From Hirudinaria manillensis (taxonomy: Eukaryota > Annelida > Clitellata > Hirudinida > Hirudinidae): a stretch of DNA of 64,000 bases. Under the pieces are notes generated by a model. That model saw nothing but the letters and a program-made list of their open reading frames with translations, did no database searches and was not told the origin of the DNA. Below are positions 1-64,000 of this stretch, piece by piece. Made by a program: the position numbers and the translations under genes. The DNA is taken from the NCBI GenBank assembly GCA_034509925.1, contig CM067536.1, positions 4,520,501 to 4,584,500 on the forward strand. Direction: 5' to 3'. The first letter of the stretch is position 1. Each line of letters begins with the position of its first letter.

Positions 1-481
1 CATGATGTGATCTGTAAAACTGTGGTATGCCTCTTCATTCAGCTTCGACACGAGTGCGCCTGTCTTGTCTGCATCCGATAGCTGCATTGCGTGATTTCCT
101 AGGACTGCTTCAAACCGTCCCATCCACTTGGAAAAGGGTGTCCCAGACTCAGGATCATAACTAAACTGCGTTATCTGTCTCATGAGCTCCGGGAGTAGAT
201 CTGATTTTCTTTCTGTCTCTGTGGCTTCTTTACACTGAGGTTTCAGGGACTGGAGCAATTGCAACAATGCCTCTTCCCTTCGACGGTTCTCCTCGTCTCG
301 GCGGAGATCATTCTCACGGCGGCGTGTTTCTTCCTCGCGACGGCGAGTTTCCTCCTCCTCACGACGACGAATTTCTTCATCGCGACGGCGAATTTCTTCC
401 TCCTCACGACGACGAAATTCATCGTCGATTTTCTTCCATGAACATCGTCATCATGGTCAAAAATTTATCCTCAGTAGCCAT
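1..481 (-). pseudogene. Gypsy-type LTR retrotransposon Gag, 5' part (copy A)
   Basis: Reading leftward from an ATG at 481, the frame starts MATEDKFL and meets a stop after about 20 codons. After a one-base shift it stays open to the window edge. The shifted frame has a run of charged heptad-like units (RRREEE / RRRDEE, roughly 250-430), probably a coiled coil, then a Gag-like region with the pieces LLPELMRQITQF and FSKWMGRFEAVL. The same sequence recurs on the plus strand at 6000-6217 and 10228-10380, which identifies it as a repeat family. A gypsy assignment comes from the Pol that follows the second copy (10.9-12.2 kb). The element continues beyond base 1. One frame lesion makes this copy inactive as read, unless it is a sequencing error. 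Confidence 0.7.
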
Positions 482-497
482 CCTCGTCGCCAAATAT

Positions 498-760
498 GTT
501 ATAACTTCAGAATATCGAGATCAACACGGTTTATTAGGATCAACGCAATACGTCACAACTCGACACAACACGACACAGTACGATACGAACACGAGCGGAA
601 TTAAAAACGGAAAACAAGCGTGCCTCGTCGCACGAGGTGCACAAAACCAAAGATACGTATAATCCCACATCATCCATGTTTCATACGGAGTAAAACTCTT
701 CAGTAATTCTTCAGTAGGAATTGAGAAAGATTCAGAAGAAATCACAGCATAAAGCACATG
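498..760 (-). repeat. Probable gypsy copy A 5' LTR (right-hand limit uncertain)
   Basis: Read on the minus strand this ends in GTTATAACA and is followed by TATTTGGCGACGAGG, a plausible primer-binding/leader region directly before the Gag ATG. It holds an AATAAA-like signal just before the end and a CG-rich stretch. A related stretch precedes the second gypsy gag at about 5850-5990. The outer limit near 760 is a guess because the partner LTR is outside the window. Confidence 0.45.
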
Positions 761-1739
761 AGTACCAGATCGCTTGTTGAGAAAGATTTAACAGAAGTCA
801 CATGCATACTTTCCATCTGAACCAAAGAGAGGGAAACTGACATTGTTAGGCAACGATTCAATAAAAAAATGAATGACATCCCTATCTGATTTTGTCAAAG
901 GTTGCCTGAATGCAATACTTTATGTTTTGAAGATATCTTATCTACAACTAAGAAAACCTGACTTTTGTCGGGTGAAAGTTGCAATTACAAGCCACAATTG
1001 ATGATTACTTTACATCTGAACCAAAGAAAATGAACGCAACGATTCTAAATTAGAAGATCTATCGCTTCCTTATTATCAGTAAATTTTTACTGATTTCCAC
1101 TTATTTTAGACTCTGCTTGCTTCAGACCATAAAATGATTTGACATTCTAACTTCTATTTATATCCATTCGAAATTCTCATGTAAATTTCTGGATGCAAGA
1201 ACGCGTGTACATCCATCTGGTTTATATCTAGATCAAATACATCTGCTAGAGATATGAGAAGACGGAGTAACGCAACTAGCGCAACGCACTAGTGGTGCAT
1301 TTTTTTCAATTCAATCGATGCCAGGCTTTTAAGAACATTCTTTTACGACTGAACTACCATTGTGACGTTCAACAACTCTATCCTTTTTTTCTGGGAGAAA
1401 CTTTGAAGGAGTCCATGTTTTTATTCTCAATGTGAGCCGAATTTCGTCTGCTTTTCCACTTATCGGAATGAATTAAGAGTTTCCAAAGTGAAAAACCTGA
1501 AAAAACGATTTCTGTTGTATTCGATTGGATCTGCGAGAAGTACTTGGAGGTGATATTCCTTCTTCCTATAGCATTAGTTTCTGCGATTCTTCTTGAGACA
1601 AAAAATTTAATAATATATCATTTATGTTATACAGAGCCTTGCGCCTTCCCTGTAGGGAAGTTGTGCTAGTCCTAAATCCACGCCTGAGACAGTGATTTGG
1701 TAGGATAACCAGGTGTGGCGATTGTTTCTATCCAAAAAT
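761..1739. other. No gene seen
   Basis: AT-rich sequence with stops in all frames. A small perfect palindrome-like segment (CTTCCCTGTAGGGAAG, near 1649) is the only structure noticed. Confidence 0.5.
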
Positions 1740-2690
1740 CCCTACTTACTCCATAAGCATGACCCTTGCAATGTTTTATTAAACCTCTCCGATAAGCCAT
1801 TTTGAAATGGTTTTATCATCAATGATAATTCCATTGCTGTTAAGGATCTGAGAAAGATAATTATTGACATATTCTAGACCTTTGTCTGTTCTAAGCTGTT
1901 TTTTGTCTTCGACAAGAAGCTTGATCTCTGAGTCTAATGCTTTTGAATTAACAAAATATACACAGAAGTGTAATGTAACGAAGTAATTTAGCTCCGCCAA
2001 TCGAAGCTATTGGACCACAAACATCTGAATAAACCAGGTTCCAGAAGATCTTTTTATACCAATCGACACAGATGGCTTTCTTCTGCTCTTTCCTTTTAAA
2101 CAAGCCTCACAAGGACCAGTTCTGTCTCCTTTTATCTGAGTACCGATGGCCGTACTGATTGATTGTGTGTTTGTTCAGATGGCCTAGTCTTCGATGCCAC
2201 ACGTTCTCATCCGATGTTTTGCATGTGAAGAAGCTAATAGTTTTCTCTTTATCTAAATACACACACCAGTTCCAAGAATTAATTTCTGAAGTACCTGAAT
2301 GGTTTGATTAATAATTTTGCATCCAAGTTGATGGAAAATGATGGTTCTTCCAAAATGTGCAATTCTATTCACAGCTATTGGATTTTGCCTATATCAGCAT
2401 TTTTTAGCACTGCTAAATCTGCAATATCTTGGAAAATGTAAAAAGCTTCTTGGTACTTTTCTCCACCTACAGCAATGTTGACCCAAGCTGTCGCCAATTG
2501 AGTCCATTTACATTACTTTAAAAGTCAAGCTCCTTTTTGAGCATATAAGAGGCTCTCATTTTGTTGCTCTTGTGTTCAAGTACCATTCATCACAAGTCTC
2601 TAAGTTGCCAATAAAGGGAGTAAAATTTGACATATCAAAACCCTTTCCTGATAAACATTTCGTCTGCAAAAAACTGGATTCAAACTTTAC
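1740..2690 (-). pseudogene. Decayed copia Pol (pre-integrase and integrase)
   Basis: Minus-strand translations in shifting frames give copia landmarks in the right order. First comes a pre-integrase piece HLNKHTINQYGH (about 2140-2190). Next is a spacer and VYSDVCGPI, the first catalytic Asp region of integrase (about 2000-2030). Then comes LRTDKGLEYVNNYLSQIL, the second catalytic Asp region (about 1830-1890). Many stops and frame changes interrupt it and no LTR was seen. It lies downstream of the DEG/ENaC exons in the same orientation. Confidence 0.6.
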
Positions 2691-2914
2691 ACTGAACATT
2701 TGTTGGTTGCAGTGACAACACAAAAGGATACAGATTAATTAACCAGATTTATGACCATGTCATAAAAAGTAAAGATGCAAGAAAGTAAAGATAAAACATA
2801 AAACAGTCAATCAACAAAGAAATAAATGAAATACGGAAACGGAAGCATGCCTAGATCAGTTCTTGTGCAAAAACTAATAACAGAGAACTCAATGAAAACA
2901 ATCATGATTATCTT

Positions 2915-4735
2915 TCATTATTCAAATGATAGTTTGCGGAATACAAAACATTCATCATACCGTGCCTTCTTCCAACTTTTAGTGATTGTTTTGGTAAATA
3001 CTTTTTGTCCCAGCCTGCGTTAAAAGTATAACAGTTTCCATAAGTTTCGCTGACAATCATGTCGAAGTTTCTGAAATTAAACAATTTTTTGAAATTATAA
3101 ATCTTTGAAATTTGCTTCATAATTTCTAGAACCTTTGATTTAGGCATTCGATCCCTTCAAACATACAATTTAATACCCTTTCGTAAAGTCCCGATGAAGT
3201 CGATCTTTCACTCACATTATCTTCTTTATCAAATTCAATGGACAAAATTGTTGAACCTGATATTTAAAATCTACTTTAGGTTAGAGACCTAATATATTTA
3301 TATTACAAAGACTTGATGTTGCTTATAGAAGCCGATTGCGGGAAATACCTTTCAATCCAATACTATCCTGTTCAAAGTGTCTGGAACATTTTTGATATAC
3401 TTTCTGAATGAATACATTACTTATACATATGCATATACATATAGCCTAGGTTTCATTATTTCAATATGTCATTATTAATTCAAAAAAGTTAATTGTTAAA
3501 ATTAATGATAATAGACAATTTAATCAGGACAAAAAAAAAGCGACTTACTGTTCAAAACTTTTTCTCAAAAGAAGGTTGCCTAACAGGAAACAATGTTTAA
3601 AAAATTTTCCCAAGTTACCCATTAGTTCAATCTAAAGCTCTCATGAATCGTTGGCTAGCGAATTATACAGCATGCTCTTAACTGTTTTTAGCATGAAATG
3701 GCGTGTTCTTGTCCACCGAACCGTCGCTCGTCATTAATTCCGGGATGTGCATCTCGGCAGCTCGGCCAGTTTCATCGCCTTTGTCCTTGATCTTTGGCCG
3801 CTCACAGGCAGATTCTGTCCTCTTGCGGGTAGTGCGCCCGCGTGTGCTTCATGGCGCTTCGATTGAACTCCAGCCTCGATTGCATTCATCATGCTGAGAA
3901 TGCTCTTCACAGTGTTTTCATGTTGACGTTCACCATTACAAATCTCAAAAATTTTCACTCCAACTCGTAATGATCTTCACTCCAACCTATACCAATATTT
4001 ACTCAATCTTGCAATTATAACATAAATATTTCTCATTCCTATTTATAATCCTAGTTAACATTGCCCATTCCACCAAACAAATTCCATGGACTATCACCTT
4101 ACTTTAACCACGCTTACCAACAATTGCAATTCCTGGAAATGTATTAACCTGATCTAGTCTTACAAATACAAGTTAATGCCTTTTAATTACTGAAGTAATT
4201 AATTACTTCATGGGTTAGATAAACCTGGTTGCAAAGTAGCGAGAGTAGGGGATGGCATAGTTAATTTATTTTGTATTGAATTTTGTCGGGACCGAGCAAA
4301 AGTGGTATTATAGCCTTGTGGCAAAGTAGCAATAGCCTATAGTACCATAATTTGACTGTATAGGCAACGAAATATATGTGACATTGTTATATGTATATAA
4401 AGAATAATGTGGTAGAAAATATATTCACTTTTTGTCACCAAATTCTGCGATGTTTTTCTTGTCATTATTTCTTTTGATGTCATTGGAGAAGTATCACAAA
4501 TTGTAACAGCAGGAAATGTCAATTGATTGCTCCTTTGCATCTGCTTATTGATCATTTTAGAACTAATGATAGATTTATCGTCAACTTTTATAATTTTAGT
4601 TCATCTATGAACATACCTCAATAATGATGCTTACTGGAAAAGAAGTATAACACCGACTTAAATTATATATGTTTAAAATTAGTCCACAAGCGGCCACCAA
4701 GGTAATGAAACTCCAACATATTTTTTTAGCAATTC
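2915..4735 (-). CDS. DEG/ENaC (pickpocket-like) sodium channel subunit, partial
   Basis: Three minus-strand exons fit the amiloride-sensitive channel family. Exon 4735-4617 has a CAG acceptor and a GTATGT donor, and encodes the first transmembrane helix (WSFITLVAACGLIL) followed by SFPVSIIIE. Exon 4540-4439 begins after a CAG acceptor in matching phase and encodes QLTFPAVTICDTSP, the family's FPAVTICN signature just outside the membrane. An exon starting at 3070 after TTTCAG encodes SETYGNCYTFNAG, the conserved YGNCYTFN segment of the extracellular domain. The phase between the last two does not match, so at least one exon between them is missing from this reading, and the last donor is unclear. 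The N-terminal cytosolic part, the second transmembrane helix and the Gly-x-Ser filter were not found. A Tigger fragment (3734-4358) sits in the intron and a copia remnant lies downstream. It is either a gene with long introns or a decaying one. The family call is fairly secure; intactness is not. Confidence 0.68.
3734..4358 (-). mobile_element. Pogo/Tigger-like DNA transposon fragment
   Basis: A minus-strand frame (3958-3734) contains QNLPVSGQRSRTKAMKLAEL, resembling the second helix-turn-helix of pogo/Tigger transposases. The right part (4230-4358) is the family's terminal inverted repeat. Read on the minus strand it starts CAGTCAAAT next to a TA (4359-4360) and contains GCCAC-rich and CGGTCCCGAC blocks shared with copies at 15716, 20609 and 25140-25278. 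The DDE core is missing. It lies in an intron of the DEG/ENaC gene. Confidence 0.6.
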
Positions 4736-4740
4736 CTGTA

Positions 4741-5514
4741 AATTTTCATGAATATTATAACATTTAATAGAGGTCTTCTTAAAAATTGAACAATTTAAAT
4801 ATGCAAGCCCATGTAATTAAGAAACTAACAAATTTTCACAAATCGAAAAATGATTTAAAACCATTATTTACTGAATCTCTTGCAAGGGCAAGACTTTATG
4901 ACTATTTTATAATACAATAACATTTCTTGTACAGGAGAAGATCTTTAATGCTTGAAATTTCTCTAAATAACATCAAAGGGATTTTCTCATGGAATAATTC
5001 ACGTTCAAAGTGTGCTTTATAGACTATTGATAAAGAAATAAATTGTTAAATATGAAATAATTTAAACTATTTGAAGAAATACAAGTGGCAATTTTGTTGG
5101 TATAAAAGCATAATCTAATATAGCTGAGGTTACTAATGCATTGCCAAGTTGTCAAAAAAAAATATATTTAAATGTTTGATGAAGCTGATCAACTCTTGGT
5201 GAAATAGTGGATGCATTTTCTTCACCAGTTCAGTATTTTTTTACAGAGTATTTTCAATCCAATTACATAACAAATATATCCAGATTTAATTTGTTATGAT
5301 AAGCAGGATTGTGGGATAACAATAATTTCATCAAGTTCTCATGCTCTCACGAATTACATCAAAAAATGGTATACGAACCAAGAACAATTTGTAAAAGTGG
5401 GTCTTGAATTTTATAGCATCTAGAATGGCAGTTTCAAAGAAATATTTGTAATTAAATCTTAATGTTTTAAAACTAAATAAAGCCTTTTTATAAATGAAAA
5501 GGTATCATTTCACT
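4741..5514. other. No gene seen (upstream of DEG/ENaC exons)
   Basis: AT-rich. The N-terminal exon of the channel gene should lie here or further right on the minus strand, but no convincing His-Gly-containing exon could be read. Confidence 0.4.
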
Positions 5515-5850
5515 TGTTAATTACACAAACCTCATACCGTGAGTATTTCTCCTGGAAGAGTTATATATCGATTCCTCGGCCCTTTCGTTTTTTTCGATAT
5601 CATTCCTCAGACCTTTCTATATTCTATTAGAGTATTTAAACATCGCGAGTTTACCAAGAATTATTTAATTTAGTTTTGTTCAATGCGTTTGTATATTTTC
5701 CTTTTTACATTCGTCTTTAAGTGTATCTTTGTGTAAACAGCGTTTTTTGGTAATAAATGAGCTTTTTCTGATTTACCATAGTAACCATAGTAGGTTATGG
5801 AACTAGAGCTTGTTAAATGTTTCTGAGGTCAGTTTCTGTTGCAGGATTGT
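5515..5850 (+). repeat. Copia-type LTR end with primer-binding site and leader, isolated
   Basis: At 5793 the sequence GGTTATGGAACTAGAGC matches the initiator-tRNA-half primer site found after the LTRs of both copia families here. The following leader (TTTCTGAGGTCAGTTTCTG) resembles the leader of copia A at 48050. An AATAAA lies upstream at about 5753. The LTR start is uncertain. The copia part is cut off near 5850, where gypsy sequence begins. Confidence 0.45.
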
Positions 5851-6217
5851 ATGTATTTTTGGGTTGTGTAACTCGACGACCAGACGCGTCCGATTGTGAG
5901 TCGCTTGTGTTTCGTTTGTACTGTGTCGTGTTAAGTTGATTTTAATAAATAAAATAATAAACCGTTTAGATCTCAATATTTTTGGAGTCGATGAGGCTAC
6001 TGAGGATAAATTTTTGACCGTGATGTTCATGGAAGAAAATCGACGACGCGACGGCGAGTCGTCGCGAAGAAACTCCCCGTCGTGATCTCCGTCGAAGGGA
6101 AGAGGCATTGTTGCAATTGCTCCAGACCCTGAAACCTCAGTATAAAAAAGCCATAAAGACAGACACTAAATCAGATCTACTCCCGGAGCTCATGAGACAG
6201 ATAACGCAATTCAATTA

Positions 6218-6367
6218 TGTTGAGTTTTTATGCTTAAAACCTGTTTTGTTAAAATAGTTTGAATTATTATATTAATGGTTTTTTGGTTTCGTTTCTTCTT
6301 CCTGTGAATAAAGATGGTCTGGTGTAGTTGGACTTTGAATTCGAGATATTCGAGGTTTATTTCAACA
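6218..6367 (+). repeat. Copia B 5' LTR
   Basis: 150 bp, TGTTGAG to TTTCAACA, with an AATAAA signal. It lacks about 15 bp that are present in the 3' LTR (the CTCTCCTTTG block). The primer-binding site GGTTATGGGCGCAG is at 6368-6381. Confidence 0.88.
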
Positions 6368-6433
6368 GGTTATGGGCGCAGTCATTTTTTATTGTTTTTT
6401 TTTTTGCGGCTTAAAAAAACTTGTTTGCGAAAA

Positions 6434-9400
6434 TGGATCTGTCGAAAATTCAAATTAGACCGTTGGAAGAAAAATCGAACTGGTCGAATTGGAAAAGCAG
6501 GATGATCGTCATCTTTAGAGTTTTGTGAGATTACTCTTGAAATTATTGAAGGAAATTTTAAGAAACCCACGCCAGTAGATGATGCTTCAGAAGAACAACG
6601 ATCCGAGTTTGAACGAATGAGCAAAAAGTTTAAGGAAGCTGATTGCAGCGCATTGATTTTAATGTCGAGCAATATGACAGAAGTTTACGAAAAAGTTCGA
6701 AACATGACTGGTGCGTTTGAAATGTGGAATGAATTGAAATCGTTATTTGAAGTTGCAAGAGAAGGCAAAGCATACGACTTGTGCATGAGTTTCTTCAGCT
6801 ACAAAAAGAACGATGCAGACGACATGGCCACTCACGTCACCAAGCTTAAAAACATTTGGAAAGATTTATCAGCAGAACTTTATAAAGATGAAAATAAAGA
6901 TTTGTTGCTGATTTATAAAGTCTTGGAAACTCTCCAAAGTGAATATTTTTCTTTCTCATCAAGCTGGAAACTGTTAAACAAAGAACAGAAATATTGACTC
7001 ATTGACTGTTCATTTGTGTAGTCATGAGAGATCATTGTCTGAGAAGGAAATATTAAACAAAGATCAAACATTTGTTGCAAATCATAGAAAATCATTCCCT
7101 GAAAAGAAAAATGTCTCAGAAAACGGAGAACATTCAAAGAATAGAATCAAGGTTAAATGTTTCTATTGCAACAAAGTTGGCCATTTAAAGAAAGACTGCA
7201 AAATAGAATCGCAGTAGAAAAATTAAAGACAAATGTGAGTTCTTCTGGTTCTACTCTTCTAGCAATTGAGGTCAATGCAGTTGACTGGACTAGCTTTACA
7301 GACTCTTGGTTTGTAGACAATGGAGCTACAAGGCATTTAACGTTTAGAAAAGATTTTCTAAGAGATTATCATGAATTTTCTGAACCACAGAAGCTCCATG
7401 TTGCAGATGGAAGTGTTCTTGATGTCATTGGAAAAGGAAAAGTAACACTTGAAGCTAACATTTATGATAAAGTTGTTCCACTTGAACGATGTATGATGTA
7501 TGGTATGTTCCAAGAATCAAGAAAAACTTATTTTCTGTGCCTTCTGCCCATGAAAGAAGAAAAAATAGTGTCAACAAATGCAGTTTTAAAGTACACTGTT
7601 AAGTTAATTGGATCAAGAGAAGAAGGTAATGGCTTATTCAAATTACTGGCTAAAACTGTTCTTCCACAGCATGAAGAATCAAATGTTGTTGACAGTTCAA
7701 AACTCCAGTTGTATCATGAAAGATTCGCACATCAAAACAAGAAACATGTTAAATTATTTTTGAAGAATAATTTGAAAATTAATGTTGTTGATGATGATGA
7801 TGACGAATTTTGTGAGGGTTGTGTTTTCGGTAAAGCACACAGACTTCAATTTGGAAGAAGGCCAAAAGCAACAAGACCAGGCGAAATTATTCACACGGAT
7901 TTGTGGTCCATTTTGTGAATCTTATTTGAATTTTAAATATTTCGTTCTATTTAAAGACGATTACAGTTCGTTCAGATTTGTTTATTTTTTGAAAAACAAG
8001 TCAGAAGATCCAAGCAAGTTGAGGCAAGTACTTGAACTCAGGACATAGAGTTTCAGAACTCCTCAGTGATAATGGCAGAGAGTTTGATAATGATGAAGTC
8101 AAGGAAATTTTACAAACAAAAGGAATCAGACATCGTTTGGTAATGCCTTACACACCTCAACAGAATGAATGTAGTGAACGAGAGAATAGAATACTGGTTG
8201 AAGCAGCCAGAGCAATGAGATTAGCTCATGAAGAATTGCCTCAGAAACTGTGGGCAGAATTAATAAATACTGCTGGTTATGTTTTGAATAGAACGGGACC
8301 TTCCTCCATAGAGGGAAAATCACTTTATGAAATTTGGTGCAAAAGAAAACCAAGAATTAAGCATTTGAGAATAATTGGTTCAAAAGCCTATATTCACACT
8401 CCTAATCAGCTAAGAACAAAGATTGAAAGTAAAGCTGTTAAAGGAATATTAGTTGGATATGAAGGAGATGATGGATATCGGATACATGTTGCACCGAGCA
8501 AGACAATTAGATCGATAGATGTTGTGTTTGATGAAAGAATGACACCATCTTCCTCTAATACTACCAATGAGAACATGATACCGTCCTCTTCCAATGCTAA
8601 CAATGAAATGATAACGTCTTCATCCAATGCTATCAATTTGAATTTCGTGAAATCACCTGATGAATGTTCAAGTGAAAAAGAAACAATTGAAGAAGTTCAA
8701 ATCAGTCCAAGAAAATTGAGAGATAGAAATCAGATCATGAAGCCAAAACGATTTGATGACTATGTTTGTCTGAATGAAGCATTGAACGTTGAAGAGACAG
8801 AATCTCATGATGATGCAATAAGTTCTGATAGAAGAAAAGAATGGATTGATGCAATGAAAAGTGAGATGAACTCTCTAAGAGAAAACAAAACCTGGGAACT
8901 GGTTGATTTACCTGAAAGAACAAAAATCTTGCCATGTAAGTGGGTCTACAAGACTATGTATGACTCTGAAGGTCAAATAGAATGTCACAAAGCACGATTG
9001 GTTGTTAAAGGTTTTCATGAGAAAAAAGGAAAGGATTACTTTGAAACATTTAGTCCAGTTACTAAAAGTGGTACAATTAGAACTTTATTAAGTGTTGTAG
9101 CTACAGAAGGAATGTCAATGATGCAGTTTGATGTATCCACAGCATTTTTATATGGAGAACTTGATGAAGACATTTACATGCAACAACCAGATTTGATGAT
9201 GGTTCTAAAAAGATATGCAAACTCAAAAGAAGTTTGTATGGACTAAAGCAAGCTCCGAGATGTTGGAACAACGTTTTGGAAATTTTTTGTTGAATCTTGG
9301 TTTTGTGAAAAGTGACGCAGATCCTCGTCTTTTCATTCAAAAGAAAAAGCATAGCAAAATTTTAGTTGCTTTGTACGTCGATGATGGTATCGTTGCAGAA

Positions 9401-9995
9401 TCAGATCTTAGAGATTTCAAGCAGAAATTAGAGAAAGAATTCAAGATTGTTGCTAAACCATCTACATTCTTTCTTGGAATTGAAATCAACAAACAATCTG
9501 ATGGCTCAATAAAAATCACTCAGAGAAACTTTACTCAAAAGATTCTAGAGAAATTTGGAATGGACAAATGTCGCCCATGTCCAACACCCATTATCAAATC
9601 TGAGAAGGCAGATGATGTCCGTGATGATCAAACGAGATCAAATTTCCATACAGATCAGCGCGTTAATGTACCCAATGACAAGTACAAGACCTGACATAGC
9701 GTATGCAGTTAGTATTGTTTCTAGAAGTAGTTGCTGCAAGTGATGCTACCAGACAAGTAATTTGGTTGAAAAGATTGTTAGAGGACATTACTGGATATTC
9801 TAATAAACCAGAGATTTACGTTGACAACGAAGCTGCAATTAAACTAGCTGAGAATCCAGAATATCACAAAAGAACCAAACACATCAAAAGACATTTTTTC
9901 GTCAGAGAAAAAGTCACTGAAGGCGATGTGTGTGTCAAAAGAGTCTAATCAGAATTTCAGAACGCAGACATCTTGACAAAACCAGTTAGTGAAGA
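6434..9995 (+). pseudogene. Copia B Gag-Pol (multiply frameshifted)
   Basis: The reading starts at the ATG at 6434 (MDLSKIQIRPLEE) and meets a stop within about 33 codons. Domains then follow in shifted frames. Gag core is at 6617-6997. A zinc knuckle CFYCNKVGHLKKDC is at about 7158-7199. The protease segment WFVDNGATRHLT at about 7308 has Asn where copia proteases usually have Ser. Integrase has its H-H-C-C region (about 7700-7830), HTDLW at 7894, LSDNGREF at about 8060 and the ECSERE region near 8170. Reverse transcriptase has WVYK and DVSTAFLYGELDEDI (about 9130) and YVDDGIVA (about 9373). RNase H is mostly deleted: the frame jumps near 9720 from the end of reverse transcriptase to the VDNEAAI segment. 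Breaks fall near 6530, 6995, 7200, 7915, 8040, 9195 and 9700. It is inactive. Confidence 0.85.
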
Positions 9996-10062
9996 GAGGC
10001 TGAACATGCTGAAGGACAGAATGGGAAATAATAATTCGGTGGATTTTAACAAAATGAGAAGG

Positions 10063-10227
10063 TGTTGAGTCTTTATGCTTAAAACCTGTTTTGTTAAAAT
10101 AGTTTGAATTATTATATTAATGATTTTTTGGTTCCGCTCTCCTTTGTTTCGCTTCTTCTTCCTGTGAATAAAGATGGTCTGGTATAGTTGGACTTTGAAT
10201 TCGATATATTCGAGGTTTATTTCAACA
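10063..10227 (+). repeat. Copia B 3' LTR
   Basis: 165 bp, same ends as the 5' LTR and similar throughout except for the ~15-bp extra block and scattered substitutions. It is flanked by AATTA (10228-10232). Confidence 0.88.
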
Positions 10228-12185
10228 AATTATGATCCTAAGTCTGGGGCGCCCTTTTCCATTTGGAACGTTTTGAACCGGAAATCGCGCAAGAGTTGTC
10301 GGATGCAAGACAGGCGCACTCGTGATAACGCTGAATGAAGAGGCATGCCACAGGTTTACAGATCACATCATGCCACAGTGATTTGTCTTACGAGCAAACG
10401 AAGGACATATACGGAGACAAAGTTTTAGAGTTCAAATCGACGCCAAACATCGAACCGGCACCATGACGTTCCGTAAACTGGGTGCGATGATAAATAGAAT
10501 GGTGACGCTGGCTCGGATCGATACTCTAACAGTTGAAAATTTCAATTACATAGAACTAGAATGCTGTCCAAGCTGGAGAAGCAGGACGGATGGACTATAA
10601 AAGACCTGGTAAATGAGTGCGAGAACATCGTCAGTCTGAGGAAAGACGCCCTCATGGTAGACGGTACAGCGGCTGTGAATGCAGTACAAAGAGGCCACCA
10701 GAGGAAGAAGACTCGACATATTCTCCCCAGCAAGGAGAATCCTAGAAAATCGTCCAAGGGTGCCTGCTTCATCTTGTGGATCCTTGTCGCATTTCAAGAA
10801 GGACTGCCACAGAAAGGAAATAAAATTCAGAGGTGGAGTCAGATAAATCATGGATGGAATGATCACAGGACTATCTAGTTCAACAATTCTAGAGCACAAC
10901 AATAACGTCCAGAATTCCAGATTGTGGTTTTTGAGTCCGAATGGAGAAGTGCTCTTTCCGAAAACCACAAATCAACTTTTTGGGACATTTGGTTTCAAAA
11001 GATGGCCGTCGACTAGATCCCGAGAAAATACAAGCAATTGTCGGAATGCCAGCCTCTAAAAAAAGCAGCTAAAATCGTTCTTAGGTATGATAAGCTACTA
11101 CTCGTCTTTTGTGTCAGATATGCGTTCAATGAGAGACGAGCTGGAAAGAGGAGACAAATTCGTGTGGACTGCTGAACACCAGAGAGTTCTGGACTGGCTC
11201 AAGCTAGTGTTGCAGTCTGATCTGTTGTTGACGCACTTCGACCCTGGACATCGTCGTTGCTGCAGACACGTGTGACTATGGAGTGGGAGCAGTCATCTCT
11301 CATCGCTTCCCGAACGGCACGGAGAAGGCGATCGCACATGCCAGTAGATTTCTCACCAACAAGAGAAGAACTAAGGACAGATCGAGAATGAAGCTCTGGT
11401 CTTAGTATGCGGTAAGAAAATTTCATCGCTACATCTACGGCAGAAGCTTCCTGTTGCTGATTGATCGTAAGCCACTGTTGGCGATCTTCGGATCCAAGGT
11501 TGATATATCAGCTCATTCAGCAAATCCAACGATGGGAACTCGTCTTGCTTACGTATGATTTTGTCATCGAGTATAGGCGATCCACTCACATTGGTCAAGC
11601 CGATGCGCTGTCCGGTCTCATCGCTACAAAGAAGCTGCCAGACTACGAAGTCATCGTAACGAAGATCAAGGATGTCAAAGCACTTTTCATGTTAACACCA
11701 GCCCTGATTCCATCAGCCGAATACTAAAGATGCTTCACGAGGTACATCCAGGAACAACTAGAATGAAGATGTTGGCTCGAATACATGTGTACTGCCAAGG
11801 AATTGATAGAAACATCGAAGACAGAGTGAGACTTTGCGGTTCATGTCAGTTGGCTGCAAAGATGCCTGTCAGGAATGAAATTACACCATGGCCGAAACCG
11901 GATTGTGCTTGGGAGAGGATTCATATTGTCTTTGCCGGCCCGATTGAAGGAATGATGTTCCTGATCGTGGTGGAAGCCTGAAGTTGTGAAAATGAAGACT
12001 TGAACATCCATTGCTACAATCAAAGAATTGGGTATAATTTTTGCGCAGCACGGATACCCAAAGAAAATAGTTTCGGACAATGGGACACAGTTCGCGGCCA
12101 AGTTCCAAGAGTACTGTCAGGTACCTCCATACCAACCTCATTGCAATGAGCAAGCAGAGCGTTTTGTGGATACATGAAATGGAAA
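10228..12185 (+). pseudogene. Gypsy copy B Gag tail, RNase H and integrase
   Basis: After the copia insertion, Gag resumes (10233-10380) and continues through QDGWTIKDLVNEC (about 10582). A corrupted zinc-knuckle region follows near 10770. The frame then jumps to the thumb of a gypsy reverse transcriptase (SFLGMISYYSSFVSDMRSM, about 11070-11120) and the RNase H domain (DACDYG-like segment near 11270; LIDRKPLL at 11460; IGQADALSGL at 11590). Integrase follows with its HHCC region, from the His-rich start near 11735 to CGSCQLAAKMP at about 11834, then PWPKPDCAWERIH and KIVSDNGTQFAAK at about 12066. Breaks are frequent. The YXDD half of reverse transcriptase is absent. Confidence 0.75.
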
Positions 12186-13140
12186 CTACCATGGTACTAG
12201 ATGTTGCTGGTATGCAAAGTGATGCATATCCTGCAAAGCATTCAAGTCAAGTTCGTTAATGATCAGTGATGAAAAGAAATCATGAGATGAACTAGTTACT
12301 CATTTGTGCTTGTTTGAAAGAGAAAGACAGATAATGACACACAGCTCAGCAAGACATTCTTGTTGTCTGAGAAGCGAGGATTTAAGACGAAACATCGGCA
12401 AATTATCGTCATGGAGTATACGGCGTTGTTGGAATAGATAGATAGATACCTTTTCAAACTTGTATTCAAAGTGAGTGATGCAGATCCATGTCTACATGTC
12501 AGGAAAACAGAATGGAAAGACGCTAATCATAGCTAATGATATAGAATCAGTTCATTGAATAGCTGAAGTCTTTTTAAAGTTTCAATAAAGCCAGCATCAT
12601 ATTTCCTTGGTCTTGATTGAACCACATTTAAATGGGAGTATTAAAATTAGCCACTCTGGTTAATTCTCCTTAGATTTAGATTTGATGAATTCAACCCAGT
12701 TCAAACACCGATTCGAAAAGTTATGATAGTTCACAGGTAGACAAAGTCAACATTTTTCATATCGTCAGGCTGTTGGTGCATCTGATGTATTTGATGATTG
12801 GTATCAGACCAGATATTGCTTACGGCATCAGTTATCTGTAACGTTCATTAAAAAATCCAACATCAGGTGAAAAGGGTGCTCAGACACCTGGACATTAAGC
12901 CAGACAGATTGCCTCGACCGTAAACCAGAGCGTTTCATACCAGGCAGACCTGGGAGAAGGGTAATCTAAAGTAATTGATTCAACTTCAGGTCTTGTAGTG
13001 ATGTATGCAGGAGGTGTAATTTCTTGGTTCAGTCAAGCTACAGTTGCAACATTCACCGCTGAAGCTGAAATCATTGCTTCCATAATAGATTTTAATGCAT
13101 TTGATTTGTTCTCAGGTACTTGATCCCATCTCATTTAATA
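12186..13140 (+). pseudogene. Decayed copia Gag and Pol fragments
   Basis: Between 12190 and 12400 the DNA follows copia A Gag (compare 48579-48800) with many small deletions. From about 12450 to 12890 come scrambled reverse-transcriptase pieces (DADPCL-like, GSIKISHSG, GIRPDIAYGISY). At about 13020 a RNase H piece, ISWFSQATVATFTAEAEI, occurs. It directly abuts the gypsy remnant. No LTR was recognised. Confidence 0.65.
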
Positions 13141-13985
13141 TTTTGCGTAATAAGTACTAAGTTTTAAATAATATTTCTTTCCTTGACGGCTGGAAACGCT
13201 AAAAACTGAATGTCGATTAAAAAATAATCAAATTTTAATTATTCTATGAAGAAATATATGATTATATATAGTTTGTGCTATGCAAGTACACACAAGAATG
13301 AGGAACTTTAAAATAGATATAATCAACTTTTAATAAAAAAAAATTACAACATTTGCATTAACCTTTGCTAAAATAAATATGAGGCAATCCATTACAAGTT
13401 GTTTCATTTATGAGTCCAAAACAAATATCTTTAAAATAAACACTGCCGTTCATTGTTGCATTCCTCAAAAGCCTCTCAACTTTTAAGTCCTTTTAATATT
13501 ATGATCGGTTCCCTTGGTTATAGGTAAATACGTCATTGATTAATTGATTCTATTGAAAATACCGGCACGAGTTTATTCATGTTCATACATGTAACCAATC
13601 GATTTGTCTCCATGGCATCAAAAAAGCAATACATCAAATTTCTGATGACTATTCCGGAAGAGTTCAGTCACCTAATCGGGATATATCTTTGATGTCAGTC
13701 CTTGAGAGTTTTATCAAATACTCTCATTAATCTGTCACTAGCACATCTTCAAAAGTCGGAAATTTTTTTAGGAGGAATAAAGAAAACAGCAAAATTTTGC
13801 GGACGACTTTGATGGATGAACCCTCAAGTGTAAAGAGAGCGTCGAACCCATACTACAGCGGAAGTCAGGAGACTAATTAACCAAAGTTTTGTGTCGCGTG
13901 CGATTTCTCTAACAACTACAGAAAGCAACAAACGCTTATTAACCCGCAAATCAGAACGACAAGCACGCGACAAGATGGAGGAGGG
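13141..13985. other. No gene seen
   Basis: AT-rich with stops throughout. An 86-codon open frame from 13891 overlaps the gypsy remnant on the other strand and looks like a chance frame. Confidence 0.5.
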
Positions 13986-14765
13986 TTACCAAAAAATACA
14001 CACGTATTGCAATCTTGCTTTAAAAATACAAATAGCTAGACAATACATATCCGGAGTCATAAGTTCACTTTTCGGACGGAATGAAATCATCCGTGGTTTG
14101 GGGGTTATCACTGGTGGATTATTCCCTGGATGCTTTCGGATAAGATCTTGATCATCAGGAGTCTCGGCCATGTGGATTCGATGGTCGTAGCAGGAATCCA
14201 ATATTAAGTTCCGTAACTTCGGATGTAGACTTGATTTCTTATTTTTTGAACCAGTTTGTTGGAATTTCTTGTCTCGTTCTAGTTGTTTATCTCTGCAGTG
14301 TTCAGGATGTCTGACCACTATCTATCAAGAATGTTTCTGGCATTCGGCTACAATTCAGTAGTACAGTTCAGCAGGACTGGATCTTGTTGCAGTCACATGT
14401 GAATTTAACAATTACCAATCGGTATTGCCAATCTCTCTTTTTCTCAGACTATCTTTTGTCGTTTGCATATTTTGTAAGGCCGGATCATTACTAGCAGCGT
14501 GATATGGAGATACCGAAACAGACAGCATCGGGTTACGTTCACAGAATACTTTAAACTTTCCCGATATTAATTGCAATCCATTGTCGGAAATAATCAAATC
14601 CGGAATATCATGTGTATCAAATTATGCAACGCAGTAATTTCGTAGCGGCATGAAAAAATTATACCCACTTTGTAAATGCGTCTACTATCAAGAAACTTAG
14701 ACCTTGGAATTGTCTAGCAATTATCTAGCACAGATACTGTATCGTAGCTATTTTAGAACTTCCTT
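13986..14765 (-). pseudogene. Gypsy integrase remnant
   Basis: Reading leftward: GLSFLIVDAFTKWV (integrase catalytic Asp region, about 14740-14690), IISDNGLQLISGKFKVFCE with the second Asp (14597-14530), SVSPYHAASND, then a post-integrase tail with a DKQLERDKKF segment (about 14300-14270). Stops and shifts interrupt it. The order matches gypsy-type integrases that precede a GPY/F-like tail. Confidence 0.65.
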
Positions 14766-15715
14766 TTGAGGAGAGTTATGCTTGTTAATCGAAAATTCAT
14801 GTTGCTTCAATCAATATGCTTGAAATGCTTTATCCATTTCTGAGGCCATTTCCTTCCTGACCATTAGGGTGCCAATGAAAAAATTTTTTTCGAAATTGTT
14901 TATTCCCGTTCCAGAAATTTGTTCCTTTTACATTTCTAAGGCTATATACAAAATTTTAGGTAAATAAAACGCCATTTAGAACTGTCTCAAGCATCTTGAA
15001 CATCCCAATGCTTAAACATTGCGTATAATAGCGGAAATTACATGTTGCGCACATTTTACATGGTTGACTTCGATAGCAAGAAATATTTTAGGTTTTTTTT
15101 AAATCTGTTTAATTTCGTACAACTTAATCGTCAAAATATTATAAAATAGCACAGACTTTCAACAAAAAACAGAAACTCTTTAACCTCGCATTACTCGTAA
15201 CACTCTGACACAACTCCCCAACACAAAACACTCAAATTCAAACTCTCAGCGAACTCTCGCAACTTTCATTCAATTCTCCTCATAAAGTCACGAGTCTATC
15301 TTTATACCGTCCACCAAAATCATCCCCACCCATTCAATAACTAATCAGTCCACGTCGAAGTTTCTAGAAAATCTTTCAATGACGCTTTCACCATCCAAAC
15401 CACAACACACTCGACTATGGAAAAAGATAAATCAAATAAAACCAGGAAATTCGCCTTAAAAACACTCATATCATACTCTTAATTAGATTCAAGCCTGTCC
15501 TAAACTTTAAGGTTAAAACATGTCGTTTTAATTCCGGGGACATGTCCCTGACAATAAGGTTCACAAATTTCGTCGCTCCAAAAAACTTCCAAAAATACCC
15601 TAACCATAATCTCATCCTTTCACACTGTCCATCATCCCAAACATGACTTTAAAATTTAAAAAAAAATATTAATGGCTCTCGATAAACAAGCAATTATTTT
15701 TTTGAAATAGCTATT
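14766..15715. other. No coding signal; possible LTR-like promoter on the minus strand
   Basis: From about 15560 to 15120 the minus strand has a TATAAA (near 15304), a GAG/GTG-rich downstream stretch and an AATTAAA, a layout seen in gypsy LTRs. It lies upstream of the gypsy integrase remnant in the same orientation. No matching second LTR was found, so this is tentative. Confidence 0.25.
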
Positions 15716-15781
15716 CAGTCAAATCTCGCTAGCATGCCACTCTGCTGTTGTGCCACTTTTGCGCGGTCCCGACGAATTCAA

Positions 15782-17101
15782 TCAATATTCTATATACATA
15801 AAAATGCAATGTGTGTTTGTATCAAATGAATGTTCTCTAAAAGTTCTTAACCAATTTATTTAAAATTTTGACACAACATAGTACTGGATTAGGAATGTTT
15901 CTGTATAGGTTTCATATAACTGTCACAACTATATCAGGTAAAAATACGTTTTTTCGAAAATCTTGCCATCTTGCCAAGGACGCGAAAAAAGACGATATTT
16001 AAATTTTTATTAAGATAATAAAATTTACATTATTTTATGGCATTATTATATTACATTTATCTTTGGTTTGTTTCCTCTAGAAATTGTGAAATTGTAAAAA
16101 TAAACATATTAGAAAATGCTTTTCTTTTTAAATAAAAATATAACTGTGTACGTAATCACTGTTCTCTGAAAGTTCTTCAATAACAACACCGGTTCACCCT
16201 AATGTGCAAAACTTGCAGGAATTTAGTTTATGGAGAGAGATTGAAAAAACTGGGGCTGCCATCGCTGGTATTCAGAAGAAAAAGGGCCGATTTGATCTTA
16301 CTATTTAACATCATCAAAGGATCTGCACAGAATGCATGGGACCCTAGACTCATGCCATGTCCAGATGAGAGGACAAGAGGTCACGACTGGAAGCTGGCAA
16401 CAGGAGTGGCACATAAAGACTTGAGAAAATTTTTCTTTAGTAACAGAATAGTGGAGAGTTGGAACAAGCTTCCTCAGGAAGTTGTCGAAGCAAAGAATAT
16501 TGAAATATTTAAAATGTTATTAGATGACCACTTCGGAGATTGTAAATATTTGATTTGTTAGAGAGCGATTTTGTATATAGTTCATTAGTTTTTGTTGAAA
16601 GTTTTCTGATTTTGTTCAGGCGAGGGGTTCGCCCGTGCCTTATATAATAATAATAAGTTGACACAATATAGTGATTGGAAGTGTGTTTTTACATAGGTTT
16701 CATATAAATGTCATTAAACGTTATTAAGTTCATCTTTGGTTTATTTCCTCTTGAAACTGTACCAGTAAAACATTGTTTGTAAAAATGTAAAAATAAAGTT
16801 TGAAAAAGTCGCTTTTTGTCATTTTCCCAATTCCCAATTCGATTGGCAACCACAATAAACAAAGCTCATCTTTAGAATTGTGTGATGTAGATCTAGGCAT
16901 GTGATTGCTTCTCGCATGGACAATTATAGTTTCTGTATGCTTGAGTCGCGTTCTAGAGTCGACGAACCTGACATTGTCTACATTTATACATAGATCGGAA
17001 CAACGAAAAATGTCGTTTACCCACAAGCATTGTGAATTTGTAAAAAAAAAATTAAATTTAATCAGACTGAGTCACAGCAACGCGAGGATGGGCACAGCTA
17101 G
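15782..17101 (+). mobile_element. Non-autonomous Helitron
   Basis: The 5' end is TCAATATTCTATATAC followed by a leader of the insect Helitron type (AAAATGCAATGTGTGTTTGT). The 3' end is GGGCACAGCTAG, i.e. the CTAG terminus, after the typical CAACGCGAGGATGGG segment. Host bases are A before and T after, as expected for insertion between A and T with no target duplication. The Tigger host sequence on both sides joins perfectly once it is removed. Parts of its 5' region recur at 16155-16180 and 16656-16720, so it contains a second partial Helitron copy split by a LINE fragment. No Rep/helicase coding is present. Confidence 0.85.
16180..16656 (+). pseudogene. LINE reverse-transcriptase C-terminal fragment
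   Basis: A 119-codon frame (16202-16561) contains YGERLKKLGLPSLVFRRKRAD, TRGHDWKL and FFSNRIVESWNKLPQEVVEA, the conserved tail of non-LTR retrotransposon proteins of the jockey/CR1/RTE type. The stop is followed by a short 3' region ending in a (TAA/AAT)n tail at 16640-16655, so this is a 5'-truncated copy. It splits a Helitron-derived sequence. Confidence 0.75.
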
Positions 17102-17192
17102 TACAAAATAAATTTACTATGCCATCCCCAACTCTCGCTACTATGCCATCTGATTTTATATGAGAATTGCGAGTTGGAGTGAGGATTAGCAA

Positions 17193-17326
17193 ATGGAAGC
17201 CCAGAAACGCAAGCGAAACGATTTTACGCTGAAGGAGAAGAAAGAGATCATAGCCGTGGAAAAGGAGTCGAATCATTTTAAGGTGGCCAGGGAGATTAGC
17301 AAGAAATGGGGTGTCGAAGTTAGAAG
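17193..17326 (+). pseudogene. Tigger/pogo transposase N-terminus, cut by copia A
   Basis: The ATG at 17193 starts RKRNDFTLKEKKEI, resembling the first CENP-B/Psq-type helix-turn-helix of pogo/Tigger transposases. It continues through KVAREISKKWGVEV and is then cut by the copia LTR at 17327. On the other side of copia (from 20300) the sequence instead reads like a protein end (EEHEADTGLLPCYPKLVECV, then stop at about 20370), so the middle of the transposase was already deleted before copia inserted. Confidence 0.65.
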
Positions 17327-17457
17327 TATTGCGGTAACTTTATTCACACACCAAGAAACGCGAAACAACAATGGAGGAAGGGGCGGGGCCAAAAAACATT
17401 AAAACAATAATTCGAACTATTTTAACAAAACAAGTTTTTAAACATAAAAACTCAACA
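17327..17457 (-). repeat. Copia A2 3' LTR
   Basis: 131 bp; in element orientation TGTTGAG to CCGCAATA. The adjacent internal sequence is the polypurine tract AAAATGAGAAGG (read on minus). Confidence 0.92.
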
Positions 17458-17459
17458 CC

Positions 17460-20078
17460 TTCTCATTTTGTTAAAATCCACCGAATTACTATTTAAGTCC
17501 CATTCTGTCCTTCAGCATGTTCAGCCTCACTCCACCAACTGGTTTTGTCAAGATGTCTGCAATCTGAAATTCTGATGAGACTCTCTTGACACACACATCG
17601 CCTTCTGTGACTTTTTCTCTGACGAAAAAATGTCTTGTCTTGATGTGTTTGGTTCTTTCATGTCTAGTACATATACTTCTGCTACTTGTGTTAGCAATAC
17701 ATAATCATCAAACTTCTTGGGTTTCCGTAAAGCTGATCTATCTCTGAGCTGATGACCTACTGATCGTTTTCTAATTTCATCAGTACTAGCTTGGTTTTCA
17801 TCCTCACTACCTTGACTCTGCTGTTCTTCACCTTCTGAATTGGATTCACTGTGAAGTTCTGTTGTGGACTTTGTTGGCATCTGTAACTCAACAGTTTCTC
17901 CACATTCTTTTGGCTTTTCTTGAAATACAACATCTCTTGAGAAAATCATTTTCCTCTGTTCCTTGAGCCATACTCGATAGCGTTCATCACCATCGTAGCC
18001 TACTAGATAGCCTTTAATCGCTTTCTTATCCATCTTTTGTCGTCGTTGATCAGGTATGTGAACATAACAAGCAGAATAACAATACGTAGATGACTGATCC
18101 TAGGTTTCTTACCTGTCCAAACTTCCCATGGAGTCACACCATCTATTGATGACTTGCCTGTTCGGTTCAGAATGTAGACAGCTGTGTAACACAATTCTGC
18201 CCACATGGCCACTGGAAATTCAGCTTCTGAATTTGAATGCTTCAAAGTGCGAGCCATTTCTACTATTGTGCGGATTTCACGTTCACTACCACCGTTTTGC
18301 TGAGGTGTGTACGGTGCTGTCAGCCTTTGCGTGATTCCATGACTGCGAAGGATATTTCGAACTTCGTCATTGTCGAATTCACCCCCATTGTCACTCAGGA
18401 ATTCTTTCACATTATGGCCTTGACACTTTGCTGTAGCCAGAACCTCCTGAAGTGCTTGCTTGACTTCAGCTTTCTGTCTGATGAATGTGATGAATCTCAT
18501 TTTACTGAAATGATCTTTGAAGACAACAAAATATCGTTTTCTGCTAAACGATTCTCCACTGAAAGGACCACAGACATCTGCTGATAGGAGTTCACCTGGT
18601 TTACTGGTGGCATTCCTTCTTCCAAACTTTAATCTATGAGCCTTTCCATAGATGCAAGGTTCACATATCTCTGTATCAAGCTGAACATTGGTGTTCAATT
18701 CTCTCTTTAGAAGACTTTTTACATGACGTTTGTCTTGGTGTCCAAATCGTTCATGATACAATTGAAGTAGTGAACATTCACTGACTAGGTTTACCTCGGC
18801 TGGAGTTTCAGGACTTATTGCTATCAGTCCCGCTTCATATAAGGTACCATTTAACTGTCTTGTCCCTTGAATAACTATTTTGCCCTGAATTCTTAAGCAA
18901 CACTTTGTGGCAGTTGACTGAAACTTGCTCTGTAAATTTTTGTCTTGAGCAGCTAGAACTAAGAGATTTCTACTCAAACTAGGAACATACCAGACATCTG
19001 ACAAGGTTTGTTCCTGTTGTGGCCAAAATTTTCACTGTACCTTTACCTACAGCAGCAAGAACCTCTTTTCCTGCAGTTTGTACCGTTTGTGGTACTGCAA
19101 ACTTTTCAAAAGTTTCAAAATTGTCTGGACTATTTGTGATGTGTTTCGTTGCTCCATTATCTATGAACCACTTATCATGAGTATTTGCTGTAGATGCCTC
19201 GAAGATTGATGAGCACAACGCTGCATTCAATGTTTCACCATGACTTGTTCTGGATGATGCTGTTGCAGAATTCTTTGCAGGTCTTCCATCGGCGATCCAC
19301 TTGCTGCACTGCTTTACCCAATGACCAGCTCCATGACAGTAATTACAGTTGCCGACTTGCTTCTTCTTAAATGCTCTTGGCTTCTCAGACATGTGTTTCT
19401 GCTTTGAGCTGTTGGCAACTAGAATGTCTTGCTGAGCTGAGCTGTGTGTCACATCTGTCTTTAACTCTCTTTCAAACATGAACACCTGAGTAACTAGTTC
19501 ATCTAACGATTTCTTTTCATCACTTAACATTAGCCAACTTGACTTGAAGATTTGGAAACTGCTTGGCAGTATATGCATCACTTTGCATATGAGCAACATC
19601 TCTGGTAGTTTCCTTTCTCCTGCTTCTTGAAGACCACTATTTAGCTCGTTCCACAGTGTTTTTAGTTTAGCTACTTGGCCTGAGACATCTACGTTTGATA
19701 TCCATCCAAAACTAAAAAACTCACTCAAATTTGGAAAAGTTGGTCTTTGGCTGATGCTTCGAAGTTTCTTTTCAGCTCCTCCCAGACTTCTCTTGCTGAC
19801 TCTCTATCCATGATTTTCTGGTAAGTTTCTTCTGAGACAGCATTGGCTATAACTGATTTGACATAACTGTTAGCCTTTCTGAACTTATCTGAGATTTCTT
19901 TGTGAGCCTTTCTTTGTTCTTCTGTGGGGTTTTCTGCTAGTTCGGGTTTCAGCAACTTGCCATCGATAACGTCGACTGCACCTTCATGATAATCGATATA
20001 GTCTCGAATTCGCCTTTTCCATATCGGCCAATCACTCGTGCACCTCAACGGCTTTATCTTTATTCCCATCGAGTCCAT
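17460..20078 (-). pseudogene. Copia A2 Gag-protease-integrase, deletion derivative
   Basis: Gag starts at 20078 (MDSMGIKIKPLRC) and stops at 19725 (LFQI, stop). The frame shifted by one base continues from 19728, with zinc knuckle CNYCHGAGHWVKQC and protease segment WFIDNGATKHIT. A small deletion after ATTGT (about 19010) shifts the frame again, then pre-integrase and integrase follow (SADVCGPF, FLSDNGGEFDND, NGGSERE). A further shift near 18050 leads to the IN C-terminal tail, which ends at the deletion junction (about 17670). Only the final residues of RNase H remain before the stop. The first Gag break is shared with the copy at 48 kb. Confidence 0.9.
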
Positions 20079-20168
20079 CTGACGTTATTTAAAAAACAGC
20101 ACTGCTAATGTTAGAACTGACTTCAGAAAACTATATCTTAACGCTCGGGGAGCTCTGGTCCCATAACC

Positions 20169-20299
20169 TATTGCGGTAACTTTATTCACACACCAAGAAA
20201 CGCGAAACAACAATGGAGGAAGGGGCGGGGCCAAAAAACATTAAAACAATAATTCGAACTATTTTAACAAAACAAGTTTTTAAACATAAAATCTCAACA
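20169..20299 (-). repeat. Copia A2 5' LTR and primer site
   Basis: 131 bp, differing from 17327-17457 at one position. The primer-binding site GGTTATGGGACCAGAGC follows on the minus strand (20168-20152). Confidence 0.92.
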
Positions 20300-20665
20300 A
20301 GAAGAACCAAAAAAGAGTTCCATCGAAGAGCATGAAGCTGACACAGGCTTACTACCTTGCTACCCGAAGCTTGTTGAATGTGTTTGAATATTTTTTTTTG
20401 ACATTCGCTGTTGGTCGTCTTTAAGTTGTCTTTGTCGTCTTTTTAATAAAAATGAAAATTTAATAAAGAAGCCTAGGCTTTTTTTCGTTGAGTTACCACA
20501 ATAAAGTTCGATGACGGAATGTTCATGTGGCTGAAGCAAGCAAGGACAGAATCAGTGGCGATTAATCTGGCCGAGCTGATGCACATGCCGGACTTCATGG
20601 CAAACCCTCGTTACTCTGTCACTCTCGCTACTACGCTACTTTTGCTCGCAACGAGACTTGATTGT
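20300..20665 (+). mobile_element. Tigger/pogo remnants right of copia A2
   Basis: 20300-20480 is the 3' part of the interrupted Tigger element (C-terminal peptide and AATAAA-type signals). 20510-20600 encodes FMWLKQARTESVAIN, like the second DNA-binding helix region of Tigger transposases, out of normal order. 20609-20660 is another copy of the terminal repeat (CTCGCTACTACGC, CTTTTGCTCG). The area is rearranged. Confidence 0.5.
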
Positions 20666-21859
20666 ATTTGTAGCTCAAAATGTTTAAAGAAATATTAAAG
20701 AATCAAAGATCAAAAACTAACAGAACATACAATTGACTGCAGTTTTAGATTGATTTCACATATTCATATCGGCAACCGGCCTTGTATTGGCACAACCTCC
20801 CTCAGGAGGGAGCGATAGACGGAAGCGCCTCTGAAGCTATGCCTGTGGCACCATAATAAGTTATATACAATTATAATACAACTATCCAGATCATGAGAAA
20901 TAACTAGTATGAGGCGTGAATCTGATGAATCTAATACCCTCACATTAAATGTGTTAAATACAATCATTCAACAAATTAAAATCTAGAATAATTTGGCAGG
21001 ATGACACATTAATAACTAGAGGATATTAGGCTGGATCGGATTATCAGCTGAGCTGCATCCAACCCGGTGACAAGGCCTGCATTTTAATTTTTGTAAGAAG
21101 TCATGCTTTGTCATGGTCAAACTATATGTGCTAAAATCAAGTGTATATCATAGCTTCAAAGTCCCATGATCGTGCAAAATTCCAAATATTTATTTTTCCC
21201 CCTCAAAATGCTATTCCCTAGTATGCCACTAAATTAAAACATTTTGATACGTTCCTCTCAGAATAGTAAAAGTGGTAAGCAAATTCTTTCATTCTTGAGC
21301 AGAATAAATCAAGTTATTTGGTAATATTATTCAAAACAATACTTTTGACATAAACTGAGTTTTGTAAGCAAAGCAGTGGCACCATCCCTTTTGAGAGTAT
21401 CATTAAACAAACCTGGCAATAAACCTAACAAACCAATAACTATGTTTCTGGTACCTCCTAGTCTGTAAAACAGTAGTCACAAAAGTTATTCAGATGAGCA
21501 TACTGACCAAAAAGGGTCATTCACATAATCTTCCAATGGTGTTAATCCTAGATAAAGCCATTTGCTTTTAAAAAGAATTAACATATAATCAGAATTCTTG
21601 CACATTATTCCTTGCAACTCCTTAATTACCCAGCACTCAAAACAGCAGTAAAAATTAAAGAGGAGGCAAACCTACTTCAAAAAATCATCCCATCCCATCT
21701 ACCTAAGGATTAGACCATGACTTCCACAACACCCTAGAGAACAAATGACATACAAATTGATACAAACATCTCTTATGAACATCACTTAAGAAGCAAACAG
21801 TTAGTTGTGAATTGTGTCCTTATAAATTCTTTGCACCAGCTGTGCTAGGCATTTGAAAA
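20666..21859. other. No gene seen; includes the probable 3' UTR of ERH
   Basis: AT-rich. The part next to 21860 should be the 3' untranslated region of the minus-strand ERH gene. A 67-codon minus frame at 20967-20764 has no recognisable feature. Confidence 0.4.
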
Positions 21860-23202
21860 TCAGGCTTTTCCTGCCTGCTGCCTCAAGAGAACATAGATTT
21901 TCTCCTTGATCCAAGCTTTGTTATGTGGAACATATTTACCACTGGCCTTGTCAAACCTAAAATTATTTAAATAAGATCTCACCAACAATCTTAAATTAAT
22001 CTCAAGCTTAATTCCAAAATATATTCACATTCATTAATTTAAGGTTATAAAAGTTATAGAGGCAATATCAACATCTACTTTCATTAGAATAGAGTTTAGA
22101 ATAATCTTTCATCGAAAGCTTCAATTATATATCTATCTTTTATCTTTTTATTGATACCAGATGTGGGGGTCAGCAAATATTTTGCTCGTTTCAAAGTTTT
22201 GTTAAGGTACACCATGATCTGCATTAGGTAAAAGGGGAACACCAGCTACGTCAGATGCAATAATAAATAACTTGGCCAGAGTGCTATTTGGCAACCTGAC
22301 CTTTATTAATTGTGATATTATGATCAATGTAGATAACTACAACTATCAAAACAATATACAAGGTATTTCAAATGTTCTGAACTAAAACTAATCTCATTTT
22401 CATAAAAATAAATAAATCGATACACAATATAAAAATATACACAAGAATTAAAAATTTCAGTCAGGTAACATAATCAAGATTTTCAACTTACACTAAGCAA
22501 GTGAGATCAGCTAGTTGGTCAATAAAGTCAAAGAGTTGACTTATGTCATAAGTTATGGATGGGGAATTAGGGTTCATCTTCTTTAAATATTCTTCATAGA
22601 TTTTACATGTACCTGATTTACAAAATTTGATTAAAAACGAAACGTAAAACGGCTTTCTAAAGAATAACCAACCCTCTAAGCACTCATTAACACTTTCATA
22701 GTCAGAGTATGTCCTTCCCTCAGGTTTCTTGCTTGGTTGGACAAGTAAAATTGTGTGAGACTGAAACATCAGAAAGTAAGAAGAAAGTGTCAGAAAAGCT
22801 TTAAAATAAGTCAATTTACTCCATGAGGGGACAAATTTAATATCATTGATATATTTGCTATCCATCAAGCCATGCTTAATAATTGAATTGCATGATATCA
22901 ATTCTTAAAACTTAATAACCAGGGTAATCGTGCTCAATCATGATCAAACTTGATGCAGATACTTAATGCAAGCGGGAGCTTTACAAAAACAATATATATA
23001 ATATCACAATCATGGAGTCCCAACTGACTTAAAATGAAAACACGATCGAGTTATTACAAATTCACCCTATGGCGAATCGATGGTTGTAAGCACATCTTAC
23101 ATATTATCTTTCTGCACTTATACAGGAAATTAATTAAACCATATGTAAAGATTAAATATATGTAAGAATTAACAGTAAATCTCACAAATAAGAACAAACC
23201 AT
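21860..23202 (-). CDS. ERH: Enhancer of rudimentary homolog (ERH)
   Basis: ERH is a small, highly conserved nuclear protein that partners with splicing and mRNA-decay factors. Three coding exons are clear on the minus strand. Exon 22760-22673 follows TTTCAG and encodes [18 protein letters not shown] and [10 protein letters not shown]. Exon 22612-22492 encodes [20 protein letters not shown] and [18 protein letters not shown], with donor GTAAGT. Exon 21956-21860 encodes the tail with [20 protein letters not shown] and the stop. All phases join. Together they give 101 residues after the initiator Met, close to the family's usual ~104. The initiator codon must come from a separate upstream exon. 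An ATG at 23202-23200 followed directly by GTTTGT is the nearest candidate, but it is unproven. No lesion was seen, so it is probably functional. Confidence 0.93.
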
Positions 23203-23250
23203 GTTTGGAGAACTGGAACCGAAATTACCCAATAACTAGAAAAACATATA

Positions 23251-24190
23251 CCGGAAATAAGTATTCAGACAGAGACCAAATAAACAATAAAATGCTGAAA
23301 TTTAATTTTTAAAATAATTTTTATTAAATAAAATAATTTAATTTCAATAAATAATATTCATAGCCTAAGAATAGGGGAGAGCAGGGCTAAATGCACCGCG
23401 GGTAGATTGCATCATTGGATTTATAGAAGAGCAATAAAATTTTAATGTAGATTAAAGTTATCAAACTTGTAGAAAATTATCTGGGAGATTTTATTTTACC
23501 AAATACGAACATTGAGGGGTCATCCATAAAGCTCCCTTGTTTGCAAAAGTCAACTTTTGAATTGAACTCCGCATTGTGGAAATTTGCATCTTGTCACCAA
23601 CTTTTCGCGCCAATTTAATTTATTAAACTTGGAATTTGCAGAAATCGTCATTTTGTTAAACTTTCCTCTTCCCTTTGCAATAGTCTACTTTAGACTCCAC
23701 CCCCTTTTCTTCCTCGTTTTGGATGTCTTTTCTGGACGACCCCTAATCAAATAATTTACCGGTTCAAGAAAAAAGATATATTGATTAGAAACACAAATAT
23801 ACATATTAAAACTCAATTTTAAAAAATAAAAAAATAAACTCTCACGAAAATTTTATTCTACGAAATTTCTTCAAAGTATACAGATCTATTCCGTCTAAAA
23901 TTTCTTCACTTGGTCATACAATGGGTCAAATTTTCATTCTATTTCTTTTCAAGTGTTGTGAATTCTTAATTTCATATGCAATAAACTTTAAATCTATTCT
24001 ATATGATTTATATTTCTTCGGTGGCACCGATGTGATGCACGGATGAAATTAAATCCCGGAGCAAACGCGACGATTCATAATAAACCAAGATAGCGGCTCA
24101 GGCCCTCCCTCATGCAACAATACCAATGAATATACAGGCAAGATTTAGGGCATCTGGAATTTAGCCTTTCAACTGCCATGTAACCTTGAA
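23251..24190. other. No gene seen
   Basis: AT-rich. It may contain the ERH promoter and 5' UTR. No open frame of note on either strand. Confidence 0.45.
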
Positions 24191-25090
24191 TCTACTTCTA
24201 CCTTGAAAATATGCGCACGGTGCGTGGCTCATTAGGGATTTGAACATCTTGTAATTAATGCTCTGGTGGATGTGTAACCAATGTAGCTCATAGAGGAATG
24301 GGGAAGAGTGGTCGAACTTGCTCTTGTTGAAGCTAGGGAAGGATTAGGGCCATGAATCATTTTCGGGCCTCAAAGGAGATTGGAGTAACTATGCTGCAAA
24401 CCTCTTTGACGGACGCAAAGCAGGGTGATGTTGTTCGTGTGGATGGTCATGGAAAAGTCCGATTTCACCCAGATCCCTAAGTTGCGGACGGATTGTTTGG
24501 GCTGGTTCAGATCGAAACAAATAGAGCCCTGGCACGAAGAAAGTGCGGAGACGCGCCGGGCGGACGAGATCCACCTGATCTCGGTTTTTCTACTGTCCAG
24601 TAGCAGGCTGCTGCGAACATCCAGTTGCCGATGGATTTCACGCATGAGATACTCTGGAGAACCTCGGTTGTATCAGGTGGCCGTGCATTTGCGTTGGTTT
24701 TGGTAGAACGATGTTAGCGGTAGGCAGATTGATATTCGGAGAGGAGGCAGTAACGATTCAGGTGGTCCTTCTAACTACGGTATATTCTAAAGTTTTTGAG
24801 AGGACGGAGAGATTGGAGATGGGCCGATAAGAGCTGACATCGTTCGGATCAAGGTTGGGGTGTTTCAGAGAGGGGTGATTTGAATAGTTTAGGGAATTGG
24901 CTGAGAGTGAGGGAGTTGCTGAAGACTCCTGTTGGAATTGGTGCGATAATAGCAGATAATTCTCGAGGACAATTTCAAGAAGCGCCACATCACGCTAAAA
25001 ACAGTGCAGGGCGAGCTGGAGCGGTAGATACGCAAGTTCGTTGTGATGCAACGAGATATGACGAAAGAAGATGCGACAGCCAATGATTCT
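24191..25090 (-). pseudogene. CR1/L2-like LINE reverse-transcriptase remnant
   Basis: Reading leftward: LLSHQFQQESSATPS then PNLDPNDVSSYRPISNLSVL and SKTLEYTVVRR (about 24900-24770), the conserved start of CR1/L2-type reverse transcriptase. After a large internal gap comes VRNLGIWVKSDFSMTIHTNN (about 24500-24420), the thumb/RT-end segment. The YADD core is missing. It has stops and shifts and no tail was recognised. Confidence 0.7.
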
Positions 25091-25139
25091 TGAGAGCTTT
25101 AGACTGATGTTAGATAAACATTGTCAGGACATAGTGTAG

Positions 25140-25278
25140 GACATGGTTGGCCTAGTAGCGAAAGTTAGGGGTAGTATAATAAATTTATTTTGTATTGAAT
25201 TTTCTCGTGACCGAGCAAAAGTGGCATAATAGCGAGGTTTGTATAGTGGCGGAGTGGCATAGTAACGAGATTTTACTG
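25140..25278 (-). mobile_element. Tigger/pogo terminal repeat, solo
   Basis: Read on the minus strand it starts CAGTAAAATCTCGTTAC at 25278 beside TA (25279-25280). It continues with two related blocks (ATGCCACTCCGCC; ATGCCACTTTTGCTCGG) and the AATAAATTTAT segment. It is the cleanest copy of the terminus shared by 3734-4358, 15716-15781/17102-17160 and 20609-20660. Confidence 0.65.
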
Positions 25279-25399
25279 TATTCGCTTCGCGATGTAATTA
25301 AAACTTAAGCAGTTTTCGAATTATTTTTTGAGATAGCTATAATATTAATATCGGAAAAGATTTCTCAGAAAGATAATTCAATGTATTTTCCGAATTCAT

Positions 25400-26750
25400 T
25401 TTCAGAATTTTGGCAGAACGTTGCGTTTTTCTGCAAAACGGCTGTGGCCATCGGCTACTGATATTAAATTTCACGTTAAAGAAATAAAGATGCTCTGTAA
25501 TCGTTTTAAAACTGTTTCCAGCTGTCCACATATTCTCTTTCCATCGTTTGGAGCGCTTTTTTCATGTCGCTCTGATTTGTGCCAAACTTTTATTCAAATA
25601 TTTCAATAGAACATTTAAAGACCTTTCAGAAAAATTACAACACAATTATAGCGCCCCTGTAAAATTATATAAGCTCCTCAGATCTCTCTCTTTTCTTTCC
25701 ATCATTTGGCGTGCCTTCCACTCGTCGAATTGAGTTGTGCCAAAATTTTACTTCGATATTTCAATATAACTTGCAAAGACCTTTCATAATGGAGTTGTAG
25801 ATTTTGTGAAAGGCCTTTGAAAGCTCTATTGAAATATTAGAACATATTTTTGGCACAAAGCAGAGTAGCGAGAGAACAGCATGACAAAAGCTTGATTGAT
25901 AGAGAAATCTGAAAAGCTTATATAATATATATATATATATATAGCAAATTTTATACCGATCCGCTATAATTATATTGAATATTTTCTGGAAGATTTTTGC
26001 AAGTTCTATCGAAATATGAAAGTAAAATTGTCGCACAAGCAAGGGTGACGAGTGGAAGGCACGCCAAACGTTGGAAAGCCAATATCCAGAGATCATGAGA
26101 GCTTTTATAATTAGGTCACAGAACATCTTATACCAATGCGGTACAGTTGTGTTATAGATTTTCTGAAAGGTCTTTTAGGTAGATATTGAAGCGTAAAAAT
26201 AGAAATTTGGCACAAATCACAGCGACATGAAGAAAGAGCTCCAAACGATAGAAAGAGAAGATGTGAGCAGTTAAGGAGCAATATTTAAAAAATTATAAAG
26301 CATCTTGTACCGGTCCACTACAACTGTGTTATAGATTTTTTTGAATGGTCTTTGAAAGTGCTATCGAAATATTAGAATCAATTTTTCGCTCAAACCAATG
26401 TGACGAGTGGAAAAGGCGCCAAACGCTTTCCAAAAAGAGATCTGAGAATTTAAGGTGCATTTATAATACATAGTCCGTTGTACCGGGTCGCTAGCGTTAT
26501 TTTATGTTTATTTGATTTTATGTTTTACATTTTCTGAAAGGTATTTTAACGTGCTATTAGAATGCATAAAAAGATTTTTGGAATGCTTGCCTAACGATGT
26601 AAAGACCTGAAGTGGGTTGCTGGGAAACATTTAGGTCGCAGAGCATCTAAAATCGATGTCACATAACCGTGTCGTATATTTTGAAAGGTCTTTTAGCGTT
26701 TTTTTATATATGCTGATGAATGTTTTGTCGGATTTGATTGCACTGCCTCA
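25400..26750. repeat. Diverged ~175-bp repeat array with an orientation switch
   Basis: About seven diverged units share a core such as TTGGCACAA, then CGAGTGGAA or CGACATGAA, then CGCCAAACG or CTCCAAACGA, then GAGCATCTTGTACCG, and TTCTGAAAGGTCTTT. Cores start near 25860, 26030, 26208, 26385 and 26560 (forward) and near 25545 and 25710 (reverse). Spacing is about 165-178 bp. Orientation flips around 25790, where two GACCTTTC/GAAAGG blocks meet. It could be a decayed satellite or a MITE cluster. No coding. Confidence 0.65.
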
Positions 26751-27992
26751 TTTTATGACTTCGGTGACTCGCGCGACATCAGCCTGCTCAAGCAAGATAC
26801 TTAACGATAATTTAAATAATTTTTCTAACTAAATTATGCCATGCTCTAGGGATAAAAACTATTTCTGCTACACAACTTGTATTAAAATTAGCAATATTTG
26901 TTAAATTTATCACATTCGTTGTTTTTGGTTTGCAATGTAAACAAATTTTTAGGGAAATTTCGGATTTAATTTTGTGGTACTCTAACCGATAGCGAAATGT
27001 CATAACGTATTTTTTAGAAAGATTATTCAATGCAGATTCTGAATTCGTTTTTTCGCACTAAGCTCCGTTTTCCGGGAAATCTGCCAGTTGTACTAAATTT
27101 CCCGTTAAAGATAATTTTTTTTGATTACATCCACATCATTTCTTTCAGTCTATCATTATCTGTCAGTTAAAAAAAGAATTTTGGTACTAGCTCTTTCCGT
27201 TCCGGAGATATAGGCATTCGAAGAGTTTGCCACTTCACGTTCGTGAAGTTAGTTTAGTTACCTTAAAGGGTACCTAATACATCAAATTGCTCATCTGATG
27301 ACTATGAATTTCATTATTTCTCTATAAAATCTTTGACAGTATCTCCTTGTATCAGATAATACCCATAACCAAATATTTTCTTTCTGCAATCAATTAGAGT
27401 AAGTTTTTGTCAGAATTAGGACTTCTCAATTAAAAATGAATTTTTTAAATCGATAAAATAAAAAGAAACTGATCCCAGACTTATTTTATTTCATTAAAAG
27501 GTGAATAAGTTGACTAAGTTTAAAGTTGACTTTAACTTTGCGAAAAAAAATTATTATAATAAATATAATAACAGAAAACAAATTTTTAAAAAATTAATAT
27601 CCCATAAAAAAATGATTGGTAAATACTAAAAGATGTCATAAATTGTGTGAAATCCCATAACTAGAATTAGTTGCAGTACCAAACTCACAAAAGTAAAATT
27701 CAATATTTGATAGTGCTAAACAATATAAGCAATTGCAAGTTCAATTTTCAATAATTAATATATAGAAATAAATTAGATATCTCTGAACTTTACAGCATAA
27801 ATTTACATTAATGTCTCACTACTATTGTGTGAGCAATAAATACAATTTGAGTTACAGCATAAACAAAATTTAATTAAGAAAAAACTAAGCAAATTTCAAA
27901 TAGGTAGAAAGCATAATTCTCAACTTCCAAAGCAACTTTCATAAAACAATTGCACATTTCAGAACAAAAAAATTCTGACATGATCTCAGCTT
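26751..27992. other. No gene seen; includes the likely 3' UTR of the glycosyltransferase
   Basis: AT-rich with stops in all frames. Confidence 0.45.
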
Positions 27993-29021
27993 TCAGAACA
28001 TTAAGTCAGGATTTCCATAATAGATATATCTCATCACTTGGCCGAAGGTACTATTCTGCCTTTTGATAGATTCAGGGGTATGATGGCTCCAATCAAAGTG
28101 ACCCATAACATGTATTACAAATAAGTCGCTCCAATTGATTATTTCGTTCCATAACAGATGTCTATCAGCCCAATCAGGGGTGGTCAATCTGCGAGGTTCT
28201 ATATGAACAAGATCAGGTCTTTCCAAAGCAATTTTGTAAGCTACACGAGCACAGTTGTAGTCCCAATCTAATGGTCGATAGTTGTCTCTGTAAGATTCAT
28301 ACATCATCCTTAGGAACAGTGAATTCTTGCAAGCAACAATGATCCCTGCAATCAATTTTGGTGGTTTTTCCTTCCCTAAGGAGGCATCATAACGTCTTAA
28401 TGGATTCAAACTATTTACAACGACTACATCATAATCCAAATAAATGCCACCATATTTAATGAGGACTTCCATTTTGGCAATGTCTCCCATATGAAAAGTA
28501 TGAATAATCCGTTGTCCATGTATTTCTCTTGGTTTTTCCTTAAAAACAATTTTCAAAGGAATGGTTCTCCATAATTTTCCCCACCATTTACCAGATGGGA
28601 GAAAATTACAATGCAACATTATGACATCTGGTTTTTGAATTTTGTAAGCACTTAAAACACTTACATAATTGAGGAAAGACATTTCTCTATTTGAGTTATC
28701 TGCAAACCAAATAAAATGGACAATATTTGGAACAACAAAACTATTTCCCAGGCTCGTGTTAACAAGAGAGGGATTTGAGGCTTTCAAGTGGGGCCATCTG
28801 TCCAGTAACTTTCTTGCAGCAGTTGTAGAGTTAGAGTTATCATAGGTCGATATATCTAATCGTACAAAAATATTTTCAAAAAGTAATCCATAGTAATTGA
28901 CCATCACACCCAGCCAAAAACTGAAAAAACAGGCAGAGATTATCCAAAAACTTTTTTTCAGAGCTATATTTCTGTTGTATGACATTTTCATAGTTTCCTC
29001 AAAATGACAGCAGTATAACAA
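27993..29021 (-). CDS. Type II membrane glycosyltransferase, GT32 (Gly_transf_sug) family
   Basis: A 342-residue open frame with a Golgi-type signal anchor: a short cytosolic N-terminus, then a hydrophobic helix at about residues 24-42 (FWIISACFFSFWLGVMV) and a stem. The catalytic region contains VHFIWFADN (about 101-109) and YGGIYLDYDVVVV with the sugar-nucleotide DXD motif as D196-Y-D198. A C-terminal half follows with CARVAYKIALERP and a His-rich IHVMGHFDWSHH. This layout is that of the family containing alpha-1,4-galactosyl- and N-acetylglucosaminyltransferases, which act in the Golgi lumen. The donor and acceptor cannot be read from sequence. Met11 or Met13 are alternative starts. The length and the absence of lesions suggest a functional, intronless coding region, although an upstream exon is possible. 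Confidence 0.85.
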   Translation of the reverse strand: MLYCCHFEETMKMSYNRNIALKKSFWIISACFFSFWLGVMVNYYGLLFENIFVRLDISTYDNSNSTTAARKLLDRWPHLKASNPSLVNTSLGNSFVVPNIVHFIWFADNSNREMSFLNYVSVLSAYKIQKPDVIMLHCNFLPSGKWWGKLWRTIPLKIVFKEKPREIHGQRIIHTFHMGDIAKMEVLIKYGGIYLDYDVVVVNSLNPLRRYDASLGKEKPPKLIAGIIVACKNSLFLRMMYESYRDNYRPLDWDYNCARVAYKIALERPDLVHIEPRRLTTPDWADRHLLWNEIINWSDLFVIHVMGHFDWSHHTPESIKRQNSTFGQVMRYIYYGNPDLMF

Positions 29022-30047
29022 ATACTTTGATTAGATAACCACTATAGAGGTATATGTTTATGTGTGTTCCTGAAAATTTTTAAAAGTGAATAAATCACAG
29101 GAACTACTCGCGTATAATATAGCGAACTTAATCCACCAACTTCTGACGGGCCTCTCTCATATAAGCATGGCCTAAACAATTATAAGCGGTTTACAAGTTA
29201 AAGTAAACAAACCAAACCAATATCGATAGGAAGTACCTGTCATTTGATGATATTTCATCTTATGTAGCTCAAATTATTCATCTTTTATTATTAAGTAACA
29301 TCGCCGATAGAAGTCCATCCGTTTTGAGAAACATTATTTTCGCGACTCTCAAAAGGATATTAAATTGGATGCGTAAGGACGTATTTTGTGTACCACAAAA
29401 TTTCTCGTTCTTAATCCTAGAATCTCTTTTTGAAATTTTGTCGTGAATTTTTGTGAGAATTTTCTTCATTATATTATAACAGAACTTCGACATTCAAGGA
29501 TGAATTACGATTTTAAAAAGCCTCCTTTGCGCGAAAGTTCAAAAGACATGGGGTATATCCCAGCAAACACAGCCCAGGTGGGCCCGCGTGAGCTGAAGGC
29601 AGGTTGCCCGTCTTGCCCGCATCAGCTAAACAATTTTGATGATATTTAGTTTGAAAATTCACGCTAAATAAGTCATCAGTGCAGAAGATACTATTTATCG
29701 TGAATTTTCAGGACTAAACGACTAAATGATGATTAGGCACGAGTCTCTATAAGACCGGATTTTTTGTTTCTTGGATTTATTGGAGATTGTTTGAATGAGA
29801 TTTGTGTCATTACTAATGCTTTGTTTGCTGATCGAACTTCAAGATAGTGAGTTCTTATTATTCACTTTCATACTTTATTGAAAACTTTAAAACTATAATT
29901 GCAACTATAATTAAAGTTTTTAACTGATTGATGATTAGCGTGTTAATTGGTATAATAAGAGTGATGTGCCTCGTTTCCATGTAAACATTTTAAGAAAAAA
30001 TTTAGCCAATTTCTATTAATGATTATTTAAGTGATTTTGTTGAGGAA
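29022..30047. other. No gene seen; short GC-rich repeat-like patch
   Basis: Otherwise AT-rich. At 29559-29640 a GC-rich patch begins CCCAGCAAACACA, a 13-mer also present at 43779, suggesting short transposon ends. Confidence 0.4.
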
Positions 30048-31260
30048 ATGAGGATATTAGAAGATGAAGGCTTTGATTACAATGGAAGAAATTTTAACAT
30101 ATTTTTGAATGCAGCTATTTGTTACCAGCAAGAGCATATTTTAAATCTGTCAAAGTCCACAATAGCTATAATTGTTGTGGAAAATGTATTCAAATTGGCC
30201 TATATGGATAATAACGTTGTCTTATCATTGATTAATAGAACATTTATGGCAAATCATGATCCTGATCATCATGTAGTTGTATCACCTTTGGTACAATTGT
30301 CAATCAATTTCATCTTTTCTACTAGATCATATGCATTTGGTATGCTTAGGTGAGGTCTGTTTTCTGCATTTATGGGTTCATGGTCCATGTAAGATGACTC
30401 AATGTCAAATAAATATTGAGTCAGATAGACTCATTGCATTGAATCATTACATTCAAAATGAAATTTCCAGGAAAACATGCTCTCTTCATGAGTTAAAAAA
30501 ATGGAAGTCTATAGAATTTTTCCTTTTTTGATATATGCAGGATAGCCTACAGTTTCAAAAGATATTTTTGTCTCTTCAATTGAATTTAAATTTTTGCTAT
30601 TGGATTACTATTGACTCTTGATTTTGAATGATAATCTTATAGATTACTCATCACAACTCTTGAAATATTTTGTATACATATTTGGAAATTAATATGGAAG
30701 AGATCAGATTTTCCTGCTTGCAGTCACTACAACAAAATGTGTGATTCTCCCTTTTAATGATGGGTTTGTTGCTCTTCCACAAATGCATTAATAAAACAAT
30801 GAGAGAAGACTTTGTATTTGTTGTCGTTATTTTATAAAATGTAATTTGTCATGATTATTTCAGAAATGCCTTTTTTATCATTGAATTTGAAAATATAAAA
30901 AGAAGTTGATTATTTGCCAAATTCCTGGTTGAATTTGGAGGAGAATGAAATCTGGTAGTGAGAGATAAAATCCTAGTTGTGTTTTTGGCCACATATCTCC
31001 ATAAGAAATGTTTCTATAGCAAAGGATGAGTGTGGAGCCAAATGAGGATTGCCTAAAATACCAATCACTGATTTGCATGTAAGAATTCATTGTGACCTTT
31101 TTCAATCATATTTTTTGACAAATAAATTTGTAAATGCCTGTTCTTTCCAATTCAGGAGATGTCATTGAAGCCAGAAAGACAAGAATGGCTGAGAACATGT
31201 CAAATATTGAATTGGAAAATGATGCCATTGGCAAAAAAGGAGAAAAATTAAGCAAAATAC
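30048..31260 (+). pseudogene. Broken transposase-like gene of an insect repeat family
   Basis: The pieces appear in order across three frames. NHDPDHHVVVSPLVQLSINF comes first (about 30250-30309). DHMHLVCLGEV follows (about 30328), continuing with LHLWVHGPCKM. IALNHYIQNEISRKT and SLHELKKWKSIEF come next (about 30432-30520). DYSSQLLKYFVYIFGN then YGRD follow (about 30640-30700), and near 31160 a tail piece EARKTRMAENMSN. I recognise this order from an abundant arthropod family of transposase-like proteins (SPL-x-LDxMHLVCLG-W, then a Trp-Lys-x-x-Glu segment), but I cannot name the superfamily. Frame changes and an in-frame stop (after IFGN) show it is a relic. Confidence 0.55.
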
Positions 31261-31778
31261 TTGTACTAGGGCAAACCTAAAGTTATTTGACACAATGTCA
31301 ATTTTAAACAAATTTATTTACAGAACAAGGAAAATAGCAGGTTCAAATGTGATGATGAATACCTTTTGTTGATGCTAGGGTATATCTATTTGAACATATC
31401 TTGTATTTGTTTTAGCTCTCCCAATTTGTTAAGTAAAGATTATAGACTTAGTTTATTGTCTTAAATCATTTCTTTTAACGTACAGTATTAACTGGTTAAC
31501 AAATAAAAAACTGCACAGGGAACCGAAGAATAGTCAAAAAAGACCTTTGAATAAGCCAGTTTCGATTTCATCAAAATCATTTCTACATGAAATCTGGAAA
31601 ATAGTAAGAGTAAAATCTTCACCAATCACAGTGATCCCCTTTAGCTCATTAGTCAGAGGTTTCTTAGTCATGTCAATCTTTGTCATTTCACTCATATCAG
31701 GTGTCCAATACATTTCATTCTCCGTCAACACCTCACTCGTCAAATGTCTATGCCATTTCGTTAGCTTAGTCAGTCAAC
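31261..31778. other. No gene seen
   Basis: AT-rich flank of the Hero-like insertion. An 86-codon plus frame at 31547 and a 69-codon minus frame overlap each other and match nothing recognised. Confidence 0.4.
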
Positions 31779-31839
31779 TCAAACTCATACCAAAGATTAG
31801 TCAATAAAATATCTGAAAGGCGTGTTCAAAAGCGTTACA
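31779..31839 (+). repeat. 61-bp direct repeat, left copy (target duplication)
   Basis: Identical by eye to 39265-39325, from TCAAACTCATACC to AGCGTTACA. The two copies flank the Hero-like element exactly, as expected for a long target-site duplication. Confidence 0.88.
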
Positions 31840-31840
31840 C

Positions 31841-32013
31841 CACGATCCACGATGAGTGGAAAAAGGCAGAGGGCGTCTATATTCCAAAGGAGAAAGACTC
31901 CAGGGATCTGAATCAATTCAGACCCATATCACTGCTGAATGTAGAGGGGAAGATATTCTTCTCCATAATGGCATCGAAGCTCACAGTTTGTGATGGCTAA
32001 CCAGTACGTTGAC
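31841..32013 (+). pseudogene. Hero-like reverse transcriptase, N-terminal fragment
   Basis: Encodes HDEWKKAEGVYIPKEKD and NQFRPISLLNVEGKIFF, the first conserved blocks of reverse transcriptase. After ASKLT a one-base shift is needed (near 31990) to continue with MANQYVD. Only the part from these blocks onward exists because of 5' truncation. It connects directly in meaning with 36697. Confidence 0.8.
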
Positions 32014-32043
32014 ATCGCTTCTCGGCCTTTCGGCTAAGATCAA
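32014..32043 (+). ncRNA. U2 snRNA 5' fragment (first 30 nt), attached to Utopia
   Basis: ATCGCTTCTCGGCC, then TTTCGGCTAAGATCAA: the 5' end of U2 spliceosomal RNA beginning exactly at the mature first nucleotide, with one change in the loop relative to the common TTTTGG form. It is followed at once by retrotransposon sequence and preceded by the Hero-like coding sequence, so no U2 promoter or U2 3' part is here. It is a passenger, not a gene. Confidence 0.9.
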
Positions 32044-32102
32044 TTAAAGCTTTCTCTATCGATTCCAAAGATCCCAAGACAACAATCCCTGCTCTGCGCA
32101 CC

Positions 32103-34172
32103 ATGGATACCCCAACCGGTGCCCCCCTTGCACCTGCCAAAATCCGTCGCAAGATGACTTCCCCCAAGGAAGCCCATCAGATTCGGAAGAAGAAGGCCAA
32201 GGCACCGGCTTGCCTCAAGGCAAAAACACTTATCCCCTGCCCACTCAGCTCCCCAATACTTTTCTCCCCCATCAAGCCCAATCCACCAGCCCCCAACCCA
32301 ACAACCACACAGCCCTTGACTTACGCAGCTATTGCCAACTCCCCCCCCAAACCCACACAGACACGGACTCCCCCGACCAATAAATCACCAGTCGCTACTC
32401 CAGGACCCAGCTCCAGGCAGAAACTGACCCCCTCTTGCAGGTCTCCTCCGAAGACCCCAGCCCAAGGCAAGACCCCAAGGACGCCACCAACACCACTCAT
32501 GAAAATCCGGCTCCCCCCCTCAATAACCTCAAGGCCTATCCCAGCAAGCCTACTAAGGGACTGGAACCCCTCTCCCAAAGTACGCCGCTCCCCCGCAGAA
32601 AAAACCCACCCCACCCCAGCCACAAAAGCACCCCCCACCCCCGCCTCACTCACACGCGCCATCCAAACCCATAGAATCCACCCAGCTCCCACCCCCACCG
32701 CTAAAACCCACCTCACCCCCGCCTCACCCGCACGCACCACCCAAACCCAAAGAATACACCCAACCCCCAGCACTGCTCACCCCACCCCCGCAGCTAAAAC
32801 CCACCCCACCCCCGCCCCACTACCACGCACTATCCAAACACATAGGAACCACCCAACCCCCACCCCCACCAGACACCTCACCCCCACCACAAAAGCCCAC
32901 CTCACCCCCGTCTCCCACTCCCGCTCCACCCAAACTCCAAAAGACCACCCATCCCCAACCCCTAGATCACAACTCACCCACACCACACCCACACCCCCCA
33001 CCCCCACCTCACTCACCCGCTCCACTCAAACTCCCAAGGCCTTTTCAGCCCCATCCCCCAAAACTCACTCCACCCTGGAGAATAAACCAACACCCCCACC
33101 CCTCAAAATAAGTAGGATCGATGGCAAGACGGTGGTGGTAATCTCCTACCCCCCCCAGCTCGAGGGTGCCACCTGCCCCCTGTGTTCCAAGAGCAAGACC
33201 CGCATTGGAAGCCTCAGCCTGGCCCTCGCCCACTTCTCCACCCACGGGGCCAGGACATGCTTCAGCTGCGTGGAATGCGACGCCTGGAACCAGGAGAAAA
33301 CCTGGGCAGACTCACATCTCCGTGACTGCCACCCCCACCTCCTGCCAGCCCCCAGCTCTGAAGCTGCCACCTCCCCGCTGGACTCTTCCACCTGGACAGT
33401 AGTCGCCAGCAAACGACACACAGGCAGCCGAGCTCCAACCACCCAGGCGAAAGCGGCCAACAAGAACCCGGTCCCCTCCCCGAAGGCAGCTGAAACCTAC
33501 GTCTTCACCGTTCCGTTCGACAGTTCGGAGAAGCAATGTAGGTTATGCGGGCTGTCCTTTCAGACGCACAACAACACCGTGCGTCACCTAAACCGGACTC
33601 ACAAGGCGCCCCACACCTTCCGCTGCGGAACATGTGACGAGACCTTCGGGCTATTGAAACAAGCCAACGCCCACGTAAAAAGGTCCCACCCAGCGGTCTG
33701 GTCCACGGCGCATCCCCCTGACACATCAACAACCCCGCTCAAAAAGGCAGCCGGCCCCTCCAAGCCGGACCCGCCCGCGACTGAAGCCACGGACGGAGAG
33801 CCCGCCGCACCCACCCAGCCAGACCATACTGAGCTGATTCAGCGGACTCTTGCCTGCGCATCTCAACAGGACCTAGATGCGCTAATGAGCGGACTAACCA
33901 CCACCATCAGAGGGATAATCGAGGCCACGTCGTTCCCCAAGCCAGGTAACCCAGGCAAGGGGGACACGAAGAAGGATGCGACACACACAGAGACGAAAGA
34001 GGCCACCAGGATCCAAAGGCTTTTCCGCTTCAGCATGAAGGAGGCCTTCAGGCAGATCACTGAGGTCCCTAGTCCAAAGTGTGAGATAGCACACGAGGCT
34101 ATTGCAAGCCATTTCGCCCCCCCCCGCCCCCGCCCCCTTCACCCCATCCTTTACCCCATCTCAACCACCTAA
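32103..34172 (+). CDS. Utopia-like protein, N-terminal part: Pro/Thr-rich repeats and four zinc fingers
   Basis: The ATG at 32103 lies in a strong context (ACCATGG). Residues ~60-350 are Pro/Thr/Ser-rich and include about five units of ~27-32 residues (TQTHRIHPAPTP-like). Four C2H2-type fingers follow: CPLC…HFSTH from residue ~358, a CFSC/CVEC…HLRDCH finger from ~386, CRLCGLSF…HLNRTH from ~479, and CGTCDETF…HVKRSH from ~508. Such fingers bind target DNA in R2/NeSL-type elements. A basic region before reverse transcriptase follows (RIQRLFRFSMKEAFRQI). The frame runs past a C-rich tract (about 34117-34139) and ends at 34172 without a reverse transcriptase. That domain lies in the next frame, so the break is most likely a C-run indel. 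Confidence 0.85.
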   Translation: MDTPTGAPLAPAKIRRKMTSPKEAHQIRKKKAKAPACLKAKTLIPCPLSSPILFSPIKPNPPAPNPTTTQPLTYAAIANSPPKPTQTRTPPTNKSPVATPGPSSRQKLTPSCRSPPKTPAQGKTPRTPPTPLMKIRLPPSITSRPIPASLLRDWNPSPKVRRSPAEKTHPTPATKAPPTPASLTRAIQTHRIHPAPTPTAKTHLTPASPARTTQTQRIHPTPSTAHPTPAAKTHPTPAPLPRTIQTHRNHPTPTPTRHLTPTTKAHLTPVSHSRSTQTPKDHPSPTPRSQLTHTTPTPPTPTSLTRSTQTPKAFSAPSPKTHSTLENKPTPPPLKISRIDGKTVVVISYPPQLEGATCPLCSKSKTRIGSLSLALAHFSTHGARTCFSCVECDAWNQEKTWADSHLRDCHPHLLPAPSSEAATSPLDSSTWTVVASKRHTGSRAPTTQAKAANKNPVPSPKAAETYVFTVPFDSSEKQCRLCGLSFQTHNNTVRHLNRTHKAPHTFRCGTCDETFGLLKQANAHVKRSHPAVWSTAHPPDTSTTPLKKAAGPSKPDPPATEATDGEPAAPTQPDHTELIQRTLACASQQDLDALMSGLTTTIRGIIEATSFPKPGNPGKGDTKKDATHTETKEATRIQRLFRFSMKEAFRQITEVPSPKCEIAHEAIASHFAPPRPRPLHPILYPISTT
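32640..33105 (+). repeat. In-frame C-rich minisatellite in Utopia ORF
   Basis: About five degenerate units of 80-95 bp, all in frame, each encoding a (S/A)RTxQTxxxHPxPTP-like block. Strongly C-rich on the plus strand. Confidence 0.7.
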
Positions 34173-36564
34173 CAGTAGCATGTCCCATGACATCCTCGCC
34201 CAGGACTTCACTCCATCCGAAGTTCTGGCGAAGCTGAAAAAAATGGGCAACACCAGCCCCGGGCCAGACAAAATCCGATATAAACACTGGCGGAAGTTTG
34301 ACCCCGAGGCCCTGGTCCTCGCTACACTTTTCGGCAAATGCAGAGAGCTGCTGCTGGTTCCCTCCTCCTGGAGAACCTCCAGAACAGTTCTTCTGCATAA
34401 GAAGGGCGACCAGTCCGATCCCGGAAACTGGCGCCCTATTGCCCTAATAAACACGGTGGCCAAGCTGTTCACAGCCTGCCTAGCCACCCGTCTTACATCC
34501 CTCTTCACATCTGAGGGCATACTAGCCCCTCAGCAGAAGGGCTTCCTGCCTACCGAAGGTTGCCTGGAGCACAACTTCGTCCTCCAGTCCATCATCGAAG
34601 ATGCGAAGCGCAAGGGCAAAGACCTCGCTATTGCCTGGCTCGACTTGCGCAACGCCTTCGGTAGCGTTCCTTTCAACACCATCTTCGAATCACTCTCCCA
34701 GCATGGATTCAACCTTAGAACCCAATCCATGATCTGGGAACTCTACAGGGACTCCTCCACTGCCTTCACCACAGCGGAGGGTCCCTCTCCACAATTCCCT
34801 GTGTCCAGTGGAGTAAAACAGGGCTGCCCCCTCTCCCCCCTGATCTTCAACATAGCGATCAACTCGTTGATCAAGGGAGTCGCAGCCCTGTCCCAATCCC
34901 ACGGATACCCCCTTTTTGACCTCCACCACTCCATCTTAGCGTATGCAGATGACCTGGTCCTCACTTCAAACAACCGGGATCATCTGCATCTTATGCTCCT
35001 TCAGGTGGGCGACTCAGCCACCACCTTAGGTCTTTCCTTTAACCCGGCCAAATGCGCTACTTTCCACTTAAGCAAGGCCGTGGTCTTAGATACCACTTTC
35101 ACCATACAAGGTGGTGCCCCCCCAGCCCTAAAGGAGGATGAATACTACTCCTACCTGGGCCGTCCAACGGGGCACCAACCCTTCCTTTCCATAAAACAAA
35201 CCCTCGAGGGCATGACCTCAGACATTGAGAAACTCGAGGGTTCGCTTCTCGCCCCGTGGCAGAAAATCCAAGCCACGAACACCTTCTTGCTGCCCAGACT
35301 TAACTACATCCTTAAGTCTGGGTACGTATACAAAAAGGACCTTAAGGCCTTCGACGAGAGGCTCACAGCAATGGCCAAGAAATGGACTTGGCTCCCTAAA
35401 AGAGGCAGCTGTGAACCTCTCTTCATCTCCCAGAATGAGGGAGGACTCGGCCTTCTCCCTACGAGGCAAATGGCTGACATAGCCACTGTGGTGCAAGCCC
35501 ACAAATTCCTTAACAATAAAGACTCAGCCATCAGGGAGTTGGCCCGAAACTCCCTCACCACCGTCACTTCCTCCCGCGCGAGGCGACCCGCAAACAACAC
35601 GGAGGTCGCCTCCTTCCTTAACGGTTCAATGGAAGGAGACCTCGGTCTGCCTTCCAACGACCATTCCACATTCTTTGCTCGGGTTCGAGTAGCCACAGTC
35701 GAGCTCCGAAAGAGGGTGCTGTTCTCCTGGACACCAGGAGTCAACACACCCTTCTTACAAATGGGCGGACACCCCGTCCCATTCTTCCAAGCTGAGGCCC
35801 GGCTGAAAAGAGCAGTCCGCAAGGACTTCCTGGTTAAGCTCCATGGCAAAAAGAGCCAGGGAGGAGTATCCAGGTGTGCCTCCCAGTCGGCCCTCAGCAA
35901 CCACTTCATACTCAAGGGAACCTACTGCTCCTTTGCCAATTGGAGATTCATCCACAGGGCCAGAATTAACGTTCTGGACACCAAAAGCCAGCCCTGGGTC
36001 AAGGACGATCGCAGCTGCCGCAAGTGCGGCGCAGATAATGAGACCCTGGGCCATATACTCTGTGGATGCAAGCCCAATCTGGCATTGGCCACTATCCGTC
36101 ACAACGCCATCGTTGACGAGATAGTGAAGCTGATTCCGGCAACCAACCTACGCCTGAATCAGCAGGTTCCCTTGAGCCTTTCGCCCCTCCGACCCGATAT
36201 AGTCTCCTTTGACCTCTCCAGCAAACAGGCGGTCATCATTGATGTCAAATGTCCATTCGACTACAACGCCGACGCGCTGGAGAGGGGGAGGCTTGAAAAA
36301 TTCCATAAATACCAGGGAATAGCTCAAGAGCTAAGATCCCTGGGCTTCAGCGTTCATGTAGGTGCAGTCGTCGTAGGAGCTCTCGGCTCCTTCGACGATG
36401 AAAACCTAACTTCTTTCAAAGCTCTAGGCATCCGCGGACTGCGGGCCAAAGAGCTTTCAAAAAGGGTGGTGTGTAGCAACATTACACACTCACGGCTAAT
36501 TTACAACAGCCATACACACCACCAGCCCAGGCCCGCAGGGCCCGGAAAAGCCCAAGAGAACTAA
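34102..36564 (+). CDS. Utopia-like reverse transcriptase and restriction-like endonuclease
   Basis: Open frame in the frame next to 32103-34172; the first ~30 codons overlap it and the nominal ATG is probably not a real start. Reverse-transcriptase blocks in order: NTSPGPDKIRY, NWRPIALINTVAKLF, QQKGFLPTEGCLEH, AIAWLDLRNAFGSVP, GVKQGCPLSPLIFN, and the active-site YADD at residues 281-284. The C-terminus has the CCHC knuckle CRKCGADNETLGHILC (from 639) and the endonuclease motif R697-P-D699 … D714-V-K716. This knuckle plus RPD/D-x-K is the restriction-like endonuclease of R2/R4/NeSL elements, which nicks target DNA and primes reverse transcription. All catalytic residues are present. Apart from the frame break near 34130 the protein looks intact. 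Confidence 0.92.
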   Translation: MQAISPPPAPAPFTPSFTPSQPPNSSMSHDILAQDFTPSEVLAKLKKMGNTSPGPDKIRYKHWRKFDPEALVLATLFGKCRELLLVPSSWRTSRTVLLHKKGDQSDPGNWRPIALINTVAKLFTACLATRLTSLFTSEGILAPQQKGFLPTEGCLEHNFVLQSIIEDAKRKGKDLAIAWLDLRNAFGSVPFNTIFESLSQHGFNLRTQSMIWELYRDSSTAFTTAEGPSPQFPVSSGVKQGCPLSPLIFNIAINSLIKGVAALSQSHGYPLFDLHHSILAYADDLVLTSNNRDHLHLMLLQVGDSATTLGLSFNPAKCATFHLSKAVVLDTTFTIQGGAPPALKEDEYYSYLGRPTGHQPFLSIKQTLEGMTSDIEKLEGSLLAPWQKIQATNTFLLPRLNYILKSGYVYKKDLKAFDERLTAMAKKWTWLPKRGSCEPLFISQNEGGLGLLPTRQMADIATVVQAHKFLNNKDSAIRELARNSLTTVTSSRARRPANNTEVASFLNGSMEGDLGLPSNDHSTFFARVRVATVELRKRVLFSWTPGVNTPFLQMGGHPVPFFQAEARLKRAVRKDFLVKLHGKKSQGGVSRCASQSALSNHFILKGTYCSFANWRFIHRARINVLDTKSQPWVKDDRSCRKCGADNETLGHILCGCKPNLALATIRHNAIVDEIVKLIPATNLRLNQQVPLSLSPLRPDIVSFDLSSKQAVIIDVKCPFDYNADALERGRLEKFHKYQGIAQELRSLGFSVHVGAVVVGALGSFDDENLTSFKALGIRGLRAKELSKRVVCSNITHSRLIYNSHTHHQPRPAGPGKAQEN

Positions 36565-36696
36565 TCAGTCTTAAAAACCTGCTAAATTTTCTTCTTTTTA
36601 TTTACAGACAAACAAAGTCGCAAGCAGTACGACGCAACCTACATTTACAATGATCCTTCAAGTTTTACACTTTATTTGAAAATAAAAACGATTTAA

Positions 36697-38828
36697 TCTG
36701 TCCAAAAGGGAGGAGTTCCAGGTGTACCTGGTTGCATCGAACACACCTCCATGATATGGGAGGCGATCCAGAGGGCCAGGAGGGGCCGGTTGAGTCTGTA
36801 CGTAGTGTGGCTGGACCTAGCAAACGCATATGGGTCGGTGCCGCATCAACTCTTGTGGAAGACGTTGGAAGCACACCATGTGCCTCAGCCCGTTATCCGT
36901 ATCCTCCAGGAATATTTTAACGGGTTCATGATGCGTTTCTCCACCCAAGCGTACACGACGAAATGGGTTCCTCTGCAGGTCGGGATAGCCATGGGGTGTG
37001 CGATCTCTCCGACCCTGTTCGTACTGGCGATGCAGATCCTACTGAAGGCAGTTGGGTCCGACATTCCAGAGGCGCACATTGGTAAGGGTGTGTACATGCC
37101 TCCAATAAAGGCATTCATGGACGACACCACCCTGATTATGAATAGGAAGCGAGTCGTTCAGGAAACCCTGGACAAGCTGGACGACTTGCTAGGATGGTGT
37201 CGTATGGCCTTCAAACCTGCGAAGTCCAGGAGTCTCTCTTTGGTTAGAGGGAAAATTTGCAGGGACGCGTTCTTCGAGGTGGCGGGACAACGAATCCCCA
37301 CAGTATCCGAGGAGCCTGTGAAGAGCCTAGGAAGGATGTTTGACGACTCGCTCACCGACAAGAGCATGAAGAACGCCATAGTCACGCAAACCAGTAAGGG
37401 GCTGCAAGCGATCGACGCGGCGCCGCTCCAGGGTCGTTTCAAAGTGTGGCTTTTGCAGTTTGTGCTCCTGCCCAGACTCCTTTGGCCTTTGACCATCTAT
37501 GAGATTGGTCTATCGGCGGTCGAGGGGTTAGAGAGGAAAATCAATCGGCACACCAGGACATGGCTGGGTTTACCTCCAGCATTGTCGTCGGTTGCCCTCT
37601 ACAGCAGGAGCGCGAGCCTTAGACTGCCACTTAGGTCCATCGTGGAGGAGTACAAACTCTCCAAAATCCGAACGCAGTGGATGCTCAATAACTCCGCGGA
37701 CAACAGGATCCGTGAAGTTAATCCACTGCTCAGATCTGGAAAGAAGTTCCGAGCGCAGAAAGAGATCGACGAGTCAGTAAATGTACTGATGTTCGAAGAA
37801 GTGAGAGGTCCTATCCAGACAGACCGTCACGCAGTGGGATGGAACCACTTCCAAAAATGGTCCCAGGCCAGCTCATCGACCATGGGTGCGATGATTGGCC
37901 AGGAGAGGAGGCGGAACAAGATCGAGTCACAAAGGCCGTACAGCTAGCACAACAGGGTAAGTGGACAACTTGGGAGGATGTGATCCAACGGTCCCTTACC
38001 TGGAGCGACTTATGGAAGTTGTCTCCGCTCCGGCTGGCCTTTGCGGTAAGATCGATTTATGATCAGTTGCCTTCCAAGGACAATTTAAGGAGGTGGGGGT
38101 TAGTAGAAGACGGCAAATGTGGACTCTGCGACGGAGCCGAGACACTGCACCATGTGCTCAGCAACTGCACATACGCCCTTGCCCATGGTCGGTATACATG
38201 GCGACACAATCAGGTCCTTCGAGAAGTGTGTGAGGCCACCAAAGCAGCAGTAACCAAAGCAAACTCGCGCGCAATCTCCAAGCAGCGGAAGATTTACTTC
38301 CTGCGCGAGGGCCACGCACACCTCTGCAGAAAGCGATGTAAAACGCCAAGAAAGGACATCCTTGCAGAGGCAAACGATTGGACAGTCGCAGCCGACTTAG
38401 AAGGAATGAGGCACTATCCCCAGGTGCTGATTGAGAGTGGCAAGAGGCCCGATATGGTGTTGATGTCACCGTCGTCAGATGCCATCATTTTGGTGGAGTT
38501 GACGGTCCCATGGGAGGACAGAATGCAATATAGCAATGCGCTGAAAGCGGAAAAGTATGCAGATCTGGCGGTGGACCTGGAAGCGAAAGGGTTCAGAGTT
38601 GACCTCTTCCCAATAGAAGTTGGCGCAAGGGGCGTAGTCGGCAAGTCGACTTACGCTTTCCTCACGAAAATAGGCCTATCTAGCCGAGAAAGAACGAAGA
38701 CGATGACAAAGATGTCGGAAGCGGCGGAGGCAGCTTCGTTCTGGATCTGGCAAATGAGAGGCAAGGAAACATCTTCGGATGCCACAGCGAAAGGACCGGA
38801 GAAAGCCGCCGATCTCCGGTCAGAATAA
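36697..38828 (+). pseudogene. Hero-like reverse transcriptase and endonuclease, main part
   Basis: Resumes with SVQKGGVPGVPGCIEHTSMI. Blocks: VVWLDLANAYGSVPHQLL (about 36805), GIAMGCAISPTLFV, and the active-site AFMDDTTL (Phe-Met-Asp-Asp, about 37111-37134), then FKPAKSRSLSL and EEPVKSLGR. A one-base shift near 37905-37930 moves the reading into the frame of 37839-38828. That frame carries the knuckle CGLCDGAETLHHVLSNC (about 38118) and RPDMVLMSPSSDAIILVEL (about 38447), the PD…E endonuclease. With the 5' truncation, the Utopia insertion and two shifts it is dead. Confidence 0.85.
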
Positions 38829-39264
38829 ATCCACCGAAGTAATTCATCGCCCGAGAGGCGCGGAGCCGGTGACGGAAATGTCTGTTACCGCGCGCCGCTG
38901 CAAAGGAAATTTAAAGCCAAAGTCGATACTGTTGGGCGGCAGGGATGACGGAAAGAAGGCCACTGAGAGTCATTGGGGCTAGGTGGCGTCGCTTCAGCGA
39001 CTGAGTGCAGCGACGAAAGAAGCCAACGAGAACTTTCAGTACTCGCTCCAGTCTGGCACGTGATGGCATAAAGAGGCCAATGAGAGCCTTCCAAAGCCTA
39101 AGCTTCGAGTCCGCACAATGGAAACCGACAGGGACATCCGGCTGATCACCGGATGCGGCCCACCCCCGGAGAACGTCAGGGGTTTCAAAGGGCCGAAACG
39201 TTCGAAGATGGGGGACCTTCTCTGAGGATCCCTGTCGGAAAGCTCCGAGGAGGAGTTTCCAGTA
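38829..39264 (+). other. Hero-like 3' UTR
   Basis: GC-richer than its surroundings. It contains repeated phrases such as AAGCCAACGAGA / GAGGCCAATGAGAG, and the block GACATCCGGCTGATCACCGG. Related blocks occur at 44860-45035 and 56925-56985, marking other Hero-like copies. Confidence 0.7.
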
Positions 39265-39325
39265 TCAAACTCATACCAAAGATTAGTCAATAAAATATCT
39301 GAAAGGCGTGTTCAAAAGCGTTACA
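39265..39325 (+). repeat. 61-bp direct repeat, right copy (target duplication)
   Basis: Matches 31779-31839 over all 61 bases; it diverges immediately beyond (GAATGC here, CCACGA at the left). Confidence 0.88.
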
Positions 39326-41954
39326 GAATGCAACCACTATATCACATACGAAACCACGTGTTGTTACCGGTGACGGACAGTAAACTCTTCACTTGTCAGG
39401 AAAGTTACTAACTTCATCATTTATATTAGCAACTATCACAGCATAATATTACAAATTTTATCTAACCTAAATTTTTATATTGAATATGCATGATATCACA
39501 TATCGCCTCATCTTATGTCGATTTTTAGACAATCTCCGATAAAAAACGCTTACTAAATTTTATCTAATTAACTGTAGTTGTAACGGGTTAATCCGATATA
39601 GTAAATGTAACTATAACCAGTTATTTTTTTTTTGAGCAATTTTGCCATCACTGGCTATTACATCATATAATATACATGACATAAAATGCCGAATCCACAT
39701 TAAATGAAAATGTCATTACATTTTATGGAATAGCAGTAGATAGAGAACAAACAGATAAAATGTCCACCTCTTTGTGTAATGAGAATAAAAAAAAGCCTGG
39801 GGCTTTCGTAATCAGTATATCCTTCAGACCGTGATCCCATAGGAGGGGATTTTAGAGTTTTGGAGCCAATTTGATCGCATCAAATACCAACTCATACTCA
39901 AATAATTCGCCTGTTTAGGAAAAAAAAGATTTATTGATTAAAAACACAAGAAAAGTTAAAATTTAATATTAGAAATAAGAAAAATTCTCAGAAATCTTAT
40001 TCACCGATATTTCTTCAAATTCATCGGCAATGGCATGAACGCCTCAAACCTTTATATTATCATGAATTTGTAGTTTTTAACTTCAAATTACAGAATTTTT
40101 CTGCATTTCTTTGATGACTAAAATTGTACAGGTGTCAAAAAAGTAAATATTGAAGCGCCGATAATATTTTCGTTAAATATGAAAATTAATTTGATATAAC
40201 TGCATTTGTAGATCCTATATTAATCCGTATATTAATATATAGAATTCTATAGTTCAAAACTTGTAAAATATTTAATCTATATTCCCTGGGTGACAGAAGA
40301 ATTTAATATTTCCCGTGTTATCATGTTTTGTATTTATTTATCATTTTAACAAAATTTAAAAGTTATAGTTAATAAATGGGAATTAAGTGAACAATTGACC
40401 GGTATAGTTGGCAGACAGTATGAGTTAAATATAACATGTAATAATAAAAGTAATCCGTTTTCCGATGAAAATTTAGAGCTTTCTAGGTTGATAATGAACT
40501 CAACCTTATCCTGCCTCATTGGGGTCCTATCCTTGGCAGATACGTTCGGTGTGTTTTCGGCGTTTGACTTATGTGCCATTTCTCGACAGTACTCTGTCCC
40601 TGCCTCATAGCCGCAATTTGTCTTTGTTGGATGAAGACCCTTACGGGGACCTAATTTCGTTAAAGATGACCTTTAGATGGCAGTTGATTGCTCAACCAAT
40701 CGCGATCAGGTCACTCGTCTTTTTTGGGTGGTCACCGGTCTTCTAAATAAATCAACATTTTGAAACTAAAAAATTTCAATAGCTTAGTCTTTAGAAACTT
40801 CCATTGACAGAATTTCAGAAATTTTTTAAATAAAACATTGAACATTCTGGATTCAAACCGACACCGTTGTAGAATATTCAAAAATATGTGTCGTGTTCAC
40901 GTGCTTATAAATAAATTTTGTGATTTTTGTATCATTGGTCATTTTTAAACCTTGTTTTTTTTTACATTATGTACAGATTTACATGTAACATTGCAATAAT
41001 GTGGAGATGTAAAACCCTCCTCTCTCACCAAAAATCTTATACTGTTATAATCCATACCTGGATATAGGTCCATACCTGTGCAAACCGTCCTGAAAATGTG
41101 TATGGTATCTAATGTTAAATGTAGTATATTAAATAATGCGATGCATTGAAAATCAGTAGGTTATGAAGACAATGAATTAATATTCACTGTATAAAAACTA
41201 ATTAACATAAAATTTAACACATCTTTGATGTAATGTTCGAGATAAATAAAATCTGGATCTTGCTGGAGAGGCAAAATATTCCATCCATTCGGCGAGTCGC
41301 CCCTACTCGTTTAATCATATTACTTTGTTTTACTCAAGGTATTTCAAATTTGTGAATGTGCATTTGTGATTATTTTCTCTATTTATTGTTTTTGTAACTA
41401 ATAGGTGCCGTGCGGAAAATAAGTATCGCAGCCTCACAACATAAAGTAATAGTATTATTATTGTTACTTAAACATTAACGTTTATACAAGATTATTTATT
41501 ATTTATATATTTGTCTTTCATCGAAAGTTGAATTACTAATTGAAACAACCTGTGCTTTCCTAGTAACCAAGAGGACCGGGTTTACAGGTCGTCTTGAAAC
41601 TTCGAAATGGTTTGTTTGGAAGCTAAGCATAAACGCTTACCACAGCACGCTTGCCGATCGCTGTCGGAGAAGCTGGCTTGCTGCATTCGTCTAAGCCGCT
41701 TAAGACGCTGGTGTGGCTATCATAACAAGGAGGTTTGATTAACATCACTGGAGGCAAGTCAGCGATATTTTAATTCATAATGTTTTGAATAAGATTTTGA
41801 GTGCAGTTTATGCAAATCACGAAATTCTAATTAAGTATCATTGTAAACAAACTTTCCGGTGTACCGTGGCGAAGCGCTGGAGCGTCATTGCGTGTTCCGC
41901 ATCGGACATTTGACTCCAATGTATTGAAGTGATAATTGTAGTTTTCTTGTAGAT
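39326..41954. other. No gene seen; probable promoter region of the MADF gene at its right end
   Basis: AT-rich and full of stops. Overlapping 71-77-codon frames near 40346-40746 on both strands have no recognisable features. Confidence 0.45.
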
Positions 41955-42946
41955 ATGGCGGCTAACAAAGCTCAAATGGATTGCTTGATCCAAGCGATAG
42001 AGTCCGCATTTAACCCAAATGATTTCATATCTGAAATTGAAGCCAGGCCAGCAATATGGAATCACACCGATTCCATGTATAACAATCAAGCATGTAAAAG
42101 AGCTGCATGGGATTCACTTATTCGAAAATATTATCCTGATTTTGATGAGAGGCCATCTATGGAGCAGACCCTTATTTGTAAGCATTGTTGTCAGATTAAT
42201 ATTTTAGATTCAATCTATTAAAAATGTGATATTTTATCCTAGCCACTCACTACAGAAAAAAGTGGAAGAGTTTCCGAGATAGTTTTGCAAGAGAATTATC
42301 AAAGCTAAAAAATGCAACCAAGCCGAGAAAAACTAAATATATATACTTTAATCAGTTAAGTTTCTTATTAAGTGTTAAAGGTTTACCCAATACATGTAAT
42401 GATGATTTGGAATCTCTGCTTTTGGATAATCGACCAGAGCATCTTGAAGATGATAATGATGAGAATATTGTTGCAAATGATGGACAAGATTTTGGTGCAT
42501 TTGATATGCAGCCTCCAGATATAACAGGAAACATGTACAAAAGTGGATTCTCTTCAAGCCGTCTTAAAGCAGATTCTTCACCATATTTTTCTAGTGAAAA
42601 TACTCCTCTTCACTTAGACTTAAAAAGAAAAAGATTAATATCACCTGATAGAGAAGTGTGGCACAATAGCATAGCTGAAGATGATGAAGATAAATTGTTT
42701 CTGCTGTCATTAGTATCAGAACTCAAAAGAGTTCCACAAGGCATGAAACTGGATGTCAAATGTGACTTGTTAAATGTTTTTAAAAATGCTCGAATGCATT
42801 ATTCAGCTGCAGTGGGAGAAAATGGCACTGATTCACCTGTCCTTTCTGATACAAACCAACCATCAAATGCAGACCTAGACCTGTTTTCGAACGTAAAAAG
42901 TGAAAAAGCTGTATGTGGCACTAATTCTTTAAATGAAAACAGTTAA
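41955..42946 (+). CDS. MADF-BESS domain transcription regulator
   Basis: Two exons. Exon 1 is 41955-42177 (MAANKAQMDCLIQAIESAF…), ending at GTAAGC. Exon 2 is 42243-42946 after TATCCTAG. The phases join to give a protein of 308 residues. The MADF domain (a Myb/SANT-like DNA-binding fold typical of arthropods) spans residues ~10-100: FISEIEARPAIWNHTD, KRAAWDSLIRKYYPDF, and across the splice HYRKKWKSFRDSFARELSKL. A BESS motif lies near the C-terminus (EDKLFLLSLVSELKRVPQ). BESS motifs mediate protein contacts. The region between is acidic and low in structure. A poly(A) signal AATAAA lies at 43013-43018. No lesion is seen. Drosophila relatives regulate transcription, but the targets of this one cannot be inferred. 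Confidence 0.9.
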
Positions 42947-44859
42947 TGTGATGCTAAAGTCTTAGTGTGCCTTTTTTAATTCACATCTTGGAGATTTATT
43001 TGTTTTTGTCTTAATAAAGTAAGCTTTTCCAAACATTGGATTTTTTTAAATTTCCACTTTAGTTGGCACAAATGGTTATTTTTGTTTATGATTAGAATTA
43101 GATTTACTTAGACCTCCAAAATGCTCTCATGAGGGCAGAGTCCTGGCTAATTTTGAACAAACTTTGAAAAGGCAGAATAATAGCTCATTAATACAATGCT
43201 CCTGAAAAATCAGATTAAAGCTTGTCGAAATCTTCTTGTAATTATTTTGAAACTACATTTTTATGTAGGCATGTAAAGGCCTGGAGGAAGCGTTTCTTGT
43301 CTTGATATCTGATAGCCTTCATATTCGAGATACCATGTTTTGCTAAAAAATGGTGTGGCTTTAATTATAATTCATAATATTATAAAATGCTTTTTATGAC
43401 TTTTTTTTTATATTAGGGTAGCCCATATTTGACTTGAAAATTTGTTTCTGTAAATCCAAGCTCTGAACCTCTCAAACAGTTGCATTTTATCCAAAAAATT
43501 ATTTGCAAAGTCTGATAAAAAAAAATCATATTTAGAGATATCTCAATGACATCAAAATTGGATGAGGGATGGTGGACTCACTGATCCTAATTGCTATCCA
43601 CAGAAGGAGGAACCACAATGGTTGGAGGAGCTATATTTAGTTGGTAAACATTCTGAAATACATCTATTTGCTGCCATTTTTAATTTTCAATAAATTTCTT
43701 TATATTGTATCTCTATCCTGGTAAAATACTTAAGCTGTCGTCTTCATTTTATTTTCATTTTAATGCAAACATAACTTACCCAGCAAACACAAACAATCAG
43801 GCTTATAAGGAGCCCACTGGGTCCAAAAATTAAGGCCCACATAGACGATTGAGAAATTGTAATACATATGCACAACTGCATAAAACAAAATCTGAACAAA
43901 GCTAATTCCGAGAATGCGGACATAACCTACACAAGGGACCCAAATCCTATCACAGAAAGCCACATTTTGTTTTGTTTCAGAAATGCATCCGCGACCAGGA
44001 AACGAATAAATGCCTCACGAGAGCCAGCCACACACTCCACCGCTGGGTCACGTTTGTTTCATTTGATAAAGATGAAATCACTGCAATCAATCATCTTGTG
44101 ACTCCTCCTCCCATGAATAGCAATTAAAATCGGTGTTCATTATCTCTCAACCGTCAAAGTTCTCTCATCAGAATATGGAAACCGTTTCTTAAATCAGTCT
44201 GTGATCGTCGTAGATTTTATAATTAACTGATAATTAATTCCACCTGCTAAAAATATTTACTTATTTACAAGAAGGAGAAAAATATATACCAGACATGTTT
44301 AGAACTTTAACTCAAGTGTTTAAGAATTGCATTGTACCTAATAAGGGGTAGTGATATTTTAATTCAAATTCAGTTCGTAACTTCACAATTTTCATTCAAT
44401 TTAATTTTAGTTGGAAATACAATTTTATTTCGAATTCATAGACACATAATATAAAATTATCGGTTAAATATGCATTGGTGGGCCAGCTAGCGGGACTGAA
44501 GTCCCTTTTGACAAACCGTTGAACTGAATGTTATCTTTAAATTTGCTGGTCCAGTTTTTAAAATTCAGTTTTATTTGTGATTCAGGTCAATAAACACGGA
44601 ACAAGAAGTATAAATGAAATTCGAATTCAGCTTGCAATATTATTTAGTATTTCATTTGGTTGACTTTGGCCAGAAAATGCTTTACAAGCTTCTGAATTAT
44701 AACAAGTCACATGGGTAATGGCATTACTCGAACATTTTCTAATTTATTGTACACCAATATTTACTGACAGCTTAATTCACCGATCGGTCTCAATCACACT
44801 TTTTGCCGACAATATCAAGCAGAGGTCTCCAAACGTTTTTTGCGGGCCAAATGAGGTAA
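42947..44859. other. No gene seen
   Basis: 3' UTR of the MADF gene to about 43035, then AT-rich sequence. A CCCAGCAAACACA 13-mer at 43779 is shared with 29559 and starts a patch with GGGTCC/GGCCCAC blocks, probably a short transposon remnant. Confidence 0.4.
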
Positions 44860-45035
44860 AATATGCAGGTAGAGTGCGACATGAAGAAGCCAGTGAGAGC
44901 TTTAGCAGTCGCTTCAATCCAGGCAGCAGTGACCGGCATTACAAGGCCAACGAGTGCTTCTCATAGCCGGCGGTAAATGTTGGGTCCAGAAGGACAAAAC
45001 CGACAGGGCCATCCGGCTGATCACCGGATACATGG
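44860..45035 (+). mobile_element. Hero-like 3' UTR fragment
   Basis: Contains AAGAAGCCAGTGAGAGCTTT, AGGCCAACGAG and CATCCGGCTGATCACCGG, in the same order as the Hero-like 3' UTR at 39010-39155. It is a severely truncated copy. Confidence 0.65.
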
Positions 45036-47489
45036 CAGCTTTTTTCTTTTAATAGTGACATGTGATTGTTGGGATTCTAGCTTTGGCCAAAAACCCAGAA
45101 GCTCTTGAGCAGAAATTGTAGCACTTATATGGATGGTTTTTTCTGTGTAGATAGAAGAACCGACTCAACACATGTCTGTTCGAAGGCAGCTTTGAGTATG
45201 TTATACTCGGGGCATACCTCCTATGAACTAAACACTACGTTTGTGCGTCTAACTGGAGGTATTGATATTTCCTTTTTACAACCGACATAATTAAAGAATA
45301 AAGAGCAGTCATGTGCTGAACCCGTCTTTTAATGAACTGCAAAATTAAGCAAGCCAATGAATTCTCATTGCAAACAATGTATAATTAGGAATATAACAAA
45401 TAGCGGAATATACCTTACCAAACTAAAAAATAATTGTGATTTCCAAAATTTATTTCTAGAACAAGTTTTTTTTAAAACGAAAACTTTTAAACCCGTTTTT
45501 CCGTCATTAAATCGATCGAGGCAGTAAATGATAAAATTTTTTAATAAAAATTTCTCTGTGGTATTTTTTCGTCAAATGGAACACTTTTCCTGGATTTGAA
45601 CATAAAAAAATTTATTTTAATTTTAATTTTCGCCATTCATTTCAGTGAAAAGTCGTCTATTCTGATTAGATCTGACGGATTCTCCCATGGGCCGATCATA
45701 AACCTTGAACACTTAATAAATAACCCTAATATTACCATCCGTTATTAAATGAAAGCCTAATAACATGGTCAATATATTTTTATTCCTTTAATGCTTATAT
45801 TATTTTATATATACTTATCATATTTTAGATTGCATGTTCGCATTGCTATTCTGCCCGTTTGTTACGAGCATTAAAATCATTATATTGTCAATGATCAAAA
45901 TTTTGTGTCTTTAGATTCATTATTATATTATTAATCGGCTTAAAAGAAAATGTAAAAATATAGAAATTCTGGAAATTCTCATCTGTTTGAATAATTATAG
46001 TTCTTGTAAAGAAGAATGACGCCAAGGCTCTGCGCAATGTTTACTAATAATTTCTTGCCAACTAATTTCATGAACCCGTCGTTTACAGGCGATTGGTAAT
46101 TATTGCCAGGCGCAATTTAACCATTCCCCATTCGCAGCATTTAGACTCACTGAATCAGAAGATTTAAGAAAAAGATTTGGGACATTATGAGACTTGCTTA
46201 CGTCAAAATGCTTATTTTACAACTTTCAAGTAAGATTTTTGTTGTATATTGTACCCCGTAAATTCTACCATTTACGATGCTGTTGAGTTTTTTCGCTGTT
46301 TGACAAAGTGGAAGTTCTCACGTTAATTTCTGACCGGATGTTCAATCTCAGTCAGGCAATCTGGTAATATTTCTTTTATGAGATAAAGGCTCTTAATTTA
46401 TTATCGTACGATCTTGATAAGGGTTTTTGTATCTCTCTTTGTCGCTAAATTTGAAAAGTTAAGAACTTAGCGTGTGTTGATAGGCGTGAAATAATTATTG
46501 TATATGTATGCCCTCGGAGAAACTTTTCTCGTCATTCACAATGTTTGATTCCCATTGCCCAAGTCAAGTTTTCCTGAAATATTTGGGACCACGATATAAA
46601 AAAGTCGTAATGTAGATCTATTAAATGATTACTTTCTTATGATAAAATATTTAGGTTTTTAGACACAACATTCGGGAAGTAATGAAAAAAGATACCCGGA
46701 TAATGGAACCGGACCAGAATTTTTGACCCGGCAGCTTTTGACCCGACTCATTTACCCAATTCTTAATTTGGCATTATCCATCGCAACATTATCAAAAATG
46801 GAATCGCATTATTGAGCTGTGCGAGCTTATAGACAACGAATTTCTTTATTAGAGCTTGTGCCCGAAGTACCGCTGTTTCCACTCATTCGCCATGGAGTTT
46901 TGCGAATTATTTTACCAGCGCTAAAGATGTCTTTCAGGTTCGCAAGGATAACAAGAATCTTCTTTGCTAATCTCGACAACAGGTGAAATCTGAACTTATG
47001 CTGGTCCTACCAGACAACCGGACCAAATACGTTGTTTTAAGTTTCAAACAGTCGGTCAAGCAATGTTAGAGTGACAGTTATTCGACGACTGTTGCCTTGA
47101 CATCAAAGTTCACCCATACAAGAATGTGGGGTCTCACTGAATCCATAACGGCAGCAGATTTCATAATCAACACCAATTTAGTGCTAAAACCAATTATTAT
47201 TTATGAAAGGAAGCAAAATATCTATGATACACATGTTTAGGTATCTTAACTTTTTCCAAGGTTAATTAAGCACTAAGGAAGTTTCCTCAAAAAGCACGCT
47301 GGTTTCGAAACTGGCAGCTAAAACCTTCGGTATTATTGCCGCGATATCGGTATTTCGATATTAACAAACCCGTCGGAATTCTAAAATTCAATGCCATAAA
47401 GTTAACGAATTCAACATTATTGGTAGAAAAGCCATAGTTAAATCTAAAAGTTGAAGTCTCAATTTCGTCAAATAATCATATTTTAAAAG
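45036..47489. other. No gene seen; contains a hAT-like terminal repeat
   Basis: AT-rich. At 47312-47371, read on the minus strand, GGTTTGTTAATATCGAAATACC and the following ~40 bases resemble 54817-54878. The stretch 46850-47480 may be decayed gypsy Pol but is too damaged to call. Confidence 0.4.
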
Positions 47490-47690
47490 TCAATGAGGAG
47501 ACCAAAAACGTTGAAATGTCATTTTTACAAAATTTGCAGAAATTTCGAAGAATATTTCGAACAAGATCGAGATTGTTTGAAAGATTTCGAATTAGTGGTA
47601 AAACTCAAACCGGATGCATCGCCAGTATTCGCCAAGGCAAGAAAGGATTCTTTTTCAATTCAAGAAAGCTCTCAGGAATAAAGGCTTTGG
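47490..47690 (+). pseudogene. Gypsy reverse-transcriptase N-terminal fragment
   Basis: The frame from 47493 contains DCLKDFELVVKLKPDASPVF then AKARKDSFSIQESS. This resembles the conserved leader into gypsy reverse transcriptase (LKPDAxPVFxKARxVPF). It breaks off at a stop at 47679-47681. Copia A1 inserted about 190 bp downstream. Confidence 0.6.
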
Positions 47691-47875
47691 TCTCCGATGC
47701 AACTTCAAATTGCCAAAAATAGACGAAGCAGACAAATTGAAAACAAGATCGCTTCAAAGAAAAGAACTTACAACAATTCAAAGTTTGGAATCTGTTGTAA
47801 AGAAGCAATATAATTACACGATACAACAGAATCCATATTGTTTTTGGCGCATAGATCCAGATAAAACCTTATGGG

Positions 47876-48007
47876 TGTTGAGCTTTTATGTTTAAAAACT
47901 TGTTTTGTTAAAATAGTTCGAATTATTGTTTTAATGTTTTTTTGGCACCGCCCCTTCCTCCATTGTTGTTTCGCGTTTCTTGGTGTGTGAATAAAGTTAC
48001 CGCAATA
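47876..48007 (+). repeat. Copia A1 5' LTR
   Basis: 132 bp, TGTTGAGC to CCGCAATA, with AATAAA near its end. It differs from the 3' LTR at bases ~8 and ~72. The primer site follows directly. Confidence 0.95.
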
Positions 48008-48098
48008 GGTTATGGGACCAGAGCTCCCCGAGCGTTAAGATATAGTTTTCTGAAGTCAGTTCTAACATTAGCAGTGCTGTTTTTTTAAATAACGTCAA

Positions 48099-48452
48099 AT
48101 GGACTCGATGGGAATAAAGATAAAGCCGTTGAGGTGCACGAGTGATTGGCCGATATGGAAAAGGCGAATTCGAGACTATATCGATTATCATGAAGGTGCA
48201 AGTGACGTTATCGATGGCAAGTTGCTGAAACCCGAACTAGCAGAAAACCCCACAGAAGAACAAAGAAAGGCTCACAAAGAAATCTCAGATAAGTTCAGAA
48301 AGGCTAACAGTTATGTCAAATCAGTTATAGCCAATGCTGTCTCAGAAGAAACTTACCAGAAAATCATGGATAGAGAGTCAGCAAGAGAAGTCTGGGAGGA
48401 GCTGAAAAGAAACTTCGAAGCATCAGCCAAAGACCAACTTTTCCAAATTTGA
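48099..48452 (+). CDS. Copia A1 Gag, N-terminal part
   Basis: 117 codons from MDSMGIKIKPLRC, containing DWPIWKRRIRDYID and REVWEELKRNFEASAKDQ, the typical copia Gag start (Trp-x-x-Trp followed by a helical domain). It ends at TGA at 48450-48452 after LFQI. Comparison with copia B, where Gag reads on without a break here, shows the reading should continue in the frame of 48449. The same stop occurs in the minus-strand copy (19725). Gag forms the virus-like particle. Confidence 0.88.
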   Translation: MDSMGIKIKPLRCTSDWPIWKRRIRDYIDYHEGASDVIDGKLLKPELAENPTEEQRKAHKEISDKFRKANSYVKSVIANAVSEETYQKIMDRESAREVWEELKRNFEASAKDQLFQI

Positions 48453-51400
48453 GTGAGTTTTTTAGTTTTGGATGGATATCAAACGTAGATGTCTCAGGCC
48501 AAGTAGCTAAACTAAAAACACTGTGGAACGAGCTAAATAGTGGTCTTCAAGAAGCAGTAGAAAGGAAACTACCAGAGATGTTGCTCATATGCAAAGTGAT
48601 GCATATATTGCCAAGCAGTTTTCAAATCTTCAAGTCAAGTTGGCTAATGTTAAGTGATGAAAAGAAATCGTTAGATGAACTAGTTACTCAGCTGTTCATG
48701 TTTGAAAGAGAGTTAAAGACAGATGTGACACACAGCTCAGCTCAGCAAGACATTCTAGTTGCCAACAGCTCAAAGCAGAAACACATGTCTGAGAAGCCAA
48801 GAGCATTTAAGAAGAAGCAAGTCGGCAACTGTAATTACTGTCATGGAGCTGGTCATTGGGTAAAGCAGTGCAGCAAGTGGATCGCCGATGGAAGACCTGC
48901 AAAGAATTCTGCAACAGCATCATCCAGAACAAGTCATGGTGAAACATTGAATGCAGCGTCGTGCTCATCAATCTTCGAGGCATCTACAGCAAATACTCAT
49001 GATAAGTGGTTCATAGATAATGGAGCAACGAAACACATCACAAATAGTCCAGACAATTTTGAAACTTTTGAAAAGTTTGCAGTACCACAAACGGTACAAA
49101 CTGCAGCAAAAGAGGTTCTTGCTGCTGTAGGTAAAGGTACAGTGAAAAGTTTGGCCACAACAGGAAATAAGCAACAGGAACTAACCTTGTCAGATGTCTG
49201 GTATGTTCCTAGTTTGGGTAGAAATCTCTTCTCAGTTCTAGCTGCTCAAGACAAAAATTTACAGAGCAAGTTTCAGTCAACTGCTACAAAGTGTTGCTTA
49301 AGAATTCAGGGCAAAATAGCTATTCAAGGGACAAGACAGTTAAATGGTACCTTATACGAAGCGGGACTGATAGCAATAAGTCCTGAAACTCCAGCCGAGG
49401 TAAACCTAGTCAGTGGATGTTCACTACTTCAACTGTATCATGAACGATTTGGACACCAAGACAAACGTCATGTAAAAAATCTTCTAAAGAGAGAATTGAA
49501 CATCAGTGTTCAGCTTGATACAGAGATATGTGAACCTTGCATCTATGGAAAGGCTCATAGATTAAAGTTTGGAAGAAGGAATGCCACCAGTAAACCAGGT
49601 GAACTCCTATCAGCAGACGTCTGTGGTCCTTTCAGTGGAGAATCGTTTAGCAGAAAACGATATTTTGTTGTCTTCAAAGATCATTTCAGTAAAATGAGAT
49701 TCATCACATTCATCAGACAGAAAGCTGAAGTCAAGCAAGCACTTCAGGAGGTTCTGGCTACAGCAAAGTGTCAAGGCCATAATGTGAAAGAATTTCTGAG
49801 TGACAATGGGGGTGAATTCGACAATGACGAAGTTCGAAATATCCTTCGCAGTCATGGAATCACGCAAAGACTGACAGCACCGTACACACCTCAGCAAAAC
49901 GATGGTAGTGAACGTGAAATCCGCACAATAGTAGAAATGGCTCGCACTTTGAAGCATTCAAATTCAGAAGCTGAATTTCCAGTGGCCATGTGGGCAGAAT
50001 TGTGTTACACAGCTGTCTACATTCTGAACCGAACAGGCAAGTCATCAATAGATGGTGTGACTCCATGGGAAGTTTGGACAGGTAAGAAACCTAGGATCAG
50101 TCATCTACGTATTGTTGGTTCTGCTTGTTATGTTCACATACCTGATCAACGACGACAAAAGATGGATAAGAAAGCGATTAAAGGCTATCTAGTAGGCTAC
50201 GATGGTGATGAACGCTATCGAGTATGGCTCAAGGAACAGAGGAAAATGATTTTCTCAAGAGATGTTGTATTTCAAGAAAAGCCAAAAGAATGTGGAGAAA
50301 CTGTTGAGTTACAGATACCAACAAAGTCCACAACAGAACTTCACAGTGAATCCAACTCAGAAGGTGAAGATCAGCAGAGTCAAGGTAGTGAGGATGAAAA
50401 CCAAGTTAGTACTGATGAAATTAGAAAACAATCAGTAGGTCATCAGCTCAGAGAGAGATCAGCTTTACAGAAACCCAAGAAGTTTGATGATTATGTATTG
50501 CTAACACAAGTAGCAGAAGCATATGTACTAGACATAAAAGAACCAGAATCTTATGATGATGCAATAAGTTCTGATAGAAGAAAAGAATGGATTGATGCAA
50601 TGAAAAATGAGATGAACTCTCTAAGAGAAAACAAAACCTGGGAACTGGTTGATTTACCTGAAAGAACAAAAATCTTGCCATGTAAGTGGGTCTACAAGAC
50701 TAAGTGTGACTCTGAAGGTCAAATAGAACGTCACAAAGCAAGATTGGTTGTTAAAGGTTTTTATCAGAAAAAAGGAAAGGATTATTTTGAAACATTTAGT
50801 CCAGTTGCTAAAAGTGGTACAATTAGAACTTTACTAAGTGTTGTAGCTGCAGAAGGAATGTCAATGATGCAGTTTGATGTATCCACAGCATTTTTATATG
50901 GAGAACTTGATGAAGACATTTACATGCAACAACCAGAGGGATTTGATGATGGTTCTAAAAAGGTATGCAAACTCAAGAGAAGTTTGTATGGACTAAAGCA
51001 AGCTCCGAGATGTTGGAACAAACGTTTTGGAAATTTTTTGTTGAATCTTGGTTTTGTGAAGAGTGATGCAGATCCTTGTCTTTTCATTCAAAAGAAAAAG
51101 CATAGCAAAATCTTAGTTGCTTCGTATGTCGACGATAGAATCGTTGCAGCCACGTCAGAATCAGATCTTAAAGATTTCAAGCAGAAATTAGAGAAAGAAT
51201 TCAAGATTGTTGCTAAACCAGCTACATTCTTTCTTTTAATTGAAATCAACAAACAATCTGATGGCTCAATAAAAATCACTCAGAGAAACTTTACTCAAAA
51301 GATTCTAGAGAAATTTGGAATGGACAAATGTCGCCCATGTCCAACACCCATTATTAAATCTGAGAAGGCAGATGAAGTCCGTGATGATCAAAACGAGATC

Positions 51401-52066
51401 AAATTTCCATACAGATCAGCGGTAGGCGCATTAATGTACCTAATGACAAGTACAAGACCCGACATAGCGTATGCAGTTAGTATTGTTTCTAGAAACCTAG
51501 AAAACCCAACTAGAAATGATGTTGTAAAGGTTAAGAGGATATTTAGGTATCTTCAGGGTACCAGAGATATTGGTATTACTTACAGCAGTTCTAGAACGAA
51601 CGATACTTTGATATGCTACAGTGATGCTGATCATGGAGGAGACACTACCACGGGAAGATCTACATCAGGTGTTGTTTGTATTTATTCTGGAGGTGCTATC
51701 AGTTGGCTTAGTCAAAGACAAGCGTCAGTAGCCATATCAACGACTGAAGCAGAAGTAGTTGCTGCAAGTGAAGCTACTAGAGAAGCTATTTGGTTGAAAA
51801 GATTGTTAGAGGACATCACTGGATATTCTAACAAACCAGAAATTTACGTTGATAACGAAGCTGCAATTAAACTAGCTGAGAATCCAGAATATCACAAAAG
51901 AACCAAACACATCAAGACAAGACATTTTTTCGTCAGAGAAAAAGTCACAGAAGGCGATGTGTGTGTCAAAAGAGTCTCATCAGAATTTCAGATTGCAGAC
52001 ATCTTGACAAAACCAGTTGGTGGAGTGAGGCTGAACATGCTGAAGGACAGAATGGGACTTAAATAG
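48449..52066 (+). CDS. Copia A1 Gag C-terminus and Pol (protease, integrase, reverse transcriptase, RNase H)
   Basis: 1205 codons open. The first codon is TTG, so translation probably depends on the preceding Gag frame. Domains: zinc knuckle CNYCHGAGHWVKQC (from residue 128); protease WFIDNGATKHIT with D190 (Asn where Ser is usual); pre-integrase with a His/Cys zinc region ending EPCIYGKAH; integrase with ADVCGPF, FLSDNGGEFDND and NDGSERE; reverse transcriptase with KWVYKTK, FDVSTAFLYGELDEDI, SLYGLKQAPRCW and YVDD at 893-896; RNase H with CYSDADHGGD, STTEAEVVAA, IYVDNEAAI and KTRHFF. It ends in LTKPVGGVRLN. All catalytic residues are visible. It could act in trans if the Gag break is bypassed. 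Confidence 0.93.
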   Translation: MSEFFSFGWISNVDVSGQVAKLKTLWNELNSGLQEAVERKLPEMLLICKVMHILPSSFQIFKSSWLMLSDEKKSLDELVTQLFMFERELKTDVTHSSAQQDILVANSSKQKHMSEKPRAFKKKQVGNCNYCHGAGHWVKQCSKWIADGRPAKNSATASSRTSHGETLNAASCSSIFEASTANTHDKWFIDNGATKHITNSPDNFETFEKFAVPQTVQTAAKEVLAAVGKGTVKSLATTGNKQQELTLSDVWYVPSLGRNLFSVLAAQDKNLQSKFQSTATKCCLRIQGKIAIQGTRQLNGTLYEAGLIAISPETPAEVNLVSGCSLLQLYHERFGHQDKRHVKNLLKRELNISVQLDTEICEPCIYGKAHRLKFGRRNATSKPGELLSADVCGPFSGESFSRKRYFVVFKDHFSKMRFITFIRQKAEVKQALQEVLATAKCQGHNVKEFLSDNGGEFDNDEVRNILRSHGITQRLTAPYTPQQNDGSEREIRTIVEMARTLKHSNSEAEFPVAMWAELCYTAVYILNRTGKSSIDGVTPWEVWTGKKPRISHLRIVGSACYVHIPDQRRQKMDKKAIKGYLVGYDGDERYRVWLKEQRKMIFSRDVVFQEKPKECGETVELQIPTKSTTELHSESNSEGEDQQSQGSEDENQVSTDEIRKQSVGHQLRERSALQKPKKFDDYVLLTQVAEAYVLDIKEPESYDDAISSDRRKEWIDAMKNEMNSLRENKTWELVDLPERTKILPCKWVYKTKCDSEGQIERHKARLVVKGFYQKKGKDYFETFSPVAKSGTIRTLLSVVAAEGMSMMQFDVSTAFLYGELDEDIYMQQPEGFDDGSKKVCKLKRSLYGLKQAPRCWNKRFGNFLLNLGFVKSDADPCLFIQKKKHSKILVASYVDDRIVAATSESDLKDFKQKLEKEFKIVAKPATFFLLIEINKQSDGSIKITQRNFTQKILEKFGMDKCRPCPTPIIKSEKADEVRDDQNEIKFPYRSAVGALMYLMTSTRPDIAYAVSIVSRNLENPTRNDVVKVKRIFRYLQGTRDIGITYSSSRTNDTLICYSDADHGGDTTTGRSTSGVVCIYSGGAISWLSQRQASVAISTTEAEVVAASEATREAIWLKRLLEDITGYSNKPEIYVDNEAAIKLAENPEYHKRTKHIKTRHFFVREKVTEGDVCVKRVSSEFQIADILTKPVGGVRLNMLKDRMGLK

Positions 52067-52097
52067 TAATTCGGTGGATTTTAACAAAATGAGAAGG

Positions 52098-52229
52098 TGT
52101 TGAGTTTTTATGTTTAAAAACTTGTTTTGTTAAAATAGTTCGAATTATTGTTTTAATGTTTTTTTGGCCCCGCCCCTTCCTCCATTGTTGTTTCGCGTTT
52201 CTTGGTGTGTGAATAAAGTTACCGCAATA
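52098..52229 (+). repeat. Copia A1 3' LTR
   Basis: 132 bp, two differences from the 5' LTR. Followed by the target duplication ATGGG. Confidence 0.95.
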
Positions 52230-52234
52230 ATGGG

Positions 52235-54049
52235 AAGATCCCAAGAGGTTGAAAAATTTGTTAGCGCTCAATACCCTATCTTGTTCAGCAGGAACTTCCT
52301 CGAATAATAGCGATTATGTCTCAAAGCTCTCGGAGACTTTTAGACTGAAGGGGAGGTTTTGTGACATCATATTCGAATATAAAAAGATCTCTCGAAAAAA
52401 AATCTCCGGGAGAATGGATGGGAGTGAGATTTGAATGTTTTCAACTTGTTTTCGACTACGCACTTGCGGAGAGTTAATCCAAATATAATCATTGCCGTCT
52501 GTTTTGAGTTTGCATTTATCTTTATTAATATTTTTGGAAGAAGACGCCATTCTATTAAAACAATTATTGTTGATCTCGGGAAACTAAAAATACTTTGAAC
52601 CACCTCTAAATTCATTCAATCCCGCTCAAAATTGGCCGAAATCATTTCTATGTTGGAAATCATGTTGGAACTTATTTGGAGGTTCAGAGATAAAACACCG
52701 GAGGGGTCTCCAATAGAGTAGTCAGTCAAATATTTTGGAGCATTTTCATTATCCTCGAAATTGGCAAAAAATTTTTTAGCCAATGTAGGCTTCTCAAGAT
52801 GAGAGTAACATGATCTGAAGTCTTCTCCTCAATTGAACCTTGCAGCAGGGTTCATGACTTCGTGACCACGTTAAGAACCTTAAAAGATTGATACTGCAAC
52901 AGTCAAATCTTATAAGGATCAACTAAACAATAAGTGTTGTAGTACCGCATGTTGGTAGAACCATGCGTTAGAGCATCGCCAAGTATAAAACTCCTGATCG
53001 GTTTGTCTTTTTCTTCAATTCCAACTCTATGTTGCTGTGTCTGACTCATCCATCTTTAATACAAGGTTCCCCAATATTAGCTGTCGAGTAGAAAACATCA
53101 TTTTTCATCATTATTTCGAAAGCAGGTGAACTTAGTTAAAAGGCGCATTATGAGATCGCCGTGGAGTACAAACCAGTATGTCCAGTGCAAAACTCAAATT
53201 TGCTCCCCTGCTATTCGTCTCAGTATCTCTTAGCATCAAGCAGCATCTTAAAAGCACAAATATCGGTGCACGGGGACGTCAACATCGGTGGCGTAAGATT
53301 TTCCAAATTGTAAGCACTTCTGCTCCTAAGAAGAGGTTGTGCGGAAATGTTCAATTAAATAGTCTAACCGGGGCCCGCATACACGACTTTAACCTAGCCA
53401 ACAGCTACACAGTCAAAACAACATGCCCAACAAATGTGAATTCTAGTTTTCATTAATGGGTTCTACTTATACTCCAACAAATCCATTGCTGATACTCTGA
53501 GTACCTAAGGCGCCACTTAGTTATATGATATAGTAACAAGTAGTTTTTTGTGATAAAATTTATTCATCATTTACAAAGTAAAACAAATAGAAGTTCGTGA
53601 ATTTCATAAAAGTTACTTCTTTTTAATTCAATCTTTTATTATTTTGTTTGTATTTTTTATGTAACCATGTTTTGACATTGTCTGCTGTGTAGGACTTTCT
53701 TAAAGCATTTCCTAAATTTGTCTGCTCAACATTTTCTATTTTTCAGTAACCGCACTATTATTTAAATGGCTAAACGCTGTCCGCTTTTTTCTGACTGTCC
53801 TCTCTTGAGAACTTCTACTACAGTATAACACTTTTTCACTATGAAATATTTTCTCAAAAATAAATTAATAATATTGTAATTACTTGTATTGTGATTGTAA
53901 TTTGTACAATTAAAACGATAAATACTTGTATAACACATTTCAGATTTAACAGGTAGTTATGATTAATAAATAAACATTATTTCAATTCTAATCGTATTCA
54001 CATTTCTTATAAACATATTTCCAAATAATTTTCTTCTTTTCTTTTAAAG
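52235..54049. other. No gene recognised
   Basis: Open frames of 61-92 codons (52249-52434 plus; 52550-52314 and 52615-52367 minus; 53178-53456 plus) match nothing I recognise. Minus-strand translations near 52950 give scattered peptide-like pieces that may be a dead transposon. An upstream exon of the ILEI-domain gene could be hidden here. Confidence 0.35.
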
Positions 54050-54645
54050 CTTTTCTAGAGTCATGCACTATAAATATTAATAGTGCTACAAGATGGACAG
54101 AAGATGAATTTACACAATTTTGTATTGGTTTTCAATTCATGTTGGAAAATGGTTTTATAAAGTTAAATAAAAGGACTCTAATCACAACTGAAGGAAAGAA
54201 TCATGATTATGGAAAAGGCGTTAATTTAGTAAAATTGAAATTTGATGAAAGAAATGGCTGTGTTGGAGAATCTCTAAAGAACTTTAGGCTGGACCCTCTC
54301 CATTACGATGACGATTACGACGATACAATGGACGCTTTGACTGACTATTTTAATCTTCTAAAAGAAGGTGATGTACTATTGGGGGTAACCTTTGGAGGAT
54401 CAAAAATGTTAAGCAGAAGTAGAAACCCATTATTACAGCCTTACGGACTAAATCCGTCATTGGTAGAAGATGACAGGGATTTCATATTTGTTCTCATTAA
54501 AGGATTTCCTCAGAGGACATATTTTAAAACGACTGAAGGGAGGTGCCAAATTGTGTTCGCTGAACTTCAAATTGAAGGTAGGATTACTGAAACTAAAGCA
54601 ATATACGTTTCTATATCTATTAAGTCAATTTTCAATAAATCTTAG
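54050..54645 (+). CDS. FAM3/ILEI-like domain protein, terminal exon
   Basis: An exon follows the acceptor TTTTAAAG and stays open to a stop at 54643-54645. Residues around GKGVNLVKLKFDERNGCV align by eye with the RGINVxxxxxxTGxV start of the interleukin-like EMT inducer (ILEI/PANDER) fold. DALTDYFNLLKEGDVLLGV corresponds to the central helix and the DGxIVLxGT strand, NPLLQPYGLNPSLVEDDRDF and VLIKGF to the later helix and strand, and VFAELQIEGRI to the end. FAM3 proteins are secreted signalling molecules; the same fold occurs in POMGNT1 stems and CEMIP. The N-terminal exon(s), including any signal peptide, are not identified. A GTAGGA donor-like site lies at 54578, but the domain continues past it, so ending at 54645 is preferred. 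An AATAAA overlaps the end. Confidence 0.62.
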
Positions 54646-55384
54646 TCGATTTTAATCGGTAATTTCAACTCATAAGCTACTTGGCGATGACTAAGCTAGT
54701 TTTTTCCGATTTTCAATATTGAAATTATTTCTTCGTTCACACTTTTTTATTTATTTACTTTTCAACAAATTGAAGGATCGTTCGAGATCACTGACACAAA
54801 TTTGTACTGCTGGGCAGGGTTGTTAATATCGAAGTATCGATATCGCCGCAATAATATCGCCGAAGGTTTTAACAGCCAATATCGAAATCATTATAGTTTT
54901 TAACGCTAGTGATACCGATAACGATATCCCGAATTTTTTTTATTAATTTTTATAGTAAAATTATATAAAAATGAAACTATAGTTATTCTCGGTTGACACT
55001 GGTGGAACTATTAGTTGTTGTTTTAAAGGAAGGCATAAATATTGGAGAAATGCTGAACAACATACCGTGCGCGTCATAAAAATAGGACAGGTGCATATTT
55101 TGACGACATCATTCCAAGTAGTGGAATTTTTTATAGGATATAGTAAAATACTTTACATTTACAGATTTATCAAATTTATTGTGCAGAAATAAATATTTTG
55201 TGAGAATTTAACAAAACACTGGAAATACCCGAAATTGCACACATCAACGAAGAACACTGTGGAGCATAAATTTTCAAATTTATTTGATTTAAACTTTTAA
55301 ATTATGATTTATATGAAAGTCAATAATGAGTTATGTCTTCTTTCTTCATAATTACCTCTTTAATTCTGGTTTTTTAATGAATTC
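54646..55384. other. No gene seen; hAT-like terminal repeat at 54817-54878
   Basis: CAGGGTTGTTAATATCG at 54815 starts a ~60-bp segment found inverted at 47312-47371, resembling a hAT-type terminus. The rest is AT-rich. Confidence 0.4.
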
Positions 55385-55990
55385 AGGAAAGTTTTTAGGC
55401 TTTAGCCCAGCTCTTTTCAGCCTTTTCCAAAAAGTCTTTCAGCTTTTGAATGATGTAATAATGCCTGCCATTGTATTAAACATATCAATATATTTTCCTG
55501 GCAAGCAATCCCCGTACGTTTTCGATTGGGGTTCAAGTCTGGGGAGACAGATGGCCACTTGAGAACCTCCAAATTCCTTGAAAAAAGTATTGGTTGGTCT
55601 TGCTGTAGAGGGGCATTGTCATGCTAGAAGATGACCCTTTCATTTCCAAATTCACATAATGTAAACAAGTGGTGGTCCAGTGTTTTAACATATTTGGCAG
55701 AATTTTTCTTCCCCTCTAAGAGCACAAGGTCTGAAGAACCTCAAGAGGAAATGGCAGCCCAGACCATCACTGAGCCAACTCCAAAATTTGTTTAAAAATT
55801 ATTTTTTTGATCTTTTGACATCATGCCAATGATATTTGAATCCATCTGGACCATCTAAGTTAAATTTCTTTTTATCTGAAAAAATAACGGAGTTCTAGTA
55901 GTTCCAGCTCATTCGGAACTTCTTGTGGGCCTCCGTCAGAAGCGGCTTGTGCTGATGCTTAACAAACTTTAGAAAACCAGTTCCACGGAG
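55385..55990 (-). pseudogene. Tc1/mariner transposase remnant
   Basis: Reading leftward in shifting frames: NSVIFSDKKKFNLDGPDG (catalytic Asp region, about 55890-55840), FWSWLSDGLGCHFL, LVLLEGK-like, a HDNAP-like segment corrupted near 55610, then SPDLNP/PIEN-like and RGLLARKIY (about 55520-55490). This is the order of the DDE transposase of Tc1-type elements. It is riddled with stops. Ends were not identified. Confidence 0.65.
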
Positions 55991-55999
55991 ACACCTCAA

Positions 56000-56990
56000 T
56001 AGTGTAAAGAGCACTGGGAGGAGTTTTCGATGAGTTTCTCCGAGACATAAATCAGAAAGCGGTCAGTCAGTAGGATGACCGACATTCTGAAAGCGATTAC
56101 TGAATCGCCGCCACATGGCAGATTCAAAGCCTGTCTCCTATATGTTCTGCTACAAAGACCGCTGTGGATACTAACCATCTACGAAATAGGACTGCAGTCG
56201 GTAAAAGAGATGGAAAAATAAATTGGAAAATAAATACAAGAATAGAGTTCGGGTTGCCGCCTACGATATCGTCAGCGATGTACAGCAAGAGGACACAGTT
56301 GAGGATGCCCCTCAGATCAAATTGTTGAGGAATACAAAATCAGCAAAATCAATACGCAACGGTCGCTCAACAACTGCAGTGACAGTGACAGTGTCATGCC
56401 GCAACTCCGCTCAGGAAAAAAATTTAGAGGTTAATAAGAGATTGAGAAGTCTGAGGAGAAAAGATGACAACGTTCAGGTAGACCGCCATGGAATCGGATG
56501 GAACCACTTCTCAAGATGGGCCACAGCGAATGCGCAGACAAAAGCTGCCATGATAAGATAAAGGGGAAAGAATTGCGCTGGCAATGCAGCAAAGCCAGCT
56601 AGGCCGATGGACAACCTGGAAATCCAGAGATCCATAACATGGAAATACATTTGGAAAAAATAAGACTAGTCTATAACGTGCTTCCTTCCAGGTCCATCTT
56701 GCAGAAGTATGGAATATCTCAAGTTTATAAGTGAGCGGAACGAAGGTTCGAGAGTGGTTGGCCGAGTTAGGTTATTGCTAAGTTGTCGAACAATTTCGTT
56801 TTTAAGGACAATAATATCGACTGTGAGTTTCTGTTGTTGGTTCCCTTTAGTTCGAAAAGTTGAAGTCGAAATAAAGAAAGAAAAAATAAGCTCAGTGTTA
56901 TTCGCCGTAACAGTCAGGATTCAGGGCCGAAACACTCGACGAAGAGGCCAATCCTCTGAAGATCTCTGGCAGGAAGCTCGTCCAAAAATT
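56000..56990 (+). pseudogene. Second Hero-like element, decayed and internally deleted
   Basis: From about 56010: SLRDKS-like, ITESPPHGRFKACLLYVLLQ then ILTIYEIGLQSVKEME (about 56090-56215). This matches PLQGRFKVWLLQFVLLP and LTIYEIGLSAVEGLE of the element at 36.7 kb. Then DRHGIGWNHFSRW (about 56485), GRWTTW and LPSRSILQKYGI follow. A jump leads to the 3' UTR-like block GGGCCGAAACACTCG (about 56925-56985). The endonuclease region is missing. Frames are broken. Confidence 0.7.
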
Positions 56991-59279
56991 TCAAACAATA
57001 CATTAATATTAATTACATTACATTACAATTATATTAAATATATTATGCCCACTGTTATAAAATAGTCTTTTTTCACAGTTAGAGACGCCATTCTTAATTT
57101 TTGAAACGCCTCTGAACAGCATCAAAGGGATTTTTTTCATGGAGTTTCTTTCACATTCAAATTTTACTATTAAAACCTATTAAAATTTTATTAGATGAAA
57201 ATGATGTCATGAAATAACTGGAACTTTGAGTAAATACATGTGATGATTTATCAGATAATTACAAAATTTAAAATTCTAGCTCCTGTCGCAATCTTATAGT
57301 AGGCATTTTGAAAAAAAAAAGTTGTCATTAATGTTTCACAATTTTTTTAGGATATCATGTAAAAATTTCAATATTAAATTATAATTTCTGTTGATATAAT
57401 CAACTAAAAGCATACTGACGCTGTTACTATTTGATACCACAAAGGAGGCTCGACAAAACAAGTCACGGAATTATGGTCAGGTATCGGATTGTTAGAAGAC
57501 AAGCCGTGGTAAAGTCCTTCTTAAGGTAATTTTAAAATGTTATCTTCAAGAATTTTGTTACATAATTTTGTGATTTGGATTAAACTAACTTGACCCTTAT
57601 TTTTGAAGATTTGAAAATTCATTAATACAATCCAGATAAGTAAAAAATTTATTTAAAATGTACAAAAAATGTGTTTATCAACAATTAAGCGGAAATTCAA
57701 CAAATTAATTTTCTGACATGGAAATATTGTTACGACATACTCCAGGAAAAGTAAAATTATTAAAATATTTATTTAGAATTAGATAAAATAATGTCTCAAT
57801 AAATTGTTGTTCTTTTGTTGAAATAAGACTTTTTATTGATAAAATTACGCTTTCATCCATTTTCTTCCAGGCATTAATTTAATATAATTTTGCGACCATA
57901 TGACATTTTTATGACGCCATACAAAAACCTTAATTTTATTTTACCTGACGTCACACATAGATTTAATTCTCTGTGTCACAAAATGTCATAATTTCTTGCC
58001 CCCCCCCCCCTCTTTTTTTTCAAGCGCGACGTACTTTATGGACCTTAAACTACAGCTGAAATAGATCTAAACGAAGTTTCATTATCTATAGGGACCACTG
58101 CTGGATGAAACATTTGAAGATTTATATATCAGTCAAGATGTGACGGACTTGAATAGAGAAGAAAACTCGTGCACATGTTTATCAAATGGAATAGCAACTT
58201 GTTTTATTGCTAAAAATCACTTTACTACTTAATTATCCTTGAAAAAATGATTATGAATATGTATGTTAAATATGTCTCTTTTCGTTGCTTTTATAATTTA
58301 GAGTTTTTCAGTTATTGGATTAATTGCTTTGTGAAACTTTCTTCGACTTCGGTCTCTTACTCGTATAGGGATAACTTTAATAGTGGTGGGGTACCTCTAA
58401 AAATTAATATTTGAGCAGTTTTCGTTAAATGTTCTAATAAATTTTTGGTACGAAACCGAGTCCACAAAATACATAACTTTATAAGTGATGCAACTAGGAT
58501 AGAAGCGGGGATGTCGTTTCCTTGAGAATCTAATTTTTTTTGGCACTCTCCGGTCTCGGCTTAAATTAGCCGAGGAATTAAGTAAACTATTTTCAGTTAC
58601 TTCGGGTTTTTTTAAATATGTTCTGAATGGAATAAAATAATCAAAAATCTTACGTGAAAGTTTATTTTCCATCCAATTTAAAATTACCATAAAATCTATC
58701 GTTTTGGAACAAAAACTTGGGACAATGACAGCTAGCTCCGGTACTATATATCTATAGGAACCCGATCCCGCCCAAAATTGATCCCTGATCGATCAATGGC
58801 CAAAACCCAATCTCCTCGACGGAGATCCGAATGTTTAAAGCTTGATTTAAATATGGATTCGAATATTTTACATTTTGCCTTGTCCTGCTCCCGGATTCAT
58901 CGCTCTTTATGACGCCCTCAAATATGAGTAAAAACTAGATTTAAGTCGGAATCTAGGTGAAGCCAAGAATTAATTTCACCCCTTTCTGCACTGCCATTCA
59001 CAACCACCAATTTAAAAAAATTTAGCCGTTTCGAAGCTATTGCTTTCACTACATAATCCACGTATTTAAAAAAATGTGGCAGTACATCTCAAAATATTCT
59101 ATATTTTCTAATTTGGAGTTTGTAAAAGTGTTTGATGAGATCACCCAAATCAAAGACCAGCTTTTAACCACAACATAAGTCTGTTGGAGGAAGTCAAGTG
59201 AATAATCTGTCCCAGTTGGACAAAAACTAAATATTTTTCATTATTTGAAACATTAATTTATGAGAAAATGAAATGTATT
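56991..59279. other. No gene seen
   Basis: AT-rich. A C12 homopolymer at about 58001-58012 is followed by a T-rich run. A 97-codon minus frame (58690-58397, basic, KKIRFSRKRHPRFYPS) has no recognisable domain and no supporting context. Confidence 0.4.
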
Positions 59280-61275
59280 TCATCTCCTTTTTTCTCCTTT
59301 CTGAGTACGTCTTTTTTCAAATTCTTTACGATCTAATGCCTTCTGCTTTTGCTTTTCTTTGTCTTCTTTATCCTTTATCTTTTTGCTGCAGGCTTCAAGT
59401 TTTGCCTTATCTCTCGCTTCTTTCTCCCTTTCTCTTACCATCAAGATATTCATATTCCTCACTATTGCTGAAATGAATAGGACAGTTTATTAAATATTAA
59501 TTTTTTATATGAAATAAAAATTGCTAAAGAATTACTTGGTTTGCCATTGCTAACATAAAGCATTTTTGTTTTATTGAACAATAAAAGATAATTTTAATCA
59601 ATAATATATGCACCCATGGACACCAGAGTGAATTCAATAAAAGAGTATAATAATATCACTGAACGATATTTTCAAGGATAATTTTTTGTTGGACTAATTG
59701 ATCAATTAGACTCTTCAAAATTTACAATATAGACATTTTCATATAATAAAGGATTAAAATAAGTAAAGAAGGGTTAATAAGAAATGTCTAAGTCAAGAAA
59801 TTTCATTAAGAGAATTAATTAAAAGCTCATTTTTGGATCATTTGGACCAGCTAGCTATTACTAGTGTTGAAGACAGGAATTGGAGTGATTAGGCTTTGTG
59901 AGACCAAAATAACAAAGCAATTTTGATATAGGGAAATGATATATTGAAAGATAGTTTTCTAAATTTAGATAAAGTAAAGATATGTGCTTCACTGATAGGA
60001 AGTGTGGGAGACATACCCTTTCTTAAACCATCAATTTATTATTTACTGTGTTTAAAATGGGAATACTGTTCAAATGGATAACTTTATAGTTAATCAATTA
60101 GTTATCACTTAAATAAATTCCCATGATAAGCTGCTAGAGTAAAATTTAAATGTTCTCAACATACAATATACAAAAATCCAGTTAAAACCAAGGATTAAAT
60201 AAACAGAACTACCATCATCAGATTTTGATATTTGGCTAAGTACAGGATCAGGGCAATCACTGCATGTATCATTCCTATAAAAAATAGTAAATGTGAAAAT
60301 GTTTAACAGTAATTAAAACAAGACTAATCTTACTCTTCCCCATCTGAAATTTGAGAATAATTGGCCAATATTAATGCTTTTTGATGTCCATCCAATGTAC
60401 TATTGCATTTTAAAGAGGTAGATTCTGCAGTTTGCTTATTTATTATGTCTTGCATCTTCAATTTCCAATCAGTCCCTGCAGAAGATAGACTGGAACATAA
60501 ATACCATAAAAAGATAAGACAATATCTGCAACATTAAATTAATTGCTTTCAACAACAATTATTAGTTTACAAAAAAAATAAAATCATTTTAGATTTTATG
60601 TCATTAGACACACCGAAAAAATATTTCATAATTAGGTCTACTAAATACCTTCTGCAATATTAGTATCAAGATCTGAGGTGTTTTTGCTAATCTCTACCCA
60701 TGTTGCAATTATATCAGATATGTCATCCTCAAATGAGTCCTAAAACAAAGAATTGGGATCAACTTTATTCAGAAACCACTACCACAATAACAGTATATAA
60801 CTGTAACATAAATTTGTTATGAACCAGGACAGAGCAGTTCAGTTTCTCTGATCATAATTATACATTATAAAAATATTTTAAAGTTCTTTTTTCTCGTTTG
60901 GAAAGATTCATTGAATAATAACGACCACTGCTATGATATAAATTACATACAAAGTTAGTTACTTAACGGTTATGAACAAATCAAGAAAATTCATGGTGCT
61001 AAATGGTTCTTGAGAAAGGAAATTATTCCATAAAAATTAACTAAAGGCTCTAACAACGTATACAATATATTAAATGATGGAAAACTGAAGAAATCTACCG
61101 CACAAATTACTCCTGATAAGATATCTAGAAGGGATTCCCTGGCGTCATCACCTATTTCACTCTCAAGTATTCCAACTATATAAGAAACATAAACTTCGAG
61201 ATCTATGTCCGCATTGAGCGATTTCAATTTCCGTGCCAGCCATGTCTCAAATTTACCAGTTTTAAAATCCCCCAT
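59280..61275 (-). CDS. CCDC43: CCDC43, five exons, complete
   Basis: Five minus-strand exons join with all phases consistent and canonical GT/AG borders: 61275-61099, 60739-60649, 60475-60334, 60274-60213 and 59467-59280. They total 660 nt (219 residues plus stop), against about 224 in human CCDC43. The N-terminus has FETWLARKLKSLNADIDLEV and YIVGILESEIGD, the family's conserved start (WLxxxLxxLxxDxxVYxxYIxGIL). The middle has QKALILANYSQISDGEE, matching the AALLAQYADVTDEE region. The C-terminus is a long charged coiled coil (REREKEARDKAKLEAC) ending EKRRTQKGEKRR, the family signature. An in-frame ATG at 61305 would add ten residues, but the conserved region begins at the ATG at 61275. The biochemical role is poorly defined in any species. 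No lesion: probably functional. Confidence 0.95.
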
Positions 61276-61529
61276 TAATGCGAAGCTAAAACGATGACAG
61301 CGCAATTATCGCTAACGATTTGACTTGTTTACAAGCTCAACCAGTCCTCTGATAAATATTAACGTAAACAATTACCAACAAATAAATATATTGCAACTAC
61401 ATATTTGTCGAATAACCTATAAAACTTTAAAGATGAAAATACAAATTAGGGGAAATATTAATTTATTTATGTATTCGTTTGAACAAATTGAAGGGTCATC
61501 AAATGACAACTTACACAATTTTGAATAAG

Positions 61530-62470
61530 GTTTATCAACAGAAAATAAAATACAACTTGAAGTTGACTTAATTGAGAGGTAATATTTGAGACTTAAAACG
61601 AGATCATTTTGAAGAGTTAATGATGTCAAGCGGTAGATAGTTCCTAGGTTTGATGATTCGTTTGATGAAAAAATGTTGCCTTTGATGGAACATTTCTCTT
61701 GGCGTAAGCAAAGGGGATTGCCACGGGTTCTGGAGGCTAGAAAACTAAGGAATTCTGGAATGTTACATTTAACAAGACCGTTGGCCATAGCATAGGCATA
61801 AATCACAGATAAAGCATCGATGTACGAGATTTTTGAGTCCTAGTCGTTGCAGTCTGCTGTGTTATGGCAGTGCTCTGAAACCGGAGATGGATCTTGTAAA
61901 GTATTTTTGTACTCTTTCGTTGCAAGCTATTTGGTATGTGGTCTTCGTATTAGGGAACACTCGAAGACTGGTCGGAAATGGATGCAATACAAAGCTTTGG
62001 TTAAGATACAGATGTATTTGTGTTTTTCGTACGAAAGCAATTAAGGAGCAATCTCAACTTCACAAATGCTTTGTGAATAATATTGTTGATGTGAGCCTTG
62101 TAAGTGAGTTTATTGTCAATGAGGACGCCGGGTATTGTCTGATATGGGTAAGACTTGTGAAGAAGTTGTATAATTACTTGGTGGAGTTCTAATACTCGCT
62201 GTCCTGATGGAAGGTTGAATGAAATTTCTAGGGAGCTAGGTGTAATTAAAGTGCTCCATAGCACCAACCTGTCAATAGCAGTCCATAAGGAAGAGTTTTG
62301 AGAAAATGATAATTTTTGGTAGAGTTTGATATAATCTGCAAATAGTTTAAATTTGACTGAGTTATCGGTGTGTCGGCAACATCATTTATATAAATGAAGA
62401 AAAGCGAGCACACTCCATTGAGGTACGACACTGATTACGTCACCGTTATCGTTTGTGTCGCTTTATAGTC
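61530..62470 (-). pseudogene. LINE (jockey/CR1-type) reverse-transcriptase remnant
   Basis: Reading leftward: LLFIIYINDVA-like near 62410, KLFADY then KLYQ (the FADD-type active-site region, damaged, about 62340-62310), PGVLIDNKLTYKAHINNIIH and KAFVKLRLLLNCF (about 62130-62050), VQKYFTRSISG (about 61905), then a tail with FFIKRIIKPRNYLPLD-like and KRSRFKSQILPLN (about 61680-61560). This order is the RT fingers-to-tail of jockey/CR1-like LINEs. Frame breaks throughout. It lies between CCDC43 and PARP1. Confidence 0.65.
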
Positions 62471-63265
62471 TACCTGAAGCATTTCCATCTCGTTTTTTGT
62501 GCACACATTGATGTCATCCCTGCCGTTTATGTACCTTGGGCTTTATATTTTCCTTAACTCGGCAGTGCGAGACAGAAATTCTATTGCCGTTCTCGCACCT
62601 CTCGAATTGGTTCTGGTGGATTAACTAGATCAGAGATCGACGGCTTTCTCCGATCCTTCTGCTTTGGCCTCCTAAGACTTCTGGCCTCTAATCCACCAGA
62701 TCCAAAAGCCTGTTTCTTGCACAAACACCGTTCAAACAAAAATTGATGCTATACAACGCAAGAGAACATTGGGTAAATTAGCAAGTTACTTAAGCAGCCA
62801 AGTAATAACGAGCGTCCGTTATAGTAGAGCAAAACATTAAACTATCTATTAGATCAGCTGCACCCGATGAAGATTCACTGGCCCACATTTTGTGAATAAA
62901 TATATTCAATTCTCTTTGGTATTTCGCTTTTTTAAATAATATTTAATGTAAATAAGTAAAGTTATAAATGTACTTACATATTGAATGAATTACTCATCAT
63001 CAGATTCATTCTTGTTTTATTTTTCTATTGTTTTGGGAGTGTGGAGTGGGGCGCGCTTTTTTTACGTTGTTAGTGCAGGCGGGTATTTTTAGGATTGTGG
63101 GTTTTGAGAATTATTAGGTGTTTTATAGGTTGTCTATTCGATTGAAATAGAAAAGGACATGAAATAGAAGATATTATTTGAAATTCTTTTAGATCTTATT
63201 TTGTTATTCGACTTTGAATTTGAAATTATGATTGCGTTTATATATTTTTTATAGAAATAATCGGT
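62471..63265. other. Upstream region of PARP1; a 15-nt imperfect inverted repeat
   Basis: No coding signal. TCTGGTGGATTA (about 62611) and TAATCCACCAGA (about 62689) form a hairpin with a ~66-nt loop. A possible 5' UTR splice acceptor (TTTTTTATAG) ends at 63254, just before the PARP1 start codon. Confidence 0.35.
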
Positions 63266-63786
63266 ATGTCGGAACTGCCATTCCAAGCAGAGTATGCCAA
63301 AAGTGGCAGAGCAGGGTGTAAATCATGTGGAAAATTGATTTGTAAAGATAGCCTCAGGCTTGCTGTCATGGTTCAGGTTTGTCTCGTTATTTAAGTAGAT
63401 ATACTTTAGTAGGTTGGTCCATTGTCGAAGTGGAACTTAAATAAAATGTATTTTTATGATATTGAAAAATAATTAGATAGAGTTAGTTTATGATGTTATG
63501 ATTGAATGTTAATAATAATATTTTGAACAAAAATTTTTCCAATCATTTTTTGTTTTATAAATACTGGCTGTTTTCATTTTAGTCACGTCACTTTGATGGA
63601 AAGGTAAGTCTCACCTTTTTCACAAATATCTCTAAGTTTATATGCAAACCTTTAACATTTAGGTTCCCAACTGGTTTCATTTTGAATGCTTTACAACTCG
63701 TGCTAAGTGCAAAAATACTGATGACATACACGGATTTAATAATCTTCGTTGGGAAGACCAGGAAAAGATCAAGAAAGGAATAGTCG
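63266..63786 (+). CDS. PARP1: PARP1 (poly(ADP-ribose) polymerase 1), first three coding exons
   Basis: Exon 63266-63376 encodes [18 protein letters not shown] and [12 protein letters not shown] 21-nt microexon (63583-63603) encodes SRHFDGK. Exon 63663-63786 encodes [16 protein letters not shown] and INNLRW-like [16 protein letters not shown]. Together they form the first PARP-type zinc finger, which recognises DNA breaks. Zinc ligands are C18, C21, H50 and C53, and the YAKSGRAxCK and VPxWxHFxCF motifs are intact. Splice sites are GTTTGT, GTAAGT and GTGAGG donors with AG acceptors, and phases join. PARP1 is nuclear and makes poly(ADP-ribose) at DNA damage. The rest (second and third fingers, BRCT, WGR, catalytic domain) lies beyond the right edge. 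A Tc1 remnant sits in the third intron. Confidence 0.93.
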
Positions 63787-63789
63787 GTG

Positions 63790-64000
63790 AGGGTTTCAGA
63801 TGCTGTTTATTGAATGTTGTCCACTTCAGAGCTTTTTCAATTTCCAATATGCTGGAATATTGTTTGCATTTAAAACGGACTTGATTTGCAAGCAATCCCC
63901 ACACATTTTAAATGAGATCAAAGTCTTGAGAATGACCGATCAGGCCATTTCAAATTTCGTAATTGATCACACCGAGAAGATGACTAAATCTCAGCCCAGA
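63790..64000 (-). pseudogene. Tc1/mariner transposase 3' fragment in a PARP1 intron
   Basis: Reading leftward: WPDRSFSRL then DLI-NVWGLLANQVRFKCK (about 63960-63840), the SPDLNPIENVWGLL region that holds the last catalytic residue of Tc1-type transposases. YSSILEIEKALKW follows (about 63835-63800). Damaged: the Asn-Pro-Ile-Glu part is shifted. It resembles the remnant at 55385-55990 and continues past the window edge. Confidence 0.6.

Follow-up and report, generated by a model that had tools for sequence, protein, structure and literature searches.

A Utopia-type LINE with the 5' end of U2 snRNA at a non-U2 site in the leech Hirudinaria manillensis, probably templated from RNA begun at a U2 promoter

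The window analyzed here is a 64,000 bp stretch (C11:4520501–4584500) of the Hirudinaria manillensis genome; the genome searched comprises 148.4 Mb in 23 contigs. The window has a LINE, apparently of the RLE type (positions 32044–36695), that is fused 3' of a U2 snRNA head (positions 32014–32043) and is located within the coding sequence of another LINE, "Hero". The best explanation of the whole, which the sequences make quite probable, is that this element is a Utopia-type LINE templated from an RNA of the U2 promoter, with the U2 leader copied along. DNA records of one genome point to a Utopia RNA that starts at the start site of the target gene itself. This addresses two open questions: by what means LINEs that are target-specific but have no evident promoter come to be expressed, and why they persist in a low-copy target such as U2.

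The U2 head on the forward strand of the window matches nt 1–30 of the U2 genes elsewhere in the genome without a difference (30/30), and the match ends at +1, as the initial annotation had described. The letters upstream of it end in GTTGAC, compared with GGAATTT and AATGGC in the flanks of U2 genes on C2 and C4. A chance origin of the match is excluded. The Rfam U2 match at positions 32014–32077 is 29.8 bits, which is under the gathering score. A textbook-like U2 30-mer containing TTTTGGC has 0 matches in this genome, where U2 reads TTTCGGC; 146 U2 heads were counted here, 100 of them listed. The empty Hero site reads GTTGACAT|ATCTGTCC, and the AT at positions 32014–32015 can be assigned to U2 or to the target. 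Since AT is common to the U2 start and the empty site, the U2 part begins at +1, +2 or +3.

The other boundary of the head is near TTAA (positions 32044–32047), which may be U2 as well. TTAA follows GATCAA both in the window and in a variant U2 array on C13, which reads GATCAATTAAG; such an agreement has a chance of 1 in 256. By these letters the U2-derived part may be 34 nt rather than 30. The C13 variant U2 genes read GTCGCTTCTCGGCCTTATGGCTAAGATCAATTAAGTAGTTTCTG and have 143 bits to Rfam U2. Despite the TTAA, nt 1–30 in the window carry C2/C4-type letters. If the parent copy was in a C13-like variant U2 gene, the true junction would be +34, as in the second Utopia lineage described below. 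A U2 gene that combines C2/C4-type nt 1–30 with TTAA was not found in this genome with a non-canonical pattern of the U2 1–30 head. This pattern gave two forward places (the window and C13:69069) and 135 reverse places, and all 98 of the reverse places that were listed are in the C13 array; it is blind to one-base deletions and missed the C12 copy described below.

Downstream of the head, direct reading of the sequence gives a 59 nt 5' UTR (positions 32044–32102) and an N-terminal frame with its first ATG at 32103 (positions 32103–34172, within an open frame at 32013–34172). Parts of the N-terminal frame match L061, an element inside a U2 gene, and a Pfam search of this frame gave no match. 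A second frame (positions 34090–36564) encodes a reverse transcriptase and a putative C-terminal endonuclease, with 53% identity over 821 aa to L061. Its PF00078 match (E=6.2e-32) is the reverse transcriptase of a non-LTR retrotransposon, as in Utopia. By eye, the translation has what we take to be a PD..D/ExK restriction-like endonuclease motif and a C-terminal CCHC. The two frames are in different reading frames, whereas L061 has a single 1768 aa stop-to-stop frame, so the window element is probably frameshifted near positions 34090–34172. The 3' UTR (positions 36565–36695) has the terminus AATAAAAACGATTTA, the same ending as that of L061 in U2 (AATAAAACGATTCAA). All these features are on the forward strand. 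An AATAAA is close to the 3' end in the window element, L061 and the second-lineage elements, which would fit a polymerase II transcript. No second copy of the 5' 691 bp of the window element was found in the genome, and no U2-resident copy of its own family was found among the own-genome copies examined.

A maximum-likelihood reverse transcriptase tree of 19 rows, from which reference Utopia, NeSL and R2 sequences are absent, places the window element with C2:13820444 (95% identical, 657 columns), and the two are sister to L061 (100/100). The second-lineage element on C4 pairs with an off-target copy on C12. The five leech rows are together at 94/94 and join one further protein at 100/100. 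The branch of the Hero row is so long (9.7) that its placement is meaningless and it is unfit as an outgroup.

The name Hero is a label of the initial annotation; what is confirmed in the two frames of this LINE is only a PF00078 reverse transcriptase and a zf-RVT match. The left part (positions 31840–32013, forward strand) is an interrupted coding sequence and is 96.6% identical to L088, a further Hero copy, over 177 bp. The right part (positions 36696–38828, forward strand) begins with ATCTGTCC, is 98–100% identical to other copies at query positions 5–401, and has PF00078 and PF13966 in its frames. The right-side pattern of the site is found at 58 places with up to three mismatches, 41 of them without mismatch. 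Thirty-nine of these 41 are empty and read TACGTTGACAT|ATCTGTCC; the two that are filled are the window and C12:4395647. When the window flanks are joined, with AT shared, they are 98.4% identical to an empty copy over 185 bp, end to end, and the differences consist of one base and a 2 bp gap, all left of the junction. These data bear out the earlier statement that another LINE (there called Hero-like), and not a U2 gene, flanks the element and resumes after it. There is neither target duplication nor target loss. Target duplication is also absent in the arthropod Utopia families described in the available text of PMC4640811.

Comparison of the U2 target (AGTGTAGT|ATCTGTTC) with the Hero target (GTTGACAT|ATCTGTCC) gives a common cut, T|ATCTGT, and the cut in Hero matches that in U2 (nt 38|39). 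The filled site at C12:4395647 has a 5'-truncated copy of the other Utopia lineage, with the left junction GTTGACA|GAAACAG and the right junction AACGTAAT|ATCTGTCC. Since this lineage differs from that of the window, a single U2-like site in another LINE has been hit by two Utopia lineages. The initial annotation had spoken of an escape from the target. The site is indeed not U2, but it is not random, as T|ATCTGT is common to U2 and the second lineage is at the same site. Among the dispersed copies of the window family whose 3' ends were read, those with ATCT at the start of the flank are L069, L071, L072, L073, L075 and L078, and the exceptions are L074 and L077. With up to two mismatches the 3'-end pattern of this family gives mostly noise (699+741 places vs. 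563+570 for a reversed control); 6 of 16 exact matches run on into ATCT, two of them with the same flank. Hero sites also occur at a spacing of 3972 bp, six at C4:10159802–10179695 and four at C2:4050496–4062444, which indicates that the Hero LINE is present in tandem arrays as well.

Utopia copies are also found inside U2 genes. The U2 array on C2 has a unit of ~1204 bp, with 46 full-length copies scored and at least 81 heads, and the units on C4 and C13 are ~473 bp and ~452 bp. L061, on C2, is joined after U2 +37 and is followed by U2 ATCTGTTC. U2 genes on C2 (two decayed copies) and C4 (three copies found with the 5' end) contain the second lineage, whose junction follows AGTG at +34. Short 5'-truncated inserts in C2 U2 genes are joined after +36. 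Downstream of the resident copies, U2 resumes at about nt 39. The expectation that resident copies join U2 after position 30 is not borne out by those found; their junctions are +34, +36 and +37, in other lineages or insertion events. The region upstream of a U2 gene with an insert is the same as that of an intact neighbor for L061 (1000/1000) and for one C4 copy (400/400), and for the two C2 second-lineage copies the identities are 1000/1000 and 98.4% over 995.

The second lineage is an independent record, with a like leader both on and off target. An old off-target copy with stops, and with a 3' flank other than U2, is found at C12:4315.9–4320.7 kb. This copy is complete at its 5' end, where it begins TCGCTTCTCGGCCTTTCGCTAAGATCAAAGTG, which is U2 +2 to +34 minus one G, and then continues into the element. 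An indel-tolerant count over fetched loci finds the missing G in eight heads, all of them bound to the second lineage (six from three C4 loci and one each from C2 and C12), and in none of the 234 heads that continue as intact U2; the loci overlap, with genes counted more than once. Confinement of the missing G to element-bound heads indicates that the source of the C12 head was an element copy within a U2 gene rather than U2 snRNA. The two C2 copies differ: in one the U2 head is normal, and in the other, which lacks the G, there is an additional G close by; judging from these letters, inheritance of the head in the second lineage is not uniform. The C12 head matches at 32/32, compared with 87% over the whole 126 bp match and 91.9% over 2394 bp of the reverse transcriptase region relative to the C4 copy. 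That the head is more conserved than the neighboring element sequence is at most suggested by these values.

The three C4 copies display a 57 nt repeat, in which a U2 head with element nt 1–24 is followed by another U2 head that continues into the element. The first base of the second unit is precisely U2 +1, and this junction cannot be slid. Reverse transcriptases of the R2 type are capable of template jumping. The simplest reading of the repeat would be a cDNA extended as far as the 5' end of the RNA, at U2 +1, with a subsequent jump to a similar short RNA; an alternative is a DNA tandem duplication that starts at +1 by coincidence. The three copies probably represent one event multiplied by array expansion. 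As the intact C4 heads examined are without the deletion, the sequences of the C4 copies also fit an exchange in which the U2 head of the target was replaced by that of the element; gene conversion is an alternative.

Among the copies read at non-U2 sites, those of the window and of C12 are the two that extend into the 5' UTR, and both have a U2 head. The upstream sides of eight other dispersed or truncated copies are truncated or unrecognizable. L068 and L070 end within the element, L088 (the second lineage in Hero) is truncated, and the upstream sides of L096–L100 have no U2 match at E≤1. These last five are likely truncated, in families whose 5' UTRs are unavailable for comparison. The dispersed-copy search is based on 55 scored candidates out of 1412.

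The following series of events would account for the window element. A parent copy would have been present in a U2 snRNA gene, with RNA made from the promoter of that gene. Transcription would have started at U2 +1 or within a base or two of it and continued through 30–34 nt of U2 into the element. The element protein would then nick the U2-like T|ATCTGT inside another LINE and prime reverse transcription there. The RNA would be copied to its 5' end, and the end of the cDNA joined to the target through the shared AT as a microhomology. The product expected is a copy with a start codon and a U2 leader, without target duplication or loss. When a U2 gene is the target, pairing between it and the head would be possible, in the manner suggested for R2 RNAs with retained 28S sequence (PMC3774820), and the leader may aid normal insertion in this way. 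The earlier proposal of an RNA that runs from the U2 start through U2 into Utopia gains support from the independent second-lineage copies; for the window element itself it is an inference. Points that count against it are that neither a U2-resident copy of the same family nor a second copy of the 5' 691 bp was found, that the window junction is at +30, compared with +34 to +37 in the resident copies, that inheritance of the head is not uniform in the C2 copies, and that the start is ambiguous by 2 nt.

A more extended proposal, to which we give even chances, is that the ~33 nt U2 leader is heritable and owned by the element. The cDNA would end at the U2 start; on target, the leader would pair with and replace target nt 1–38 and so place each insertion seamlessly behind an intact U2 promoter, and off-target copies, with the leader but without the promoter, would be dead ends. 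If this is true, promoter dependence would hold the target specificity of Utopia in place. Silence of the off-target copies is a prediction of the U2-start model.

Other explanations of the U2 head differ in where the U2 sequence came from. A template switch, in which copying of the element RNA proceeded into its 5' part and the reverse transcriptase then moved to a U2 snRNA molecule, as in U6/L1 chimeras, should give the same end product for the window copy alone, and L1 chimeras with U1–U6 are known (available text of PMC13174262). A jump of this type could fall anywhere in ~190 nt, yet just nt 1–30 (or 34) are present and the join adjoins the Utopia insertion point. Moreover, the second-lineage head has a deletion seen only in element-bound heads, which argues against U2 snRNA as its source. 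An origin of the head from mature snRNA, as in U6/L1, is not what is found in the second lineage, and the window copy by itself is compatible with either source; overall we regard a template switch as improbable. In the second lineage, copies on C2, C4 and C12 share one deleted head, which suggests that it was inherited. This is what would be expected if the head were a fixed part of the 5' UTR, captured once and without present link to U2 transcription. In the U2-resident copies, however, an unchanged U2 upstream region directly precedes the head, with the boundary exactly at +1, and the lineages join at different U2 positions (+30/34, +34 and +37); we regard a fixed part as still less likely than a template switch. 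The initial annotation had considered a U2 fragment in every Utopia 5' UTR, as an internal sequence, to be contrary to its proposal. The second-lineage head is apparently inherited, yet it is at the very 5' end, from the U2 start, and is not internal.

The least credible explanation is that the Hero copy held an old U2 pseudogene fragment that was hit by Utopia, or that the junction is an assembly join; nothing was found in favor of it. The 39 empty sites among 41 exact ones are without a U2 insert, the flanks rejoin cleanly, no U2 nt 31–192 follow the element, and on C12 this site is occupied by a second Utopia. Capture of a U2 gene at the DNA level was rejected on the basis of the U2-gene flanks, the second-lineage copies, the empty sites and the rejoined flanks. 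A Utopia-type LINE copied from an RNA of the U2 promoter is the explanation that we prefer.

Utopia belongs to the NeSL clade (Kojima and Jurka 2015, PMC4640811). The Utopia elements in the available text of that paper are RLE-type LINEs, as the leech elements appear to be, and share with them U2 resuming at ~nt 39, variable 5' junctions and some copies off target at U2-like letters. Annelids are absent from its Table 1. Off-target copies with a U2 head from +1 or +2, described here, and a role for the U2 promoter, here proposed, were not found in the available text of PMC4640811; the word promoter is absent from its main text. Eleven families are given there with U2 on the 5' side, and 10 of these have it on both, which leaves one family in which something comparable may be present. 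No title or abstract opening on a Utopia RNA started at U2 was found in the part of the literature covered.

The closest analogue of the proposed Utopia expression would be R2, which is co-transcribed with the 28S gene. According to the available text of PMC3774820, the 5' end of R2 RNA keeps 28S sequence and is set by an HDV-like ribozyme, and upstream-target tandem duplications are present at some 5' junctions. Co-transcription and target sequence at the RNA 5' end, both putative in Utopia, and such duplications are points of likeness. A difference is that the Utopia end here coincides with the start of the host gene, and no ribozyme was found: searches for ribozyme families gave no match in positions 31950–32450 of the window up to E=10 or in L089 up to E=0.1. 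What we rate as new, from sequence comparison, is a putative co-transcription with the target gene as in R2 in which the host start site, and not a ribozyme, would set the end of the RNA. U6/L1 and other L1 5' chimeras likewise have host RNA sequence in sense at the 5' end of a LINE. As far as the available text of PMC13174262 describes, these arise by template switching, RNA ligation or transduction and involve unrelated RNAs, whereas the leader here is that of the target gene itself, in two lineages.

The U2 arrays have several further properties. The variant array on C13 extends from position 433 to ~62 kb (L092 and L093; 98 listed heads of 135 counted). Its U2 genes have G at +1, a TTATGGC loop and GATCAATTAAGTAGTTTCTG, which is a changed stretch around the branch-site pairing region. 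U2 genes of the C4 array have GTAGTT in place of GTAGTA. Both arrays are near contig ends and have spacers with TTAGGG-like repeats, and on this basis they look subtelomeric. At C13:69069 (L066), a C2/C4-type U2 head (GATCAAATGTGTAG) is present after a C13-type upstream flank and is followed by a 5'-truncated Utopia; either the array is mixed or the head was replaced at insertion. Three places of the C2 array (L062, L067) have an identical 125 bp insert of a truncated Utopia, each time at one and the same U2 base (AGTGTA|ACCGCAG), probably a single insertion spread by array turnover. A U2 gene at C2:12511123 (L062) has a short internal duplication-like insert after ~nt 54.

Elsewhere in the window, Copia-like LTR retrotransposon frames were seen by eye at positions 7157–9246, 18003–19803 (reverse strand) and 48374–52066. 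The last of these is one open frame of 1230 aa and is close in sequence to the inverted pieces at 18003–19803. A glycosyltransferase-like gene is located at positions 27993–29030 on the reverse strand. It has relatives with PF04488, and its best named match is from Helobdella robusta (71%), with another record at 94%.
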